DNA from: Bacilli bacterium
Lineage (GTDB): Bacteria > Bacillota_I > Bacilli_A > RF39 > UBA660
Direction of reading: 5' to 3'
NCBI GenBank assembly: GCA_017416535.1
Contig: JAFQCG010000001.1
Span: 1-64,000, forward strand
DNA: 64,000 bases
The translations under genes were made by a program, and so were the position numbers. Below are positions 1 through 64,000 of the stretch, in pieces; within the stretch, counting starts at the first letter, position 1, and each line of letters starts with the position of its first letter. The notes beneath the pieces were generated by a model that saw nothing but the letters and a program-made list of their open reading frames with translations, made no database searches and had not been told where the DNA came from.

Positions 1-34
1 GTTCATCCTGAGCCAGGATCAAACTCTCAATAAA
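1..34 (-). rRNA. rrs: 16S rRNA, 5' end only (partial)
   Basis: The reverse strand reads AGAGTTTGATCCTGGCTCAG followed by GATGAAC, the universal 5' end of bacterial 16S rRNA. Only the first ~34 bases lie in the window; the gene continues past the left edge. The exact mature 5' end is estimated from the usual distance to the AGAGTTTGATC block. Confidence 0.97.
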
Positions 35-92
35 TTTATTTATTTTAGTTTGTTCAATTTTATCCTAGCTACTCAAAATTGACGTTTTGCTT

Positions 93-107
93 AGTTTTCA
101 AAGATCA
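93..107 (-). promoter_or_regulatory. rRNA leader boxA-like antitermination/processing block
   Basis: The reverse strand reads TGATCTTTGAAAACT, a block typical of Firmicute rRNA leaders and spacers, placed between the rRNA promoter and 16S. It is expected to take part in Nus-factor antitermination or in pairing for rRNA processing. The role is inferred from position and similarity. Nothing else coding is seen between 35 and 270. Confidence 0.6.
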
Positions 108-141
108 TTTGCAATTGCTTTTTTTCGCAAGTTGCCTCATT

Positions 142-170
142 AATATATCAAACAAAAATCACGAAGTCAA
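142..170 (-). promoter_or_regulatory. rRNA operon promoter
   Basis: On the reverse strand TTGACT (165-170) and TATATT (142-147) are separated by exactly 17 bp, about 110 bp upstream of the 16S 5' end. This is a sigma-A type promoter in the expected place for the rRNA operon. Confidence 0.75.
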
Positions 171-269
171 TACTTTTTTAAAACTTTTTTAAATTTTTTT
201 CATTTTATATTTTTCGTGGTTCATGTAACTAATTATTTTACCTAATTTTTTATTCTTGTCCAGTCTTTT

Positions 270-306
270 AGAAAAAAAATAAACTTTCTTTCTAAAGTTT
301 ATTTTC
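270..306 (-). terminator. Intrinsic terminator of ntdp gene
   Basis: An AT-rich hairpin (arms AAAATAAACTT and AAGTTTATTTT) is followed on the reverse strand by a U-run. It overlaps the last codons of the Ntdp gene and separates it from the rRNA operon. Confidence 0.7.
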
Positions 307-837
307 AAGTATTTCTTTATACTTTTCATAGTAATGTTCTACTGTTCCCGGTTCAAAAGCTAATCCTTTTTCTCTAACAGCATTAATTAAATTTGTTAGT
401 TCAGATTTTAGAATACAGTCGATTTGTTCTGAATATCTCATTATACTTTTATGATACTTGTATTCTCCTCTATCTAAAACTTTGAAACTTCCATCTGGAA
501 ACACTCTTAAATCTAAATCATAGTCTATATATTTAATAGCGCCTTCTTCTACTATAAATGGTGATGCTATATTACAATAATAATATACACCATCTTTTTT
601 GTATTGTCCTATTATATTATACCAACAATTGTAGAAGAAATATAATACTGCAGGTTCTTTTGTTCTCCATGTTCTCCCATCTGATTCCGTTACTTTTGTT
701 CTTTCATTCCCAAATACCAAATAGTCATCATGGATTTCAAGTAGAACCGCTTCATCCCAAGAACGATGTATCTTACCATCATGTTTATATGCATGGATAA
801 GATACTTTTTTCCTATTATTAGTTCTTCTTTTTCCAT
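292..837 (-). CDS. DUF402 nucleoside di/triphosphatase (Ntdp family)
   Basis: A 181-aa protein matching the DUF402/Ntdp family (YgaC, SA1684-like), cytosolic enzymes that hydrolyse nucleoside tri- and diphosphates. Family hallmarks are RSWDEAVLLE near the N-terminus, TRTWRTKEPA-type and YYCNIASPF motifs in the middle, and the acidic IDYDLDLRVFPDGSFK segment, which in the family holds metal and phosphate. The start at 837 is chosen because GAGGT lies six bases upstream; a longer frame to 888 has no ribosome site. It is the first gene beyond the rRNA promoter and is read leftward like its neighbours. Function is known from family members; specificity here is not shown. Confidence 0.85.
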   Translation of the reverse strand: MEKEELIIGKKYLIHAYKHDGKIHRSWDEAVLLEIHDDYLVFGNERTKVTESDGRTWRTKEPAVLYFFYNCWYNIIGQYKKDGVYYYCNIASPFIVEEGAIKYIDYDLDLRVFPDGSFKVLDRGEYKYHKSIMRYSEQIDCILKSELTNLINAVREKGLAFEPGTVEHYYEKYKEILENKL

Positions 838-905
838 CTTTTTACCTCGTTCTGTTTGTATTATACTCTTTTTATCTTTATTTTTCAACCTTCGTTTATA
901 AATTA

Positions 906-938
906 AAAAAGAAAGCTATTTTTTTGCTTTCTTTTTCT
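906..938 (-). terminator. Intrinsic terminator of DUF308 gene
   Basis: On the reverse strand a GAAAGC/GCTTTC hairpin with an A-rich loop is followed by TTTTTT, at the end of the DUF308 gene. Confidence 0.7.
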
Positions 939-1566
939 TTTCTATTTTTTTAGTTGTTTTTTCTTCTTCTACTTCTTCTTTTACAACAACTGCTTCTGTT
1001 ATTTCTTCTTCCATTGTTTTTTGGAATATTTTAACGTTTCTTTTTATTGTAAATGTTGAAATCATATCAAGCACTGCGTATATAACTATAAATATTCCTA
1101 CAATTTTAGTAAAAGATGTAAGTGCTTTGAATGGATTGAATATAAGTATAATTCCACACAATGTACTTATAATAGAAAGTACCATTGTTGATTTCCATAA
1201 GTTATTTCCATTTGCTTTTAACTCAAATGCATATTGTAATTTAGTAGCACTATTAATTACTATACTTATTCCTAATATTGTTGGGATAATACTAGCAATG
1301 GCTTGTGGATTTTTAATAACTATAATTCCTAAAATAACACTTACTATACCATAAACAATATCAAGTTCAGTTTTGCTTTCTTTGTTCGTACCTTGAACAA
1401 ATTTAATTATTCCTAACACACCTAATGCAATTAGGATTCCTCCTATTATATAGGATATAGAATATATTACTGCATCTGATTGAAATATTAGTAATAAACC
1501 TAATGCAATTAAAAACAATGATGTTATTAGTGATGACCTAAAAAATTTTTTCATTAGTTTTTCCAT
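916..1566 (-). CDS. DUF308 (HdeD-like) membrane protein
   Basis: A 216-aa integral membrane protein with about six hydrophobic segments arranged as repeated pairs, including GLLLIFQSDAVIYSISYIIG and GIIVIKNPQAIASIIPTILG, the repeated pattern of the DUF308/HdeD family. The last ~35 residues form a charged Glu/Lys tail that should be cytoplasmic. The molecular role of the family in Gram-positives is unknown; HdeD is tied to acid resistance in E. coli. The frame opens with GTG at 1578, but that codon lies within the AGGAGG-like site (GGAGG, 5 bases before ATG), so the start is 1566. Confidence 0.8.
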   Translation of the reverse strand: MEKLMKKFFRSSLITSLFLIALGLLLIFQSDAVIYSISYIIGGILIALGVLGIIKFVQGTNKESKTELDIVYGIVSVILGIIVIKNPQAIASIIPTILGISIVINSATKLQYAFELKANGNNLWKSTMVLSIISTLCGIILIFNPFKALTSFTKIVGIFIVIYAVLDMISTFTIKRNVKIFQKTMEEEITEAVVVKEEVEEEKTTKKIEKKKKAKK

Positions 1567-1605
1567 GTTTACCTCCACTTTTCTTAAAATGATTATAGCA
1601 TGTTT

Positions 1606-2766
1606 TTATTTGTTATTACAATTGTTCACCACATTTTTTTCTTCGTTTTTTTCATTTCTTTGCTCATTTCCTTCATACTCTATAGTAGATGAATTCTTTG
1701 TGTTGGTTATTTTTTCATATAAAAATGCATGTTGCTTGTTACCAATAACTGTATAAATGTAATATATAACATTTATTATTTGGAATGTAATTATTACTAT
1801 CCATATTATTAATTTAACAAACTTATCTATTGGTAATAAATTTATCCATGAATATGGAAATAGTATAAAGAATGCTAATATTATATTTCTTATTAATATT
1901 TGGTACCATTTAGTTTTCTCTTCTTTCGATGACAATTTTAATCTTATAACTTTTTTCCCCAGTGTTTTCCCTGATACAAACGGTGGGATGAGTACATAAT
2001 ATAGTGTTAATATGAATAGTAATGAATAATCTGATAATCCTGTACCATAGAAAAGTATTTTTGCTAAGATTGTAAATACTATGATAAATAATATATCAAT
2101 CACTAGCGATACCCCTCGTCTAATTAGAGTTACCCTGGTTCCTTTTTTATAACTTTTTTCATCTAATTTATCTATTGATGGAATAAATATAGTTACTAAA
2201 GGTGTTATAATGTGTCCTATTAATCCACCCAATGTATTTATCATTAAATCATCAACATCAAATAATCGATATGGTCTTGAATATATTCCATACAGTCCAC
2301 TTAATTGTGTTAATTCAAAAAATAAACTTAATAAAAATGTATATATTATTGTATGATACCATTTTTTCTTAAATATATATCTTAAATATATTCCGAATGG
2401 TAGTGTTAATACTATGTTAAATATTATTGTGTACATAGTTGAGTGTTTTAATATTTCAATTAAGTCAGTTATATTTTTTATTTCAAATGAAACCGTAGCC
2501 ATTATATCTTTAATAAACTGAAACGGAACAAGTTGATACGTTGGTCCGGTCATAGCAGCAACTTTTTCAAATGATGGTAATGGTAGCATTACTAGAAAAT
2601 ATGCGCAGATTAAATATAGAATCATGCTGTAAAAACAAAAACTTTTAAGCATTGGTATTGAACCAAATTTCCTATATTGATGGATCAAAAAAGGAATAGT
2701 CAATATGAATGCTATAAAGGGAAATACAATAAACGCATATTCTATTGGTATTTTATAAACATCCAC
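1606..2766 (-). CDS. VanZ-like / RDD fusion membrane protein
   Basis: A 386-aa membrane protein with two recognisable domains. Residues ~45-190 match VanZ-like proteins (LPFGIYLRYIFKKK, FELTQLSG, then FDVDDLMINTLGGLIGH). Residues ~210-340 match the RDD family (RRGVSLVIDILFI, later GKTLGKKVIRLKL). VanZ gives low-level teicoplanin resistance in enterococci by an unresolved mechanism; RDD proteins are small membrane proteins, some linked to ion transport. The start is GTG at 2766 with AGGAG five bases before it. The tail is polar and Asn/Glu-rich. The joint function is not predictable from sequence. Confidence 0.85.
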   Translation of the reverse strand: MDVYKIPIEYAFIVFPFIAFILTIPFLIHQYRKFGSIPMLKSFCFYSMILYLICAYFLVMLPLPSFEKVAAMTGPTYQLVPFQFIKDIMATVSFEIKNITDLIEILKHSTMYTIIFNIVLTLPFGIYLRYIFKKKWYHTIIYTFLLSLFFELTQLSGLYGIYSRPYRLFDVDDLMINTLGGLIGHIITPLVTIFIPSIDKLDEKSYKKGTRVTLIRRGVSLVIDILFIIVFTILAKILFYGTGLSDYSLLFILTLYYVLIPPFVSGKTLGKKVIRLKLSSKEEKTKWYQILIRNIILAFFILFPYSWINLLPIDKFVKLIIWIVIITFQIINVIYYIYTVIGNKQHAFLYEKITNTKNSSTIEYEGNEQRNEKNEEKNVVNNCNNK

Positions 2767-2792
2767 AGTTACTCCTCTTTTCTATTTTAAAA

Positions 2793-3767
2793 TTAATTTT
2801 TTTCCACAAGAAATGTTAATAACGCTTCTGGTTCTAAACCTTCTACCGCTATATCGTAGATTAAATCAATAATTGGAATTTCAACTTTCTTATGTTTTAA
2901 AAGTTTATATATTGATTCAAGTGTATAGAAACCTTCTACTGTTGTTTTTGATAAATATTCTTTTATTTCTTCTTTGCTTTTCTTTTCACCTATTATTTTA
3001 CCAAAACTGTAATTTCTACTTTTTGTTGACGTACAAGTTAATAGTAAATCTCCAATTCCAGCAAATGTATCTACAGTTCTTTTCTTAGCACCAAAAGCAA
3101 ATAATATTTCTTCCATGTCACGCATAGCTTCTGTAATTAACATTGCTTTAGTTGATTCGTTTGCTTTCATCCCTTCTAACATACCTGCAGAAAGAGCAAT
3201 TACGTTTTTAATTGAACCGCAAACTTCTACTCCAATAACATCTGTTGATTCTCTTAATTTTATATATCTATTTGCTAGCGCTTTTTTAGCTAATTCGCGT
3301 GTTTTTTTCTTTTTACTTGCAAGAGTTAATCCAGCTGGCATTTTTGAAACTAAGTCAATTGCAAAAGATGGTCCACTTATAACACCTATATTTCTTGTAC
3401 TTAGATGTTTTTCAAAGATTTGATTAATAAATAGTCCTGTATCTTGTTCAATTCCTTTTGTAGCAATAATAATATGATTGTTTTTAATATATGGTTCCAT
3501 TTCTAATGCTAAATCATCAATAAATGCTGCTGGGATTGCAACTATTAATAAATCTTTTCCTTTAATACATTTTTCCACAGAAGTTGTTAATTTTATTTTT
3601 TCTGATATTTTAAAATTTGGAATTAGTCTTTCATTTTGACGTGTTTCTTCTAATTGCTTTTTTTCTTCTTCAAATTTTGTCCACATTGTGACATCACATT
3701 TATTTTCTATTAATATACTGCTAAGAGCCATTCCATAAGCTCCGCATCCAAATAATCCTACTTTCAT
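2793..3767 (-). CDS. gpsA: NAD(P)H-dependent glycerol-3-phosphate dehydrogenase
   Basis: A 324-aa cytosolic enzyme that reduces dihydroxyacetone phosphate to sn-glycerol-3-phosphate for phospholipid synthesis. The N-terminal Rossmann motif is GLFGCGAYGMALS. The substrate region KNVIALSAGMLEGMKANEST carries the conserved lysine, and GPSFAIDL and TFAGIGDLLLTC are further hallmarks. Length is normal. The start at 3767 follows GGAGG by seven bases; an in-frame codon at 3785 is upstream of that site. It precedes the VanZ-RDD gene on the same strand with 26 bp between them, so co-transcription is likely. Confidence 0.95.
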   Translation of the reverse strand: MKVGLFGCGAYGMALSSILIENKCDVTMWTKFEEEKKQLEETRQNERLIPNFKISEKIKLTTSVEKCIKGKDLLIVAIPAAFIDDLALEMEPYIKNNHIIIATKGIEQDTGLFINQIFEKHLSTRNIGVISGPSFAIDLVSKMPAGLTLASKKKKTRELAKKALANRYIKLRESTDVIGVEVCGSIKNVIALSAGMLEGMKANESTKAMLITEAMRDMEEILFAFGAKKRTVDTFAGIGDLLLTCTSTKSRNYSFGKIIGEKKSKEEIKEYLSKTTVEGFYTLESIYKLLKHKKVEIPIIDLIYDIAVEGLEPEALLTFLVEKN

Positions 3768-3915
3768 TTTATTTCCTCCAGTCATCCTGTAGTAGTTTGT
3801 CTCATTTTGTAATTTATCACGTATTTTATATTTTGTCTAGTTTTTCCAAATATGTCAAGTTTAATTATATTATCTATAATTTTTGTATATATTTATATAT
3901 ATAAGGTTATTATCT

Positions 3916-3944
3916 TTGACATTGTTTTTAGATTAAATTATACT
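3916..3944 (+). promoter_or_regulatory. Consensus sigma-A promoter
   Basis: A perfect TTGACA (3916-3921) and TATACT (3939-3944) are separated by 17 bp. The predicted start of transcription is about ten bases before the ribosome site of the gene at 3963. It is one of the best promoters in the window. Confidence 0.85.
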
Positions 3945-3962
3945 TAAATCGAGGTGATTGTC

Positions 3963-4976
3963 TTGAAAGATATGGAAGTTGGTAATAGCGAAATATTAGA
4001 AAATGGTGGTTTAAAATTGTCTAGAAAAACTAAAAACGGGATTATTATTGGTCTTTGTTTAGGTGTCGGTTTTGGAAGTCTTTATGGTCTTCATTTAGAC
4101 AAAATGCAAGATGCCAATGCAGCTGATAGCAAGCCAAGTTTTTCTTTTGAAGTTCCAGGTGATGTTAATATTAGAGATCAAGTTTTTATTGACGAAAATG
4201 AAGTTATCGTTCCATATGAACAAGAAGATCCAATTAATGTTTCTTTAGAACAGATTAATAGTTTAAATATTATAATTAATGATAGTAATTGTCGTGAAGA
4301 TTTTATTAATAGCGTTTGTGAAGAATTAGATAGAGATGGAATTAAATTTACTTTTACTAGAGATAACGAAAATATTAATGTAGATAATTCTGTTGTTATT
4401 ACACTTGATCAAGAATATATGGCTGGGCCAGCTACCGTTGTATTTGCTCCGCTTGAAAATGGTCGTATTGGTAATTCAGATGCTTTAGCATTAGCTGCAC
4501 AAAAAGCATTTTATGAAAAAGGATTTTTAATTGATGGTATCCTTTGTGGACAAATGGGATTTAGAGAAAATGAGGACGGAACAATTAGTGAGAGAATTCC
4601 AACATCTACAGAATCAACTATTGGTAAAGATAAAAATACAAGTTTTGTTACAATATCTTTTGGTACTCAAAATACTCATGCTGGCCTAACTGCTTCAAGC
4701 ATAGAAGCAATGTTAACAAGATATTATTCTTATATTAATGCAGGTTATGGTAATGAGGATTTAATATATTGCGTTGAAGATGGTCAAGACTATGAAGATA
4801 TTGGAAATGTATTAGGAAGTAATGCAGATACATTAGACCATTTTAATGATACATCTGATGAAAGTCTTTTATTACCAGGTGAAACTATAATTAATCCAGT
4901 GGTTGCTCAAAGAAGAGAATTTAATAAGCATGTACCTACTAATTTATATGTTGATAAAACAATTTGGTCAAAATAA
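3963..4976 (+). CDS. Membrane-anchored extracytoplasmic protein of unknown function
   Basis: A 337-aa protein with one N-terminal hydrophobic segment (GIIIGLCLGVGFGSLYGLHL, residues ~25-45) and a large soluble part, probably outside the membrane. I do not recognise the family. The spacing of CEELDRDGIKFTFTRD, VVITLDQ and SFVTISFGTQNT faintly resembles the strand order of Amidase_3 cell-wall amidases, but the metal-binding histidines and glutamate of that family are not visible, so at best it is an inactive relative. The start is TTG at 3963, seven bases after GAGGTG; a GTG at 3954 is inside that site. It has its own strong promoter and precedes tRNA-Trp. Confidence 0.6.
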   Translation: MKDMEVGNSEILENGGLKLSRKTKNGIIIGLCLGVGFGSLYGLHLDKMQDANAADSKPSFSFEVPGDVNIRDQVFIDENEVIVPYEQEDPINVSLEQINSLNIIINDSNCREDFINSVCEELDRDGIKFTFTRDNENINVDNSVVITLDQEYMAGPATVVFAPLENGRIGNSDALALAAQKAFYEKGFLIDGILCGQMGFRENEDGTISERIPTSTESTIGKDKNTSFVTISFGTQNTHAGLTASSIEAMLTRYYSYINAGYGNEDLIYCVEDGQDYEDIGNVLGSNADTLDHFNDTSDESLLLPGETIINPVVAQRREFNKHVPTNLYVDKTIWSK

Positions 4977-4993
4977 AAATTAATTATTTTTTG

Positions 4994-5022
4994 TTGAATA
5001 ATAAAAAGAATTGTGTTATACT
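4994..5022 (+). promoter_or_regulatory. tRNA-Trp promoter
   Basis: TTGAAT (4994-4999) and TATACT (5017-5022) are spaced by 17 bp and lie ~40 bp upstream of the tRNA. A small GTTC/GAAC hairpin lies in the leader at 5034-5046. Confidence 0.7.
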
Positions 5023-5063
5023 TCAATTGTTCTGTTCAAAAGAACCAGTATTTCACAATTTAT

Positions 5064-5137
5064 AGGGGATTAGTTAAATGGTATAATAATGGTCTCCAAA
5101 ACCACTGTTGGGAGTTCGATTCTCTCATCCCCTGCCA
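5064..5137 (+). tRNA. trnW: tRNA-Trp (anticodon CCA)
   Basis: The acceptor arms AGGGGAT (5064-5070) and ATCCCCT pair fully, followed by the discriminator G and an encoded CCA (5135-5137). The anticodon loop CTCCAAA carries CCA at 5096-5098. The T arm is GGGAG-TTCGATT-CTCTC. The gene is intact, but from base 5093 to its end it is duplicated at 9824, because an island is inserted here. Confidence 0.95.
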
Positions 5138-5177
5138 TTTAGAAATTTAAGCAACATAAGGTTGCTTTTTTTGTTGT
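5093..5177 (+). repeat. Left copy of 85-bp direct repeat (attL-like, tRNA-Trp 3' half plus terminator)
   Basis: Bases 5093-5177 are identical to 9824-9908. The repeat begins at the anticodon arm of tRNA-Trp, runs through its encoded CCA and ends just after the tRNA terminator. The first differing bases on each side are clear. A duplicated tRNA 3' end is the classic mark of site-specific integration. The left copy completes the functional tRNA. Confidence 0.92.
5149..5173 (+). terminator. tRNA-Trp terminator
   Basis: The hairpin AGCAAC/GTTGCT with loop ATAAG is followed by seven T. An identical copy lies in the second repeat at 9880-9904. Confidence 0.85.
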
Positions 5178-5192
5178 TCTGGCGTGAATGAG

Positions 5193-5244
5193 TTTTTGAC
5201 TATACCACTCTACAGATATGGTAGTCCCCTTCTCTAGTCAAAAA
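5193..5244. repeat. Nested stem-loop at island left end
   Basis: TTTTTGACTA (5193-5202) is fully complementary to TAGTCAAAAA (5235-5244), and an inner TACCA/TGGTA pair lies in the loop. The right arm is the first part of the island inverted repeat. It could be a protein-binding site for excision or an RNA hairpin; no evidence separates these. Confidence 0.55.
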
Positions 5245-5384
5245 TCGCGTGCTTCGCCCGAAAGCGGTAGTTTTAAAATAGTCGTTTCTTTTTAAAAAGT
5301 ATTGATAAATAGTAATTAAAATCAAAAGTCAGAATTTCAATAGGTGTGGGGAAAGCGGTTCTTTTATTTTATAATCTTATGACC
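5235..5384. repeat. Left long inverted repeat of the island
   Basis: About 150 bp that match, in reverse complement and with small gaps, 9511-9658. The longest exact block is 23 bp (5236-5258 against 9635-9657), centred on a GC-rich core TCGCGTGCTTCGCC unlike the surrounding AT-rich DNA. Other shared blocks are AAAATAGTCGTT, TAATTAAAATCAAAA and GGTGTGGGG-AAAGCG. This fills the gene-free stretch 5178-5429 apart from the stem-loop at its start. Confidence 0.85.
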
Positions 5385-5429
5385 TAGACATTTTGTTTGT
5401 ACCTCTGTTTATATGTACTTGTGAACATC

Positions 5430-5457
5430 AAAAAAGATAACTAATATTTAGTTACCT
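5430..5457 (-). terminator. Terminator of zinc-ribbon gene
   Basis: On the reverse strand AGGTAACTAA/TTAGTTATCT forms a hairpin with loop ATA, followed by TTTTTT, directly after the stop of the zinc-ribbon gene. Confidence 0.8.
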
Positions 5458-5463
5458 CTTTTA

Positions 5464-5961
5464 CTACCATTTTGATATTTCTTTAAATTTATAGCTTGCG
5501 ATTTGTTCTGCTTCACCTGAACAGATTGCTTTGAATTTCCATCTACCATTGGCATCTAATCCACTATTATTATCCAAACAAGAACCTACTGTATTACCTT
5601 CTGCATCATATGCAGTAAATTCTACTTGTACATAGGAATAATCTTTATCAGAATTATTTTTGATATAACCTTCGATATAGTATGCAAAACCATATTCGTC
5701 AGGTGCACCAGTATGACCATCTTCTAGCACTAATGCTTCTTTTTTTGTTGTTGGTGTTTTTTCATTATTATTGTTGTTTGAACTTTCACTAGATTCACCA
5801 CTTCCACCTGATGCTAATCCAATTACAACAAAAATGATTATAACCCAAAACCAAACTCTTTTATAAATTGGTTTTTTAACTTTTGCGCCACATCCTGGAC
5901 AACTTTTAGCAGTATCAGCAACCTCTTTTCCACAAGATTTACATTTTATAAGTTTTGACAT
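5464..5961 (-). CDS. Zinc-ribbon, single-TM, FxLYD-domain protein
   Basis: A 165-aa protein. Residues ~5-27 are a zinc ribbon (CKSCGKEV then CPGCGAKV), cytoplasmic. Residues ~36-52 are one membrane segment (VWFWVIIIFVVIGLA). An Asn/Ser/Thr-rich linker follows, then from ~85 to the end a beta-rich FxLYD-type domain (YIEGYIKNNSDKDYSYVQVE), extracytoplasmic if the N-terminus is inside. The start at 5961 is set by AGGAGTG; a longer frame to 6120 would cover the promoter and the divergent XRE gene. It is cargo of the island and divergent from the regulator at 6071. Proteins of this build are common in Firmicute accessory DNA; function is unknown. Confidence 0.8.
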   Translation of the reverse strand: MSKLIKCKSCGKEVADTAKSCPGCGAKVKKPIYKRVWFWVIIIFVVIGLASGGSGESSESSNNNNNEKTPTTKKEALVLEDGHTGAPDEYGFAYYIEGYIKNNSDKDYSYVQVEFTAYDAEGNTVGSCLDNNSGLDANGRWKFKAICSGEAEQIASYKFKEISKW

Positions 5962-5983
5962 TATTTCACTCCTTTCTAGTTTC

Positions 5984-6057
5984 ATTATAAACCAAAAATT
6001 TCTTGCAGTAAATAGTTCGTGTGAATATTTTGCAGTAAATAATATCATACCTATAAA
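5984..6057. promoter_or_regulatory. Divergent promoters with duplicated operator-like motif
   Basis: The 12-mer TTGCAGTAAATA occurs twice, at 6003-6014 and 6030-6041, 27 bp apart. The first overlaps the -35 of the leftward promoter (TTTACT, 17 bp, TATAAT at 5984-5989). The second supplies TTGCAG, 16 bp before TATAAA (6052-6057), facing the XRE gene. A protein bound to both copies would block both promoters, which fits autorepression by the XRE protein. The binding is inferred. Confidence 0.6.
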
Positions 6058-6070
6058 TGGAGGGTATGTT

Positions 6071-6352
6071 ATGAAATTAGAATTTGATAACTTAAGAGAC
6101 TTACTTATTTTTAATATCAAGTATTATAGATATGTAAATAATTATTCACAAGAAAAGCTTGCAGAATTAAGCAAGCTAAGTCCTAGATATATTACGGATG
6201 TTGAAAGAGGATTGCACTGCCCTACTATTCCTAAAATAGAGAGCATTGCAAAATCTTTAAATATTCAACCTTATCAATTATTTGTAAATATCGATAGAGA
6301 TGCTGAAATTGTTAACAAAATGAATCAAGGTAGACAATATAATCAAAAATAA
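6071..6352 (+). CDS. XRE-family helix-turn-helix regulator
   Basis: A 93-aa DNA-binding protein. The Cro/CI HTH spans ~10-68: LLIFNIKYYRYVNNYSQEKL, then LAELSKLSPRYITDVERGL with the recognition helix, and PKIESIAKSLNIQPYQLF. The start is ATG at 6071 with GGAGGG six bases upstream. It is divergent from the zinc-ribbon gene and probably controls the shared intergenic region with two TTGCAGTAAATA copies. Such regulators commonly keep mobile elements quiet; which island genes it controls is not shown. Confidence 0.9.
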   Translation: MKLEFDNLRDLLIFNIKYYRYVNNYSQEKLAELSKLSPRYITDVERGLHCPTIPKIESIAKSLNIQPYQLFVNIDRDAEIVNKMNQGRQYNQK

Positions 6353-6357
6353 TTATT

Positions 6358-6393
6358 AAAGAGTCATCTTTGCATTATTTGATGACTCTTTTT
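6358..6393. terminator. Bidirectional-looking terminator after XRE gene
   Basis: AAAGAGTCATC (6358-6368) pairs with GATGACTCTTT (6381-6391), followed by more T on the right and preceded by A on the left. It ends the XRE gene. The rest up to 6529 is AT-rich with no gene seen. Confidence 0.85.
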
Positions 6394-6529
6394 AATTTAT
6401 ATTTAGTTATATTTTTATATTTTATGCATATCAAGACAAACTATCCATCTTATTTATTACAACAAAAATATACTTAGCGCTTTTTATGATTTTAAATATT
6501 TCATAGTTATGATTTATTAAGAGTATAGC

Positions 6530-7042
6530 CTACAATAATTGTTTTAAATATTCTTCAGTAGTAATTTTTTTGTTTTCAAAACTCACTTTTTTATTAACAA
6601 TCCCTCTGCTTGTCATTATCTTTAGATTTAATATTTCTGTATCTAATTTATTTTTTAGTTTAAATTGTAGCAGTTCCTTTGTCGATTCTAATCCTGCTAG
6701 GTTAATCGGAAACTCCGAACTGTAATAACTTATTGTTGTACCATTTGATTTTTTTGTTGATACTATTGTTCTATCAGGTTTTGCACTATACACATTACCC
6801 TTATTTTCAAACGAAACATCAACAATTGAAATTGGCTGTTTTGACTTGTTCACTATAATTAAATTAAACTCATATGTATATGTTCCGTTTATATTTATTA
6901 CTAAATAAAATAATTCTTTTATTGATATTGATTTTCTATTATTTTTATTTAATATAAAAAAGTTAAATATTGATAGCACCAATCCAGAGATTGCTATTAT
7001 CGGTTCCCAATTTTTTCCTATAAATTGCATAATTTTTGTCAT
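6530..7042 (-). CDS. Island protein: N-terminal TM segment plus beta-rich domain
   Basis: A 170-aa protein with one N-terminal membrane segment (WEPIIAISGLVLSIFNFFIL) and a beta-strand-rich remainder (NLIIVNKSKQPISIVDVSF, LQFKLKNKLDTEILNLKI) that looks like an immunoglobulin-like fold. No named family is recognised. The start at 7042 follows GGAGGG; the frame extends five codons upstream, into that site. It is divergent from the 762-aa membrane protein gene, and the two may act together at the membrane; this is inference from the pairing only. Confidence 0.75.
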   Translation of the reverse strand: MTKIMQFIGKNWEPIIAISGLVLSIFNFFILNKNNRKSISIKELFYLVININGTYTYEFNLIIVNKSKQPISIVDVSFENKGNVYSAKPDRTIVSTKKSNGTTISYYSSEFPINLAGLESTKELLQFKLKNKLDTEILNLKIMTSRGIVNKKVSFENKKITTEEYLKQLL

Positions 7043-7139
7043 ATTTAAACCCTCCATTTGCCAATATTACAATAAAATTGTATCATATTTCAACTTGATA
7101 ATTTAAATTACTCTTACTAAAACTCTTATTAATTTCACA

Positions 7140-7168
7140 TTGACTATAGATTATGATTTTTTTATGAT
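7140..7168 (+). promoter_or_regulatory. Promoter of the 762-aa island gene
   Basis: TTGACT (7140-7145) and TATGAT (7163-7168) are spaced by 17 bp. The open frame begins with this same TTG, so a start there is impossible if this promoter is used; this supports the ATG at 7197. Confidence 0.75.
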
Positions 7169-7196
7169 AAAATATTGCTGTCAGGTGGTGTATTAT

Positions 7197-9485
7197 ATGT
7201 TTCAAAAAATCGATAATTTTTTATTAGAACTAAAAATCAGACTTTTGTTTGGAAAGATTGTGTTTTTAAATCTTCAATCTTTAATTGAGTACATTTTAAT
7301 AATTTTAATAGTCACTATATATAGTTTTTTAATTCCGATGTTAGTTGACTTATTACAGCTTTTATACCTGTTACCTATATATAATTTTTATGATTTCTAT
7401 TCTACTTATCATTCTTTATATACAAATACTGGTATTGCATTAATCGGATTATCTGCACTTATATTTACATTAAAAACTTTCAAACAACAGTCGTTGAATG
7501 AATATATGAATTCTGTGTTTCAGAAAATGTTTGATACTAAATTAGATACTTATATTCAATACTGGTATTTATGTATTTTAACATTGTTTTTCTTGTTTGT
7601 TCCAAATATAAATATTTTTCGTACAGAACTAGCATATTTTATTGGGCTTTATTATTTATCGTTATCTAGTATATTATTAATTTTTGGAATTGAATTGATA
7701 AACATCTCTAATAAAATGAATAAAAACTATATTATTAAGGAGCTGGAGAAAAGAGCAATATATTTATATGATATTGGAGAAAAGTGTGATGCTTCTTTCA
7801 ATAATTTCGTAAAAAAGTATAATCTTAAACCATTACCAAATTTATTTTTTATTCAAAAGTTTAATTCAACATTTGTTGCATATACTCAATGTATAAATTT
7901 ACTTGTTAAAAATTCATTTAATGATCCTATTATTTTTAGTGAAGCAATGTCAACATTATATTTAATCACAAAAAACAGATTAGATAAACGAAAAAATAAG
8001 TTTAATGATTTTGATGTTCCTTTCCTTAGTGAAATTATTCCAACAAAAACAAATGACACTTTTATAGAAAATTTTTTGTTGGAATATCTTGACGATTATG
8101 CAAAATTATCTTTAGAACAAAGAAATAAAGACAATTTAGGAACAATTGAAAGAACATATAAACTTTTGTTGCTAGCTGGTAAAGATAATCGATATTTAAA
8201 TAATAATTCATTGGAATTAACTGTGACCATTATATTCACATATTATTTAAAAATGTTGAATTATGTAGTGGACTTTAACAACGAAAATATGTTATTCCAA
8301 ACTTTAGAAATTTTTAAAGATTTATTTTTAAACAACCGAGATTATTATGTAGAACTAGTTGATAAAAACTATTGTGATGCTACTTACATTTTATCCGTTA
8401 AAGCTTTAGAAAAAAATTCTTTTATGAATTATCGAAACATTCAAGGCATACTAACAATTGGTCTTTCCAGCGTTTTATTCAGTAATCATGAATATCGTGA
8501 AGTTTACCTTGATTATATTTTTAAAGCACTGAAAGATAATTTAAAATTATTATATCAAAGTAAAGGAAAAATAGTTGAATATGATGGTGCTCGTATATAT
8601 TTGAATTATATTTTTAATTCTTTAGAGCCCATGTCAGTTCTAAATATTTATAAAATATATTATAATAGTAATATTTCTGAAAACGGAAGTTTTATTAATG
8701 AAGAACTATTATTAAATAACGATTATAGTAAACTACTTGATTTTGTTAGTGATAAGGGTGTAATTCTATGCCTGTCAACATTATACAAAAGTAAATGTTT
8801 TGTAACATGTAAGACAAATATATTATCTATATTTGAATTTTTATTGCAAATATCTGCAATTATTTACTCAAATACTATTTTGGAAGAGTGTAAGGATAGT
8901 TATATTCATCTTTTTAGAAGAACACTTGAATCTACTATTAATTACATTAATTTATTTGACAGCAACGCTTCAACAAACAGATACGAAATTAATAAGTTTT
9001 ATATTCGTATCGCAGATAGAGCTAAGCACTATATAATTGGAAATGATGTATTAAAAAAATCTTTTTTTGAATCATATGAAACAGCATTGTTTAATACGTA
9101 TGTGGTTTTTGACGATGAATTTAAATTAGAGGATTTTTTAGAATACCTAATTTCTATTCAAAAATTACATGAAAGTGAAGAGGATGTTAACACTATAATA
9201 ACTGCGTTTTTAACTAAAATAAAAGACAACTGCACAAACATATGCACTTTTGTAGAAAAATATATTAACTTAAAACACGGTAATATGAATGGTTTATTTA
9301 GCCGTGATACAGATACTCGTTTACGTATGGAGAATACTGCCTTAGATGTTATAACAAGTAGTTTAGATTTCTGCAATAAAAAAGAATTGATTGCTTTATA
9401 TACATTGACAAGTGGAAACCGACCATCATCATCGTTGAAAAAAGCAGAATTGTTATCCATTATTAAAGATAGTCTTTCTTCATAA
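7197..9485 (+). CDS. Large island membrane protein with SAP-like C-terminal motif
   Basis: A 762-aa protein. Residues ~25-175 hold about four membrane segments (SLIEYILIILIVTIYSFLIP, GIALIGLSALIFTL, YLCILTLFFLFVP, LYYLSLSSILLIFGIEL). The remaining ~580 residues are soluble, helix-rich and probably cytoplasmic. The last ~35 residues (KKELIALYTLTSGNRPSSSL, then KKAELLSIIKDSL) resemble a SAP/HeH helix-extension-helix module, a fold that binds DNA in other proteins. No enzyme motif is seen. The ATG at 7197 has AGGTGG upstream and lies after the promoter at 7140-7168. It is the main cargo of the tRNA-Trp island. A defence or anti-plasmid role would fit its place but is not shown. Confidence 0.8.
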   Translation: MFQKIDNFLLELKIRLLFGKIVFLNLQSLIEYILIILIVTIYSFLIPMLVDLLQLLYLLPIYNFYDFYSTYHSLYTNTGIALIGLSALIFTLKTFKQQSLNEYMNSVFQKMFDTKLDTYIQYWYLCILTLFFLFVPNINIFRTELAYFIGLYYLSLSSILLIFGIELINISNKMNKNYIIKELEKRAIYLYDIGEKCDASFNNFVKKYNLKPLPNLFFIQKFNSTFVAYTQCINLLVKNSFNDPIIFSEAMSTLYLITKNRLDKRKNKFNDFDVPFLSEIIPTKTNDTFIENFLLEYLDDYAKLSLEQRNKDNLGTIERTYKLLLLAGKDNRYLNNNSLELTVTIIFTYYLKMLNYVVDFNNENMLFQTLEIFKDLFLNNRDYYVELVDKNYCDATYILSVKALEKNSFMNYRNIQGILTIGLSSVLFSNHEYREVYLDYIFKALKDNLKLLYQSKGKIVEYDGARIYLNYIFNSLEPMSVLNIYKIYYNSNISENGSFINEELLLNNDYSKLLDFVSDKGVILCLSTLYKSKCFVTCKTNILSIFEFLLQISAIIYSNTILEECKDSYIHLFRRTLESTINYINLFDSNASTNRYEINKFYIRIADRAKHYIIGNDVLKKSFFESYETALFNTYVVFDDEFKLEDFLEYLISIQKLHESEEDVNTIITAFLTKIKDNCTNICTFVEKYINLKHGNMNGLFSRDTDTRLRMENTALDVITSSLDFCNKKELIALYTLTSGNRPSSSLKKAELLSIIKDSLSS

Positions 9486-9510
9486 TTTAACCATTACAAT
9501 GTCAACAGTT

Positions 9511-9658
9511 ATTTTATTATCAAATAAAAGAATCGCTTTCCCCCACACCCCTTGCGATTCTTTTGTTTTGATTTTAATTACGATTTATATACTTTTAGTA
9601 AAAATTAACGACTATTTTAGAAACTACACTTACCGGCGAAGCACGCGATTTTTGACTT
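9511..9658. repeat. Right long inverted repeat of the island
   Basis: The reverse complement of 5235-5384 with small gaps; the exact 23-bp core is 9635-9657. It begins 25 bp after the stop of the 762-aa gene and includes that gene's terminator. A 62-codon open frame across it (9499-9687) has no family features and no ribosome site. Confidence 0.85.
9526..9566 (+). terminator. Terminator of the 762-aa gene
   Basis: AAAAGAATCGC (9526-9536) pairs with GCGATTCTTTT (9554-9564), 11 bp, with a C-rich 17-base loop, followed by GTTTT. The hairpin lies inside the right inverted repeat; the left copy keeps only a weak version. Confidence 0.7.
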
Positions 9659-9672
9659 GTCGCGCTCCAACT

Positions 9673-9706
9673 AAAAAAAAGAAGTAGAAATGGAACATTT
9701 CTACTT
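9673..9706 (-). terminator. Leftward-facing terminator hairpin at island right end
   Basis: AAGTAGAAATG and CATTTCTACTT pair over 11 bp with a GAA loop (9682-9706), and the left side is a run of A, so it works as a terminator on the reverse strand. No reverse-strand gene lies to its right in the island, so it may shield the island from outside transcription. 9707-9823 is AT-rich with nothing else recognised. Confidence 0.65.
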
Positions 9707-9823
9707 GCGTAAACATCTAATTTACTTTATACTGAAAGTGTAATTTATATATATGAGATTCATTATTATATATTATAAAACGTACTGAAATTTATTGGTA
9801 GGTCTATAACGGAATGAGTCAAA

Positions 9824-9908
9824 TCTCCAAAACCACTGTTGGGAGTTCGATTCTCTCATCCCCTGCCATTTAGAAATTTAAGCAACATAAGGTTGCTTTT
9901 TTTGTTGT
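9824..9908 (+). repeat. Right copy of 85-bp direct repeat (attR-like; partial tRNA-Trp)
   Basis: Identical to 5093-5177. It contains the anticodon loop, T arm, acceptor 3' strand, CCA and terminator of tRNA-Trp but no 5' half; the preceding bases do not resemble a tRNA, so this is not a gene. It marks the right junction of the island and the original downstream flank of tRNA-Trp. Confidence 0.92.
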
Positions 9909-9980
9909 CAGATTGTGGGGATAACGATTATATGATATTATGGTAATATATAATATTTTAATGTTAAAGAGGGTATCATT

Positions 9981-10442
9981 ATGAAGAAAATATTGTTTTT
10001 ATTTATACTTTGTTGTTTTCTAACAACTGGTTGTTTTGGACTTAAATGTCCTGAAGGTTATACCTTGGATGAAAACAAAGAACTTTGTTATAAAGTTGTT
10101 GATGCTCCTGCAACTTATAGAATAGAATATTCTTGCGCTGCAGGATATTTATTTGGTGACAAATGTTATTTAGTTAATTCTAATGTAGCAAAACCTGCCA
10201 AACAATACGGCTATGGATACACATCTTATTATTGTGATTATGGTTATAACTTGGTTGGTAATACATGTTATCCCAGTTCCACTATTGCTGTCAAAAAAAA
10301 GTATGTTAAATGCCCTCCTGGTTATACAATAGATCCCTCTGGAATAGGTACTGGTATACCTCAAATTGATGTTCCCGAATTAGAAGTACCTTCCCTTTCT
10401 ATGTCCCACTGTTATAAAAGAGTTACTATTTCTCCTAAATAA
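9981..10442 (+). CDS. Cys-rich lipoprotein with four C-x2-G-Y/C-Y modules
   Basis: A 153-aa lipoprotein. The signal peptide ends in LTTGC (lipid-bearing Cys18). The mature part carries eight further Cys arranged as four modules of the form C-x2-G-Y ... C-Y: C23/C36, C52/C62, C85/C96 and C111/C144. The last pair is stretched by a Gly/Pro/Ile-rich insert. Each module probably forms one disulfide outside the membrane. I do not recognise a named family. The start follows GAGGG by seven bases. It is the first gene right of the island and reads rightward. Adhesion or binding is plausible, but unsupported. Confidence 0.75.
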   Translation: MKKILFLFILCCFLTTGCFGLKCPEGYTLDENKELCYKVVDAPATYRIEYSCAAGYLFGDKCYLVNSNVAKPAKQYGYGYTSYYCDYGYNLVGNTCYPSSTIAVKKKYVKCPPGYTIDPSGIGTGIPQIDVPELEVPSLSMSHCYKRVTISPK

Positions 10443-10489
10443 TTATATTTTAATTTTTGTGATATCATATTTGTATATGGAGGACTGTT

Positions 10490-10990
10490 ATGAAAGAATT
10501 ATTAGTAGATAAAAATGGTTATGAACAATTTTTTGAAGAATTTGATAAATTGAAAATGTCACTTACTTCTAATGCTGCTCACGGTAGTGAGGTCTATGCT
10601 GATGCTGTTGGTGATGGATGGCATGACAACTTTGCTTATGAGGAAGCAATGAGGCAAGAGAAAATGATTCAAACTAAAATTATGGAAATGACTAAGCAAA
10701 AAGATTTACTAAAAGTAATAGATGCTGTACCTTACTCTGATGATTATGTATGTCTTGATGATAAAATTGAGGTGGCTATTAAATATAGTGAAGACGATGA
10801 AGACATTGAAATCATTAAACTTACTGGAAAATTCAGACCAGATGATGATTTAAATGAAGTTACTTTAAATAGTCCTATAGGTAAAGCCATTTATAAACAA
10901 GCTATTGGCTCTAATGTTATATATGAAGTTAATAATAAAAAAATAGAAGTAAAAATTTTAAGAAAGGTAAATTATTATGAAACAAGTTAA
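10490..10990 (+). CDS. GreA/GreB-family transcript cleavage factor-like protein
   Basis: A 166-aa protein. The N-terminal half is a helical hairpin ending in the tip GDGWHDNFAYEEAMRQEKM, comparable to the acidic GreA coiled-coil tip that enters the RNA polymerase secondary channel. The C-terminal half (IIKLTGKFRPDDDLNEVTL, NSPIGKAIYKQAIGSNVIYE) matches the FKBP-like GreA C-terminal domain. Canonical GreA has GDLSENAEY at the tip, so this is a divergent paralogue rather than the housekeeping copy. It overlaps the next gene by 14 bases, which suggests translational coupling. Confidence 0.75.
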   Translation: MKELLVDKNGYEQFFEEFDKLKMSLTSNAAHGSEVYADAVGDGWHDNFAYEEAMRQEKMIQTKIMEMTKQKDLLKVIDAVPYSDDYVCLDDKIEVAIKYSEDDEDIEIIKLTGKFRPDDDLNEVTLNSPIGKAIYKQAIGSNVIYEVNNKKIEVKILRKVNYYETS

Positions 10991-11552
10991 GAAAAGACAA
11001 AGAAAGAATAGACGTATTAAATATAATGAGCAAGTCTATATTGAAAAAAATTATATAGTTGATGGGAAAGCAGTTATTCCTGTTGAGTTAGAAAAAACAG
11101 ATGATTTATTTATGAAACATGACTTTAAAAAATATGAATTATCTGATGAGGTATGTGATTATATTGAAGAAATTGCATATATGATTCCAATGAATACTGA
11201 TATCGTTATTGAACTACATTGTCCTAAAGTAGATGATGAAATGCAAATAAAGATGATTAAAGCTATAAAGAATAATTATGGTATGGATATAGATGATATA
11301 GATTATGATATAAGTAAAATTAATTCTAGATCTCTTATTTATGGAATTGTTGGAATATTAATATTGATTATTAATTTAATTACTGAACCAATTCTTGGAG
11401 AAGTACTTTCTAATTTTATTTGTGTTGTTTGGTGGGTTGCGATATGGGAAATGGTAGAACTTCAAACAATAGAAAAGTCTGATGCGAAATGGAAAAGACT
11501 TAATTATCAACAATTATATGATTCAGAAATAACATTTGTTTTTGATAAATAA
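10977..11552 (+). CDS. Two-TM protein of unknown function
   Basis: A 191-aa protein that starts inside the end of the GreA-like gene (14-base overlap). A basic N-terminus (KKRQRKNRRIKY) is followed by an acidic alpha/beta segment of ~100 residues and then two adjacent membrane helices (IYGIVGILILIINLITEPIL and VLSNFICVVWWVAIWEM, residues ~121-160). No family is recognised. The overlap ties its expression to the GreA-like protein. Confidence 0.65.
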   Translation: MKQVKKRQRKNRRIKYNEQVYIEKNYIVDGKAVIPVELEKTDDLFMKHDFKKYELSDEVCDYIEEIAYMIPMNTDIVIELHCPKVDDEMQIKMIKAIKNNYGMDIDDIDYDISKINSRSLIYGIVGILILIINLITEPILGEVLSNFICVVWWVAIWEMVELQTIEKSDAKWKRLNYQQLYDSEITFVFDK

Positions 11553-11576
11553 TTAAGCAACACATTGTTGCTTTTT
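11553..11576 (+). terminator. Terminator of GreA-like operon
   Basis: The hairpin AGCAACA/TGTTGCT is followed by TTTTATTT, right after the stop at 11552. Confidence 0.8.
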
Positions 11577-11640
11577 ATTTGTTATAAAGTAATTATTGTG
11601 GTAGTATTTTATTTAGAGATATATTATTAGGGGGAATAAT

Positions 11641-12708
11641 ATGAGGAAAGAAAATGATTATAATTACTTTATTGATTTTATAAAGTTTATTTTTAGTTTA
11701 ATTATTGTTTTATATCATACTTGGGTGTTTTCATATGGATATGGTTATGGCTTATTTAACTATGGATATTTAGCAGTAGGTTTTTACTTTATTGTAACTG
11801 GATATTTAATGATGCAAACTCTGGAGAAAGAGAAGAACTCTAAAGAGAAAATTGGTATTAGAACTATAAAATTTATTAGAAAGAAAATTGGTGGTATTTT
11901 TCCTTATATTCTTTTTTCTTTTATTGTAGGAAGTATAATTATATATGCAGAGGACTGTTTAAACTTAAGTTTTTGGTTACAGAATAACATGATTGCTGAG
12001 ATTGCTCAAATAGGCATTTTAGGTTTTAAATTTAGTATTAATGGTGCTACTTGGTATATTTCTGCGATGCTTGTTGCTTTAAGTTTTTTATATCCCCTAG
12101 CAATTAAATTTAAAGATAACTATGATACTTTAATTGCTCCTTTACTTTTACTGTTTTTTATGTGGTTGGTTTATTCTTTTGGAATAAAGATTGATTCTCC
12201 AACCGAAATTAGTTTTATTGGATTTAATGGTTTATATAAATCATTTATATTTTTACTATTAGGAAATATGTCTTATTTTGTAACAAAGAAATTAAAATCA
12301 ATTAGTTTTAATAAGACCGGAAAAATTGTGCTTACAATAATTGAGGTGTTTTTGTTAATAAATTTAATTTGTACTATGCATTTTTATATGTTTGGAACTA
12401 TTACATTTGCAGTGATGACATTATTACTTGTAGTGATTACATTTAGTGGAAAAAGTTATTCAAAAGAAATATTTAATAAACCATTTTATAAGAAACTAGG
12501 AACATTTGGTTTTATTATGTATTTAAATAATATGTATTTTAGAACAGCTATACGTCATAGTACATTAAGTTTTAGATATAGAAACTTTATCATTCTTTAT
12601 GTTGGATTAACTGTTGCGATGAGTTTACTTGCATATTATTTAGTTCCTATATTAACTAATTTGTGTAAACGTATTTTTATTTCTTTAAAAAGAAAACTTA
12701 TTTCTTAA
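11641..12708 (+). CDS. Acyltransferase family 3 membrane protein
   Basis: A 355-aa integral membrane O-acyltransferase (OafA/YrhL-type, Acyltransferase_3). Residues ~10-30 carry the hallmark FIKFIFSLIIVLYHTW with the catalytic histidine, then about ten membrane segments, including GYLAVGFYFIVTGYLMM and NGATWYISAMLVALSFLYP. Such enzymes move acetyl or succinyl groups onto surface sugars or peptidoglycan. There is no SGNH domain. GGGGG lies just before the ATG. The CotH-type kinase gene follows directly, and both act on the cell surface. Confidence 0.9.
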   Translation: MRKENDYNYFIDFIKFIFSLIIVLYHTWVFSYGYGYGLFNYGYLAVGFYFIVTGYLMMQTLEKEKNSKEKIGIRTIKFIRKKIGGIFPYILFSFIVGSIIIYAEDCLNLSFWLQNNMIAEIAQIGILGFKFSINGATWYISAMLVALSFLYPLAIKFKDNYDTLIAPLLLLFFMWLVYSFGIKIDSPTEISFIGFNGLYKSFIFLLLGNMSYFVTKKLKSISFNKTGKIVLTIIEVFLLINLICTMHFYMFGTITFAVMTLLLVVITFSGKSYSKEIFNKPFYKKLGTFGFIMYLNNMYFRTAIRHSTLSFRYRNFIILYVGLTVAMSLLAYYLVPILTNLCKRIFISLKRKLIS

Positions 12709-12740
12709 TTTTGTGGTATATTTTATTTGAGGAGATATGT

Positions 12741-14165
12741 ATGAGAGAAGTTAGGAATTTATTTTTTATTATTATTTTAGGAATTTGTTTATTCTCTATA
12801 CCAGGGGGTGTACTTGCTGAAGAAGATAAGAAGACAATACCTAGATTAGATTTTTATGGCGGAGTTGATCAATTAAGATCAAAAGAAGAAGAAATTAAAA
12901 TTCAAGTTAAGTACAATAGTAAAGATATTAAGTTTAATGGTTATGCTAAAATTAAGTGGCAAGGTTCTTCAAGTATTGCATATGCTAAAAAGAATTATAC
13001 TATTAAATTTTATAAAGATAGTAATTTAGAAAATAAACTAAAGATTGACTTTGGTTGGGGAAAACAAAATAAGTATTGTTTAAAAGCAAACTGGATTGAT
13101 AAGACTCATTCTAGAAATGTAGTTACTGCAAAGCTTGCTGCTGAAATGCAAAAGAAATATAAGTTATTGGAGAATGCTCCAAAGAATGGTGTTATTGATG
13201 GATTTCCTATAGAGATTTATTTAAACAATAATTTTTTAGGATTATATACATTAAATATTCCTAAAGATGCTTGGATGTTTGGTATGGATGAAGATAATCC
13301 TAAACACACTGTATTAGCTGGTGAAACTTATAATGCCCCTGCTTTCTTTAAAGAAACAGTTACTGAGTTTTATGATTTTGGATTAGAGGCTGGTGTTGAA
13401 GATCAAGCCACTCTTAATGCTCTTAATAGATTAATAGTTTTTGTTAGAGATAGTTCTGATGAGGAATTTAGAAATAAACTTAGTGATTATTTAAATTTAG
13501 ATTCGATGTTAAATTATTATTGTTTTATGCAGATAGCTCAAATGAAAGATAATAATGCAAAGAATATGTTGTTAGTAACATACGACCATAAAGTTTGGTA
13601 TACTTCACTATATGATTTAGATACAACTTGGGGAACTTATTGGGATGGTTCTAAATTATATAATTATAATAACCATGTTGGTACTGAAAGTATTTTATGG
13701 AATAAAATGAAAAGAGTTTTTGCTGATGAACTAGCAGATAGATATTTTGAATTAAGAGAAGATATTTTATCTAAAGAACATATTATGGATGAATTTAATA
13801 AATTTTACAATTCTATTCCTAAGGAAACTTGGGTTAAAGAAAATAATAGGTGGAAAAATATTCCTGGATATGATTTAAGTCAGATTAATGATTTCTTAAA
13901 TGTAAGAATACCGGTTATGGATAAGTTCTTTGCTGATATTTATAAGAAATCTTCTGATGTTAAAGGTTATTGTATAAAGAAAAATGATACTATAACTACT
14001 AAAATTGTTCCTTTAAGAAGAGATGTTACAATTATAGATAGTGATTCTTATACTTTTGATGATGATGGAGAGCATACTTTTATTTATAAAGATGCTAGTG
14101 GTAATACAAAATATAAGATTGTCGCAGTTAAGTTCTTAAAGAATGCATTTGGTGAGAAGAGATAA
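12741..14165 (+). CDS. Secreted CotH kinase family protein
   Basis: A 474-aa protein with a signal peptide (FFIIILGICLFSIPGGVLA). CotH motifs follow in order: KIKWQGSSSIAYAKKNYTIK (~65-85), IDGFPIEIYLNNNFLGLYTL, KNMLLVTYDHKVWYTSLYD and DLDTTWG, where family members hold the metal-binding aspartates. In Bacillus, CotH phosphorylates spore-coat proteins; homologues occur on surfaces and in cellulosomes. The first ten codons of the open frame precede GAGGAG, so the start is 12741. The C-terminal ~60 residues form a small beta domain. It lies 32 bp after the acyltransferase gene. Confidence 0.9.
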   Translation: MREVRNLFFIIILGICLFSIPGGVLAEEDKKTIPRLDFYGGVDQLRSKEEEIKIQVKYNSKDIKFNGYAKIKWQGSSSIAYAKKNYTIKFYKDSNLENKLKIDFGWGKQNKYCLKANWIDKTHSRNVVTAKLAAEMQKKYKLLENAPKNGVIDGFPIEIYLNNNFLGLYTLNIPKDAWMFGMDEDNPKHTVLAGETYNAPAFFKETVTEFYDFGLEAGVEDQATLNALNRLIVFVRDSSDEEFRNKLSDYLNLDSMLNYYCFMQIAQMKDNNAKNMLLVTYDHKVWYTSLYDLDTTWGTYWDGSKLYNYNNHVGTESILWNKMKRVFADELADRYFELREDILSKEHIMDEFNKFYNSIPKETWVKENNRWKNIPGYDLSQINDFLNVRIPVMDKFFADIYKKSSDVKGYCIKKNDTITTKIVPLRRDVTIIDSDSYTFDDDGEHTFIYKDASGNTKYKIVAVKFLKNAFGEKR

Positions 14166-14182
14166 TTAATTATCTCTTTTTT
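14157..14182 (+). terminator. Perfect-palindrome terminator after cotH-like gene
   Basis: The 22-bp perfect palindrome AAGAGATAAT/TAATTATCTCTT is followed by TTTT. It includes the stop codon of the CotH-like gene. Confidence 0.8.
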
Positions 14183-14184
14183 GT

Positions 14185-14212
14185 TTGAATTATTATGTTT
14201 TTTTTGTATAAT
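14185..14212 (+). promoter_or_regulatory. Promoter of 14245 gene
   Basis: TTGAAT (14185-14190) and TATAAT (14207-14212) are spaced by 16 bp, just after the previous terminator. Confidence 0.7.
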
Positions 14213-14244
14213 ATAAACTATCTTAATACAGAGGGGGAATGTTT

Positions 14245-14715
14245 GTGTTTGGATATGGAGATAGAATTACTTTAAGTTTAGTAAATGGTGCTGATATAAA
14301 TGGGAAAGCTGTTCCTTTTAATTTAAGGTTACCAGCTGCTGAAGATTATGAAATTCCAGAAGACTTATCTGTTGTTGATGTTTTTGAATATCAAGAAGGT
14401 TCTTCTACAAATGGATTAATTGTTTTTAGTATTTATGTTGGTAATAAGAAGACAATTGGGGAACTTGCTGATATTAATGATGGTAAACATATTAAACTTC
14501 GTGAGCAAATTGAAATACCATCAATAGATAGTGATATTTGTTATCAAACTATTGGTGATAATAGATTTGTATATGCCGTTGTTGAAGATAATGATTTAGT
14601 TGTTAATAGTCATGAAGAATTACGCGATGCTATCAGTAAATTATCAGAAGACTTTAATAATTTTAATAAGTCAGTACAAAAGATTAAATGTTTTGGTAAA
14701 AACATAAATAGATAG
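14245..14715 (+). CDS. Conserved-looking protein of unknown function
   Basis: A 156-aa soluble, acidic protein that I do not recognise. It has a beta-rich N-terminal two-thirds (DRITLSLVNGADINGKAVPF, GLIVFSIYVGNKKT) and a C-terminal amphipathic helix (SHEELRDAISKLSEDFNNFN). AGGGGG lies seven bases before GTG at 14245; the ATG at 14239 is only one or two bases from that site, so GTG is preferred. It is followed after 12 bp by the HD hydrolase gene, probably in one transcript. Confidence 0.6.
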   Translation: MFGYGDRITLSLVNGADINGKAVPFNLRLPAAEDYEIPEDLSVVDVFEYQEGSSTNGLIVFSIYVGNKKTIGELADINDGKHIKLREQIEIPSIDSDICYQTIGDNRFVYAVVEDNDLVVNSHEELRDAISKLSEDFNNFNKSVQKIKCFGKNINR

Positions 14716-14727
14716 GATTTGATATAT

Positions 14728-15498
14728 ATGGAATATAACTTTAAAGATGATGTTAAACTTTTTATGGTATTTGATATACTTGGTGATACTGAACGAACTG
14801 GACCTCATTTATGGCAAATTGAAAGATTTCGTTTAGAAGATGTTAAAAATCATATACTTGATTTATTATTAATGACTAGAATATTAAAAAAATATTTTCC
14901 TGAAGGTTTAGATTATGATAAAATCACTGATTATATTATTTGCCATGATTTACCAGAAGCTATTACAGGGGATATTACTAAATTCGAAGGTGTCTCTAAC
15001 GAAGAAATTCAAAATGTTACAGCTATGGCTATTGATTATTTAGATGAACGTTTTAAAAATGTTTTAAATGTTGGTAATATTTTAAGAAGTTATGAGGCAA
15101 GATTTGATTTGGAATCAAAAGTTGTTAATATGTTGGACAAAGTTCATTCCTCTACTACTTTTATAAAGTATGAAAGTGAAAGTCATGTAGATATGGATGA
15201 TCCAAGAATTATCCCAGAGTTAAGAAATCATCCATTTGTTGTGGAGAAAATTAATGCAGGATATGATTTAGCGGATATATTTTTTGAATTCCATATGAAA
15301 GCTGTTAATATTTCAGATGAGGAATGTTCTAGATATTTAATTACTCGTGGGCAAGCTGATATGATAGTTAATGCTATTAGGGGATTTGCGAATGAAATGT
15401 ATTCAGAAAAAAAAGATGGTACACTATTAAATGCAAAGGATGATTTTCCACAAAAAGCAATGGTTTATAATAGAGCAAATAAAAAGAGTTCTACTTAA
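14728..15498 (+). CDS. HD-domain hydrolase, YfbR-like
   Basis: A 256-aa cytosolic metal-dependent phosphohydrolase. The motif order matches YfbR-type 5'-deoxynucleotidases: LWQIERFRLEDVKNHILDLL (R, then the first metal-binding H), IICHDLPEAITGDI (the HD pair followed by E), and a distal D in VVNMLDKVHS. YfbR removes phosphate from deoxynucleoside monophosphates; the substrate here is unproved. ATG at 14728 has AGGA upstream. The 3' end overlaps the stop of the convergent gene at 15495 by four bases. Confidence 0.85.
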   Translation: MEYNFKDDVKLFMVFDILGDTERTGPHLWQIERFRLEDVKNHILDLLLMTRILKKYFPEGLDYDKITDYIICHDLPEAITGDITKFEGVSNEEIQNVTAMAIDYLDERFKNVLNVGNILRSYEARFDLESKVVNMLDKVHSSTTFIKYESESHVDMDDPRIIPELRNHPFVVEKINAGYDLADIFFEFHMKAVNISDEECSRYLITRGQADMIVNAIRGFANEMYSEKKDGTLLNAKDDFPQKAMVYNRANKKSST

Positions 15499-15515
15499 AG
15501 TAGACTCTTTTTTTC
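15480..15515. terminator. Shared bidirectional terminator of convergent genes
   Basis: A hairpin built from AAGAGT(T)CTACTT and AAGTAG(A)CTCTT, with A-run and T-run on the two sides, contains both stop codons. It can serve both converging genes. Confidence 0.8.
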
Positions 15516-16298
15516 TATTACTAATGTATTTAAAAGTGATAGAACTTCTTCTTCTGTTTTATTCGTAAATATCAAGTTATATGTTAAATCACCTTTTTTG
15601 ATATGCACTTCTTTGTAATCTTTTATTACCATCATGTATCCATTATGAATACCATTTATAGTAATAAATTTATCAATTGCAGGCATAGTGATCGATGCCA
15701 TTAAATGCATTGCATAATTACTTCTAATTTTTTCTCCGGATGTAAAAACATTTGGTTTATAATTTCTTGTTTTATTTAAAAATTTAAATAAGTCATTATC
15801 TGAATATACATAATTATCTTCTAAATAATCATCAACATCTGTTTCTAGTGGAATACTTACTCCATCATTTTCTATAGAACCGTAGAAGTTTTTATCATCT
15901 TCCTCAAACCAATCAATATATGAATCTTCTGTTATTGATATTCTTAAGGAATCTGTTACCTCCCCTTTTGAGTTATACTTTTTATATGTTACGCCTCCAC
16001 CATATGTTGTAATATTTTCTTTTTTATATCCTTTATATACATTTTTAATTTTAATGTTTTCATATGTTAAATAGTCTTTTTCTTTTACTTCTACAGCACT
16101 TGTTGTGTATGTTTCTTTTTTATTATAGGCCTCTAAAAACTTATCATAACTTTTTGTTTCTAATTGTTCTAAATTATATTTATCGATTATGAATACTTTG
16201 TAAGATATAAAGAGTGTAACTAATAATATCAAACCGATAACTATAAATAAAATTATCTTTTTGTTTGTATTTTTCTTATTTTTTCTTTTCTTTTTCAT
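15495..16298 (-). CDS. Membrane-anchored protein of unknown function
   Basis: A 267-aa protein with a very basic N-terminus (KKKRKNKKNTNKK), one membrane segment at ~14-36 (IILFIVIGLILLVTLFISYK) and a ~230-residue extracytoplasmic part without cysteine or known motifs. The basic side predicts the N-terminus inside. AGGAGAGGG precedes the ATG. No family is recognised. Confidence 0.7.
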   Translation of the reverse strand: MKKKRKNKKNTNKKIILFIVIGLILLVTLFISYKVFIIDKYNLEQLETKSYDKFLEAYNKKETYTTSAVEVKEKDYLTYENIKIKNVYKGYKKENITTYGGGVTYKKYNSKGEVTDSLRISITEDSYIDWFEEDDKNFYGSIENDGVSIPLETDVDDYLEDNYVYSDNDLFKFLNKTRNYKPNVFTSGEKIRSNYAMHLMASITMPAIDKFITINGIHNGYMMVIKDYKEVHIKKGDLTYNLIFTNKTEEEVLSLLNTLVIEKKSLL

Positions 16299-16433
16299 TT
16301 TTACTACCCTCTCCTTTTAATTTTATTATATAATATATTTATAAGAATAAAATATTTTTTGTGTTAATTTTTATTTATTTACATATTATTTTTTTGTAGA
16401 TAAGATTATTAACTATATTAGGAGGAGTAAAAG

Positions 16434-17141
16434 GTGGATTATTTAACATTTTTAGGACGCATTAGTGTATGTTTTATACTTGGTATTATTATTGGTCTTG
16501 AAAGACAATATAGAAGAAAGATCGCAGGGATTAGAACTATTGCTTTAGTTTCTTTAGGATCATTTCTATTTGTGTCTATTTCTGATTTAACTCCAGCGAG
16601 TGATATTACAAGAATTGCTGCTCAAGTAGTTTCTGGTATCGGTTTTATTGGTGCTGGTGTTATATTAAGAGACGGAAAGGAAATAAGGGGATTAAATACA
16701 GCTGCAACATTGTGGTGTAGTTCTGCGATAGGAACACTTACAGCTTTAGGATTAATTGGAGAAGCAGTTATTGGAGTTTTATATATTTTACTTTCTAATA
16801 TTTTATTGCGTTTTGTATCAAGAGCAATTATGAAAACTACAAGTCATAAGTCAGAGTTCTATACTATTAGTATTGAATGTGAATTAGATAGAGAAATGGC
16901 TGTTAAGAATCTGTTGATTCAAAAATTGAAATCACAAAAGAATATATTAAAAAATTTTAAAACTAAAAAGAACGAAAAAGATATTGAAATTGAAGCCCAT
17001 TTAGAAATTATAAATGATGGTTTTGAAAGTATTGATAGTATTATTAATAGATTATGTATTGAACCAGGCGTTATATCTACTGAATATAATAAAGTTAAGA
17101 CTTATGTAGATGATGACGATGATGATTTTGAAGGCAAATAA
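16434..17141 (+). CDS. MgtC/SapB family membrane protein
   Basis: A 235-aa protein. The N-terminal ~135 residues hold four or five membrane helices with MgtC hallmarks: GIIIGLERQYRRKIAGIRT, VVSGIGFIGAGVILRDG and IRGLNTAATLWCSSAIG. The C-terminal ~95 residues are a cytoplasmic ACT-like domain. MgtC proteins help growth at low magnesium and modulate ATP synthase in pathogens; in Gram-positives the role is less clear. The start is GTG at 16434 after GGAGGAG. The acidic C-terminal end DDDDDDF is unusual. Confidence 0.9.
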   Translation: MDYLTFLGRISVCFILGIIIGLERQYRRKIAGIRTIALVSLGSFLFVSISDLTPASDITRIAAQVVSGIGFIGAGVILRDGKEIRGLNTAATLWCSSAIGTLTALGLIGEAVIGVLYILLSNILLRFVSRAIMKTTSHKSEFYTISIECELDREMAVKNLLIQKLKSQKNILKNFKTKKNEKDIEIEAHLEIINDGFESIDSIINRLCIEPGVISTEYNKVKTYVDDDDDDFEGK

Positions 17142-17161
17142 TTCTTATCAACAAAAAAAGG

Positions 17162-17189
17162 TTGACATCTAAAAAATATAGTGTATAAT
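17162..17189 (+). promoter_or_regulatory. Promoter of leader RNA A
   Basis: Perfect TTGACA (17162-17167) and perfect TATAAT (17184-17189) with 16-bp spacing. Transcription should start near 17196, at the beginning of the structured leader. Confidence 0.85.
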
Positions 17190-17198
17190 TAAAGGCAA

Positions 17199-17309
17199 GT
17201 GAGGAGATATAAACAACTTAGTATAACTTGTGAGCTATCTCGGGTTAAAAGCCTACACGAACTTTTAAAAGTACGGAGTCACTAAAGTCAATGACTTCGT
17301 ACTTTTTTT
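17199..17309 (+). ncRNA. Structured leader RNA, copy A (riboswitch/attenuator candidate)
   Basis: A ~110-base 5' UTR that ends in an intrinsic terminator before the gene at 17355. It shares ordered blocks with copy B at 17936-18050: GTGAG-N4-TATAA, GAGCTA (17232), GG, a variable small hairpin, TACACG (17254), then the exact 16-mer AAAGTACGGAGTCACT (17268-17283). TTGTG before AGCTA can pair with CACGA after the hairpin, enclosing the conserved bases. It matches no riboswitch class I can recall, including T-box, preQ1, SAM, purine, TPP and fluoride. Confidence 0.65.
17270..17309 (+). terminator. Attenuator terminator in leader A
   Basis: AGTACGGAGTCA (17270-17281) pairs over 12 bp with TGACTTCGTACT (17292-17303), followed by T. 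It lies between promoter and gene, so it can only control readthrough. Confidence 0.85.
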
Positions 17310-17354
17310 GTCGCTTTATTAAGTAGAAGTCATTAGAAAGAAAGGAGGAATTCT

Positions 17355-17936
17355 ATGATGCACAATTTAGGAAAATTAAACAGCAGTAAAGAATCGTCAT
17401 TTTCTGGATTTTTATTAAATCTAGTCTGTGAAGACAAACAGGATTATGCAGATTACAAATTAGGTTCTTTAGAAGATAAGTCAAAAGATAAAATGCAACA
17501 GATGGAAGTATTAAGTGTTTTAGATGGATTAAGTTTTCCAATGAATGAAGTTGGAACTTACTTTTTCAAAGATGTTATTATTAAAACTATTAGATATTTA
17601 GATGGTACTGATGATTTTGGTAATAGTATTGATAGAACACAACTTCTAGATGAATTGAGAAGTCCATTTTCACAGTTTTATTTCGATATAGCAAGAAATG
17701 AACTTGATATTGGCGTTAAAACTTTTCATTCTTATATTGAACATGCTTTAGAAAGTGTTCAATATGAAAATGCTGATGCAGCTTTACTTTTTGAAATTTA
17801 TAGTAATTTCTCTAAAGAAACTGACTATGGGGAACATGCATTAATTATTGCTGAACATATAAGAAATGCAAGAAGAAAGACAGAAGGATATCAATATACA
17901 TTAATATCTCCTGTTAAGGTACAAGTTAGTATTTAG
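17355..17936 (+). CDS. Spo0A C-terminal-domain-like DNA-binding protein
   Basis: A 193-aa protein without a receiver domain. Residues ~52-140 (VLDGLSFPMNEVGTYFFKD, VIIKTIRYLDG, SPFSQFYFDIARNELDIG, VKTFHSYIEHALESV) follow the pattern of the Spo0A effector domain (L-x-x-L-G-x-P...G-Y-x-Y-L...A-I; then Y-P-x-I-A ... RVE-x-A-I-R-H-A-I). It would bind DNA and is probably not controlled by phosphorylation. The start at 17355 has AGGAGG six bases upstream; a second ATG follows directly. It sits between two copies of one RNA element. The assignment is by pattern only. Confidence 0.5.
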   Translation: MMHNLGKLNSSKESSFSGFLLNLVCEDKQDYADYKLGSLEDKSKDKMQQMEVLSVLDGLSFPMNEVGTYFFKDVIIKTIRYLDGTDDFGNSIDRTQLLDELRSPFSQFYFDIARNELDIGVKTFHSYIEHALESVQYENADAALLFEIYSNFSKETDYGEHALIIAEHIRNARRKTEGYQYTLISPVKVQVSI

Positions 17937-18050
17937 TGAGTATGTATAAGTTTTAAACGAGCTACATAGGGATTAATACAATTAATCTTACACGTATTAT
18001 AAAGTACGGAGTCACTCTTATTTGTAATAAGAGTGTTTCCGTGCTTTTTT
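17936..18050 (+). ncRNA. Structured RNA element, copy B
   Basis: This starts at the last base of the Spo0A-C-like gene and ends in a terminator. It shares GTGAG-N4-TATAA, GAGCTA (17959), GGG, a 7-bp hairpin (GATTAAT/ATTAATC), TACACG (17989) and AAAGTACGGAGTCACT (18001-18016) with copy A. It may act as a 3' UTR element of the upstream gene or as a leader for the ABC operon at 18125; a TATAAT at 18077-18082 after it suggests the operon also has its own weak promoter. Confidence 0.6.
18003..18050 (+). terminator. Long terminator of RNA copy B
   Basis: An 18-bp stem with one mismatch (AGTACGGAGTCACTCTTA against TAAGAGTGTTTCCGTGCT) is followed by TTTTT. The 5' arm is the sequence conserved with copy A; the 3' arm differs yet still pairs. 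Confidence 0.85.
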
Positions 18051-18124
18051 ATTTATGTTTTATGTTATACTTTTAATATAATAGACAGGTTATGACTTAG
18101 TTATAGTAAAGGAGTGTGGTGTTT

Positions 18125-19108
18125 ATGGCAATTATAGAAGTTAATAATTTATCAAAAACATTTAAAGTAAAATTAAAAGAAAAAGGACTTAAAGGTAGTT
18201 TGAAATCTATTTTTAAGCCAAAATATAAAGTTATAAAAGCTGTTAAAAATATAAATTTCGAGGTTGAAAAAGGTGAAATGATTGCCTTTATCGGACCTAA
18301 TGGAGCTGGTAAAAGTACAACTATAAAAATGCTTACTGGTATTTTGTATCCTGATAAAGGAGATATAAAAGTATTAGATATTGATCCAAAAAAAGAACGT
18401 AAGAAGCTGGCATACAATATAGGAACTGTGTTTGGACAAAAAGAACAATTATGGACACATCTTACTCCTTATGATAACTTTAAATTTTTTGGTGCGATAT
18501 ATGATATACCTGAAGTTAGAGTAGAAAAAAAGATTAATGAATTGAAAGAGTTATTTGAACTTGATGAATTTATTAATACTCCTGTTCGTAATTTAAGTTT
18601 GGGTCAAAGAATTAGATGTGAAATTGTTGCTTCTTTAATTCATGAACCAAAAGTATTATTCTTAGATGAACCTACAATCGGTCTTGATCCTGTAGTTAAG
18701 GAAAATATAAGAACACTAATAAAGCGAATGAACAAAGAATATAAAACAACTATTTTTTTAACTAGTCACGATGTTGGTGATATAGAAAAATTATGTAAGA
18801 GAGTAATTATTATAAATAATGGTCAAGTTGTATTAGATGATTCTATGGAAAACTTAAAATATCATTATTTAAATAAGAAGATAGTTGAAGCAAAAATGAA
18901 AGAAAAAGTTAATCTAGATGATGAGGAAGGAATAACTATTCTAAAAGATAAGGGATACAACTTAAAAATTGAAGTAGATACAAAGAAGCGCAGTGTTGCT
19001 GATGCACTGAAATTATTAAATCCAGATAATATTGTTGATATTAATATTTCTAATATGCCACTTGAAGATATAATTAGTACTATTTATAAGAATGAGGCAG
19101 ACAAATGA
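18125..19108 (+). CDS. ABC-2 type exporter ATPase
   Basis: A 327-aa ATP-binding subunit of a drug/lipid/antibiotic-type exporter. Motifs: Walker A GPNGAGKST (~58-66), signature LSLGQR, Walker B VLFLDEPTIGLD and the H-loop TSHD. The C-terminal ~90 residues are the extension usual for ABC-2 ATPases. ATG at 18125 has AAAGGAG upstream; GTG codons at 18116 lie against that site. It overlaps the next permease gene by four bases (ATGA), so the three genes form one operon. Confidence 0.9.
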   Translation: MAIIEVNNLSKTFKVKLKEKGLKGSLKSIFKPKYKVIKAVKNINFEVEKGEMIAFIGPNGAGKSTTIKMLTGILYPDKGDIKVLDIDPKKERKKLAYNIGTVFGQKEQLWTHLTPYDNFKFFGAIYDIPEVRVEKKINELKELFELDEFINTPVRNLSLGQRIRCEIVASLIHEPKVLFLDEPTIGLDPVVKENIRTLIKRMNKEYKTTIFLTSHDVGDIEKLCKRVIIINNGQVVLDDSMENLKYHYLNKKIVEAKMKEKVNLDDEEGITILKDKGYNLKIEVDTKKRSVADALKLLNPDNIVDINISNMPLEDIISTIYKNEADK

Positions 19109-19896
19109 GAAAATACTTATTCATATTTAAATCTGAATTAATGAGTAATCTACAATATGTATTCAATATATTTGTTGGATTTTTTGGATATTTTATCATG
19201 TTATTTATATTATTTAATTTGTGGAAATATATGTATAGTGATCCTAATGAATTAATTAATGGATATAATATGAGTCAAATGACTTGGTACGTAATTATTA
19301 CAGAGATTTTATGGATGACTTTGGGTGGTAGAAAGTTATGTAGGAAAATTTGTAATGATGTACGTGGGGGAAATATTGCATATAACTTGAACAAACCATA
19401 CAACTATATTGGATACTGTTTATCTGGACATTTAGGAAGTATTGCGATTAAGGGATTAATCTATACAGTACTTGGAATGATTATGGGATTTATCTTCTTA
19501 GGTAACTTCCCTGACTTAAATATATTTAGTATTTTAGCGGTATTAATTACTGGTATTTTAGCAACAGCAATAAGTATTTTATTAATTACTTTTATAGGGT
19601 TATTTTCATTTATTATTGAAGATGCTAATCCATTTTATTGGTTATATGGAAAAGTAATTTTAATATTAGGTACAGTATTTCCTATTGAATACTTTCCTAC
19701 TTTTTTACAACCATTTTTAACATTCAGTCCTATTTATGTTGTTTCTTATGGACCTGCGAAATTGTTTGTTGACTTTTCTTTTGGAACATTTGCTTCTGTA
19801 TTATTGGCACAAATTATTTATCTATTTATTGGATATTTACTATGTACATTAATGTATAGAAAGGGAGTGAAAAATCTAAATGTTAACGGCGGTTAA
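19105..19896 (+). CDS. ABC-2 family exporter permease
   Basis: A 263-aa membrane protein with six hydrophobic segments, e.g. VFNIFVGFFGYFIMLFILF, SILAVLITGILATAISILLI and ASVLLAQIIYLFIGYLLC. The motif PFYWLYGKVILILGTVFPIE and the ending YRKGVKNLNVNGG are typical of the PF06182-like ABC-2 permeases that occur in pairs with one ATPase. It is translationally coupled to the ATPase upstream (4-base overlap) and to the second permease downstream (17-base overlap). The substrate is unknown. Confidence 0.85.
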   Translation: MRKYLFIFKSELMSNLQYVFNIFVGFFGYFIMLFILFNLWKYMYSDPNELINGYNMSQMTWYVIITEILWMTLGGRKLCRKICNDVRGGNIAYNLNKPYNYIGYCLSGHLGSIAIKGLIYTVLGMIMGFIFLGNFPDLNIFSILAVLITGILATAISILLITFIGLFSFIIEDANPFYWLYGKVILILGTVFPIEYFPTFLQPFLTFSPIYVVSYGPAKLFVDFSFGTFASVLLAQIIYLFIGYLLCTLMYRKGVKNLNVNGG

Positions 19897-20674
19897 AAAT
19901 CAATTTAAAATATCTTTTTTAACAATAAAATATGCCTTAATGAGAGAAATGCTTAATAAGGTAACATTTATTACTAATATTATATTTATGATACTTAATA
20001 ATGCTAGTTTTATAGTTCAATGGATTGTTTTATATTCATTAAAAGATAACGTTGGTGGTTATACATTTAAACAAGTCTTATTGCTTTGGGGAATGGCTGC
20101 TGGAACATATGGAGTTTCACGTTTCTTCTTTAAAAAAGCATTTAGCTTGTCTGAAATTATTAATAATGGAAAACTTGATTCTTATTTAGTTCAACCTAAG
20201 AATGTTTTATTATCTGCAATTACTACAGATGTAGAACCTTCTGCTTTAGGAGATTTACTTTATGCTTACATAATGTTATTCCTATTTGGTTGTACATTTG
20301 AAAAGTTTTTACTATTTACAATGTTTATTATAACTGGTGGTTTAATGCTAACAGCTATTGCAGTAATACTTGGAAGTTTAAGTTTTTGGTTTAATAAAAC
20401 AGATATTATTGCAGATGTTGGTAATAGTTTAACTACTAACTTTGCTACTTATCCCGATGGTATTTTTAAAGGAATAGTTAAAGGTTTATTATATACACTT
20501 ATTCCTGTTGGGATAATTAACTATATACCTATTCAAGTTCTTACAGAATTTAATTTAGGTTTAACTTTAATCGTTATTGGATTTACTATATTTTTAGTAA
20601 CTTTAGCGTTTGTTATATTTTTTAAGGGACTTAAGAAATATTCTTCAAGTAACTTAATGATTGCAAGAATTTAA
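19880..20674 (+). CDS. ABC-2 family exporter permease, second subunit
   Basis: A 264-aa membrane protein with six predicted segments, paralogous in layout to the preceding permease (NNGKLDSYLVQPKNVLLSAI matches the RGGNIAYNLNKPYNYIGYC-type loop; both end in a K-G-L/V-K motif). Together with the ATPase it should form a heterodimeric exporter. Its start lies 17 bases inside the upstream gene. A GNAT gene follows after 14 bp, in the same transcript. Confidence 0.85.
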   Translation: MLTAVKNQFKISFLTIKYALMREMLNKVTFITNIIFMILNNASFIVQWIVLYSLKDNVGGYTFKQVLLLWGMAAGTYGVSRFFFKKAFSLSEIINNGKLDSYLVQPKNVLLSAITTDVEPSALGDLLYAYIMLFLFGCTFEKFLLFTMFIITGGLMLTAIAVILGSLSFWFNKTDIIADVGNSLTTNFATYPDGIFKGIVKGLLYTLIPVGIINYIPIQVLTEFNLGLTLIVIGFTIFLVTLAFVIFFKGLKKYSSSNLMIARI

Positions 20675-20688
20675 AAAAGGAGGTAATT

Positions 20689-21705
20689 ATGGAGATTAGA
20701 AATATTAAAGATTCTGAACTAAAGGATGCTTTAAATTTAGTGTGGGATGTATTTTTAAAATTTGAAGCTCCTGATTATACGGAAGAAGGAATAAATGAGT
20801 TTAAAAATAGTATTAATAATCCTGATTTTATAGGAAAAATGGAACTTTTTGGTGCTTATGAAAAAGACGAACTAATTGGTGTTATTGCGACGAGAGAAAA
20901 GCATCATTTATCATTACTATTTGTCAGAGAAGATTATCATCGAAAAGGTATTGGAAAATCTTTATATGAATATATATGCAAATTAAATCCAGATGGGTAT
21001 TTTACAGTTAACTCTTCTCCTTATGCTAAGGGATTTTATGAAAAGTTAGGATTTACATGTGAGTCTTTAGAACAAATAATTAATGGTATTAGATTTTATC
21101 CAATGAAAAATGAAAATATTAACATAGATAGACTTAGACATGAGATTCCTACTCTAGAAAGAAAAGATGATGCAATTGAATATATTAAAGAGTTTTTAGA
21201 GTATGGCTCTGATATTAATGGGTTTGGTAGTTTAGATAAATATTTAGATAACTATGAAGAATGGCTTGAAAAATTAGAGACTTATCGTAATATTGAACCT
21301 AATGAACAAAGAGTACCAGGAGATACTTATTTCTTAGTTAGAGAAAATGATAATAGAATTGTTGGTATGATTAATATTAGACACTGTTTAAATGATAACT
21401 TACGTTTAATAGGTGGACATATTGGCTATTCAATTAGACCTACAGAAAGACAAAAGGGATATAATAAAATTAATCTTTACTTAGGACTTTTACGTTGTCA
21501 GGAATTAGGAATTAAAGAAGTTTTAATGGATTGTGATAAGGATAATCCCGCATCTGCAAGAACAATGATTGCGCTTGGAGGTAAGTTAATTAAAGAATGG
21601 TATGAACCAAACATTTATAAAACTATCTTACAGGATTATGCGATTGATGTTGATGATTCTATTAAGACTTATGCTAAAACTTATAATCCACGTATATGGA
21701 AATAA
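20689..21705 (+). CDS. Double GNAT-domain acetyltransferase
   Basis: A 338-aa protein with two GNAT folds. Domain 1 (~1-145) has the acetyl-CoA loop VREDYHRKGIGKSLYEYI and the distal KGFYEKLGF. Domain 2 (~150-320) has GGHIGYSIRPTERQKGYNKI and NPASARTMIALGG; its CoA loop (RPTERQKGYNK) is closer to the variant seen in predicted acetyltransferases related to YitI/YjdJ. AAAAGGAGG precedes the ATG. It is the last gene of the exporter operon, so acetylation of the exported compound is possible, but this is inference. Confidence 0.85.
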   Translation: MEIRNIKDSELKDALNLVWDVFLKFEAPDYTEEGINEFKNSINNPDFIGKMELFGAYEKDELIGVIATREKHHLSLLFVREDYHRKGIGKSLYEYICKLNPDGYFTVNSSPYAKGFYEKLGFTCESLEQIINGIRFYPMKNENINIDRLRHEIPTLERKDDAIEYIKEFLEYGSDINGFGSLDKYLDNYEEWLEKLETYRNIEPNEQRVPGDTYFLVRENDNRIVGMINIRHCLNDNLRLIGGHIGYSIRPTERQKGYNKINLYLGLLRCQELGIKEVLMDCDKDNPASARTMIALGGKLIKEWYEPNIYKTILQDYAIDVDDSIKTYAKTYNPRIWK

Positions 21706-21708
21706 TAT

Positions 21709-21730
21709 AGGACTGCTAAGCAGTCCTTTT
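21709..21730 (+). terminator. Terminator of ABC/GNAT operon
   Basis: The perfect hairpin AGGACTGCT/AGCAGTCCT is followed by TTT, directly after the GNAT gene. Confidence 0.85.
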
Positions 21731-21737
21731 AGTTTGC

Positions 21738-21766
21738 TTTACTTTTTTTTGATTTTGTGGTATAAT
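21738..21766 (+). promoter_or_regulatory. Promoter of kinase-like gene
   Basis: TTTACT (21738-21743) and TATAAT (21761-21766) with 17-bp spacing, ~25 bp upstream of the gene at 21792. Confidence 0.7.
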
Positions 21767-21791
21767 ATGGGCACTATTTGGGGTGGTATGA

Positions 21792-22460
21792 ATGAATAAA
21801 ATAGTAAATTTTAATTCAGAAAAAGAATTTATTGCGTACAGAAAGAGTAAAACTTGTAGTGAACTTGGTACCGGTAGTGAAGGTACATGTTATTTAGGAA
21901 GAGACGGTCTTGCATATAAGGATCTATCTGAGGGATTTAGAAGTGAAGTTTATATTCCAGAAGATATAGTTACTCGTAGTGAATGTAGTGTTAAGTCTTT
22001 CGCTTTTCCTCATGTCTTATTTACTGTTAATGGGGAACTTATGGGTTATACTTCAGATTTAGTAAAAAAAGATATTACTAATGATAAATATTTATTTGAG
22101 CATGGTATTGATCATATTGACTTTGAAAAGTTATATGCAGCATATGAAGTTTTATATGATGATGCAGTTAAATTAGCTGAGGAAGGTATTGGAATATACG
22201 ATTTATCTTTCAACTTAATGTTTGATGGGGAAAAATTAACTGGAGTTGATACTTGTGGATATTTTCATGCTCCAACAATGGAATGTCTTCATAACACAGA
22301 TTGTGTAGATTTAGCAGTTAAAAATTTATTTACTATATATGCTAAATATGGATATGGAGAAGATTTAGATACTGATATGGATGTTAAATCATTCCTTGAA
22401 ATGGTAAAAGCTAATTATTCTTCTAGTGATGGAAAAGGTAGACCTTACATTAAACAATAA
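21792..22460 (+). CDS. Protein-kinase-like fold protein
   Basis: A 222-aa cytosolic protein. The N-terminus has a glycine loop (ELGTGSEGTCYLG) followed by a lysine (AYKDL), and the middle has GIGIYDLSFNLMFDGEKLTG with D-x(4)-N, then VDTCGYF, the order expected of the kinase catalytic loop and metal site. It is shorter than Ser/Thr kinases and the C-lobe looks minimal, so it may be a small-molecule kinase or a pseudokinase. It has its own promoter and terminator, so is monocistronic. No named family is recognised. Confidence 0.6.
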   Translation: MNKIVNFNSEKEFIAYRKSKTCSELGTGSEGTCYLGRDGLAYKDLSEGFRSEVYIPEDIVTRSECSVKSFAFPHVLFTVNGELMGYTSDLVKKDITNDKYLFEHGIDHIDFEKLYAAYEVLYDDAVKLAEEGIGIYDLSFNLMFDGEKLTGVDTCGYFHAPTMECLHNTDCVDLAVKNLFTIYAKYGYGEDLDTDMDVKSFLEMVKANYSSSDGKGRPYIKQ

Positions 22461-22486
22461 AAAAATACTTCGTTTGAAGTATTTTT
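22461..22486. terminator. Bidirectional terminator between convergent genes
   Basis: AAAAATACTTC and GAAGTATTTTT pair around GTTT, with A and T runs on the two sides. It serves the kinase-like gene and the FemAB gene. Confidence 0.85.
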
Positions 22487-23765
22487 ATTTTTTATTATTA
22501 TATCTTAATTTTTGTAGTTTATATCTTATAGGTACTAATGTCTTATAGATATAATATATTGGTTTATTAATTATTAAATCAAATTCTCCAATAAATTCAG
22601 TATATTCTCCACCTAGTCTTTTCTTGAATAAATGTATTCCATATACAGGATTTTCTTTTGAAGGGTCTCCTGTTGTTCCAAAGAAGTCTATTATTTCATA
22701 ACCTTCTTCTTTAGCATCTTTAATAATTTCATAATAGATAAAGTAATTTCCATTTAATTCTCTTAGAAGAGTATTATTTCCACCATGAAGAGTCCATACT
22801 TTATTACCATATTTTGCTGTTAGAATTGCTGATAAAGTTAACTTATCGTCTTTTATAGGTTCAATTACTTCAAATTCTTTTTTTGCTTTAGTTAATTGAT
22901 TTATAAATTCTTGTTTTTTATTAGCATTTTTTTCACTATCTTTGTATTTTTCATCAGACATCTTTTCAATATTTGCTTCTAAGTTATTTATTTTTTCTTT
23001 GTATGTTTTCTTTAAATTATTTATATCTACTTTTACTACGTATAAATCACTCATATTTTCTTTATGTAGTGTTTCATAGTATTCTTTGTAGTATTTAAAT
23101 GAATGGTTTACTATACCTTCTCTATCTGATGTTTGAGACATTGTTTCAAAAAAGTCATCTATTGTTTTTTTATCATTTTTAATTAACTCTAGATTATAAG
23201 GATTTCCTTTATTAATAATCTTTTTTGTTGTTGGGTGGAAATTCTTTGTGATTTCTTCTATTGTTGGTTCTAAACTTAATCTAAATGTATATCTAGGTTG
23301 GTTATTTTCAAAGTTTTTATTAAACCCCATATGTTTATATCCTAATGATTTTAAATATGAGACAACTTCTTCATTATTGTTTTCTTCTAGAATATTACCT
23401 TCTATATCTAAATCATGTAGTTTAAAATCAGGATCAATTTTTATAAATAATGCTTTTCTTTTTTTAGCAAAGTCTTTTAAATCATTTGTGAATGATTTTA
23501 GTAATTCTTTATTTTTATAATCTATAATAAATCCTCTTGGAGAATAAAAGTACGTATATCCAAGCATTAAACTTCTTTCTAGTAAAAGTGCTACTGCAAC
23601 TAGATTCTTTTTATCATCTTCATATCCTATATAATGAGGAATTACATTACGTTCTTTTTGTTGGAATTCTCCCCATAAATATGAATGTAAAAAATGAGAT
23701 GAATCTTTATGTTCACTACAGAATTTTTCGTATTTTTCTTTTGTTAGTTTTTCTATTAGTTTCAT
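22485..23765 (-). CDS. FemAB-family peptidoglycan aminoacyltransferase
   Basis: A 426-aa enzyme of the FemA/FemX family, which adds amino acids from aminoacyl-tRNA to the lipid II or peptidoglycan side chain at the inner face of the membrane. Visible are two GNAT-like lobes (HFLHSYLWGEFQQKERNVIP; FHPTTKKIINKGNPYNLELI) and a coiled-coil insertion at ~245-300 rich in Lys/Glu that in FemA binds tRNA. The C-terminal NGNYFIYYEIIKDAKEEGYE and FGTTGDPS motifs are typical. It implies an interpeptide bridge in the wall. It is transcribed alone, leftward. Confidence 0.93.
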   Translation of the reverse strand: MKLIEKLTKEKYEKFCSEHKDSSHFLHSYLWGEFQQKERNVIPHYIGYEDDKKNLVAVALLLERSLMLGYTYFYSPRGFIIDYKNKELLKSFTNDLKDFAKKRKALFIKIDPDFKLHDLDIEGNILEENNNEEVVSYLKSLGYKHMGFNKNFENNQPRYTFRLSLEPTIEEITKNFHPTTKKIINKGNPYNLELIKNDKKTIDDFFETMSQTSDREGIVNHSFKYYKEYYETLHKENMSDLYVVKVDINNLKKTYKEKINNLEANIEKMSDEKYKDSEKNANKKQEFINQLTKAKKEFEVIEPIKDDKLTLSAILTAKYGNKVWTLHGGNNTLLRELNGNYFIYYEIIKDAKEEGYEIIDFFGTTGDPSKENPVYGIHLFKKRLGGEYTEFIGEFDLIINKPIYYIYKTLVPIRYKLQKLRYNNKK

Positions 23766-23838
23766 ATACTTTCTCTCCTATTCATTATATTTAAAGTATA
23801 CACTTTTTAAAGATTAAGGTCAATCTGGGGACAAAATA

Positions 23839-23860
23839 AAAAGAAGTAAAAACTTCTTTT
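23839..23860 (-). terminator. Terminator of tail-anchored protein gene
   Basis: AAAAGAAGT/ACTTCTTTT form a 9-bp stem with loop AAAA; the gene's stop codon lies within it. Confidence 0.7.
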
Positions 23861-24428
23861 AATTTGCTAAAATTGTAAATGCTGCAATAATAATTGTTAC
23901 TATTGAGAACATAATTGTTAGCGAAAGCAGTGCTATTACATTACCATATCCTGCTTCTGATGATGTTGCCTCATTTGATTGAGATTGTTCTTTTACATAT
24001 TGTTTTGGCTTTTCTGATGTTTTTGTCTCTGCAGTTGTTCTTTCTGGTACAGTTGGCATATCGCCTAAGGCATCATTAATCATTTGTTGTAGTTCTTTCT
24101 TTTTATCATCACCTGGAAGAGAAACTTTTAATGGTTCATATACTTCTGGTTCAGGTTCTTGTTCATGAACAGGTTCTTCTTCAGGAATAGCTGGTTTTTC
24201 CACAATTTGTGGTTCAGTTTTTACAGGTTCTTCTACAATATTAGTTGCTCTAGCGCTTGCAGCTATATTTTCTGAATATGCTACTAGTTCTGCCTCAATC
24301 TCATCTATTGGTCTTGTATCACCGTTATACATTGATTTTGCTTTTGCAATTTGTTCTTTTGTAATGTGTGGATTTTCTGCTGCCAATCGTGTTATGATCG
24401 CAGTTACTTTTTTATATTGTTCTTCCAT
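23859..24428 (-). CDS. Tail-anchored protein with Pro/Glu-rich linker
   Basis: A 189-aa protein with a helical N-terminal ~50 residues, a long disordered linker rich in Pro/Glu/Val (residues ~65-155) and a single C-terminal membrane segment (VIALLSLTIMFSIVTIIIAA). No signal peptide is present, so the soluble part is cytoplasmic. No family is recognised. The build suits a scaffold at the membrane; nothing more can be said. Confidence 0.65.
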   Translation of the reverse strand: MEEQYKKVTAIITRLAAENPHITKEQIAKAKSMYNGDTRPIDEIEAELVAYSENIAASARATNIVEEPVKTEPQIVEKPAIPEEEPVHEQEPEPEVYEPLKVSLPGDDKKKELQQMINDALGDMPTVPERTTAETKTSEKPKQYVKEQSQSNEATSSEAGYGNVIALLSLTIMFSIVTIIIAAFTILAN

Positions 24429-24650
24429 TATATATCACCTATCTTCTATATAAGTATATCATACTAGTTATATAATTCCTAGAAATATTTATTTTACATG
24501 GTATTTTGTATATATTTTTTTATTTACTGTCTAATGACAAAAATTGTCATTTTTTTCTTTTAATTTACAGATATATATTTTTTTATTTACAATTTGTGTG
24601 TACGTAAATTGTATGTTATATTATTTATATAGTTTTTTGGGGGATTGTAT
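24429..24650. promoter_or_regulatory. AT-rich divergent control region
   Basis: A 222-bp gap between divergent genes. It holds a 19-bp direct repeat TATATATTTTTTTATTTAC (24509-24527 and 24572-24590), a terminator-like hairpin ATGACAA/TTGTCAT followed by T (24533-24556), and the inverted repeat ACAATTT/AAATTGT (24590-24613) close to the likely promoter of the gene at 24651. Part of this could be chance in such AT-rich DNA. Confidence 0.4.
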
Positions 24651-25562
24651 ATGGGAAAGAATGGTAATAAAGGAATTAGTTTGGCTGAACTATTAGAAAA
24701 ATTAAATAATAATCCTGATAATTTAGGAATACCTGGAAATGGATTTGAATATCAAAACTTGACAGGAAAGCAAGATGCAACTAAGGAGTTTTTTAGAACT
24801 CAAAGTTTTCTTAAAAAAATATTTTTAGAGAGAATTATTAATGAGGCGCCTGAATTAGTTGACCCTAATATGAGTTTACAGTTTATTAATTATGGCGATA
24901 CACAACAAGTTTACGTATTAACTGCAAATGGTAAACAATGGTCTGTTTTAGTTACACAACCAGGTACAAAACATGGAACTGGAAAATGTGAGTTTGACAA
25001 TTTAAGACATTTATCAACTATTAATAGTGATGTTATTGTAAAGCCAGAATACTATTTTGAAGATAATGGTAAGGAATTATATATAGCACCATATATTTAT
25101 CAGGCAAGATGTATCGCAAGTCAAGATCATGGGTATGGAATTTATGTACCTGAACCATTTTATAGATTTGATACTTTTACACCTAGAGAAAGAGAAGTTG
25201 TTAATACATGTATGATTGCTAATTTAGTCAGACTTTATGATGATGAAAAAGAACAAGGACTTGGTGCTTGTAAAATTGGTGGTGGAGACTTTATTTTAGA
25301 TAAGTCTTGGGATACAAGTACAAAGGATATTGATGACACTTTAGAAAGTATGAAGTTAATTGCTGCAAGAGAAATGATTCCTATGTCTTTTGATGATTAT
25401 TTACAGCAATTACTAATTGAGTTTTCTGAAAGAACCTATTACAGAAATATAGAAGATAGAGATCCTAATATTTTAATTAATCATAAAAATAGAATTCCTA
25501 TGACATTTGGAGAAATTGGAGAAGGAATTGAATTAGGTAAACGTTTAAGAAAAGTTAAATGA
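24651..25562 (+). CDS. Kinase-fold-like protein, partner of aminotransferase fusion
   Basis: A 303-aa cytosolic protein, family not recognised. Residues ~80-150 look like the N-lobe of a kinase/phosphotransferase fold (LQFINYGDTQQVYVLTANGK, WSVLVTQPG, then an acidic E in CEFDNLRHL and the hinge-like KELYIAPYIYQ). ACKIGGGDFILDKSW (~205-218) could be a metal-binding region. It lacks a clear HxD catalytic loop. ATG at 24651 follows GGGGGG by about seven bases. The next gene starts 10 bp downstream, so the two almost certainly form an operon. Confidence 0.5.
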   Translation: MGKNGNKGISLAELLEKLNNNPDNLGIPGNGFEYQNLTGKQDATKEFFRTQSFLKKIFLERIINEAPELVDPNMSLQFINYGDTQQVYVLTANGKQWSVLVTQPGTKHGTGKCEFDNLRHLSTINSDVIVKPEYYFEDNGKELYIAPYIYQARCIASQDHGYGIYVPEPFYRFDTFTPREREVVNTCMIANLVRLYDDEKEQGLGACKIGGGDFILDKSWDTSTKDIDDTLESMKLIAAREMIPMSFDDYLQQLLIEFSERTYYRNIEDRDPNILINHKNRIPMTFGEIGEGIELGKRLRKVK

Positions 25563-25572
25563 GGAGGTATTT

Positions 25573-27633
25573 ATGTTAATTAAATCAAGCGCTATTGATA
25601 GATTATTAAGAGAAAATCCTGAACTTGGAGAAAGAAGATTTGGTTTGCCAAGTATTGGGCTTAGAAATGATGGGGAAAAGTTTAATCCTACTGTACAAAG
25701 CATTGCTGATGCAATTGACTTTTATGGATTTGAGGTAAGAGATGAAAATATTACTACTATACCTGATATTGATTTAGGTAGTGGTAATCCAACTAAGTAT
25801 CCTCCCTTCCCTTTATCTATAGAAGAAATGAAAAAGAGTTTGGATTCACAAAATATGTATAGATATCCTTATACAGAAGGTGATGATGAAATACGTAAAG
25901 TGTTACTTGATTACGTTGAGAAAGAAGGTTTTATAAATACTACTCCTTATGCATACTCTGATATTGATGATAAGGGACTTTGTGTTCATAATATTACATT
26001 TTTACCTTCAACATCAATTGCCTTTAATATGATAGTTAATATTATTTCTAAACCAGGTGATGTTGTATTAGTAACTGGTCCTAATTATGGATTATTTACA
26101 ATAAGAGCAGAACGTGAAGGTGCCGAAGTTGAAGTTCTTCCTCTTTCAAAAGAAGATAATTGGTTAGTTAATCCTAAAAAGTTAGCTCAAAAGATTGATG
26201 ATATTAATGATAGTTTACAAAAAGTTTATAATAGACGTAAGGGATATGTTCCTAGAGTTGTTGCATTTTTAAATGCCAATCCAAATAATCCTACTGGTAA
26301 GGTTATGGGAGAAAAAGATGTAGAACTTTTAAAAGAAATTGGTGAAGTTTGTAGTAAACGTGGAGTTTTCATAATTGATGATTTAGTTTATCGTGATATA
26401 TGTTTTGAAGAAGATGGTAAAGCTAAACCTATTGCGACTATTCCTGGTATGTTTAGAAATACAATTTCATTATTTGGACTTTCTAAGAGTTATGGTATGG
26501 CAAGTTTGAGAGCCGGATTTGTTGTTGCAGATGAGATTATTATTCGTGAATTAATTAATAGAATATTTCAAGGAATGGACTCTGCTCCAGATATAGTTGG
26601 TAGAGCTTTAGCTGGTGCATTCAATGTTACATCTGAAAGAGATAAAGTATATAAAGAATACTTTAGTGAACTTAGAAATATTTATAAGAAAAAATTTATG
26701 TTATTAAAAGCATTGGTGGATGGAATTGATTCTATTAAAGATAAAGATTTACGTATAGATTTAGAAAATACCATTCGTGATACTATTAAAGAAAATGATG
26801 TTTCAAAAATACTTAGTGGTCTACCTTACGTAAGTTTTCCTAAGAATTTAGAACCAGAGTCTGGTTTCTTTGCAATTCTTGATTTTACCCAAATTAAAGG
26901 TATGAAGTATAAAGATATGATTATTAATAGTGAGAAAGATTTATTAGTATTTTTCTATAAGACTTCAAGAACAAGATTCTTAGTTGGACAATCTATTAGT
27001 TGGCCATATGAAAATGAAATGGTTGGTAGAGTTACTTTTGCACTTGAAGATAATCGTATTATTACTGCCCTTGCAAATATGAATAGAGCTTTACAATTAC
27101 TTATTAAGGGCGAGGATTATATTATCCGTAAGAACGAATTGAAAGATCAAGCACAAATGGCAAGAATTAAGATTGATGGTTGGAGAACTGCATATGATAA
27201 GATTGTTGCTTCTAAATATTTAAATGCATTAGATTATGAGGCACAAACTCAACGTTATATTAGTAGTTTTGAAGAGTATAAAGACTTGGTACTTGTTGCA
27301 GTAAAAGATGATGAAGTTTTAGGATACTCTTGCTTTGCATTAAATGATAAGAGTGGTAAATATGATTCAGAACTTGTTAGTTTATATGTAAAAACAGAAC
27401 AAGCCGGTCGTGGAATTGGTTCTAACTTATTAATTGAAACTGCTAAGGAATTATTAGAACAAGGCAAACATAATATGATTGTTTGGTGTTTATCTGATAA
27501 TAAGAATGCTATTAAATTCTATGAAGGTCTTGGCGGAGTTAATGTTGAAACAAAGTCTGCTAAGATTGGTGATGAATATTATGAAGAATATGGATTCTAT
27601 TTTGATTTAGAAACAGTTACTGGTAGAAAATAA
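25573..27633 (+). CDS. Aminotransferase class I/II - GNAT fusion enzyme
   Basis: A 686-aa fusion. Residues ~60-510 are a fold-type I PLP aminotransferase: NANPNNPTGK (~234-243), IIDDLVYRDI with D270 and Y273, and LSKSYGMASLRAGF with the PLP lysine at K305. Residues ~525-686 are a GNAT acetyltransferase with the acetyl-CoA loop EQAGRGIGSNLLIETA. One protein could thus make an amine and acetylate it. The aminotransferase part carries long insertions (~205-225, 375-420). AGGAGG precedes the ATG. It is co-transcribed with the kinase-like gene upstream. The product is unknown; a specialised metabolite or a modified amino acid is possible. Confidence 0.85.
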   Translation: MLIKSSAIDRLLRENPELGERRFGLPSIGLRNDGEKFNPTVQSIADAIDFYGFEVRDENITTIPDIDLGSGNPTKYPPFPLSIEEMKKSLDSQNMYRYPYTEGDDEIRKVLLDYVEKEGFINTTPYAYSDIDDKGLCVHNITFLPSTSIAFNMIVNIISKPGDVVLVTGPNYGLFTIRAEREGAEVEVLPLSKEDNWLVNPKKLAQKIDDINDSLQKVYNRRKGYVPRVVAFLNANPNNPTGKVMGEKDVELLKEIGEVCSKRGVFIIDDLVYRDICFEEDGKAKPIATIPGMFRNTISLFGLSKSYGMASLRAGFVVADEIIIRELINRIFQGMDSAPDIVGRALAGAFNVTSERDKVYKEYFSELRNIYKKKFMLLKALVDGIDSIKDKDLRIDLENTIRDTIKENDVSKILSGLPYVSFPKNLEPESGFFAILDFTQIKGMKYKDMIINSEKDLLVFFYKTSRTRFLVGQSISWPYENEMVGRVTFALEDNRIITALANMNRALQLLIKGEDYIIRKNELKDQAQMARIKIDGWRTAYDKIVASKYLNALDYEAQTQRYISSFEEYKDLVLVAVKDDEVLGYSCFALNDKSGKYDSELVSLYVKTEQAGRGIGSNLLIETAKELLEQGKHNMIVWCLSDNKNAIKFYEGLGGVNVETKSAKIGDEYYEEYGFYFDLETVTGRK

Positions 27634-27656
27634 AAAAGAGTTTAAAAACTCTTTTT
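27633..27656. terminator. Bidirectional terminator
   Basis: AAAAAGAGTTT/AACTCTTTTT hairpin between the aminotransferase fusion gene and the convergent PHP gene, with A and T runs on the two sides. Confidence 0.8.
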
Positions 27657-28521
27657 ATTTTTTTCTTCTATGAATTGAATCTAGTAATGTTAGTTGTTTT
27701 ACTTTTATATTATCTTTTCCGGTACCAAGACTAACATCAGGTTTTACATTTGGTCCATGAAAGTCACTTCCACCACTAATTAATAAATTATATTTTTCTG
27801 CAAGTTGTAAGTATTCTTCTTCATTTTCTTTAGAATGATTACTATGAAATACTTCTATTCCATCAAGTCCGTTTTCTACTAAATATTCTATTTTTCTTTC
27901 TAGTTCATCTTTATTAAGTTCTAAAGATACAGGATGTGCGAGAACTACATATCCATTAGCATTATGAATTAATTTAGCACATTCTGAAAATGATATTCCC
28001 TTAGCAATATCTCCAAGTTTTTCGTATGCTTCAATTAAGTATTTATCAAAAGAATCTTGAACTGACGATGCATAACCATACTCTATAAGTAATTTTGCGA
28101 CATCTGGTCTACCAATATTTCTTTGAGCATTTAAAATACTTAGTATTTCTTCAGATGTAAAGACAATTCCATAGTCTTTTTTTAATTGACATATTATTCC
28201 TGCGACTGAATATATACTTCTTGTATGCAATTCTTTCATTTTTTCATTAAGTTCTTTATTCCATATATCAATATCTTGTCCTAAGATATGCATTCTTCCT
28301 TTAGGAACTTTTATTGATATTTCAATTCCATTAATTACTTCAATTTGTCTTTCTTCTTTTGGAATTGTCATATTTTGTACACCAAGTAGTGTATCATGAT
28401 CAGTAATTGATATTGTTTTTATTCCTTCTTGTTCTGCTTTTTTTACAAGTTCATTTGGAGTTAATTCTCCATCGGAATAGCAAGTATGAGTATGCATGTC
28501 AATAAGTTCTAATTCTTTCAT
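27655..28521 (-). CDS. PHP-domain phosphoesterase
   Basis: A 288-aa cytosolic metal-dependent enzyme of the PHP superfamily (YciV/TrpH-like). Metal ligands are visible: DMHTHTCYSDG near the N-terminus, ISITDHD (~40-46), INGIEIS, VLAHP (~200) and SGGSDFHG (~258-265). TrpH-like members hydrolyse 5' ends of RNA or 3',5'-bisphosphonucleotides; the substrate here is not determined. The start overlaps the stop of the upstream MBL gene by four bases, so they are translated together. Confidence 0.9.
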   Translation of the reverse strand: MKELELIDMHTHTCYSDGELTPNELVKKAEQEGIKTISITDHDTLLGVQNMTIPKEERQIEVINGIEISIKVPKGRMHILGQDIDIWNKELNEKMKELHTRSIYSVAGIICQLKKDYGIVFTSEEILSILNAQRNIGRPDVAKLLIEYGYASSVQDSFDKYLIEAYEKLGDIAKGISFSECAKLIHNANGYVVLAHPVSLELNKDELERKIEYLVENGLDGIEVFHSNHSKENEEEYLQLAEKYNLLISGGSDFHGPNVKPDVSLGTGKDNIKVKQLTLLDSIHRRKK

Positions 28522-29300
28522 TTAATACCTCCTAATTTTAATACTTTTCCTTCTTCGGCTGATGCTGTATTTTCAAATATTTCTTTTGCCTCGTTAACAT
28601 ATAATTCTTTATCTATTTCTGGATAGAAATGTGTTAATACAAGTTGTCTTACTTTTGCTGTTTTTGCAATTTCTGCTGCTTCGTGAGCATATAAGTGATA
28701 ATCTTTTTTTCTTGTCTGTCCCTTTAAGTATGTAGATTCACATATAAGTAAATCTGCATTTTCTGAAAATTCTCTTAATGTGTTATTTTTATATCCTGTA
28801 TCTCCACTATATACAACTATTTGATTATTCTTTTTTGCACGTATAGAGTATGTTGGAATTTGATGAGGATTTCTTGAAAAATCTATTTTTACATCACCTA
28901 TGTTAAGTTTGTCATTTTCATCATAAAATCTAAATTCTAAATAATTTTCTTCCCCAAGATTTGTCAGAAAATTATATGTGTTTAAATTTATTTCCACAGT
29001 TTCTGTGGATTTTGTTAAATCTGGCTTAGGAATATATACGGGGATCTTGTGTTGTAAAAGACCAACATTGTGTAAAACATAGCTATCATATGCTAGAGAA
29101 AGTAAATCACCGTAGTGATCATGATGAAGATGACTAATTATAATTGTTAATTTTTCCATATCAGTTGACTTTATATACTTAGATACTCCATTACCACAAT
29201 CAAGCATGATTAAGTTATTTTCTTCAATTATTAAATAACCTGGACAGTTCTTATTTTCAAAACACTTAGGTGAAACTGTTCCTAAAACTTTTATTTCCAT
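28518..29300 (-). CDS. MBL-fold metallohydrolase (YhfI/RNase Z-like)
   Basis: A 260-aa metallo-beta-lactamase-fold protein. Zinc motif SHLHHDHYGD (~57-66), then SGDTGY (~174), ESTYL and LTHFYPE. The N-terminal GTVSPKCFENKNCPGYLI is typical of the YhfI/PhnP-like branch rather than true RNase Z, whose exosite arm is missing. It acts in the cytosol on phosphodiesters; the exact substrate is unknown. It lies in a leftward operon coaE-coaD-this-PHP. Confidence 0.88.
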   Translation of the reverse strand: MEIKVLGTVSPKCFENKNCPGYLIIEENNLIMLDCGNGVSKYIKSTDMEKLTIIISHLHHDHYGDLLSLAYDSYVLHNVGLLQHKIPVYIPKPDLTKSTETVEINLNTYNFLTNLGEENYLEFRFYDENDKLNIGDVKIDFSRNPHQIPTYSIRAKKNNQIVVYSGDTGYKNNTLREFSENADLLICESTYLKGQTRKKDYHLYAHEAAEIAKTAKVRQLVLTHFYPEIDKELYVNEAKEIFENTASAEEGKVLKLGGIK

Positions 29301-29308
29301 ATAATCAC

Positions 29309-29794
29309 CTATCTTCTATATTTTTTTACCATTGCTGCTTCTACTACTGGTTCTACATAATCATCAATTGGTTCATCTAACGAAAATAGTTCTCTTACAA
29401 TTGATGATGAAATGTATTGATACTCTTGATCTGGAAATAAACAAATTGTGCTAATTTCTCTATTACTTAGTTTTCTATTTGTTGTAGCTAGTTGAATTTC
29501 AGAATCAAAGTCTGTTACTCCTCTAAGTCCTCTAATCATTGCTTGGCATTCATAAAGTTTTGCTAGTTTGTAAGCAGCTCCTGTACCTGTTACTACTTTT
29601 ACATTGTCAATATTATCTACTACTTGTTTTACTAGTTCTACTCTTTCTTCTAACGTAAAGAATGGATTTTTCTTTGCTGAATTTTGCATTACAGCGACTA
29701 CTACTTCATCAAATAAATTACTTGCTTGATTAATTACATTTAAATGTCCTTTTGTGATTGGGTCAAAACTTCCTGCGTAAAATGCTTTTTTCAT
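29309..29794 (-). CDS. coaD: Phosphopantetheine adenylyltransferase
   Basis: A 161-aa enzyme for the fourth step of CoA synthesis (ATP plus 4'-phosphopantetheine to dephospho-CoA). Motifs: AGSFDPITKGHLNVI (nucleotide-binding T-x-x-H), MIRGLRGVTDFDSEIQLA and QYISSSIVRE. Length is normal. It starts 32 bases inside coaE, and the two catalyse consecutive steps. Confidence 0.97.
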   Translation of the reverse strand: MKKAFYAGSFDPITKGHLNVINQASNLFDEVVVAVMQNSAKKNPFFTLEERVELVKQVVDNIDNVKVVTGTGAAYKLAKLYECQAMIRGLRGVTDFDSEIQLATTNRKLSNREISTICLFPDQEYQYISSSIVRELFSLDEPIDDYVEPVVEAAMVKKYRR

Positions 29795-30359
29795 ATACTT
29801 TTTTCACCTCTTCTTGTGTTTTTTCTTTATTAATATTGTTTATGACTATGTCATATTTTCCTTCTTCATAATCAATTCCTGCTCTATCTCTTTTTTGAAA
29901 ATAGTCTCTTGTAACATTTCTTTCTTGAATTGCTCTTTTAATTACTCTTTCTACTCTTACTTCATAAGGTGCATCTACCCAAATTTTCAAATGACTTTGT
30001 TCAAAGTATTTTGTTTTAGGTAATAATAAATAATCTAGAAGAATTATTTTATTAGGATTATTCTCTATTATTGAATCAATAATTTTTTCCATATGGAGCC
30101 ATGTAATATCTGTTAACTTTTGCATTTGTTCTGGAGTTGTGAAAACTATCTGTCCTAATACTTTTCTTTGTACTTCTCCATCCATTACTACATCAGTACC
30201 AAATGTATTTTGAAGAGCTTCTTGCACTTCTTTGAAAGTCAATACTTGATGTGATATTTGATCAATATCTACATGAAGCATTCTTTCATCTAAAGTTGAT
30301 AGTGTTCTTGCAATTGTACTTTTTCCACTACCACTTTTTCCAACTATTGAAATTATCAT
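29763..30359 (-). CDS. coaE: Dephospho-CoA kinase
   Basis: A 198-aa P-loop kinase for the last step of CoA synthesis. Walker A GKSGSGKST (residues ~7-15), then HVDIDQISHQVL, the lid arginines in VERVIKRAIQERN, and KRDRAG. ATG at 30359 follows GAGAGGTG; a GTG three codons upstream sits in that site. The 3' end overlaps coaD by 32 bases. The gene is divergent from the LysR regulator at 30450. Confidence 0.93.
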   Translation of the reverse strand: MIISIVGKSGSGKSTIARTLSTLDERMLHVDIDQISHQVLTFKEVQEALQNTFGTDVVMDGEVQRKVLGQIVFTTPEQMQKLTDITWLHMEKIIDSIIENNPNKIILLDYLLLPKTKYFEQSHLKIWVDAPYEVRVERVIKRAIQERNVTRDYFQKRDRAGIDYEEGKYDIVINNINKEKTQEEVKKVYEKSILRRKF

Positions 30360-30449
30360 TTTTATCACCTCTCTAATTGCATTATAGATTCTTTTTTTAT
30401 ATAATTAAAATATATATTATTTATGTTTGTCATAACTGGAGGTTATTAT

Positions 30450-31343
30450 ATGAATATAAGTTTTGAATACTATAGGATTTTTTATGTTGTTGCGAAATAC
30501 GGAAATATTACTAAAGCAGCAGATGAACTTATGATTAGTCAACCAGCAATTAGTAAATGCATTAAACTTTTGGAAGAACAGTTAGGTGGACAATTATTTA
30601 TTAGAACTAAACGTGGTGTTGTGCTTACTGAAGAGGGAAAAGAATTTTATAAATATATTAAGCATGCGATTGAATACATTAATAATGCAGAAAATAAATT
30701 TACTGAAATGATTCATTTAGAAGTAGGTACTATTAGAATTGGATCTAGTACTACTCTTACAAAGAAATTTTTAATGCCTTTTTTAGAAATATTTCATAAA
30801 AAATATCCACATATAAAGATTGAAATTGAAACACATGTTTCTGGAGAATTATTATCAAGATTAAGACAAGGACTACTTGATTTAGTAATTTTAAATCTCC
30901 CTTATCATGATGATAGTGATATAGAACTTGTTAAAGTTAGAGATATTCATGATTGCTTTATTGTTGGTGAGGCTTATAAACATTTAGCTACTGAAAGCTT
31001 AAGTCTTAATGATATTTGTAAGTATCCATTAGTTTTTCAAGCACATGGTTCAACTACAAGAAGATTTTTAGATGAGTACGCTTCTAATAATGGTATTGTT
31101 TTTAAACCAGATCTTGATTTAGCAGGATTTTCCTTAGTAATAGAATTTACTCAAATTGGTTTTGGTATAGGTTATGCGACTGAGGAATATATTAAAGAAG
31201 AATTAGAAAATAAAAAACTTTATAAATTAAATGTATCTCCTGAAATTCCTAAAAGGGAAATTGGTATTGCTTATTCTAAAAGAAATATTCCAAGTTTTTG
31301 TACTAAGAAGTTAATTGAAATTATATTAAATTCTAATAAATAA
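30450..31343 (+). CDS. LysR-family transcriptional regulator
   Basis: A 297-aa regulator. The N-terminal winged HTH is plain (FYVVAKYGNITKAADELMIS, QPAISKCIKLLEEQLGGQLF, TEEGKEFYKY), followed by a linker helix and a periplasmic-binding-protein-like effector domain from ~90. ATG at 30450 follows GGAGG by seven bases. LysR proteins often control a divergent gene, here coaE-coaD, or the genes after them, here the radical-SAM gene. The ligand is unknown. Confidence 0.93.
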   Translation: MNISFEYYRIFYVVAKYGNITKAADELMISQPAISKCIKLLEEQLGGQLFIRTKRGVVLTEEGKEFYKYIKHAIEYINNAENKFTEMIHLEVGTIRIGSSTTLTKKFLMPFLEIFHKKYPHIKIEIETHVSGELLSRLRQGLLDLVILNLPYHDDSDIELVKVRDIHDCFIVGEAYKHLATESLSLNDICKYPLVFQAHGSTTRRFLDEYASNNGIVFKPDLDLAGFSLVIEFTQIGFGIGYATEEYIKEELENKKLYKLNVSPEIPKREIGIAYSKRNIPSFCTKKLIEIILNSNK

Positions 31344-31377
31344 GAGACTTTCTCAGATGAGTAGTCTCTTTTTTTAT
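31344..31377 (+). terminator. Terminator of LysR gene
   Basis: AGAGACT (31344-31350) and AGTCTCT (31364-31370) pair, followed by seven T. Confidence 0.8.
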
Positions 31378-31408
31378 TTTATGATAAAATACTTTTGAGG
31401 TTATATTT

Positions 31409-32299
31409 ATGAATTTATTAAAAGAATGTAGATTGTGTCCAAGAAATTGCGGAATAAATAGATATGAAAAAATTGGTGTTTGTGGAGCTTCTAATAAAGT
31501 TAAAGTTTCACATTATAGTTTACATCAATGGGAAGAACCTGTTATTTCTGGTTCTAATGGTAGTGGTACTGTATTTTTTTCTCATTGTAATTTAAAATGT
31601 ATTTTTTGTCAGAATAAAAAAATTAGTACAGGTGGTTACGGAAAAGAAATATCTAATAAAAGACTTGGAGAAATATTTTTAGAATTACAAGAAAGAGGTG
31701 CTCATAATATTAATTTGGTTACCCCTACACACTATGTTCCACAAATTGTTAAAGTATTACATAAATTAAAAGATAATGAATTAAAAATACCAGTTGTATA
31801 TAATACAAGTAGTTATGAAAATGTTGATACTATTAAATTATTAGATGGACTAGTTGATATATACTTAGCTGATTTAAAATACTTTGATGATGAATTAGCA
31901 ATTAATTATTCTAATTGTAGAAATTATTTTGAAATGGCTACTAAAGCAATTGATGAAATGTATAAACAAGTAGGAAAACCTGTTTTTAAAGATGACTTAA
32001 TGGTAAAAGGTTTAATAATTAGATTACTTATTTTACCAGGACATAAAGAAGATACAAAGAAAATAATAAAATATATATATGATACATATAAAGATAATGT
32101 TTTTATTAGTATAATGAATCAATATACTCCAGTAACAAAATCTTTAGTTTATCCAAATTTAAATTGGACTGTTACTGATAGTGAGTATTGTGATGTTATA
32201 AATTATGCTTGTGACTTAGGTGTTACCAAAGCTTTTATTCAGGAAGGAGATACTGCAAGCGAAAGTTTTATCCCAGACTTTGATTGTAGTAATGTATAG
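31409..32299 (+). CDS. Radical SAM protein, PflA-like
   Basis: A 296-aa radical-SAM enzyme of the 'putative pyruvate-formate-lyase activating' group. The cluster motif CNLKCIFCQ (C-x3-C-x2-C) lies at ~63-71. An N-terminal C-x2-C-x3-C block (CRLCPRNCGI, then GVCGAS) suggests an additional metal site. The GGYGKEIS and LVTPTHYVPQI segments are family features. True PflA is shorter and sits beside pflB; no glycyl radical enzyme is near, so the target is unknown. The next gene, 8 bp on, is an FTR-like iron-sulfur protein. Confidence 0.88.
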   Translation: MNLLKECRLCPRNCGINRYEKIGVCGASNKVKVSHYSLHQWEEPVISGSNGSGTVFFSHCNLKCIFCQNKKISTGGYGKEISNKRLGEIFLELQERGAHNINLVTPTHYVPQIVKVLHKLKDNELKIPVVYNTSSYENVDTIKLLDGLVDIYLADLKYFDDELAINYSNCRNYFEMATKAIDEMYKQVGKPVFKDDLMVKGLIIRLLILPGHKEDTKKIIKYIYDTYKDNVFISIMNQYTPVTKSLVYPNLNWTVTDSEYCDVINYACDLGVTKAFIQEGDTASESFIPDFDCSNV

Positions 32300-32307
32300 G
32301 AGGATTT

Positions 32308-32523
32308 ATGAAAGGATTTAGAATTAACCCTGATAAGAAATATGTAAATATTATTATGGAAGGATTACAAAAAAAGAATGGACATTGCCCATGTAGATTG
32401 GATGTTAATGATACTACACTTTGTCCTTGTGATGAATTTATTAATACTGGTGTGTGTAAATGTAAATTATATATTCCAATTGATGATGCTAATAAGATGA
32501 TTGAGGAAAAGAAGCTTGATTAG
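32308..32523 (+). CDS. Ferredoxin-thioredoxin reductase catalytic-subunit-like protein
   Basis: A 71-aa protein. The cysteine pattern CPC-R (~28-30), CPC-DEF (~44-46) and CKC-KLY (~55-57) is that of FTR catalytic (beta) chains, which hold a 4Fe-4S cluster beside a redox-active disulfide. It is shorter than chloroplast FTR, like stand-alone bacterial versions. It could reduce thioredoxins using electrons from a ferredoxin. It is co-transcribed with the radical-SAM gene, and a secreted thioredoxin-like protein follows. Confidence 0.8.
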   Translation: MKGFRINPDKKYVNIIMEGLQKKNGHCPCRLDVNDTTLCPCDEFINTGVCKCKLYIPIDDANKMIEEKKLD

Positions 32524-32534
32524 CTTCTTTTTTT
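32506..32534 (+). terminator. Terminator of radical-SAM/FTR operon
   Basis: AAAGAAGC/GCTTCTTT hairpin with loop TTGATTA and a T run; it contains the FTR-like stop codon. Confidence 0.8.
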
Positions 32535-32602
32535 ACTTTATTTGGCTATTTTATTTTACAATTTTTTATTTTATGTTATTATTATTTTAGGAGGTTATTA
32601 AG

Positions 32603-33157
32603 ATGAAAAAGTTAAAAGTTCTATTATTAATGTTATCTTTACTTTTAGTTGTACCTTTTGGGGTTTTTGCTGATGAAGCAAAAGAAGAAAGTAAAGAAGT
32701 TAAAGTATATTTATTCTATGGAGATGGTTGTGGTTTTTGTTCAAACTTTAAATCATGGATTTCAGAAATCGAAGATGATTATGATGATAAATTTGAACTT
32801 ATTCAATATGAAGTATGGAATAATCAAAGTAATAGCAATTTAATGGAAGCTGTTGCTGCTGCAAGAAATGAAGAACCAGGTGGTGTTCCATATATTATTA
32901 TTGGTAATCAATCATGGGATGGATTTGCTGATGAATATAAAGAAGAAATTTTAAAGAAAATTGATTCTGAATACAAACAAGATCCAAGTGAAAGATACGA
33001 TATTATGAATTATGTTGATGAAGTAGGTACTTCTACAAACAGTAATTCTTCAATCGATAAAAATACTACTCAAGATGCTTTAGTATTATTAATCGTTATT
33101 GCAGTTGGTTCTGCAGTAGTTCTTGGAATCATTGTTGCAAGAAGAAATATAAATTAA
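32603..33157 (+). CDS. Secreted thioredoxin-like protein with C-terminal TM anchor
   Basis: A 184-aa protein. Signal peptide (VLLLMLSLLLVVPFGVFA), a thioredoxin-like domain with active site CGFC (~47-50) and the cis-Pro region GGVPYIIIG (~92-100), a Ser/Asn-rich linker and one C-terminal membrane segment (ALVLLIVIAVGSAVVLGIIV) ending in basic residues. It should act outside the membrane on disulfides of surface proteins, such as the Cys-rich lipoprotein at 9981; that link is inference. AGGAGG lies upstream. Confidence 0.85.
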   Translation: MKKLKVLLLMLSLLLVVPFGVFADEAKEESKEVKVYLFYGDGCGFCSNFKSWISEIEDDYDDKFELIQYEVWNNQSNSNLMEAVAAARNEEPGGVPYIIIGNQSWDGFADEYKEEILKKIDSEYKQDPSERYDIMNYVDEVGTSTNSNSSIDKNTTQDALVLLIVIAVGSAVVLGIIVARRNIN

Positions 33158-33180
33158 AAGAAGCAATGCTTCTTTTTTTT
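33155..33180. terminator. Bidirectional terminator
   Basis: AAAAGAAGC/GCTTCTTTT around AAT, followed by T, between the thioredoxin-like gene and the convergent amidase gene. Confidence 0.8.
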
Positions 33181-34375
33181 ATGCAATTATAAGTTCTTGG
33201 CCTATTGAAAGTAAGTTTGATGTTAAGTTATTTAGTTCCTTTAATTTTTCAACCGAAATGTTATTTTTCTTCGCAATAGACCATAGTGTATCTTTAGGTT
33301 CAACAATATATATTTTATTTATATTCTCTTGTTTTGGTATTAGTAAAATATCACCAACTTGAAGATTTATTGTGGATAAGTTATTTAATTCTATTAGTTC
33401 ATCTACTGTAGTATTAAATTTTTTTGATATTGACCAAAGACTATCTCCTTTTTGAACTATATAATTCGTTGTTTGTTCTGGAATAATTGGTTCATTACTT
33501 GAAGGGATTAGTAGCTCTTGGCCTATAGTTAATATATTTGAAGTTAAGTTATTTAGTTCTTTAATACTATCAATAGTTGTATTGTATATACTTGCTATTT
33601 TATATAGTGTATCCCCTTTTTTTACTATGTAAGTACTATTATTTTCAGAATCTTGTAAATATAGTGTTGTTCCAATAGATAGTACATCTGATGTTAAATT
33701 GTTAATTCTTTTTAGCTCTTCTACTGGTATATTGAATCTTCTTGAAATACTATATAAAGTGTCTCCTTTTCTTACAATATATTCTTTATTTGATTCTTTA
33801 TTTGGTTCTATATATTCATATCCCGCATAGTCTGCAATGGCCTTTACTACACCTTCTACATAATCTTCTAGATTATTATTTAATTTTCTTATATCATTTG
33901 GATTATCTATGAATCCATATTCTATTAATAATGGTTCTGTATTACCTGTTTCTCTTAATATATAGTAATAATCTTTTGATGGATTTTCTGGAAGTACTCT
34001 TTGATATGCACTTCTTTTTATTTGTCCTTTTTCTCCTATATTATTAAGTGCTAAATTAGCAAGTGTGTTATTATTTCGAAGTGCATAGACTATTTCTGCT
34101 CCTTCTCCTCCTCCAGCATTTATATGGTTTGAAATTAGTATTGTATTTGGTTCGTTATTATATGCTTCTAATACACGTTTTATACGCTCATTTTTAGGTA
34201 AAGTCTCATCAGTGTCTCTTATTATTACTGATGGTATATTTAGCTCCTGTAGGCGCTTATACATGTACTTAGCAGCTCTTAAATTTAAATCTTTTTCTAA
34301 TACATTATTTCCTACAGCACCTGGATCTTCTCCTCCATGTCCAGCATCTACTATAACTTTAATATTGTTATTCAT
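33179..34375 (-). CDS. N-acetylmuramoyl-L-alanine amidase with four LysM repeats
   Basis: A 398-aa peptidoglycan amidase. The N-terminal Amidase_3 domain (~1-180) has zinc ligands in DAGHGGEDPG, EKDLNLR and NHINAGGG, and the catalytic glutamate in LLIEYGFIDN. Four LysM repeats follow (~200-398), each starting Y-I-V-x-K-G-D-[ST]-L or similar; the last has EPKD instead of KKGD. There is no signal peptide: the zinc domain starts at residue 5. ATG at 34375 follows AGGTGATATA. It may leave by a non-Sec route, by lysis, or act in a mother cell or forespore. Confidence 0.92.
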   Translation of the reverse strand: MNNNIKVIVDAGHGGEDPGAVGNNVLEKDLNLRAAKYMYKRLQELNIPSVIIRDTDETLPKNERIKRVLEAYNNEPNTILISNHINAGGGEGAEIVYALRNNNTLANLALNNIGEKGQIKRSAYQRVLPENPSKDYYYILRETGNTEPLLIEYGFIDNPNDIRKLNNNLEDYVEGVVKAIADYAGYEYIEPNKESNKEYIVRKGDTLYSISRRFNIPVEELKRINNLTSDVLSIGTTLYLQDSENNSTYIVKKGDTLYKIASIYNTTIDSIKELNNLTSNILTIGQELLIPSSNEPIIPEQTTNYIVQKGDSLWSISKKFNTTVDELIELNNLSTINLQVGDILLIPKQENINKIYIVEPKDTLWSIAKKNNISVEKLKELNNLTSNLLSIGQELIIA

Positions 34376-34398
34376 TATATCACCTATATTAAAGTATG

Positions 34399-34424
34399 AA
34401 AAAAGAACCAATTTGGTTCTTTTA
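34399..34424 (-). terminator. Terminator of SGNH protein gene
   Basis: AAAAGAACCAA/TTGGTTCTTTT hairpin, A-run on the left, so active on the reverse strand. It overlaps the stop of the upstream gene. Confidence 0.75.
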
Positions 34425-35954
34425 TAAGTCTTGACTATAGTCTAACATCATATTAACATACCTATTTGTAGTATCTTTATCCCAATGTACACCATCTGTT
34501 GTATTATATGTTATTTTATATGAATAGTTGTTTGGATGATTAGATGTATCCATTATTTGTATAAATAGTGGAATGTATTCCAAGTTTGTAGAATATTTTC
34601 CTTCAACTATTTTTTTCATAGCTTTATTAAAAGTATAATATTTTTTGTTTGAACGGTAGTCTTTGTCACAGGAATTTTTATTTTCATTTGTTACTACTTT
34701 TGAATTATTTGTCGCTTGGCTTACTCTTACTGGGTGCATTGCGACTACATATGATTTTACTTTATAGCCACTATTTTTTAGTGAAGCTATCTTAGTGTTA
34801 TAATTGCTGGCATAAGTATTCATAGTTGAATTTGATTCAGATATTTCATTACATGTAAAATTCTTTATTGTATTTCCTACTAATGGGAAGTATATATAGA
34901 ATGTTACATAGTTCTTTTTATTTTGATAATTATTTATTTTACTTAATGCAGTTTGAAATCCAGTACCTGTTTGATAATCATGTCCTGAACCGCTTTTATT
35001 TACATATATTAATGTATTATTATCTACACTGTAATTATAAGTTTTTGATGAATAATTTGATTTATAATCTTTCATTCTTGTAACTTGTGATGCTCCAATA
35101 ATTATAACTACTTTTTTTGTTACTGTAATTTTTGTTGTTGCAGTTTTTGCTCCGGATGCAGTTTTTGCAGTTATTGTCGCTGTTCCAATGCCTTTAGCAG
35201 TAACTACTCCATTATTTACTGTAGCAACACTTGTATCACTACTAGACCAAGTAACAGTCTTATTTGTTGCATTACTTGGAGAAACTGTCGCAGTTAATGT
35301 TGTTGTTTTATTTTTAGCATTAATACCGATAGTTGCGTTTGTTTTATTTAATTTTATTCCAGTTACAGCAACAGTTGTATTTGTAGGTTTTTGTTGTTCT
35401 GGTTTCTTTTCTTCTTGTTTTGTAGAATTATCTTCTTGTGGTATTTCTGGAATATTAAAGGTTTCATTTTTACTAGGTGTATTTGCAGATGTTTCCTCTT
35501 TTTTATCTTCAACATCTACAGTTGGTTTTTTTTCTACTGGTTTTGTTTTTGCAGTTTCCTTATTATCCTTTGGATTATTCTTGATGTATTCTTTTATAGC
35601 ATCTTGTCCTACATTTACGATTAGTACTTGAGATTTCTTTTTATCTTTTGTAGAAACTGTAACAACTGCACTTCCTTCTCCTGTTGAAATTAAATGACCA
35701 AACTCATCTACTTTTACTATATTTTCATTTGATGATGTATATACTAATTCTTCTTTATTTTCACTTGTTTCTAATTGAATACTTTCATTTGGACTTTTTA
35801 TATTTAGATTTCTTTCATATGCTAGTAATGCTTCTTTTTGTTGTTTCTTTACATCAGAAAAGAACACTATTGCTAGACCTATTCCAATTACACAGAAACC
35901 ATAAAAACATGGTAGAAAAAACTTATCTAATATTTTCCTCATTGTTATATTCAT
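34422..35954 (-). CDS. Membrane-anchored Big2 / SGNH-hydrolase-like protein
   Basis: A 510-aa protein. One N-terminal membrane segment ([19 protein letters not shown]), then a first Ig-like (Big_2) domain (~45-115, [20 protein letters not shown]), a long Pro/Lys/Glu/Thr linker, a second Big_2 domain (~193-278, [20 protein letters not shown]) and an SGNH-type C-terminal domain. In it [11 protein letters not shown] near ~290 supplies the block I Ser and DGVHW at ~487 the block V Asp/His. It should be a surface esterase acting on acylated glycans, though the central Gly/Asn blocks are not certain. AGGA precedes the ATG. Confidence 0.8.
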
Positions 35955-36018
35955 TTAACATCATCCTTTTTCTTTATTATATCAAATGTCATTAAATATA
36001 AATTGATTTTTATGTTTA

Positions 36019-36053
36019 TAAAAAAAATATTTACAAATTAATTGTAAATATCT
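36019..36053 (-). terminator. Terminator of double-HEPN gene
   Basis: AATATTTACAA/TTGTAAATATC hairpin with an A-run on the left, ~40 bp after the stop at 36091 on the reverse strand. Confidence 0.65.
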
Positions 36054-36090
36054 TGTTCTTTTTTAATTGTTTTAATTTTTATATTAACTC

Positions 36091-37629
36091 CTATTTTTCT
36101 TTTACTAGAGGTTTACTAGTTTCATCAGTTTTATTATAGCATTTTTTTGGCAAGAATGCTTCTGACTCTAAGAATTTATTAAAGGCATCTAATTCAAATA
36201 TCAGTTTTCTTATTCTTCCACTTTTTGGATCTGTATCAGTTAATGCAATTTTTCTTTCTAATGTTAGTGGTGAAATGTATACATTAACATTTCCGTGAGC
36301 TAAGCTATTTCTTACAACATCACACATGACTTTATTAAATACTTCTATAATATCTAATTCTGGATGTCTTTCTTGTTCTTTTTCAATGGATGTTTTAAAT
36401 GGATTTTCTTCACTATCAGGATCATTTATATTTCCTGTTACTAGTTCGACTGTTCCATCGTCTGGAAAATCTACTTTTTTGTAATCAAGAGCAGAAAAAT
36501 CTGGACATTGTAGACGATACATTGTTAAATACGCTTTTAAAACTAAAAGAGCTGGATAACATGATTCAAATCCATAATCATCCCCACTAAAGAACTCCGG
36601 AGTAAAGTTTGGAGTAGTTAGTGTGCTGTATAAGAACCAGAAGTGGGCATACCAGTTACTTAGCTCCCTTTTAGGATTTAAAACAAAATTTATGTGAGTG
36701 GAAATAATTCCATCTTGTACTCTATAATCAAGAGCATAAAATTTATTTCCAAATGTCTTCTCAATATAATCTTCTAAATATCTTATAGTTTCAGGTTTCA
36801 ACTTTAAAATTTCACCTGTTAGATCTTCAAAATTATTTGATTCTTTTAGTCTCTTTATAAAAGATAATACATCTATTTTGTCATCGTCATATCTTGTTTC
36901 CATCAAATGTATTTCTGGTGTTTTTTCTCCTAGACTTTCAATGTTTTTATATCTTATTTCATTAATAGACATTTCTTGCAATATTCTATGTAATGTAGTT
37001 TTATCTTTTATTGGTATTTGTCTAATGTTATATGTATACATTACTTCTGTTAAACCTAAACCTTCAATATTTGAAAAATATTCAAATATGTATTTTTCAA
37101 ATTCTAAATTTAATATCTCTGCTTCGAAATAACTTTTTATTTTTATGTTTGTATAATCTAGGTTATCTTCTTCTAATAGCACTTCAAAATTACTGTGTAA
37201 AATACCATTTCTAATTTTCTTCATTATCGATGTTGCATCTTTTTCTTTAGTTAAGTTTTTTACAATACTTAACCAATTATCGAATGGTGTTTCTTCTACT
37301 CTTTTATCATTAAATTCTTGTACTCTATCTTTTTGTCTTGTTGTTAGTTTGTCTTCTCCTATACCAGGAGATTTTTCTGCTTTTTTATAATCTCTAATTT
37401 TTTCTGTTTTTTCTATTCCTTCTTTATTTAATCCAAGAAGAGCTGTTGTGATGGTAAATAGTAAACTAAACTGTTGTTCACGCATCACTTTTGGATTATT
37501 TATTCCTTCTCTTATAAGTGATGTTCTGAAATCATTCATTTTACGTATATCGTATCCATCTTTATAAACTTCTATTAATTTTCTTAAGGCTGTATGAGCT
37601 CTACGATAGTATTTATCATAGTTTTTCAT
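36091..37629 (-). CDS. Protein with two HEPN-type R-N-x3-H motifs
   Basis: A 512-aa cytosolic protein, family not recognised by name. It carries two R-x4-H motifs in matching helical settings: R140-N141-GIL-H145 (KKIRNGILHSNFEV) and R440-N441-SLA-H445 (DVVRNSLAHGNVNV), each followed by a predicted strand pair. These are the catalytic signatures of HEPN RNases found in toxins, Abi proteins and (as a pair) in Cas13. The middle has no visible domain. Two sites in one chain could form an intramolecular active site. No CRISPR repeats lie nearby. GGGGTGATGTT precedes the ATG. It stands alone between terminators. A role in RNA cleavage is likely, in phage defence possible. Confidence 0.7.
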   Translation of the reverse strand: MKNYDKYYRRAHTALRKLIEVYKDGYDIRKMNDFRTSLIREGINNPKVMREQQFSLLFTITTALLGLNKEGIEKTEKIRDYKKAEKSPGIGEDKLTTRQKDRVQEFNDKRVEETPFDNWLSIVKNLTKEKDATSIMKKIRNGILHSNFEVLLEEDNLDYTNIKIKSYFEAEILNLEFEKYIFEYFSNIEGLGLTEVMYTYNIRQIPIKDKTTLHRILQEMSINEIRYKNIESLGEKTPEIHLMETRYDDDKIDVLSFIKRLKESNNFEDLTGEILKLKPETIRYLEDYIEKTFGNKFYALDYRVQDGIISTHINFVLNPKRELSNWYAHFWFLYSTLTTPNFTPEFFSGDDYGFESCYPALLVLKAYLTMYRLQCPDFSALDYKKVDFPDDGTVELVTGNINDPDSEENPFKTSIEKEQERHPELDIIEVFNKVMCDVVRNSLAHGNVNVYISPLTLERKIALTDTDPKSGRIRKLIFELDAFNKFLESEAFLPKKCYNKTDETSKPLVKEK

Positions 37630-37671
37630 AACATCACCCCTTTTTTTTATTTCGCCGTTATTATAACATAA

Positions 37672-37698
37672 AAGATTATACTTGTTAAGTATAATCTC
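37672..37698. terminator. Terminator of CorA gene
   Basis: AGATTATACTT/AAGTATAATCT, an 11-bp stem around GTT, with short T-runs on both sides; it lies after the CorA stop on the reverse strand. Confidence 0.65.
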
Positions 37699-37701
37699 TT
37701 T

Positions 37702-38637
37702 TTAAAACATATCTTTTTTCTTTAATAAGAAGATTACTAATATTGATGTTACTAAAGATATAATAATTACTATTGGAAAAGCATTTTCCATATGTGATAT
37801 TCTTCCTAAATCAATATTCATTCCTAAAAAAGATGAAATCATTGTAGGAATTGATAAAACAATTGTTGCTGCTGCTAAAACTTTCATGGCAATATTTAAG
37901 TTATTTGATACTACTGTTGAATATGTATCTTTAATAGATAATAATATTCCTTTATAAATAGTTGTCATTTCCATTGCTTGTTTATACTCAATAATTGCAT
38001 CTTCTAATAATTCACCATCATTTTCATATAGTGGTAAAATATTACCTTTTGCAAGTTTACCTAACACTACATCATTTGATTTTAAAGATGTCATGAAATA
38101 TACTAATGTTTTTTCAATTTCTAGCATATCTACTAAATCCTTATTTTTAGTAGATTTTTTTAATTCTTCTTCTTTCTTATCAATGTCTCTACTTACTTGT
38201 TTTAATACTTTTAAGTAAGCTGCTGCTGTATGTAATAATATTTGAATTAAGAACCTTGTTTTCTTGGCTGTTCTAAAGTTTTTTACTTTATCTTGTTTAA
38301 ATGGATTTAAAATAGGTGTTTTTTTAGGTGATACAGTAATTACATAGTTGTTGTCTGTAATTATAATACCAAGTGGAATTGTAATGTATTGATGATCTTC
38401 ATCTAAATATGGAGTATCAACTACTATCAAAGTTGCATTTCCACTTGTTTCGATACGAGGTAATTCTTCAACGTCTAACATTTTAGTAATTAAGTCTTTG
38501 TCAACTAATGTTTTTGTAACTACTTTATCTATTTCGTCATTAGTCGGGGTAGTGAGTTCCATCCAGCAATCCACTGTTATTTTTTTTGATTTTTTTAATT
38601 TTTTGTCTTGCGAATTAGTTTTATATATTTTTAACAT
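37702..38637 (-). CDS. corA: CorA-family Mg2+/divalent cation channel
   Basis: A 311-aa protein. A large cytoplasmic alpha/beta funnel domain precedes two C-terminal membrane helices (MKVLAAATIVLSIPTMISSF and NAFPIVIIISLVTSILVIFLL) joined by a short loop, with the selectivity motif GMN (FLGMNIDL) at the end of the first helix. It forms a pentameric channel bringing magnesium, or cobalt or nickel, into the cell. ATG at 38637 follows AGGAG by eight bases; a GTG nine bases upstream overlaps the site. The MpfN acidic motif of CorA loops is not conserved in the short loop (DLGRISHMENAF). Confidence 0.93.
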   Translation of the reverse strand: MLKIYKTNSQDKKLKKSKKITVDCWMELTTPTNDEIDKVVTKTLVDKDLITKMLDVEELPRIETSGNATLIVVDTPYLDEDHQYITIPLGIIITDNNYVITVSPKKTPILNPFKQDKVKNFRTAKKTRFLIQILLHTAAAYLKVLKQVSRDIDKKEEELKKSTKNKDLVDMLEIEKTLVYFMTSLKSNDVVLGKLAKGNILPLYENDGELLEDAIIEYKQAMEMTTIYKGILLSIKDTYSTVVSNNLNIAMKVLAAATIVLSIPTMISSFLGMNIDLGRISHMENAFPIVIIISLVTSILVIFLLKKKDMF

Positions 38638-38696
38638 TTTCCTCACTCCTTTTCATAATTTGTCATATTATAACATATTTTCCTTAGAAAATAAAG

Positions 38697-38722
38697 AAAA
38701 AGTTCTGTTATTCAGAACTTTT
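38697..38722 (-). terminator. Terminator of abi-htrA operon
   Basis: AAAAGTTCTG/CAGAACTTTT hairpin with an A-run on the left; it overlaps the end of the HtrA gene. Confidence 0.8.
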
Positions 38723-39829
38723 ACCTAATTTAACTTTTGCTGTTTTTTGTTTTCCGTCTCTGATATATGTTATTTCTATTGTGTCGCCTGCTTGATGTTG
38801 ATATAACTCATATCTTAAATAAGCATAGTCCTTTATTTCTTTACCAGATAATTTAATAATAACATCGCCTTTTTTTAGTCCTGCGGCTTTTGCACCAGAG
38901 CCATCTGTTGCATTAATTACAACAACACCTTCTTTAATTTTTTCATCTACTATAATTCTATTTCTATATAACAATGCTGTATCAGTGACATTTGCCATTT
39001 CTATTCCTAATACAGGCCATTCTATCTTTTTACCTGCTTCTAATGTTTTTACATGACTCATTGCATATTCTATTGGAATTGCAAATCCCATTCCTTCAAT
39101 ATCATCATCTACTAATTTTAATGAACAAATACCAATTACTTCTCCATTAACATTTAATAGTGGACCACCACTATTTCCTGGATTAATCGATGCATCTAAC
39201 TGCAATACTCTCATGACCCAGTCATTGCTTGCGGAATTTGATACACTTACTGACACCATTCTATCTTTTCCAGATAAAATACCAGAAGTAACACTTCCCC
39301 TATATTCATATCCCATAGGAGAACCTACTGTAAATACTGTGTCTCCAAGTTTCATATTTTCACTGCTTCCAATATTAGAAACTAATTTAACTTTTTCTTT
39401 TGCAATTTGAATAACTGCTAAGTCAAGATATTCATCTCCACCTAATACTTTTCCATCTACTTCTTCATCATTTGACATTGTTACTGTTACTTTATCAGCA
39501 CCTGATACAACATGGTTATTTGTAAGTAAATATCCATATTTGTTATCAGTTTTATATACAAATGCTGTTCCTGTAGATATTACTTGATCTTTTTCATAAG
39601 ATTTTACTAGTGTTGTAGCATCATATATTTTATCCACTGATGCTGCTAATGAACCTTTTTCATAAACTTGTGTTTCATTTTTTGTAACTACAGTTCCTCC
39701 TGTTGTTGTACCTAATACTTCACTTACAATTGGTGTCCATTTTAATAATGAGAACATTACTACTCCTCCAATTACGAAAGAGAAAGTAATTATAAACATC
39801 ATTTTTATTGTTTCTTTTTTCTTTTTCAT
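38708..39829 (-). CDS. HtrA/DegP-type membrane serine protease
   Basis: A 373-aa protein. N-terminal membrane anchor (MFIITFSFVIGGVVMFSLL), a trypsin-like domain with the triad in TNNHVVSG (His), YLDLAVIQI (Asp) and NPGNSGGPLLN (Ser), then one PDZ domain from ~275 (GVVVINATDGSGAKAAGLKK, GDVIIKLSG). It degrades misfolded exported proteins at the outer face of the membrane. Its start codon overlaps the stop of the Abi_2 gene (ATGA), an unusual coupling of a quality-control protease with an abortive-infection-type gene. Confidence 0.95.
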   Translation of the reverse strand: MKKKKETIKMMFIITFSFVIGGVVMFSLLKWTPIVSEVLGTTTGGTVVTKNETQVYEKGSLAASVDKIYDATTLVKSYEKDQVISTGTAFVYKTDNKYGYLLTNNHVVSGADKVTVTMSNDEEVDGKVLGGDEYLDLAVIQIAKEKVKLVSNIGSSENMKLGDTVFTVGSPMGYEYRGSVTSGILSGKDRMVSVSVSNSASNDWVMRVLQLDASINPGNSGGPLLNVNGEVIGICSLKLVDDDIEGMGFAIPIEYAMSHVKTLEAGKKIEWPVLGIEMANVTDTALLYRNRIIVDEKIKEGVVVINATDGSGAKAAGLKKGDVIIKLSGKEIKDYAYLRYELYQHQAGDTIEITYIRDGKQKTAKVKLGKSSE

Positions 39830-40776
39830 TCTGTGTCCGAACTCCTTTCAATTTTAGCTAGTTCTTTCCAATTAGTAGGGAATCCCATACGATTAAATAC
39901 TCTTTCAATTTTAATTGTATGAAGATTATAATTTAATGTTTGAATTATATTTTCTAATTCCATAGTCATATTCTTAAACTCTTCTGTTTGTAGCATTTGT
40001 TTCATAATAATTACTAATGCGAATAAGTCGTGTTTTCCGTAGATATATTCTCCTTCTTCTTTTGGTATATCTAATAGTCTATGATAAATAGTGTCATCTA
40101 TTGCTTTTTGTGTCTTATTTTCAAATAAGATATCTTCGTGAGCACATAGATTTCTATAATTAGCTAAAATTGGTAAATATGTTTGAAAATCATCAGTTTC
40201 AATGCCATATGTTCTTGCGATATCTCTTTGATCTTCTGCCTTTAATACTGAGTACATTTCACTTACGATTCCAAATGATAATACCTTAACTAAGATCCAT
40301 AGTGGAATATATCCATAGTTTGATACATAGTGAAGTGTTGCAGTATGTTGAGAACCATTTACTCTTATTTGTCTTTTCATCTTCTTTAATAAGTCATTTA
40401 ATTGACGTTGTTTATCAGGATGTTGAGTAAAGTTCTTTGGCTTTAAATAATCACGTTCACGATATCCATACTTTTTAGACAGTTGATATGAAGTAACTGA
40501 TTTTAAGTTATTTTCAATTACTAATAGGTATTTAAAGAAAACATTTCTAATTGAACGATCAAATAAGAATAAACTATATAGTTCTTCAAATGTTGTTCCT
40601 TCTAAATAGTCATTATCTTCTCTTCTTTTCATAAACAAATGACGATATCCATTTAAAAAGAAATAATTTTCACGTAAAAGAACTACTTTTGCATATTCTT
40701 CATCATTAATAATCATACCCCTATGTTTAAGTATTTCTATTTGTTCATCTAAATTTTTAAATTGTTTCCCTATCAT
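39826..40776 (-). CDS. Abi_2 (AbiD/AbiF-like) HEPN-fold protein
   Basis: A 316-aa protein of the Abi_2 family. Hallmarks: VVLLRENYFFLNGYRHLF (~29-49), FDRSIRNVFFKYLLVIENNL (~72-91), YGYIPLWILVKVLSFGIVSE and the HEPN motif ANYRNLCAHEDILF with R208 and H213. AbiD/AbiF proteins give abortive phage resistance in Lactococcus, and the HEPN site implies RNA cleavage. ATG at 40776 follows AGGTG by six bases. The gene overlaps HtrA by four bases. The 134-bp divergent region upstream contains the inverted repeat TCATACT/AGTATGA (40801-40826). Whether it is a defence gene or has been co-opted is unknown. Confidence 0.88.
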   Translation of the reverse strand: MIGKQFKNLDEQIEILKHRGMIINDEEYAKVVLLRENYFFLNGYRHLFMKRREDNDYLEGTTFEELYSLFLFDRSIRNVFFKYLLVIENNLKSVTSYQLSKKYGYRERDYLKPKNFTQHPDKQRQLNDLLKKMKRQIRVNGSQHTATLHYVSNYGYIPLWILVKVLSFGIVSEMYSVLKAEDQRDIARTYGIETDDFQTYLPILANYRNLCAHEDILFENKTQKAIDDTIYHRLLDIPKEEGEYIYGKHDLFALVIIMKQMLQTEEFKNMTMELENIIQTLNYNLHTIKIERVFNRMGFPTNWKELAKIERSSDTE

Positions 40777-40800
40777 TCTTCTCACCTAGTATAAATTATA

Positions 40801-40826
40801 TCATACTATTTCAAGAAAAAGTATGA
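40801..40826. repeat. Inverted repeat upstream of abi gene
   Basis: TCATACT (40801-40807) and AGTATGA (40820-40826) are separated by 12 bases in the intergenic region between two divergent genes. It could be an operator or part of a small RNA; short arms in AT-rich DNA make chance possible. Confidence 0.35.
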
Positions 40827-40910
40827 AAAATTATGTGTTTTTTATGTTATAATTTAGTTACCTCTATTTTTAGAGCATTATAAATTAATAGTTACAAGGG
40901 AGGTAGTACA

Positions 40911-41882
40911 ATGCCCGCAACAATTACACATGCTTACTTTGCAAAAGACGTCTTTGATATTCTACCAAGTAATATTAAAAATAGAATTGATTGTAGTAGA
41001 ATTAAAATGTTTGGACAAAGTATGGATTCCTTGATGTTTTATAATATGTTTTCTATTTTTCCTGGAAAGAAAATTAGAAATTTTTCTAATGAATTCCATA
41101 GAAGTAAAACTCAAGCTTATTTTATAAATTTAATTAATTATATTAAAGATAATAATCTAGAAAAAGATATGGATGTTTGTTCATACTTAGCTGGATTAAT
41201 ATGTCATTATGTACTTGATTCTAATATACATCCTTATGTTATATATAAAACAGGTGTATTTGATAAGAAAAGAAAGAATACATATAAATATAATCATGTT
41301 CATGATTTTATGGAGACTTTTATTGATAATGATATGGTTAAGAGAAGAGAAAAGATTAATCCATATAAGTTTAGATTAGATAAGTTTTGTTTTAATACAA
41401 GGGAGTTTTCTAGTAATCTGAATAAAACTATTGATTATAGTTTTAAGAGTACTTTTGACCTTGATAATATGAGTGATATTTATTTTAAATCGTTAAATCA
41501 GATGAAAAATGCATTATATATATTTAGAAGAGATCCTTATGGAATAAAAAAAGTATTTTATAAGATAGCAGATACTTTTACTACTAAAAGAGTATTTAGG
41601 TTTGAATCAATTAGTTATCATTATCCTTTAGAAGATAAGCATAATTATTTAAATACAAATCATAAATTATGGAGAAATCCTACTGCTTATAATATGACTA
41701 GTACCGAATCTTTTGTTGATTTATATGTTAAATCTATAAAGACAGCTAAAGTAATGATTTGTGCAAGTTTTGATTATATTAATGATAAGGATATTGATTT
41801 AGAAAAAATATTTACTAATATTAGTTATATTACTGGTCGTGATTGCGATTTAAAAAAAGAACTAAAATATTTTGAGTTTTAG
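40911..41882 (+). CDS. Zinc-dependent phospholipase C-like protein
   Basis: A 323-aa protein similar to the zinc-dependent phospholipase C family (Zn_dep_PLPC). The N-terminus PATITHAYFAKDVFDILP supplies the first His, and DVCSYLAGLICHYVLDSNIH with H-x3-D-x3-H and the later NHVHDFMETFID supply further metal ligands. No signal peptide is seen, so it is probably cytosolic, acting on a phosphoester not yet known. AAGGGAGG precedes the ATG. It is divergent from the Abi_2 gene. Confidence 0.78.
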   Translation: MPATITHAYFAKDVFDILPSNIKNRIDCSRIKMFGQSMDSLMFYNMFSIFPGKKIRNFSNEFHRSKTQAYFINLINYIKDNNLEKDMDVCSYLAGLICHYVLDSNIHPYVIYKTGVFDKKRKNTYKYNHVHDFMETFIDNDMVKRREKINPYKFRLDKFCFNTREFSSNLNKTIDYSFKSTFDLDNMSDIYFKSLNQMKNALYIFRRDPYGIKKVFYKIADTFTTKRVFRFESISYHYPLEDKHNYLNTNHKLWRNPTAYNMTSTESFVDLYVKSIKTAKVMICASFDYINDKDIDLEKIFTNISYITGRDCDLKKELKYFEF

Positions 41883-41893
41883 TTCTTTTTTGT
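41857..41893 (+). terminator. Terminator of phospholipase-like gene
   Basis: AAAAGAACTAAAA/TTTTAGTTCTTTT stem with a short loop, overlapping the stop codon, followed by T. Confidence 0.8.
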
Positions 41894-41936
41894 ATAATTT
41901 TTATTATTTTTTTCATACTATAAGCAGGTGATATTA

Positions 41937-43007
41937 ATGTTTTATAAGTATGATATTAAGAATAATGGGATTGAGGATGTTTTATATTTATATCTATCTT
42001 TAAATTATGAGTTTTCTAGAGAATTAGTTCTAAATTCTAATGATGATGATTTAGCTAGAAGAACTAAAAATTTTATTAGAAATAATAATATTAATTATAA
42101 AGGGAAAAAAGCATATTTAGTTATAGATGGTATTGTTGTTAAGACTCTTGATATTAGTGAAGAAAGTAATCCTATTGAGATATTAAAGGATAGCTTATAT
42201 TACTCTAATGAACATTTTTTAGTTACTCTTAAACAAAATGATAATTCTATTATTGAATTACCTTTAAAAGAGTACTTATTAGGTGTTTTAGCAACGAATA
42301 GTGTATTAGGTTTAGATATTGAAGTATTGAAAGCTATTTGTATTATGTATAGAACTTATGCTTTTTATAAGATGGCTAAAGATAAATATATTGATGTTTA
42401 TAATGATTTTGCTGTTTATAAACCTATTTCTTATTATAAATTAGTATGGACTATTGACTATGATGATACATATAGTTTACTTGAAGATGCTATTAAGGAT
42501 ACTGATTGTTTATTTTTAACTTATGATAATAAATATATTCTTCCTTTTATTCACTATTCTAATACTGGAAAAACATTTTTTAATAGAGATTATGAATATT
42601 TAAGTGGTGTTAAAAGTTTATGGGATTTAGCTTCTCCTTATTATATTGATATTAAGGAATATAAGTATGATATACTTAGTAATATTTTAAAAATTAATGT
42701 GAATAGAGATTCTAATTTTAATATTATTGATGTAGATAGTAGAGATTATGTTAAAAAATTAAGTATTGATGATACTGTTTTTTCTGGAGAGGAGTTTAAA
42801 AATTTACTAGGATTAAAATCAATGAATATTAATATAATTATTAATAATGATAATGTTGTTATTATAAGTAAGGGTTATGGTAATGGTTATGGTCTTAGTT
42901 TATATGGAGCTAATGAACTTGCTAAGAATGGTTGTAATTTTTCTAATATTATTAAATATTATTTTCCTAAAGTTAAGATTAATAAATATATAAAAGAACT
43001 TTCGTAA
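41937..43007 (+). CDS. SpoIID/LytB-domain protein
   Basis: A 356-aa protein with a SpoIID domain from ~90: LPLKEYLLGVLATNSVLGL, then LEVLKAICIMYRTYAFYKMA-type sequence (usual form A-Q-A-V-A-A-R-T-Y-A) and GYGNGYGLSLYGANELAKNG, FSNIIKYYFPKVKI at the end. SpoIID is a lytic transglycosylase that trims denuded glycan during spore engulfment. The usual G-H-G-V-G-M-S-Q-W-G is changed to GYGLSLYGA, and the R-T-Y-A arginine remains, so activity is uncertain. There is no clear signal peptide. ATG at 41937 follows AGGTG by seven bases. Confidence 0.8.
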   Translation: MFYKYDIKNNGIEDVLYLYLSLNYEFSRELVLNSNDDDLARRTKNFIRNNNINYKGKKAYLVIDGIVVKTLDISEESNPIEILKDSLYYSNEHFLVTLKQNDNSIIELPLKEYLLGVLATNSVLGLDIEVLKAICIMYRTYAFYKMAKDKYIDVYNDFAVYKPISYYKLVWTIDYDDTYSLLEDAIKDTDCLFLTYDNKYILPFIHYSNTGKTFFNRDYEYLSGVKSLWDLASPYYIDIKEYKYDILSNILKINVNRDSNFNIIDVDSRDYVKKLSIDDTVFSGEEFKNLLGLKSMNINIIINNDNVVIISKGYGNGYGLSLYGANELAKNGCNFSNIIKYYFPKVKINKYIKELS

Positions 43008-43028
43008 TGAAAGTTCTTATTTTTTTTC
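42992..43028. terminator. Bidirectional terminator at end of T7SS operon
   Basis: AAAAGAACTTTC/GAAAGTTCTTATTTT hairpin between the SpoIID-like gene and the convergent 71-aa gene. Confidence 0.75.
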
Positions 43029-43232
43029 TTTTAATGGTTTTAGTACTTCGTCTGCATCTTTATATATTTCAACTGTTGATTTAATAAATGTAGAATACCA
43101 ATCTACGTTAGAGATAAATGTTTGTAACATTCCAGCTTCTTGTTTTTTTGCTAATTTGTCAATAATATCTGCATTATCTTCTAGTTCTTTAGCAAATTGA
43201 AGCATTTCTTCATAAGTAAAGTTACCTATCAT
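43017..43232 (-). CDS. Small helical protein of T7SS operon
   Basis: A 71-aa, all-helical protein (FTYEEMLQFAKELEDNADII, LQTFISNVDWYSTFIKSTVE) with one tryptophan at about 45. It starts in the stop of the preceding 83-aa gene (ATGA overlap), so the two are made together. Size and helical-hairpin look recall WXG100 partners, but there is no W-x-G turn. It is the last gene of the essC operon. A secreted partner or chaperone role is inference. Confidence 0.65.
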   Translation of the reverse strand: MIGNFTYEEMLQFAKELEDNADIIDKLAKKQEAGMLQTFISNVDWYSTFIKSTVEIYKDADEVLKPLKEKK

Positions 43233-43480
43233 TCTTCAATCCCTCCTACTTCTTCCTCATCATCAAGTGTAAGGTCTGCAGCAGGCGGAGGCGTTGGTGC
43301 AGGTGTTGCTGCTGGTGCTTGAGTATTAAATAACTTAGCTGCTTCAATTACTGTTGTTTTTGCATCTTCAATACTATCAGCAATATTTAAATTATCTTGA
43401 TCTTTCCAACCAGCTTTTATCTTAGCAGTTATTTCAAATATTTTATTAACTGCCATTACAAATTGATTATAATCTGACAT
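43229..43480 (-). CDS. WXG100-like candidate secreted protein
   Basis: An 83-aa protein. Residues 1-53 form two helices around a turn with tryptophan (IKAGWKDQDN, W25), where WXG100 proteins have W-x-G; here the turn is W-K-D. The rest is a Pro/Ala stretch and an acidic end (LTLDDEEEVGG). WXG100 proteins are secreted by EssC systems as dimers; this short, changed form is encoded right after esaB and essC. AGGAGGTAAAT precedes the ATG. It could dimerise with the overlapping 71-aa protein. Confidence 0.6.
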   Translation of the reverse strand: MSDYNQFVMAVNKIFEITAKIKAGWKDQDNLNIADSIEDAKTTVIEAAKLFNTQAPAATPAPTPPPAADLTLDDEEEVGGIEE

Positions 43481-43489
43481 ATTTACCTC

Positions 43490-43747
43490 CTATATTAGGA
43501 TAATTCTTGATCCATTCTTTAAATCTGTTTCTCTAACATTTTTATTAACATCATATATTTGACCAGTTTCTTTACTATAAAAATTAGTTTCTGGTTTCAT
43601 TTCGTATGCTCCATCAGTTAATTCAATTAATGCTTCTTCAATTAACTTTTTTACAGTACCTATTCTTTTATTAATAGGAATGTACAAATCATATGACTTT
43701 TCAATTAGGGGAATTTCTAATTCTATTAATATTTTATTTTTATTCAT
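43490..43747 (-). CDS. EsaB/YukD-type ubiquitin-like protein
   Basis: An 85-aa protein with a ubiquitin-like beta-grasp pattern: KILIELEIPLIEKSYDLYIP (two strands), RIGTVKKLIEEALIEL (helix), and TDLKNGSRIILI at the end, typical of the YukD/EsaB family that accompanies EssC in type VIIb secretion. ATG at 43747 follows AGGAG by eight bases. It is placed directly after essC. Confidence 0.85.
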   Translation of the reverse strand: MNKNKILIELEIPLIEKSYDLYIPINKRIGTVKKLIEEALIELTDGAYEMKPETNFYSKETGQIYDVNKNVRETDLKNGSRIILI

Positions 43748-43758
43748 ATTAGTCACTC

Positions 43759-46700
43759 CTATTCATTTGATATAAATTTAACTAGAGTTGCTTTGCCTTT
43801 CTTGATAACATAACCAAAGTTAGGTTCAATTTCTGCACGAAGTGTTCTAGCATTAGTTGTAACTTTAAGTGTAAATTGATTTGCAATTCCATTTCCAATC
43901 CATACACCTGCTGATAAGTCGATGCTTGCTTTGTACCAAGCTTCGTAACTGATTGACTTAATTTGGTCTATTGTTTCAACCATAATGAATCTTATTGTTC
44001 CAAAACTTGATGAATTTTGAATGGCCATTGTTAAATTTCCTTTTTCAATTGGCGACATTTTTTGGAATAAGTTATTTAATCCAATAATCATACATACAAC
44101 TTCGTCTGGTGTATTATTAGCTTTTTTATCATTACATATATCAATAATTTGTTGTGTTACATTTTTACACATACCACTATCATAAATAACATTTTCACTT
44201 GTTGATGGACTTCCACCTAAACAGTTTGCTGCATCCATGATATAGCATTTTGTATTAGGAACTTTTGCAATAGCTTTTGTAAGTCCTTGTAGGAATCCAG
44301 GAAGTGAAGTAACATCTTCTCCTGTAATATTGTAAATATAAGAATCTTTTAGGTTGATTGTTGAAATTTCTAAAGATTCTTTTTCGATTCCAACTGGAAT
44401 TGTTCTTAAATTTCCTAGTACTTCTGCAACTTCTTCTTGTCCAATGTTTTCTGGTAAGATTGGAACTTTCTTTGCCTTATATGGACAAATTTCATTTAAT
44501 TTATTACTTATAATTCTAATATAATCTGTCATTTTTTCTTCTTTATATGGGAATGCAGTTTGGAACTCATAAATTGCATCTAAAGCAATCATACCACGTC
44601 CAAATACTTTTGATGGTTCTTTCTTTCTAACCCCAGGAAGAACACTTGCATAATCAGATGGATCGTTGAATTGTAAAACAACGTTTTGACGGAAGTTTTG
44701 TCTAATACGATATCTTACTGTATTTGGTCCATTTGTAGTAAAGATAAATACTACACCATATTTTAGACAGTCACGAGTTATTTGACCTAATGTTTCTTCA
44801 TAATCACTATATGATTCCATAAATGCTTCAACATTGTTGATGGCAACTACTATTAATGGTAATTGTTTTCCACCATGGTTGATATAGAAATCAAACGATC
44901 CATTGTAGTCAACAAATAATCTCTTTCTTTCTTCTATTATATTATTAACCATTTTAAATAGGTTATCTATTTTTTCTGCGTCTGCCGCTAGTAAAACTTC
45001 ACCAACATGAGGTGCTTTTTTAAACATTGTCATTGTTTCTGCACCAAAATCTAATAAGTAGAAGTTTACTTCGTCAGAACTATGAGTAGTTATTGTTGAA
45101 TAAATAATACTTGTAAGCATTAACTCTTTACCACTACCTCCAGAACCGAAAATTATCGCATTTCCATCTTGTGAAAGAGGAAGTGTTAATAAATTTTGTT
45201 GTTGGTTATCTGGGTCGTCATATTCTCCAATAACTGGGTTAATTACGTTTTTCTTAATTTCGTAATTATATTTTTTCTTTAATTCTTCAACAAAAATCAT
45301 ATCTGGAATTTTGTCTAGCCATAGTTGTTCTATTTCAATATTTTCGCGTTTTGCTTCATCAACAATATATTGAATGATACTAGTAATTTCTTCACCTTTT
45401 GCTTCTACTACTACATCATCTTGTTTTGTATCTAGTGATTTAATTACGTTTCCAACATTATCAATGATATTAATTGATTGGTCAACTTTCTTTTTACGCT
45501 TTTCTGTTGGATAATATTTTGCTCCTGCCCAAGCAGCTTGTCCCATTGCGAATAATTCATTATAACCTACTTGTAAGTAGAATCTACCTGCTTCTTTTAA
45601 GTTGGCAGCATCTGGACATTTAATCATATCATTACTATCTGCTTTATCTTGAACTTTTAAACAAACACGGAATTTTGAGTTTGACCAAATTTGTTCATTA
45701 ACAACTCCGGCTGGTTTTTGTGTTGCTAGGATTAAGTGTACTCCTAATGAACGTCCAATACGAGCTGTTGAAATTAATTGCTCCATGAATTCTGGTTTTT
45801 GTGCTTTTAATTCGGCGAACTCGTCACTTATTATGAATAAATGAGATATTGGTTTAGTAACTAGACCTTTACGATATAGTCCTTGATATTTATAAATATC
45901 GATTGTACTTTCATTTAACTTATCTCGTGCTTCGTTGAACATTCTTTGACGTTTACGAAGTTCTGATTGAATAGATGCAAGTGAACGACTCATCTCATTT
46001 GTATCTAAGTTTGTAATTGTTCCTGCTAAGTGAGGAAGTTTCATACCTGTTTCTTTATTTTCAAAAGCTCCTGTTAAACCTCCACCTTTATAGTCAATAA
46101 GTACAAATGATACTTCGTATGGGTGGTAGTTTAATGCCATTGACATAATATAACTAATAATGAATTCTGACTTACCTGAACCTGTCATACCTGCTATAAG
46201 TCCATGTGGACCGTGGAATTTTTCATGTAAATCTAGTTTAAATAATTCTCTTGTTTTGTCTACTCCAACTGGTGCTTGTAATGATTTAGTTGGATCATTT
46301 TGTTTCCATCTATTTAAGATATTTAATTGTTCAACCATACCAACATTATACATTTCTAAGAATGTTAATGAATTTGGTAATGTTTGGTTTTCTTTTGCTA
46401 TATCAATAGGTACATTTGCTAATATCTTACAGCATTCAAACATGTTTAATGTTGGATCAAAGTCAGCTAAGAATTCTTTTTGTTTGTTTGATACTAATTC
46501 GTTTTCGAATACTCCTGATTTTTTGTCTCCAATACTGATAAATGTTTTACATTCATTTGGAATATTAATTAATCTTGGACTAATTACAATTAAACTAAAT
46601 CCGTAGTTCATATTTGTTTCAGCTACGTCTTTGATAATTTCAATATCTCTGATTCCTTTATAATCGTCAGTGAAGATAACATAATATGGTTTGTGATGTT

Positions 46701-48342
46701 TATAATCGGCAGCACTTTGTTCCATTTTTCCATTATTATCTCTAAACTTTCTAGCTTGAAGCGCTTTTTCTAATGTCAAAGATATTTCTTTTGCTTCATC
46801 TAAGTTTGTTGCGAAGTATCTTGTACTTCTATCATTACTCCATGTATGTGGCGCTACTTTTAAGTACTCCCAATATGGTGCATTTTTTTCATTAGTAAAT
46901 ACTACTAATTTTAAATCTTCATAACTATGATAAGCTAACATTTGAAGAATTAGTCCTTCAACAAATTGACGTTTATTTGATGAAGTTCCGATTATTGCAG
47001 AAATGTTTTTTTGTACAAATGATAACGATACAGGAACATTTTCTAACATTCTAGATTCTGCTCCAAGTTTATATACTTCTTTTAATAATTCATCTGTTTC
47101 TAATGAGAATCTTTCTTCAGGGAAACTAACGTTACCAAATAGTGGTGTTGTACCAATTCCTAAACGTAAGTCTAGGAAATCTTCTTGATCAATTTCTCTT
47201 TCCCATAAATTTCTTTTCTTAGAGTAAATAATTTCTTTTGTTGCAGATAGAGGAAGATAGTTATCAATTAAAATTTGTCTTTGAATCTTCATTTCTGCTT
47301 GAATCTTTTCACGTTTTTGCTCAACATATTCATTGTATTTTTTTAAACGTTCTTTTTCACGCTTTTTACGTTGTGCTTTTTGATAATTTTGAGACATTAT
47401 TGGCCAAACTATCATTGTACATAGCATAGCTCCTGATGTTAGTAAGGTTGATGCTACATCTTTTATATCAACAGTTCCATTAATAACACTCATAAATGAA
47501 CTAATACCTGTTGATAAAGACATCATTGCCATTGTCATCATTGGACCTAATGTATAAATTAGTGGAGTCTTATCTTCTTGCTCTTTTCCCGGAGGTGGAT
47601 CAATTCCAATATTTACTTCTTCTATTCTTGTTTTAAATCGTGGCGCACGATAGAAGTAATCTTCTTCTTTAAAGAATTCTATTGCTTCTTCATCTGGATT
47701 ATCTTCTTCTGTTTGAGTTTGTACTAGTGGTCTTTCAATATCAAATAATCCTCTATTAAAATTTACATAGTTTCCGATATTATTAATTATTACTGATTGG
47801 TCCATTACAATAATTTTTAGACCCATAATAAAAATTACATCACCATATTCAAGTGTTTGTGTTGTGATGGCTACATTATTTACGTATGTACCATATTTAC
47901 TATTTAAATCTTGGACTACCCAAGTTCCGCCGTTATAAATTAATCTTGCTTGTTGTTTTGAAACAAGTGGATATGCATAACTGATATGAGCATTTTGGTC
48001 ATTACCAATAATAATTTCACCTTGTGCTTTAAGACGTAGTTTTAATGTATTCTTTTCTGTACTTGGTGAACAATATAAAATAACATACTCATTATCAGTA
48101 TTAATTTTTAGGAAATATAGACTATATTCTTGAAGAATGGCTGAATCAATTTCATGATCTCCATTCATAATTTTAGTTTCGAAGTCACTCTTAATCTTCC
48201 ATTGACCATTATCTTCTTCAACGTTGATTAAGTTTCTAACATTACCGAGATAATCGTTGTCTGTGATCCAGTAGTTTCCAGCAACTTTAGTAGGTAATGT
48301 AAAATTATAAATTTTGCTTTTTTTAATCAATCTTACGATCAC
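43759..48342 (-). CDS. essC: EssC-type FtsK/SpoIIIE ATPase of type VII secretion
   Basis: A 1527-aa motor of type VIIb secretion. FHA-like region with the clearest FHA at ~105-185 (IIIGNDQNAHISY, LVSKQQARLI, QDLNSKYGTYVNN), two membrane helices at ~265-325, then three ATPase domains: D1 with Walker A IAGMTGSGKSE (~715-725) and Walker B HLFIISDEFAEL; D2 with FGSGGSGKEL (~1065) where the usual Ser/Thr is Glu; D3 near 1340 without a P-loop. The start is GTG after GGGGTGAT. It heads an operon with esaB and two small genes. No EssA, EssB or EsaA gene is in the window. Confidence 0.95.
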   Translation of the reverse strand: MIVRLIKKSKIYNFTLPTKVAGNYWITDNDYLGNVRNLINVEEDNGQWKIKSDFETKIMNGDHEIDSAILQEYSLYFLKINTDNEYVILYCSPSTEKNTLKLRLKAQGEIIIGNDQNAHISYAYPLVSKQQARLIYNGGTWVVQDLNSKYGTYVNNVAITTQTLEYGDVIFIMGLKIIVMDQSVIINNIGNYVNFNRGLFDIERPLVQTQTEEDNPDEEAIEFFKEEDYFYRAPRFKTRIEEVNIGIDPPPGKEQEDKTPLIYTLGPMMTMAMMSLSTGISSFMSVINGTVDIKDVASTLLTSGAMLCTMIVWPIMSQNYQKAQRKKREKERLKKYNEYVEQKREKIQAEMKIQRQILIDNYLPLSATKEIIYSKKRNLWEREIDQEDFLDLRLGIGTTPLFGNVSFPEERFSLETDELLKEVYKLGAESRMLENVPVSLSFVQKNISAIIGTSSNKRQFVEGLILQMLAYHSYEDLKLVVFTNEKNAPYWEYLKVAPHTWSNDRSTRYFATNLDEAKEISLTLEKALQARKFRDNNGKMEQSAADYKHHKPYYVIFTDDYKGIRDIEIIKDVAETNMNYGFSLIVISPRLINIPNECKTFISIGDKKSGVFENELVSNKQKEFLADFDPTLNMFECCKILANVPIDIAKENQTLPNSLTFLEMYNVGMVEQLNILNRWKQNDPTKSLQAPVGVDKTRELFKLDLHEKFHGPHGLIAGMTGSGKSEFIISYIMSMALNYHPYEVSFVLIDYKGGGLTGAFENKETGMKLPHLAGTITNLDTNEMSRSLASIQSELRKRQRMFNEARDKLNESTIDIYKYQGLYRKGLVTKPISHLFIISDEFAELKAQKPEFMEQLISTARIGRSLGVHLILATQKPAGVVNEQIWSNSKFRVCLKVQDKADSNDMIKCPDAANLKEAGRFYLQVGYNELFAMGQAAWAGAKYYPTEKRKKKVDQSINIIDNVGNVIKSLDTKQDDVVVEAKGEEITSIIQYIVDEAKRENIEIEQLWLDKIPDMIFVEELKKKYNYEIKKNVINPVIGEYDDPDNQQQNLLTLPLSQDGNAIIFGSGGSGKELMLTSIIYSTITTHSSDEVNFYLLDFGAETMTMFKKAPHVGEVLLAADAEKIDNLFKMVNNIIEERKRLFVDYNGSFDFYINHGGKQLPLIVVAINNVEAFMESYSDYEETLGQITRDCLKYGVVFIFTTNGPNTVRYRIRQNFRQNVVLQFNDPSDYASVLPGVRKKEPSKVFGRGMIALDAIYEFQTAFPYKEEKMTDYIRIISNKLNEICPYKAKKVPILPENIGQEEVAEVLGNLRTIPVGIEKESLEISTINLKDSYIYNITGEDVTSLPGFLQGLTKAIAKVPNTKCYIMDAANCLGGSPSTSENVIYDSGMCKNVTQQIIDICNDKKANNTPDEVVCMIIGLNNLFQKMSPIEKGNLTMAIQNSSSFGTIRFIMVETIDQIKSISYEAWYKASIDLSAGVWIGNGIANQFTLKVTTNARTLRAEIEPNFGYVIKKGKATLVKFISNE

Positions 48343-48380
48343 TTAAGATCACCCCAGTTATTATTCCTATTCTATATGTA

Positions 48381-48409
48381 ATTATAACTTTTTTTCTATA
48401 TTTTTACAA
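48381..48409 (-). promoter_or_regulatory. Promoter of T7SS operon
   Basis: On the reverse strand TTGTAA (48404-48409) and TATAAT (48381-48386) are 17 bp apart, ~35 bp before the EssC start. The terminator at 48446 isolates this operon from the genes upstream. Confidence 0.75.
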
Positions 48410-48445
48410 CAAAATTTTATTATATTTTTCTTTTTAATCGCTTAA

Positions 48446-48470
48446 TAAAAAAGTAGAATATTTCTACTTT
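48446..48470 (-). terminator. Terminator of M23/holin operon
   Basis: AAAGTAGAA/TTCTACTTT hairpin with an A-run on the left, just after the M23 gene on the reverse strand. Confidence 0.75.
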
Positions 48471-49165
48471 TCTCTTTCTAAATATAATTTGTCATTTTTT
48501 TCTAGAAAAACACCATATAAATCTTTTTTTGGTGAAGTAAATATCAATTTCTTATCATCTTCTTCAGTGTTTTCTTGTTCTTCTGGAATATTTGGTTCTG
48601 GTGGTTTATTATCTGGAGTATTTGGTGTTAGTGGTTTATCTTCTGGAACTTCAGTTTTAATTTTTTTAAAATTTAGTCCATTACTATTAATTATTTTTAT
48701 TGAGTCGTCTATCCATAGGCATTCTTCTGGTTTTTTCTTGTTGTTTATGGAATATGAACCTCCATTATTTTTATACCATCCTGTTCCTGTAAATTTCCCT
48801 TTCCCACACTCTATATGGCAATGATTTCCTGTAGCATTCCCTTTTGTTCCTTCTGAGTAAAATGGCTCTTTTCTATTTATTTTCTTTCCTACAAATAAGT
48901 TACTTACATCATTTGAATGAGCAAACATTATTGTCATATAATCTATTGTTCCATCTGGATATTCTACGGGTTCAATACTTTCTAACCAAACTTCGTTTGC
49001 ATCAGTTTGATATATTTTCTTTATTATTCCAGTAAAGGGAGCATAAAGTGTTGAAATATTTGAATCTGGTCCAGCTTCATCTATTGCATAACTATCTATA
49101 TGACTTCCAACATTATACCTTTGAGTTATTCTCATATTCTTACTTGGATAAAGAGGTTTTTCCAT
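48464..49165 (-). CDS. M23-like peptidase with Pro/Glu-rich C-terminus
   Basis: A 233-aa protein without signal peptide. Residues ~10-130 resemble an M23/LytM fold (MRITQRYNVGSHIDSYAIDE, LYAPFTGIIKKIY, ATGNHCHIECGKG with H-x-H). The first zinc ligand pair (H-x(n)-D) is present as GSHIDSYAID. A Pro/Glu linker (~175-205) and a short end follow. The lack of a Sec signal, and a holin-like gene just upstream (stop and start overlap as TAATG), are the layout of a phage lysis cassette. Confidence 0.75.
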   Translation of the reverse strand: MEKPLYPSKNMRITQRYNVGSHIDSYAIDEAGPDSNISTLYAPFTGIIKKIYQTDANEVWLESIEPVEYPDGTIDYMTIMFAHSNDVSNLFVGKKINRKEPFYSEGTKGNATGNHCHIECGKGKFTGTGWYKNNGGSYSINNKKKPEECLWIDDSIKIINSNGLNFKKIKTEVPEDKPLTPNTPDNKPPEPNIPEEQENTEEDDKKLIFTSPKKDLYGVFLEKNDKLYLEREK

Positions 49166-49503
49166 TACTCTTTCTCCTTATTGATTATATTTTCTTTTGA
49201 TATTGATATTTTATTTCTTGAAATTATATTATCATATGATAATAATTTTCCTTCTAATGTTTTATATAATGTATCTGCTCCTAAAAATGAAAATAGTCCA
49301 ACCCAAAGACTTGTAGGAAAGGTAACATTTGTAAATGTTATACAAAATACTACTCCTACTGTTAAGTTAACTACTAGTGAATATAATGGTAAGCATTTAC
49401 TATTTGGCATATGTCCTTTTGTCTTTTGTATAAATGCACATGTTACTACACTTAGGGCTATTGCGATTACAAATAACTCTTCTAAAAATTCTATTTTTAA
49501 CAT
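49165..49503 (-). CDS. Holin-like membrane protein
   Basis: A 112-aa membrane protein with three predicted helices (LFVIAIALSVVTCAFI, LYSLVVNLTVGVVFCITF, SLWVGLFSFLGADTLYKTL) and a charged C-terminus, as in phage holins of Gram-positive phages. Its stop overlaps the start of the M23-like gene. Together they look like an endolysin export or lysis pair; no other phage genes are nearby. AGGAGG precedes the ATG. Confidence 0.65.
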   Translation of the reverse strand: MLKIEFLEELFVIAIALSVVTCAFIQKTKGHMPNSKCLPLYSLVVNLTVGVVFCITFTNVTFPTSLWVGLFSFLGADTLYKTLEGKLLSYDNIISRNKISISKENIINKEKE

Positions 49504-49532
49504 ATATTACCTCCTATAGTAATATATGCAAA

Positions 49533-49558
49533 TAAAAAAGTACTTTGATAAGTACTTT
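49533..49558 (-). terminator. Terminator of LURP-one-like gene
   Basis: AAAGTACTT/AAGTACTTT hairpin around TGAT, A-run on the left. Confidence 0.75.
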
Positions 49559-50012
49559 AATTTTGACTAATTGAAACAATTGACAATAATAGAAGCATTG
49601 TTAATGTTATATTTTTTGTTTTGTTTATATTAACTAGCCAATCTCTATCTGGTAAATTATATTTTACCTCAGCTATTACTTCATTATTTTCATCTGATAT
49701 AGTGTAATCTGTATATGTAATATCAACATCTAATGTCCATTTACTTTCTGCTAACTTATATTGTGTTCTATTTGTATTTAGCACTTTTTGCATTTCATCA
49801 ATTACTTTATCATTTTCTTTAAATGTATATTTCTTTTTACCAAATGGAACTAATATCTCTGCAATATATTTTTTATGAGCATCGTACAACTGTAACTCTT
49901 TTTTGAAAAATAGATGTCTTTCCCTCATTACATACACTCTATCATTTGTTTCATTTCTTACTATATATAGTTCTAGCCCTTGTTCTTTTGTTACTGATAT
50001 TTTCAAATTCAT
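49557..50012 (-). CDS. LURP-one-related/YxjI-like protein with C-terminal hydrophobic tail
   Basis: A 151-aa protein. Strand-rich repeats (YVMRERHLFFKKELQLYDAH, KKYIAEILVPFGKKKYTFKE, WTLDVDITYTDYTISDENNE, VIAEVKYNLPDRDWLVNINK) follow the LOR/tubby-like beta-barrel pattern, and residues ~133-148 are hydrophobic (ITLTMLLLLSIVSIS), like the buried central helix of that fold. The family may bind lipids or act as scramblases; the function here is unknown. Confidence 0.5.
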   Translation of the reverse strand: MNLKISVTKEQGLELYIVRNETNDRVYVMRERHLFFKKELQLYDAHKKYIAEILVPFGKKKYTFKENDKVIDEMQKVLNTNRTQYKLAESKWTLDVDITYTDYTISDENNEVIAEVKYNLPDRDWLVNINKTKNITLTMLLLLSIVSISQN

Positions 50013-50087
50013 AGAATCACCTACTATATCAATTGTATCATTGTTTTTAATAATATTTATATACTTTCAGTTATATTAAGTGTAAAG

Positions 50088-50666
50088 TTAACTACTTTTT
50101 TCACTTTTTCTAAGTGATTTAAAGAATCTTTTTATGCCTGATTCTTTTTTTTCTTCCGTTGGCACTACAACAGTTTTTTCACCTTCAACATATTGTTCTG
50201 CAACGACAATTGTTGGTTTTTCTACACCTCGTGGTAAAGGAAATTCTAATTCTCCTCTTTTGAACATTATCATATCTCTAATAGAATACATTTTAAAATC
50301 AAATAGTTCTAAATGTCTTACAACGCTTTCATATTTTTGTTGTCTTTGCTTTTTAGGTAATTTGTTGAATTCTTCGGCTCTTTTGTTTTTTTCTTGAGCA
50401 ATAGATTGACCTAACGCTAAAAGCTCTTCTTCTGTTAAATTTTTAATTTCATTGTAATCTACTATCCAATCTTGATTTTGAAAGAATTCTACTTCTTCTG
50501 GTGCTTCGAATTTAACAAATTCATATCTATTTCTTTCATCAATAATTGTTATTCCGTTTCCAAATACTTTCATAAAAATTGAAGCCGGAATTGGTATATC
50601 TGTCTGATTTAAATATACCATATCATTTTTTTGTACATACACTGAATTATCTTTAAATATTTTCAT
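50088..50666 (-). CDS. Protein of unknown function with Lys/Glu-rich helical middle
   Basis: A 192-aa protein. Residues 1-70 are mixed strand (NSVYVQKNDMVYLNQTDIPI, GNGITIIDERNRYEFVKFEA); ~85-125 are a charged helix pair (LTEEELLALGQSIAQEKNKR); the C-terminus is basic (KRFFKSLRKSEKSS). No family is recognised. AGGAGG five bases before ATG 50666 sets the start; an upstream extension to 50867 would run into rpsI and its terminator. Confidence 0.65.
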   Translation of the reverse strand: MKIFKDNSVYVQKNDMVYLNQTDIPIPASIFMKVFGNGITIIDERNRYEFVKFEAPEEVEFFQNQDWIVDYNEIKNLTEEELLALGQSIAQEKNKRAEEFNKLPKKQRQQKYESVVRHLELFDFKMYSIRDMIMFKRGELEFPLPRGVEKPTIVVAEQYVEGEKTVVVPTEEKKESGIKRFFKSLRKSEKSS

Positions 50667-50732
50667 TAGAACCTCCTTTAATACGTTGTATATTATAGCA
50701 TGCTTTTTTTCTTCTTTCAAATTTTTCCAAGC

Positions 50733-50758
50733 AAAAAAGCTTGGGTTTCCAAGCTTTT
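50733..50758 (-). terminator. Terminator of rplM-rpsI
   Basis: AAAGCTTGG/CCAAGCTTT hairpin with loop AAA on the reverse strand, followed by TTTT, ~15 bp after the rpsI stop. Confidence 0.85.
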
Positions 50759-50772
50759 GTAAAACTGTATAA

Positions 50773-51198
50773 TTAACGTTTTGAGAATTGTGGAGCACGA
50801 CGTGCTTTTTTAAGTCCTGGTTTCTTACGTTCTTTCTTACGAGGATCTCTTGTAATGAATCCAGCAACTTTTAATGTTTTTCTGAAACTATTTTCTGAAT
50901 CAGCTGGAGTTGTTTTATCATAGTCTAATAATGCTTTAGTAATTCCGTGACGGATAGCTCCAGTTTGTCCAGAGAATCCTCCACCTTTTACTTGTGCATC
51001 TACGTCAAACATTTCTCTTGTGTTTGTAACATCAAGTGGTTGACATAAGTCCATTACTAATACTTCGAAAGGTAAGTAGTCATGAACATCTTTACCATTA
51101 ACAGTAATTTTTCCTGTTCCTGGAGTTAATGTAACGCGAGCTACACTAGTTTTTCTGTGTCCAGTACCAGTATAAACATTTTTCTTTTCTTTTGCCAT
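50773..51198 (-). CDS. rpsI: Ribosomal protein uS9
   Basis: A 141-aa small-subunit protein. [40 protein letters not shown] and the C-terminal RRAPQFSKR (tail that contacts P-site tRNA) identify uS9. It lies 13 bp after rplM, the standard pair. The N-terminal [10 protein letters not shown] is a little longer than E. coli S9. Confidence 0.98.
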
Positions 51199-51211
51199 AA
51201 CTTAAACCCTC

Positions 51212-51643
51212 CTACTTAACTTCAAGCACTTCTGGTTTTTGTGCTTCATGTTTGTGTTCATTTCCAGCGTATACGAATAATTTCTTATACATTTGTCTTC
51301 CTAATCTGTTATGTGGAAGCATACCTTTTACAGCTCTTTCCATCATTTCAGTTGGATATTGTTCTCTCATTACTTTTGCAGTTCTTTCTCTTAATCCACC
51401 TTGATACATAGAATGGTCATAGTACATTTTGTTTTCTAATTTGTTTCCAGTTAGATTAACTTTTTCTGCATTAACAATAATGATGTTATCTCCGCAATCA
51501 ATATGTGGAGTATAAGTTGGTTTGTGTTTTCCACGTAAGTATGTAGCAGCTAAGCTAGCAACACGACCTAAAGATTTTCCTTCAGCATCAATTACATACC
51601 ATTTACGTTCTACAGTTTCTTTTTTTTGCATATAACTTGTCAT
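51212..51643 (-). CDS. rplM: Ribosomal protein uL13
   Basis: A 143-aa large-subunit protein ([55 protein letters not shown]). AGGAG precedes the ATG. The 5' UTR has a hairpin at 51662-51690 and a good promoter, in line with leader-based feedback by L13 in Firmicutes. Usually truA lies directly upstream of rplM; here three other genes intervene. Confidence 0.98.
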
Positions 51644-51661
51644 ATTTTTTCTCCTTTTACT

Positions 51662-51690
51662 TAAATCAGACTTTCCCAGGGTCTAATTTA
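51662..51690 (-). promoter_or_regulatory. L13 leader hairpin
   Basis: On the reverse strand TAAATTAGAC pairs with GTCTGATTTA around a purine-rich loop, 20 bp before the rplM ribosome site. Position and form fit the Firmicute L13 leader, where L13 controls its own synthesis. The assignment is from context. Confidence 0.55.
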
Positions 51691-51717
51691 TGTGGGGATT
51701 CGAATGTACCGATTATG

Positions 51718-51746
51718 ATTATACTAAAAAAAGTATTAAATTGCAA
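51718..51746 (-). promoter_or_regulatory. rplM-rpsI promoter
   Basis: TTGCAA (51741-51746) and TATAAT (51718-51723) with 17-bp spacing on the reverse strand, ~75 bp upstream of the rplM start. Confidence 0.75.
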
Positions 51747-51799
51747 TACTTTTTATTACTATTTCTCTTATTTTATCGATATTTCATCCCATATTTACA

Positions 51800-52144
51800 C
51801 TATTTATTTAGTGTATTTGCTTCTTGTGAAATAACTTCTGGATCTAATTGATCTAGGGCAATAAGAGTTCTTTCTAATTCTTCATCAGATAATGATTCAA
51901 CATATGCTTGTGCTGAATTAATTTCTCTTAATGTATTTTGGTAACTTGCTTCTTGAAACATATATGTTCCAGATGATGCTGTTGTACTTAATGTTGCACC
52001 AATTGCTGCTTTTTTCTTGTTAACTAAAATACCAGTTGAATTTCCTTCTTCGTCCTTTTCAATTTTTACAGCTGTTTTTGCTGTTAATCCTGTTGCCCCT
52101 GCAACTGTTGCTGTTTCGATTAATGTTGTTGTTGATTGTAACAT
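51800..52144 (-). CDS. 114-aa protein, paralogue of 52976 gene
   Basis: A 114-aa protein without recognised family. Its residues ~77-102 (SAQAYVESLSDEELERTLIA) match residues ~61-82 of the 114-aa protein encoded at 52976 (NAQSYVDSLSTEQLVELDQL), with LDQL shared at the end. The N-terminal half is Thr/Ala-rich (TTTLIETATVAGATGLTAKT). ATG at 52144 follows GGGAGG. A longer frame to 52204 overlaps the upstream gene. It is the third gene of an insertion between truA and rplM. Confidence 0.65.
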   Translation of the reverse strand: MLQSTTTLIETATVAGATGLTAKTAVKIEKDEEGNSTGILVNKKKAAIGATLSTTASSGTYMFQEASYQNTLREINSAQAYVESLSDEELERTLIALDQLDPEVISQEANTLNK

Positions 52145-52145
52145 A

Positions 52146-52913
52146 TTATTTACCTCCCGAACCTTTTGCATCACTTTCTTGTTTTGATGATGCTCTATTA
52201 GCACCTAGTGTTGTTTGCACTAGTTTTCTAAATTGTTCTAATTCTTCTTTTGTTTGGATACTGTCGATTATTTGTGAAAGCGATGGAATATCTTCTGTCT
52301 TTTCCATAGTTCTTGTCACTAATGATCCTGCTTCACTATATTGTTCTATATTTCGTTTGTTTCTTCTTTCTTCAAGTTTTTTCATTGTTTCTTCTCGTTG
52401 TTTAAAACGATAAATGTTGCAATTTTGAATATTTACACATTGAAAGTTTACAAATAGACTTCCTAGTTCTAATGCTAAGAATGGAATTACTACTGTCGGC
52501 CATATTCCAAATGCTGCTGTTGTAGCTAATGCAGGAATGGCAATTGCATTTTTTATAATGCCTTTCATGTGAATGTCTTTATTCCAGTTTAAGTAATATA
52601 ATATTTCTGTTGGCTTATTTGGATCCATATGATAGTTTCTATTTTGTTCACGATGAAATTCTTTTCTCATTATCATTTTTTGCATTCGATAATGGTCAAT
52701 TATTTTCTTCTGTTCTTCTTTTGTTGTTGCTTTTTTTAGTTCTTTTTTCTTTTTTCTATCACATAGTTTGTCATACCATTCAATGTATCTTGGGAAGAGT
52801 TTTTTTATAACTTTATATTTTAATTCTTCTACCTTAAATACTACTTTCTGGAATTTATTAGCGCCAAGTTTTTCACACAGTTCAATTTTCTTTTTATAAT
52901 TTACTGTTTCCAT
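52146..52913 (-). CDS. Membrane protein of unknown function between two paralogous small genes
   Basis: A 255-aa protein: a very basic helical N-terminal ~115 residues (ELKKATTKEEQKKIIDHYRM), two close hydrophobic segments (~120-155: IIKNAIAIPALATTAAFGIW and PTVVIPFLALELGSLFVNF), then a charged helix and the end SLSQIIDSIQTKEELEQFRK, which echoes the S-x-E-L motif of its neighbours. No family is recognised. AGGGGAAA lies upstream. It ends one base before the start of the 114-aa gene at 52144. Confidence 0.65.
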   Translation of the reverse strand: METVNYKKKIELCEKLGANKFQKVVFKVEELKYKVIKKLFPRYIEWYDKLCDRKKKKELKKATTKEEQKKIIDHYRMQKMIMRKEFHREQNRNYHMDPNKPTEILYYLNWNKDIHMKGIIKNAIAIPALATTAAFGIWPTVVIPFLALELGSLFVNFQCVNIQNCNIYRFKQREETMKKLEERRNKRNIEQYSEAGSLVTRTMEKTEDIPSLSQIIDSIQTKEELEQFRKLVQTTLGANRASSKQESDAKGSGGK

Positions 52914-52963
52914 AACCGTTTCCCCTATTCTCTTTGAACGGCTCTTATTATAACATATTTCGA

Positions 52964-52990
52964 TAAAAAAAGCAACTATTTGTGTTGCTT
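52964..52990 (-). terminator. Terminator overlapping next promoter
   Basis: On the reverse strand AGCAACA-AATA-GTTGCT is followed by TTTTTTT. The TTGCTT of its 3' arm is also 17 bp before TATAAT of a likely promoter for the 52146 gene, so terminator and promoter overlap. Confidence 0.7.
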
Positions 52991-53320
52991 AGTATCTGTT
53001 TTAGTATATTGTTTTGGTTGTTCTATAGTTATATTTTGCTTTTCTTCAATATCAAAATCTAATTCCTTTTCTGCTAATAGTTGGTCTAATTCAACTAATT
53101 GTTCTGTAGATAGTGAGTCCACATAACTTTGTGCATTTCTTATTATTACAATATTGTCTGGAACTTGTATATTATTTAATGCTGTTGTAATTGAACAGGC
53201 CATTGTTGTTGTTTTATATTCATCATCTATTCCGTCTAGACAAGTTGTTGTACAGTATAATTCAGAGCATAATGATGCTGTATCTAGCGAATTTGCGATT
53301 AGTGTTTCTAAAGCTGTCAT
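52976..53320 (-). CDS. 114-aa Cys-containing protein, paralogue of 51800 gene
   Basis: A 114-aa protein with the same length as the gene at 51800 and a shared core (NAQSYVDSLSTEQLVELDQL). The N-terminal half has four Cys (C18, C23, C27, C42) that the paralogue lacks; the C-terminus is Lys/Gln/Thr-rich. GGAGG precedes the ATG. It lies 15 bp downstream of truA and may be transcribed from the truA side. Confidence 0.65.
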   Translation of the reverse strand: MTALETLIANSLDTASLCSELYCTTTCLDGIDDEYKTTTMACSITTALNNIQVPDNIVIIRNAQSYVDSLSTEQLVELDQLLAEKELDFDIEEKQNITIEQPKQYTKTDTKQHK

Positions 53321-53335
53321 TTGAACCTCCGTTTA

Positions 53336-54067
53336 TTAATATGTTACTTCTGTTAAATACAGTCCTTCTGGTGGAGCTGTTTTTCCTGTTGTTGTTCTAT
53401 CTTTACTTTCTAATATTTTTTCCACATCTTCTGGGGATATTTTATTTTCTCCAACTCTTATTAAGATTCCAACCATATTTCTTACCTGATATCTTAGGAA
53501 TCCATCTCCTTTAAATGTGATTACTAATTTATTATCAATCTGTTCTACTTTTGCGTCTGTTATTGTTCTTACACAGTTTTCTTTTTCTTTGCTTTCTGTT
53601 ACAAATGCTCTAAAATCATGTGTACCTAAAAATATTTTTATTGCTTCATTCATTCTATCTTTATTCAAAGTATAGTTATATTGGAATACATAATTTCTTT
53701 CTAATGGGTTATATTCTCCTAAATTAATATAATATTTGTATTCTTTACTTTTTACATTATATCTTGCATGAAAATCATTACTTACAATTTTTGTTTCAAT
53801 AACATAAATATCATCTGGCAAATTACTATTCATTGCTCTTTTTAGCTTATACTCTGTTATATCAACATCTATATCAGCATGAGCATATTGACATAATGCA
53901 TGTACTCCCTTGTCTGTTCTTCCTGTTGCGACAATATTTGTTTTTTTACCATTATTTATTATTTGTAAAGCAGATTCTAAACGTTCTTGTATTGTATTAA
54001 GATTTGGCTGTGTTTGAAATCCACTATATGCTGTCCCATCATAAGAAAATTTAATTAAAAAGCGCAT
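53336..54067 (-). CDS. truA: tRNA pseudouridine(38-40) synthase
   Basis: A 243-aa enzyme that converts uridines 38-40 of the tRNA anticodon arm. Motifs: KFSYDGTAYSGFQTQPN, ATGRTDKGVHALCQ with the catalytic Asp, YKYYINLGEYNPLERNYVF, and DGFLRYQVRNMVGILI. Length is normal. It follows the ECF ATPase pair, the order ecfA1-ecfA2-(ecfT)-truA seen in Firmicutes. Confidence 0.97.
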   Translation of the reverse strand: MRFLIKFSYDGTAYSGFQTQPNLNTIQERLESALQIINNGKKTNIVATGRTDKGVHALCQYAHADIDVDITEYKLKRAMNSNLPDDIYVIETKIVSNDFHARYNVKSKEYKYYINLGEYNPLERNYVFQYNYTLNKDRMNEAIKIFLGTHDFRAFVTESKEKENCVRTITDAKVEQIDNKLVITFKGDGFLRYQVRNMVGILIRVGENKISPEDVEKILESKDRTTTGKTAPPEGLYLTEVTY

Positions 54068-54078
54068 AGAATCCTCCT

Positions 54079-54864
54079 TTAAATATGTTTATAAATATCT
54101 TTTATGATATCTCTTACATCTTTGTGATAATCAATTTTTACTTCTTTTTTGTTTTTTGCTAAGTATGTAAATTCTACTATTTCTGGTATATTAAATTTGT
54201 TCTTTTTTAGATATTCAACATCTAAAAATACCTCATTTGTTTTTCCTTCTAAACTTATTTGATCGTTTTTTATAAATAGCATTTTATTTGTATATTTATA
54301 TAGAATATTACTATCATCAGATGCAATAATAATTGTTTTTTGGAATTGTTCTTTTAGTCGTTGAATTAACATTATTAATTTCTTTTCATTATATTTATCA
54401 AGACATTTAAATGGTTCTTCAAAGATAATTAAATCTGGATTAGATAAAAGAGAAAGTGCTATTTGAAGTAATTTTTTTTCTGATGATGATAGTGTTTGAA
54501 TATTTCTTTTTAAAATTGATTCTTCTAATGATACAATTTTTAATGAATCAGTTATCTTTCGTAATGGATCTTTTATTTCTAATTTATGTCTTTTTATGTA
54601 TTCTATCATTATATTTAATACATTACTTTGTGATGATAATATACTATCTCTTATTAGGGCTATTTTTCTACGATATGACCATATATTTTCTTTATTAACT
54701 TTTTGGTCATTTATTATTAATTGACCTTTATTTAGGGATTTTAGTGCTATTAAATCGACTATTTCATTAATATTTTTTCCTGTAATACCTATTATCTGAC
54801 CTTTTTCAATTTCAAAAGATAGTTTATTATCTTTATGTTCATAATTTTTAAATATCATTTCCAT
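54079..54864 (-). CDS. Degenerate EcfA2-like ABC ATPase
   Basis: A 261-aa ABC ATPase in the ecfA2 position. The Walker A has decayed: GITGKNINEIVDL replaces G-x-x-G-x-G-K-[ST]-T. The signature is LSSSEKK instead of LSGGQ, and Walker B IIFEEPFKCLD is kept. The C-terminus (DVEYLKKNKFNIPEIVEFTY) matches EcfA. It starts 10 bases inside the upstream ATPase gene. It probably cannot hydrolyse ATP by itself and may form a mixed dimer with its neighbour. Confidence 0.75.
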   Translation of the reverse strand: MEMIFKNYEHKDNKLSFEIEKGQIIGITGKNINEIVDLIALKSLNKGQLIINDQKVNKENIWSYRRKIALIRDSILSSQSNVLNIMIEYIKRHKLEIKDPLRKITDSLKIVSLEESILKRNIQTLSSSEKKLLQIALSLLSNPDLIIFEEPFKCLDKYNEKKLIMLIQRLKEQFQKTIIIASDDSNILYKYTNKMLFIKNDQISLEGKTNEVFLDVEYLKKNKFNIPEIVEFTYLAKNKKEVKIDYHKDVRDIIKDIYKHI

Positions 54865-55646
54865 AGGTTATTCACCATCTTTTCCATATCTAGTTCGATA
54901 TCTTTAATAAGGTCATAATCTTTTAGTTTTACAGATAAATCCATCATAAACGGTAGTTCTAGTCCTGCTTTATTAATAATATTATCTTTTTCTAGCACTT
55001 CACTTGGTATTCCTTCTAATGTTATTTGTTTATTACTAATTATATAAGTGTAATCACTTTGTAGGTTGCATTCTAATATACTTGTGATCATTATAATTGT
55101 TATTTCATGACTTTTATTAATATCTTTAAGTATATTTGTTATCTCTAGTAATTCTTGTTTATTAAAAATAGGACTTAGATCATCTATTAATAATATTTTT
55201 GGTTTTGAAATAATTGCTTGAGCTAGTTGAAGTTTTATAATATCTTCCTCAGATAAACTTTCCACATTTTTTGTTAAAAACTTTGTAAGTTTAAATGTTT
55301 TTGCAATATCTTTTATTATTTTTTGTTTTTCTTCTTTAGAAAGTTCTGTTGGCAGTTGATAAAGAAGTTCATCTTCAACTCTTTCTTGTATAGGATTATA
55401 TTCTAGTGGTATTACTGATTTAATAATATTTCCTATTTCTGTTATTTTATAATCGTGATAATCTTTATCAAATAGTATTATTTCACTATTTGTGTATAGC
55501 TGTCCATCAATTATTCTAATTAATGTAGTCTTTCCACAATTATTTGAACCTGAGATAGTTACAAATTTATTTTTTTCTATTTTTAAGTTGAAATTTTTGT
55601 ATAAATCTATATATTTTAGTTCTTTTATCTCTAGACAATTATTCAT
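54855..55646 (-). CDS. EcfA1-like ABC ATPase with altered Walker B
   Basis: A 263-aa ABC ATPase. Walker A SGSNNCGKTTLIRI is intact (~27-40). The signature is LSEEDIIKLQLA, and Walker B is ILLIDDLSP, with Asp in place of the catalytic Glu. The C-terminus (KAGLELPFMMDLSVKLKDYD) matches the EcfA1 Q-helix region that contacts EcfT. ATG at 55646 is chosen since GGGGAGG lies just before it. No EcfT gene follows. Confidence 0.75.
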   Translation of the reverse strand: MNNCLEIKELKYIDLYKNFNLKIEKNKFVTISGSNNCGKTTLIRIIDGQLYTNSEIILFDKDYHDYKITEIGNIIKSVIPLEYNPIQERVEDELLYQLPTELSKEEKQKIIKDIAKTFKLTKFLTKNVESLSEEDIIKLQLAQAIISKPKILLIDDLSPIFNKQELLEITNILKDINKSHEITIIMITSILECNLQSDYTYIISNKQITLEGIPSEVLEKDNIINKAGLELPFMMDLSVKLKDYDLIKDIELDMEKMVNNLWK

Positions 55647-55682
55647 AACCGACCTCCCCATATATTAAGTAAAAATCAACGT

Positions 55683-56435
55683 TTAGTTGATTTTCTTTTT
55701 TTGTATTCGATATGCAATTCGAAGTAACATTTTATCTGATATAAATCTTCCAAAAAATTTAGCACATTTCATTGTGAATCCTGGAATAATAAGCATCTTG
55801 TTTTTAAACATTTGGTCTATTGCATATTTTGCGACATATGTACTTTTTAATGGCTTTACCCCAAACTTTACTCCAGCAACATTATTAAAGTTTGTTGCGA
55901 CTGGTCCTGGACATAATACCGAAATATGTACATTTGATTGTTTTTTCTTTTGTTCATAGTAAATTGCTTCTGATAGTTGATAAACATATGATTTTGTTGC
56001 ATAATATGTTGCCATTAGTGGTCCAGGTTGGAATGCGGCAGATGATGCTACATTTAAAATGTATCCGTAGTTGTTCTTTTCCATATCTTTTAAGAATGAT
56101 TTAGTTAATAAATGAACTGCTTTAATATTTGTATCAATCATTTCCAATTCTTTATTCAAATCTGTTTCTGTGAAGTTTCCAAACACTCCAAATCCAGCAT
56201 TGTTTATTAAGATATCAATTTTTTCGTTTTTTGTAAGAACATATAGTTCTTTTACTTTTTGTTCATTTGATAAATCTGCAACAATAATTGTTACTTTTGT
56301 TGGCAATGACTCTTGAATCTTTTCTAGCTTTTCTTTATCTCTTGCTACTAAGATTAGTTCACATTTCATTGTAGCAAGATATCTTGCCATATCTAAACCT
56401 ATTCCGGATGATGCACCTGTTATTAATGCTTTCAT
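55683..56435 (-). CDS. Short-chain dehydrogenase/reductase
   Basis: A 250-aa NAD(P)-dependent oxidoreductase: TGASSGIGLDMARYL (coenzyme), NNAGFG, the catalytic Ser in NVASSAAFQPGP and Y-x3-K in TYYATKSYV. The C-terminal part, with ATYVAKYAIDQMF-like sequence and a basic end, resembles membrane-associated SDRs. The substrate is unknown. It is set between the ribosomal alpha cluster and the ECF genes on the same strand. Confidence 0.92.
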   Translation of the reverse strand: MKALITGASSGIGLDMARYLATMKCELILVARDKEKLEKIQESLPTKVTIIVADLSNEQKVKELYVLTKNEKIDILINNAGFGVFGNFTETDLNKELEMIDTNIKAVHLLTKSFLKDMEKNNYGYILNVASSAAFQPGPLMATYYATKSYVYQLSEAIYYEQKKKQSNVHISVLCPGPVATNFNNVAGVKFGVKPLKSTYVAKYAIDQMFKNKMLIIPGFTMKCAKFFGRFISDKMLLRIAYRIQKKKIN

Positions 56436-56505
56436 TCAACCACCTCATTTACTAATTTAATTATAGCAAATTTTTTGTTTATTTTCTATTATGAATATTA
56501 GAAAA

Positions 56506-56532
56506 TAAAAAAAGACAGATTATCTGTCTTAT
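56506..56532 (-). terminator. Terminator of spc/alpha operon
   Basis: AAGACAGAT/ATCTGTCTT perfect hairpin with an A-run on the left, directly after rplQ. Confidence 0.85.
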
Positions 56533-56537
56533 TTTTA

Positions 56538-56939
56538 TTATTTAGTTTCTTCTTTTGCTTTCTTAGTTGCTTTCTTTTCTTCTACTGGTTTAGCTTCATC
56601 AACTAATTTTAAAATAACCATTAAAGCATCGTCTCCACGTCTTTCAGCTATTTTTAAAATTTGTGTATATCCACCATTACGGTTTTCATAACGTTTAGCT
56701 AAGTCATTGAAAATTTTATCAACAGCAGCTTTATCGTTATGTAAGAATGCTAATGCTTTACGACGAGAAACTAGATCTCCTTTTTTTCCGTAAGTAATCA
56801 TTTTTTCAACGAATTTACGAACTTCTTTGGCTCTAGTTTCAGTAGTTGTAATACTTTCGTTTGCAACTACTTGTTTTGTTAATGTAGCAAGCATACTTCT
56901 TCTATGTTTATTATCTCTTCCTAATTTTCTATATGCCAT
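56538..56939 (-). CDS. rplQ: Ribosomal protein bL17
   Basis: A 133-aa protein: [40 protein letters not shown] and the [18 protein letters not shown] region are bL17 hallmarks. A Lys/Glu tail (~120-133) exceeds the usual length. It is the last gene of the alpha operon. Confidence 0.98.
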
Positions 56940-56958
56940 AGTTTTGCCTCCTTATATT

Positions 56959-57909
56959 TTAGTCATCATCACGTAAGATTAGACCCATATCTCTAATTTT
57001 GTCTAAAACTTCTTTTAGAGACTTTTTACCTAAATTACGTATTTTCATCATATCTGATTCACTCTTGTTAACAAGGTCTTGTAAAGTATGAATTCCAGCT
57101 CTCTTTAAGCAGTTATATGCTCTTACAGAGAAATCTAAATCTTCGATTGAAGTTTCTAAAGCTTTAACTTTTGGATCTTCAGTCTTTTCGATCATCATTC
57201 CACTTACATCAGCGATTGATGATAAATCAGTAAGGATATTGAAATGTTCAATTAAGATTCTTGATGCTAATGCAATTGCCTCTTCTGGTTTAATTGAACC
57301 GTTTGTCCATACGTCTAAGATTAATTTATCATAGCTTTCATCTTGTCCAACACGAGCATTTCCTACTTCGTAAGAAACTCTTTCAATTGGAGAATATAAT
57401 GAGTCAATAGCTATAACTCCTGCTTTTTTGATATCATGAATTCTCTTATTATCTTCGCTTCTAACATATCCACGACCATTTGTAACAGTCATTTCCATGT
57501 TTAATGTTGCTCCTTTTGATAATGTTGCGATAACTTTGTCTTTATTAATAACTTCAACATCAGCATCACATTCGATATCAGCTGCAGTTACTTCTCCTTC
57601 TCTTGAAACATTGATACGTACTGTTTTTGTTTCATTTGAATGGTTTTTAAATACTATACCTTTTAAATTTAAGATAATAGTAGTTACGTCTTCATATACT
57701 CCATCGATTGTTTGGAATTCATGAAGAACACCTTCGATTTTAACACTACTAATAGCGCTTCCTGGTAAAGAAGATAACATAACTCTTCTTAAGGCATTAC
57801 CGATAGTAGTACCAAATCCTCTTTCTAATGGTTCTAATTCGAATCTTCCATAAAAATTATTTTCTATTGAATCAGTTATTTTATAAATTGGTTTTTCAAA
57901 TTGTAACAT
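56959..57909 (-). CDS. rpoA: RNA polymerase alpha subunit
   Basis: A 316-aa subunit with an N-terminal assembly domain (FELEPLERGFGTTIGNALRR, LSSLPGSAISSVKIEGVLHE) and the C-terminal alphaCTD (~245-316: AYNCLKRAGIHTLQDLVNKS, IRNLGKKSLKEVLDKI) that binds UP elements and activators. Its place between rpsK and rplQ is standard. Confidence 0.99.
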   Translation of the reverse strand: MLQFEKPIYKITDSIENNFYGRFELEPLERGFGTTIGNALRRVMLSSLPGSAISSVKIEGVLHEFQTIDGVYEDVTTIILNLKGIVFKNHSNETKTVRINVSREGEVTAADIECDADVEVINKDKVIATLSKGATLNMEMTVTNGRGYVRSEDNKRIHDIKKAGVIAIDSLYSPIERVSYEVGNARVGQDESYDKLILDVWTNGSIKPEEAIALASRILIEHFNILTDLSSIADVSGMMIEKTEDPKVKALETSIEDLDFSVRAYNCLKRAGIHTLQDLVNKSESDMMKIRNLGKKSLKEVLDKIRDMGLILRDDD

Positions 57910-57955
57910 GAAACTAACCTCCCTTTGTTTTTTGCCACTATAATTATTCCTTTAA

Positions 57956-58339
57956 TTATCCACGTGGACGTTTTGGTGGACGACATCCGTTATGTGGAAT
58001 TGGTGTAACATCTGAAATTGCAGTTACTTCTAATCCAGCTGTTTGTAATGAACGAATAGCTGTTTCACGTCCTGGTCCTAAACCTTTAACGCGAACTTCT
58101 AACTTTCTCATTCCAGCGTCGAATGCAACTTTTCCTGCTGCTTCAGCAGCCATTCCAGCAGCGAATGGAGTTGATTTTTTACTTCCTTTGAAACCGATAG
58201 CACCAGATGATGCCCAGCTAATTACATTACCATCTTTATCTGTGATAGTAGTAATTGTATTGTTAAATGTTGAATGAATATGAGCTATTCCTTCAGGTAC
58301 ATTCTTTTTAACTTTTTTCTTTCTAGTTTTATAAGCCAT
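57956..58339 (-). CDS. rpsK: Ribosomal protein uS11
   Basis: A 127-aa protein: [40 protein letters not shown], and the C-terminal [15 protein letters not shown] are conserved in uS11. Confidence 0.99.
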
Positions 58340-58377
58340 AAGTCTTACCTCCTTTTTTTAATTAACTAAGTTTTAAA

Positions 58378-58746
58378 CTAAACTTTCTTCTTGTTTGCTA
58401 CAACTTTTCCTTTACCCTTACGAGTACGAGCATTACGATTAGTTCTTTGTCCTCTTACAGGTAATCCTTTTTTATGACGTGTTCCTTCGTATGAATTAAT
58501 TTCCATCTTAGTTTTGATGTTCATACTAACTTCACGACGTAAATCTCCTTCAGTTAAATGTTTGTTGATTTCGTCACGAATTAAGATTAAGTCATCTTGA
58601 GATAAATCTTTAGTCTTAGTTGTTGGATCAATATTTACTTCCTTTAAAATTTGTTTTGCTAGACTTCTTCCAATTCCGTAGATATATGTTAATGAAATAC
58701 AAATATGCTTGTCATTTGGAATGTCTACACCTTTAATACGTGCCAT
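58378..58746 (-). CDS. rpsM: Ribosomal protein uS13
   Basis: A 122-aa protein: [34 protein letters not shown], and the RNA-binding tail [20 protein letters not shown]. It lies in standard order after rpmJ. Confidence 0.99.
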
Positions 58747-58761
58747 TTAGTACACCTCCTA

Positions 58762-58875
58762 TTAACCTTGAACTTGTTTGTGTTTTGGATTTTCACAAAT
58801 TACTCTTATTTTTCCTTTGCGTTTAACGATTTTACATTTTTCGCAAATTGGTTTTACTGATGCTTTTACTTTCAT
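58762..58875 (-). CDS. rpmJ: Ribosomal protein bL36
   Basis: A 37-aa protein, too short for most ORF listings: [20 protein letters not shown] followed by [17 protein letters not shown]. The zinc-binding C-x2-C ... C ... H pattern (C11, C14, C27, H32) is complete, so it is the zinc-dependent form. It stands between infA and rpsM as usual. Confidence 0.98.
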
Positions 58876-58890
58876 TTTTATTCCCTCCTA

Positions 58891-59106
58891 TTATTTACGA
58901 TAGGTAATACGCCCACGTGTTAAGTCATAAGGCGATAGTTCTATCATTACGGTATCTCCTGCTAAGATGCGAATATAGTTCATTCGTATTTTACCAGAAA
59001 CGTGAGCTTCCACAATGTGTCCATTTTCTAGTTGAACTTTGAATTTCCCACCTGGGATTATTTCAAGAACTTTACCTTCTATTTCGATTGTATCTTCTTT
59101 AGCCAT
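58891..59106 (-). CDS. infA: Translation initiation factor IF-1
   Basis: A 71-aa S1-fold factor: [60 protein letters not shown]. Length and gene order (map-infA-rpmJ) are standard. Confidence 0.99.
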
Positions 59107-59110
59107 CTTT

Positions 59111-59863
59111 TCACTCTCCTGTCCCTGTCAAGATTTTATATCCATCGGCAGTTACTACAACTGTATGTTCAAAATGAGCTGATGGACGACCGTCTGCAGT
59201 ATCTATTGTCCAATCATTATCATGAATGAAAATTCTCGGACTTCCTAAAGTTAACATTGGTTCTACTGCAATTACCATTCCTTCTTTTAGTCTTGCTCCT
59301 GTGTTCTTAGTTCCATAATTTGGTACTTCTGGATCTTCATGAATTGAAGTTCCAACTCCATGACCACATAGTTCTTTGACTACTCCAAGTTTATGTTCTT
59401 TTGCATATTGTTCTATGGCGTATCCAATGTCTCCTACTCTATTTCCTGGTTTAATTTGTTCTAATCCAATAAATAGAGATTTTTCTGTGTGTTCTAATAA
59501 GAACTCTTTTTCTTTATCAACTTCGCCGACTTTATAAGTCCAAGCTGAATCTCCATGATATCCTTTATAGCATGCGCCAATATCAATAGATACGATATCA
59601 CCATTCTTTAATACATAATCACTAGGAAAACCATGAACTACTTCAGAGTTTATACTAATGCATAATGTATAAGGGAAACCTTCGTATCCCTTAAAAGAAG
59701 GTGTAGCATCTTTACTTCTAATGAAGTCTTCTGCTAACTTATCTAATTCAATAGTTTTAATACCTTCTTTTATGTATGGTTGTAGATACTTATGTGTTTG
59801 ATAGACAATATTACCAGCAATTGCTAAGAGTTCAATTTCGCGTTTACTTTTTAATGTAATCAT
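59111..59863 (-). CDS. map: Methionine aminopeptidase, type I
   Basis: A 250-aa enzyme that removes the initiator methionine. Metal ligands are visible in [20 protein letters not shown] (two Asp), [20 protein letters not shown] (His), AVEPMLTLG (Glu) and [10 protein letters not shown] (Glu). No N-terminal zinc finger extension. It stands between adk and infA. Confidence 0.98.
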
Positions 59864-59879
59864 CTAATCAGTCCCCTCA

Positions 59880-60536
59880 TTAATTCTTGCTAATAATTTC
59901 ATCTATTTGTCTAAACACTTCATCGAATTCATGATTACTATCGATTTCGTGTAAGACATTTTGTTTTCTGTAATGTTCAATAATTGGTTCTGTTTTTTCT
60001 TGATACATTGCAAATCTTGTTTGAAATGATTCTAAGTTATCATCTTTTCTTTGATATAACTTTCCACCACATTTATCACATACAGATTCAACTTGTGGAG
60101 CTTTTGCAGTGTCATTTATATTATAAATGGCATTACAATCTTCACAAACTCTTCTTCCTGTTATTCTTTTTTCAAGTGTTTTTGTTGAAATGTTTAGTAA
60201 AAAGACATTTCCAATTTCATATCCAAGTTTTGCAAGAATCTTATCATATTCAATTGCTTGATCAAGGTTTCTTGGAAACCCATCAATGATAAATCCGTTT
60301 TTGCAATCTTCTCTTGAAAGTCTATCTTCAATTAATTGATATGTAATTTCATCTTTTACTAATTTTCCACTTGCCATAGTTTCAGCAACATAATTCCCTA
60401 TTTCACTGTCTTCTTTTGCGATTTCTCTTAAGATGTCTCCTGTTGAAATGTGTGGAATATTATATTTAGCAGTAATCATTTCTGCTTGTGTTCCTTTCCC
60501 TGCAGCAGGTGGAGCTATAAACATTATATTTTTCAT
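59880..60536 (-). CDS. adk: Adenylate kinase with zinc lid
   Basis: A 218-aa enzyme (AMP + ATP to 2 ADP). ISTGDILRE, GFIIDGFPRNLDQA and the RITGRRVCEDC lid with four Cys (CEDC and CDKC) give a zinc-binding lid as in Bacillus. The P-loop reads APPAAGKGT, where nearly all adenylate kinases have G-x-P-G-x-G-K-G-T; the first and third Gly are Ala. It lies between secY and map. Confidence 0.97.
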   Translation of the reverse strand: MKNIMFIAPPAAGKGTQAEMITAKYNIPHISTGDILREIAKEDSEIGNYVAETMASGKLVKDEITYQLIEDRLSREDCKNGFIIDGFPRNLDQAIEYDKILAKLGYEIGNVFLLNISTKTLEKRITGRRVCEDCNAIYNINDTAKAPQVESVCDKCGGKLYQRKDDNLESFQTRFAMYQEKTEPIIEHYRKQNVLHEIDSNHEFDEVFRQIDEIISKN

Positions 60537-60539
60537 AAA

Positions 60540-61811
60540 TTACCTTCTATATCCTCTTTTATAACTTCTAGATAGTAAACTACCTTCTAGTTGTTTATAT
60601 GTTTCTAATGCAACTCCTACAACAATTAATAATCCTGTTCCACCAACTAATACTGATGTAGGTAAGTTTGTAAATTCTGAAAATATAATTGGTAATCCTG
60701 CGATTATTACTAAGAAAGTTGCACCTAAAACAGTAAGTCTAGATAACACTTTACTTATATATTTTTTTGTTTCATCTCCAGGTCTTATTCCAGGTATATA
60801 ACCACCATTTTCTTGTAAGTTCTTTGAGAATTCTTCTGGTTTTACTTGTATAAATGTATAGAAGTAAGCAAAGAAGAATATAAAGATTACATAAAGTGTG
60901 AATCCAACCGGAGTTGTATAATCTAAGTATTGTTGTGCAATTTTATTAAATGTTCCATTATTAATTACAGTTGCAAGTAAAGTTGGTATAGATAATAAAC
61001 TTGATGCAAAAATTACCGGTATTACTCCTGCTGTATTAATTTTAATTGGCATGAAACTTTGTGCTGCACTTCCGAAAGCATTTGTTGATTTGTTTGCATA
61101 TTGAATTGGAATTCTTCTTTCTGATTCTTGAACAAAAATCATTCCTATTACTATTGCAAAATATATTATTACGAATATTAAGAATCCTACTATTCCAAGA
61201 GCGATTTTTTGTACGTTTCCATCAAATGATATGAAATGTTTAAAAGCATCTTCAAACATTTGTGGATATGTAGATACGATACCAGCCATAATAATTAAGC
61301 TAATACCATTTCCTATACCCTTTTGTGTTATTTGATCTCCTAACCATAGTAAGAATGCTGTACCAGCTGTTAAAATTGTTGCTATGTACATATATTCTAA
61401 TGGATTTCCTGACTTTCCGATGAATGAGAATGCTAATGCATATCCTTCAACGAATGCGAAGAAAATTCCTACATATCTTGTTATTTGATTAATCTTTTGA
61501 CGACCTGTTGGCCCTTGTTTGCTCAATTCTGTAAAATATGGAATTATATCCATTTGTAATAATTGCATAATAATTGATGCAGTGATGTATGGTGTAACCC
61601 CCAATGCAAATATTGAGAAATTCTTTAATGCACCTCCACCCATTGCATTAATTAATTCTAAGAACCCCAAATCTTTGTTGATCGCATTTGTTCCTGGAAC
61701 TACAATAGATGTTCCTAATATGAAGATTAATAATGCTCCAAGAGTAAAGTAAATTCTTTTTCTTAAATCTTTATTCGTTGAAGTAAATAATTGCTTCATA
61801 GTTTTAAACAT
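60540..61811 (-). CDS. secY: Preprotein translocase subunit SecY
   Basis: A 423-aa channel with ten membrane helices: the N-terminal RKRIYFTLGALLIFILGTSI, ALGVTPYITASIIMQLL (TM2), NGISLIIMAGIVSTYP, RRIPIQYANKS (cytoplasmic loop) and FFAYFYTFIQVKPEEFSKNL. Length is normal. It is in the spc operon after rplO. Confidence 0.99.
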   Translation of the reverse strand: MFKTMKQLFTSTNKDLRKRIYFTLGALLIFILGTSIVVPGTNAINKDLGFLELINAMGGGALKNFSIFALGVTPYITASIIMQLLQMDIIPYFTELSKQGPTGRQKINQITRYVGIFFAFVEGYALAFSFIGKSGNPLEYMYIATILTAGTAFLLWLGDQITQKGIGNGISLIIMAGIVSTYPQMFEDAFKHFISFDGNVQKIALGIVGFLIFVIIYFAIVIGMIFVQESERRIPIQYANKSTNAFGSAAQSFMPIKINTAGVIPVIFASSLLSIPTLLATVINNGTFNKIAQQYLDYTTPVGFTLYVIFIFFFAYFYTFIQVKPEEFSKNLQENGGYIPGIRPGDETKKYISKVLSRLTVLGATFLVIIAGLPIIFSEFTNLPTSVLVGGTGLLIVVGVALETYKQLEGSLLSRSYKRGYRR

Positions 61812-61812
61812 A

Positions 61813-62256
61813 CTAGATCACCTCAGCTTTGCTACCTGACTCTTTAATCTTTTCTAAGGCACTAGTTGAAAATTTGTTAGCTTGAATAGTTAAACTCTTT
61901 TCTAACTTACCATTTCCTAATACTTTAATTCCATCTAATTGGTTTTTAACGATTCCTGCTTCTCTTAATAATGCAGGTGTTACAACTGTTCCGTTTTCAA
62001 AAACGTTAAGTTGAGCTAAATTTACAACTGCGTAAGTTGTTTTAAACATATGATTTGAGAATCCTCTTTTTGGAATTCTTCTATATAATGGTAATTGTCC
62101 ACCTTCGAATACTGGGTTGATACTACCACCACTACGTGCTTTTTGTCCTTTTTGTCCGCGACCACTTGTTTTACCAAGACCACTACCTGATCCACGTCCT
62201 ACACGTTTTTTAGCATGAGTAGCTCCGATATTTTTTTCTAATTCATGTAATTTCAT
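61813..62256 (-). CDS. rplO: Ribosomal protein uL15
   Basis: A 147-aa protein: [40 protein letters not shown] and [17 protein letters not shown] are uL15 hallmarks. Its start overlaps the last base of the rpsE stop; rpmD, normally between them, is absent. Confidence 0.99.
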
Positions 62257-62765
62257 TATCCTAATATCTCCTCTACTGATTTTCCACGAAGTGCTGCAAC
62301 TTGTTCTACAGTCTTAATTGACTTAAGTGCATTTAATGCAGCAGTCGCCATATTTAATTTTGTTCTTGCTCCTAGTGATTTAGAGACAACATCACGAATT
62401 CCTGCTAATTCTAAGATTGCACGAACTGATCCACCAGCGATTACACCAGTACCAGCAGCAGCTGGTTTGATGATTACTCTAGCAGCTCCAGCGTGTCCAA
62501 TTGCTTCATGAGCAACTGTTCTTCCATCGATTAGAGGTATTGTGATTAATTTTTTATTAGCATCTTGAATTGCTTTTTTAATTGCATCAGGTACTTCATT
62601 AGCTTTACCAATACCTAATCCAACTTTACCTTTACGGTCACCTACTACAACTATAGCAGAATATCTTCTTTGACGTCCACCTTTGTTAACTTTAACAACG
62701 CTCTTTACGTCAATAACTAATTCTTCTAAAAGTTTTTCTTTAGGTTCTTGAGTTCTCTTTTGCAT
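62256..62765 (-). CDS. rpsE: Ribosomal protein uS5
   Basis: A 169-aa protein: [60 protein letters not shown] and [18 protein letters not shown]. Normal length; next to rplR as usual. Confidence 0.99.
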
Positions 62766-62777
62766 AATACCCTCCTA

Positions 62778-63140
62778 TTAGAATTCTAATCCGTTTTCAC
62801 GTGCAGCTTCAGCTAAAGCTTTAACACGTCCGTGATAAAGGTATCCACCTCTATCGAATACTACTTTTGTAATTTTTGCTTTTGTTGCTTTTTCAGCGAT
62901 TGCTTTACCAACAACTTTAGCTGCTTCTACATTACTACCATTTGCTAGTTTTAATTCTTTGTCTAATGAGGAAGCAGATACAAGAGTAGTTCTAGTTTCG
63001 TCATCAATGATTTGTGCATAGATTCCTGTATTTGAACGGAATACACATAATCTTGGAGTTGCGCATGTTCCCATGATTGTCTTACGAATTCTTTCATGAC
63101 GTACTTTACGCATACTATTACGAGATTCTTTTTTTATCAT
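62778..63140 (-). CDS. rplR: Ribosomal protein uL18
   Basis: A 120-aa protein that binds 5S r[63 protein letters not shown]. Standard place after rplF. Confidence 0.98.
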
Positions 63141-63162
63141 TTTAATTCTCCCTTCCTACTGA

Positions 63163-63693
63163 CTAAGCAGCTTTCTTTCCTTCTTTACGAACAATATGTT
63201 CATCTTTGTAACGAATTCCTTTACCTTTGTATGGTTCAGGTTGTCTTACTTCTCTAACTTTTGCAGCGAATTCTCCAACTAATACTTTGTTAATACCTTT
63301 GATAGTAATTTCTGTATTTCCGTTAGCTTCTACTGTTAATCCTGCTGGAATTTCCATATTAACTGGGTGTGAGTATCCAGCACTAACTACTAATTTTTGT
63401 CCTTGAACATTGAAACGGTATCCAACACCAATAATTTCAAGTGTTTTAGAATATCCTTCACTAACACCTTTAATCATGTTAGAAATTAATGCGTTCATTG
63501 TTCCATGCATAGCTTTTGCATTTTCATTTTTACGTTCTAAAATAATTGTATTTTCTTCTTGTTTCATAGTAATATCTTTTAACATTACTTGACTTAATTC
63601 TCCCTTAGGTCCTTTTACTGTTACAACATTATTGTTTAATTCAACAGTAACACCTGCAGGAACTGTAATAATACGATTTCCAATACGGCTCAT
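63163..63693 (-). CDS. rplF: Ribosomal protein uL6
   Basis: A 176-aa protein: MSRIGNRIITVPAGVTVELN, VTVKGPKGELSQVM, GYRFNVQGQKLVVSAGYSHP, and the C-terminal PEPYKGKGIRYKDEHIVRKE. Standard spc-operon member. Confidence 0.99.
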   Translation of the reverse strand: MSRIGNRIITVPAGVTVELNNNVVTVKGPKGELSQVMLKDITMKQEENTIILERKNENAKAMHGTMNALISNMIKGVSEGYSKTLEIIGVGYRFNVQGQKLVVSAGYSHPVNMEIPAGLTVEANGNTEITIKGINKVLVGEFAAKVREVRQPEPYKGKGIRYKDEHIVRKEGKKAA

Positions 63694-63762
63694 ATCGACA
63701 CCTCCTATATCTCATTTTAAATTTACCATGTTTCCATGGGTTTCAAACTATCTTTGTCTTTA

Positions 63763-64000
63763 TTACCAAATATAAGCTAAAACTTCTCCACCTATATTTT
63801 CTTTGCGAGCTTCTTTATCTGTCATAATTCCTTTTGATGTTGAAATGATAGCGATTCCTAATCCATTTAATACTTTAGGAATTTCATCATTCTTAGCATA
63901 TACACGAAGCCCTGGTTTGGAAATTCTTTTAAGACCAGTGATAACTCTTTCTTTTTTGTTATATTTTAAAGTTAAAACGATTGTTCCTTGAGCGTCATCA
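63763..64000 (-). CDS. rpsH: Ribosomal protein uS8 (partial, C-terminal part)
   Basis: The reverse frame reads into the right edge and ends in GGEVLAYIW-stop at 63763, preceded by [13 protein letters not shown]-like and [10 protein letters not shown] sequence, the conserved C-terminus of uS8. About 78 residues are in the window; the 5' part lies beyond. It is next to rplF as expected. Confidence 0.97.

Follow-up and report, generated by a model that had tools for sequence, protein, structure and literature searches.

A tRNA-Trp island of an uncultured gut bacterium that has probably lost its integrase by deletion, and the family of defence-carrying elements to which it belongs

CIMEs are elements that have lost their integration and transfer genes and kept their att sites (Pavlovic 2004; Bellanger 2011; reviewed in PMC5704250). 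In Dehalococcoides, islands occupy a single RNA gene, ssrA, and some carry an integration module at the left edge, conserved among them, while 15 were reported without one (PMC3146451). Strand-biased circularizing integrative elements encode a tyrosine recombinase and have terminal inverted repeats (PMC10214605). The subject of this report is a 4.7-kb island of four genes in the tRNA-Trp gene of an uncultured gut bacterium (Bacilli, UBA660; assembly GCA_017416535.1), found in the first 64,000 nucleotides of contig JAFQCG010000001.1, the whole stretch that was analysed and hereafter the window. The island resembles a CIME in that it has lost integration genes and keeps attL and attR in its target gene, the loss from an ancestor being recorded in a deletion junction. 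It differs in that no related ICE or IME lies in tandem with it and in that its parent family has long inverted repeats and defence cargo. No transfer or conjugation genes were noticed among the open reading frames and profile matches of the relatives' loci examined, so the fit to the CIME definition covers integration and not ancestral transfer. With the Dehalococcoides islands it shares membership in a family confined to one RNA gene, in which the integration module is present or missing, but those islands use serine recombinases and tmRNA, whereas the family described here uses a tyrosine recombinase and tRNA-Trp and has long inverted repeats. Phage satellites such as PICIs are likewise small in size and have att repeats together with an HTH regulator; the window island has no integrase, replication or packaging gene and thus lacks the int, rep and packaging-interference set of a PICI. 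The strand-biased elements offer a further likeness in their pairing of a tyrosine recombinase with terminal inverted repeats. Their repeats are generally short, they carry several recombinases and they are not known to use a tRNA target, whereas the present family has one recombinase, repeats of ~310 bp and a fixed tRNA-Trp target. What sets the window island apart from known integrase-less islands is this parent family.

The island is bounded by two direct repeats (5093-5177 and 9824-9908) that are identical at 85/85 bp and match nothing else in the whole 1.5-Mb genome (G000). They are the longest exact repeat in the window, where mononucleotide shuffles (n=20) give 17-20 bp. The first-pass annotation had described such a pair, covering the 3' half of tRNA-Trp and its terminator, and this description holds. 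Because ARAGORN finds a single tRNA-Trp in the window, the functional gene lies in the left copy and the right copy is a bare 3' half with terminator (Table 1). Direct repeats of the 3' part of a tRNA gene at both ends, with an intact tRNA at one, are the pattern of an integrative element. In the intact gene the 5' half is chromosomal and the 3' half would be element-borne, and the probable strand-exchange overlap, CTCCAAA, is found by alignment in the att cores of most family members. The core, described as running from the anticodon arm past the terminator, had also been called longer than many integrase cores; 85 bp is not unusual in the family, as the homologous block in the related loci L132 and L145 is ~84 bp with the same stopping point. 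Most of the matching family genomes hold one core copy only, and in G014 tRNA-Trp is followed directly by an orthologue of window 14719-15498. The same genus yielded no clean empty site flanked by identical sequence; its genome G001 has a contig that stops within the core. The genes to the right of attR (window 9981-10990, compared with L041) encode a lipoprotein and a GreA-like protein in G000 and a cysteine-synthase-like protein in the same-genus genome G002, so this flank is variable as well.

Table 1. Features of the tRNA-Trp island and its target gene in the window.
Feature	Position	Strand	Basis or remark
tRNA-Trp (CCA)	5064..5137	+	ARAGORN; Rfam RF00005
attL repeat, 85 bp: tRNA 3' half and terminator	5093..5177	+	
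Probable strand-exchange overlap CTCCAAA (anticodon loop)	5094..5100	+	alignment; crossover position inferred
Left-end hairpin TTTTTGACTA...TAGTCAAAAA, conserved AGTCC in loop	5193..5244	+	inspection of sequences
Putative deletion junction AGTCAAAAA, 9-bp direct repeat	5236..5244	+	same word 1,610 / 1,613 bp apart in L131 / L132
Inner part of left inverted repeat (TIR-L); outer part probably lost in deletion	5236..5392	+	
165-aa zinc ribbon, TM and FxLYD protein (phrog_14275)	5464..5961	-	
93-aa HTH_3 regulator	6071..6352	+	
175-aa predicted membrane protein (phrog_17486)	6530..7057	-	
761-aa helical protein, probably membrane-anchored	7200..9485	+	
Complete right inverted repeat (TIR-R), ending at core	9512..9823	-	
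attR repeat, 85 bp	9824..9908	+	

The island is one of a family of mobile islands with anti-phage genes that has not been described before. Searches with the repeat and the recombinase against 386 genomes of the GTDB family and a genome collection revealed relatives in a dozen MAGs, at the same tRNA-Trp and with the same ends, that carry a tyrosine recombinase, a SymE-like gene and other cargo; further members were found in many genera. Integrase-carrying elements at the tRNA-Trp of related genomes, for which the annotation had proposed to look, do exist, and these siblings support its reading of the repeats as the footprint of site-specific integration. One lies in the same genus: a search with the left end located the same repeats at the same tRNA-Trp of G002 (MAG RGIG2101), where the tRNA gene stands ahead of a tyrosine recombinase (PF00589, E 3e-29), a SymE-like gene and TIR-bounded cargo unlike that of the window. 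The SymE-like homologue in G333 matches PF08845. Both ends and an integrase are present in L131 (G002), L132, L133 (G333), L134 (G296), L135, L140 and L145, and the architecture is complete in all of them, including L134, whose integrase is interrupted by two stops. Intact members begin with tRNA-Trp/attL and its terminator, followed by the left-end hairpin, the tyrosine recombinase and the SymE-like gene; then come an inverted tRNA-Trp promoter and 5' half, an inverted core, TIR-L, variable cargo, TIR-R and attR. The hairpin precedes the integrase in the relatives, and by inspection its stems vary with compensation (TTTTTGACTAGA/TCTAGTCAAAAA and CTTTAAACTAGA/TCTAGTTTAAAG, among others). L134 is an exception at the left end, its attL lying outside any tRNA gene (no tRNA was found). 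No close relatives of the family recombinase were found in phages, plasmids or viral contigs, the best match being below 60% identity.

Several side observations concern this module and its target gene. In L131 the SymE-like gene is flanked by an inverted repeat, GACAAGCAGG, at ~6380 and 6590 (ribosome-binding region and 3' side), which could mask the start site of this toxin-like gene. Two tRNA-Trp contigs from IMG/VR (L167 and L168) have 150 bp upstream of tRNA-Trp in common, differ past the terminator and contain neither the family TIR nor the integrase; within this group tRNA-Trp looks like a hotspot of integration. L164 (6809-7124) and L165 (reverse strand, 5499-5802), two loci from other genera, each have a cut-off tRNA-Trp 5' half and, ~200 bp further on, a complete, different tRNA-Trp that is identical in both; they probably reflect a different kind of element, one that delivers an entire tRNA gene.

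Just inside the direct repeats lie imperfect inverted repeats that the first-pass annotation had not recorded (5236-5392 and 9498-9657; 133/163 identical, ~82%; E 9e-35), and it is these long inverted repeats that identified the family of the island. The TIR-R of the window is ~95% identical to that of elements in other genera, for example G321, in which the flanking CotH protein is 51% identical; this disparity points to horizontal spread. In intact members TIR-L is ~310 bp long. A comparison of L131-L135, L140 and L145 showed that over their outer 220 bp the left and right TIRs of one element are 0.90-0.99 identical in 6/7 elements, while mean identity between elements is ~0.61-0.64, so each element homogenises its own outer ends. 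In the inner parts, L and R remain distinct types. The exception is L134, the member with the broken integrase, whose right end is like that of another subgroup. Frequent inversion of the cargo between the TIRs was considered and rejected, as the side next to the tRNA has the inner L-type repeat in every case.

The window shares the family core, TIR-R and TIR-L at tRNA-Trp and lacks the tyrosine recombinase that its relatives have next to attL, which makes it a deletion derivative of the family and not an intact member. The left end records how the module may have been lost. Window 5138-5244 aligns with the left end ahead of the integrase in L131 and L132, from 5236 on the sequence matches the inner TIR-L of these two loci at 95-96%, and the two alignments overlap exactly in AGTCAAAAA, the complete junction reading TCTAGTCAAAAATCGCGTGC. 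In L131 and L132 the integrase strand has just two copies of AGTCAAAAA, separated by 1,610 and 1,613 bp respectively, and between them lie the integrase and SymE-like genes, the inverted tRNA piece and the outer TIR-L. As the junction falls exactly at the only 9-bp direct repeat of these loci, the integrase appears to have been lost by short-repeat deletion, and one deletion of ~1.61 kb between the AGTCAAAAA words would explain the left end of the window. TIR-R, the core and the left-end hairpin are all untouched, and with them the att region as a whole. These comparisons have led us to propose that the island is, with good probability, an integrase-deleted member of a family of tRNA-Trp elements with long TIRs and mostly anti-phage cargo. 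Its ancestor would have integrated by crossover in the anticodon loop and supplied the tRNA 3' half and terminator itself; the integrase module would then have been removed by deletion between the AGTCAAAAA repeats, leaving a CIME-like island, locked in now with a complete att region, which a related integrase entering the cell could excise.

Other members have lost or broken the integrase at different breakpoints. G394 (a 1.4-kb island) and G355 have the inner TIR-L immediately after the tRNA, at junctions unlike that of the window, and in G123:C33 the integrase is cut just past its start codon. The junction of the window is absent elsewhere among the 386 family genomes and viral contigs. In this small sample the losses are independent, each with a junction of its own, and the junction of the window does not recur, which argues that integrase-less forms mostly stay put as CIMEs and do not spread as satellites.

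The first-pass annotation had left a choice between a satellite moved by an integrase in trans and a decayed element whose ends stayed identical. The second alternative has gained a nucleotide-resolved deletion of the integrase beside intact ends. An active satellite, served in trans by family members that share the core and TIR arms, would account for the intact run from TIR-R to the left hairpin, for the recurrence of integrase-less members and for the perfect identity of attL and attR, given that in G002 the two repeats show 91-94% identity to the window copy and do not agree with each other in the terminator. Set against this difference, the perfect identity of the window's att copies suggests that integration is recent relative to the split from G002, although gene conversion between the repeats, or recent mobility following the deletion, would also fit their identity. 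The assembly of G000 (~96% complete) holds no helper integrase of matching specificity: its two tyrosine recombinases (PF00589; C4:709903 and C4:867034) have the length and similarity of XerC/XerD, and its two serine recombinases (PF00239) lie on other contigs. Each integrase-less member has its own junction, with no sign of one such form spreading, and the active satellite is thus an unlikely account, for which the intact att region leaves some room. The best reading is a CIME-like island that is currently immobile and still movable in trans by a related integrase.

Two further explanations concern the origin of the structure itself. The presence beside TIR-L of an inverted tRNA 5' half and an inverted core suggests that the integrase-bearing form is composite, as would be expected if the island never had an integrase and G002-like elements gained the module between the left end and TIR-L; but the hairpin at window 5178-5235 is the one that stands ahead of the integrase in relatives, and the window lacks the outer TIR-L, so that insertion would also require the loss of ~200 bp of TIR, whereas one deletion explains both features. 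Gain of the module is accordingly very improbable. It is scarcely credible that the second tRNA 3' half arose as an artefact of assembly or duplication unconnected with integration: the assembly is multi-contig and probably metagenome-derived, and repeats can be mis-joined, but the outer flanks both match G002, each copy has unique flanks with the inverted repeats inside, and independent MAGs share the architecture.

The cargo of the relatives is largely anti-phage defence. It comprises a type II restriction enzyme in G002, an AbiL pair in G333, a CBASS cyclase with a 2TM effector in L135, Abi_2 with a Stk2-like kinase in L145, a PIN protein in L140 and a weak HEPN match in L132, and members with shorter repeats carry type I, type III and PDC-S68 genes. 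As the annotation had stated, the interior of the window island has no recombinase, transposase, replication or capsid gene: profile searches of the four genes (Pfam, NCBIfam, PHROGs, PADLOC) found none, and defence models matched none of the four apart from generic HTH regulators. The HTH_3 regulator is 92% identical in amino acid sequence to one in the integrase-bearing L145, and the module containing it (5857-6352) shows 84-86% nucleotide identity with L145 and the integrase-bearing L133 (84% in the latter). No relatives of the 761-aa protein were found in the 386 family genomes, viral contigs, phages or the PDB, and its AlphaFold2 model (mean pLDDT 43) is too poor for a fold search. Because family cargo is largely defensive, we infer that the four genes are a membrane-centred, probably anti-phage cargo under an HTH regulator.

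The inverted tRNA-Trp 5' half lies between the SymE-like gene and TIR-L (for example, L131 6654-6600). Across the eight members compared (L131, L132, L133, L134, L135, L139, L140 and L145), 21 nt of it are invariant in 8/8 while the flanking DNA has diverged, and a promoter-like motif, TATTTTATAAG, lies upstream in most. In L136 (9439-9620), which ends at a contig edge, the chromosomal tRNA-Trp 5' half is severed at the anticodon loop and the element's promoter and 5' half are joined to a tRNA 3' half, giving a complete replacement tRNA-Trp. This arrangement suggests, as a lead, that the inverted piece may act as a replacement promoter and 5' half. Rfam searches of the inverted tRNA-like piece, the hairpin and the TIRs returned ordinary tRNA only, and the idea that the piece is a folded tRNA mimic was rejected, its T-stem being unpaired by eye. 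A broader proposal, which we regard as tentative and rather doubtful, is that the family represents a new kind of integrative element, which has the two halves of its target tRNA on board in opposite orientation, recombines at inverted cores and fixes defence cargo through integrase loss. If so, the 3' half would sit at attL and the inverted promoter and 5' half by TIR-L; the integrase could act on the inverted cores with tRNA-Trp still working, an outcome that L136 resembles; and useful defence cargo would become fixed each time the integrase module is lost, as in the window.

As a rule, tRNA islands without an integrase are left unexplained, and here the missing step is visible at base resolution alongside intact siblings. 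This opens the question of why defence islands lose their integrase repeatedly. The parent family, with its long homogenised TIRs and spare tRNA promoter and 5' half, offers a compact natural test system in which protection of a tRNA gene by an integrating element, and cargo exchange, can be tested.
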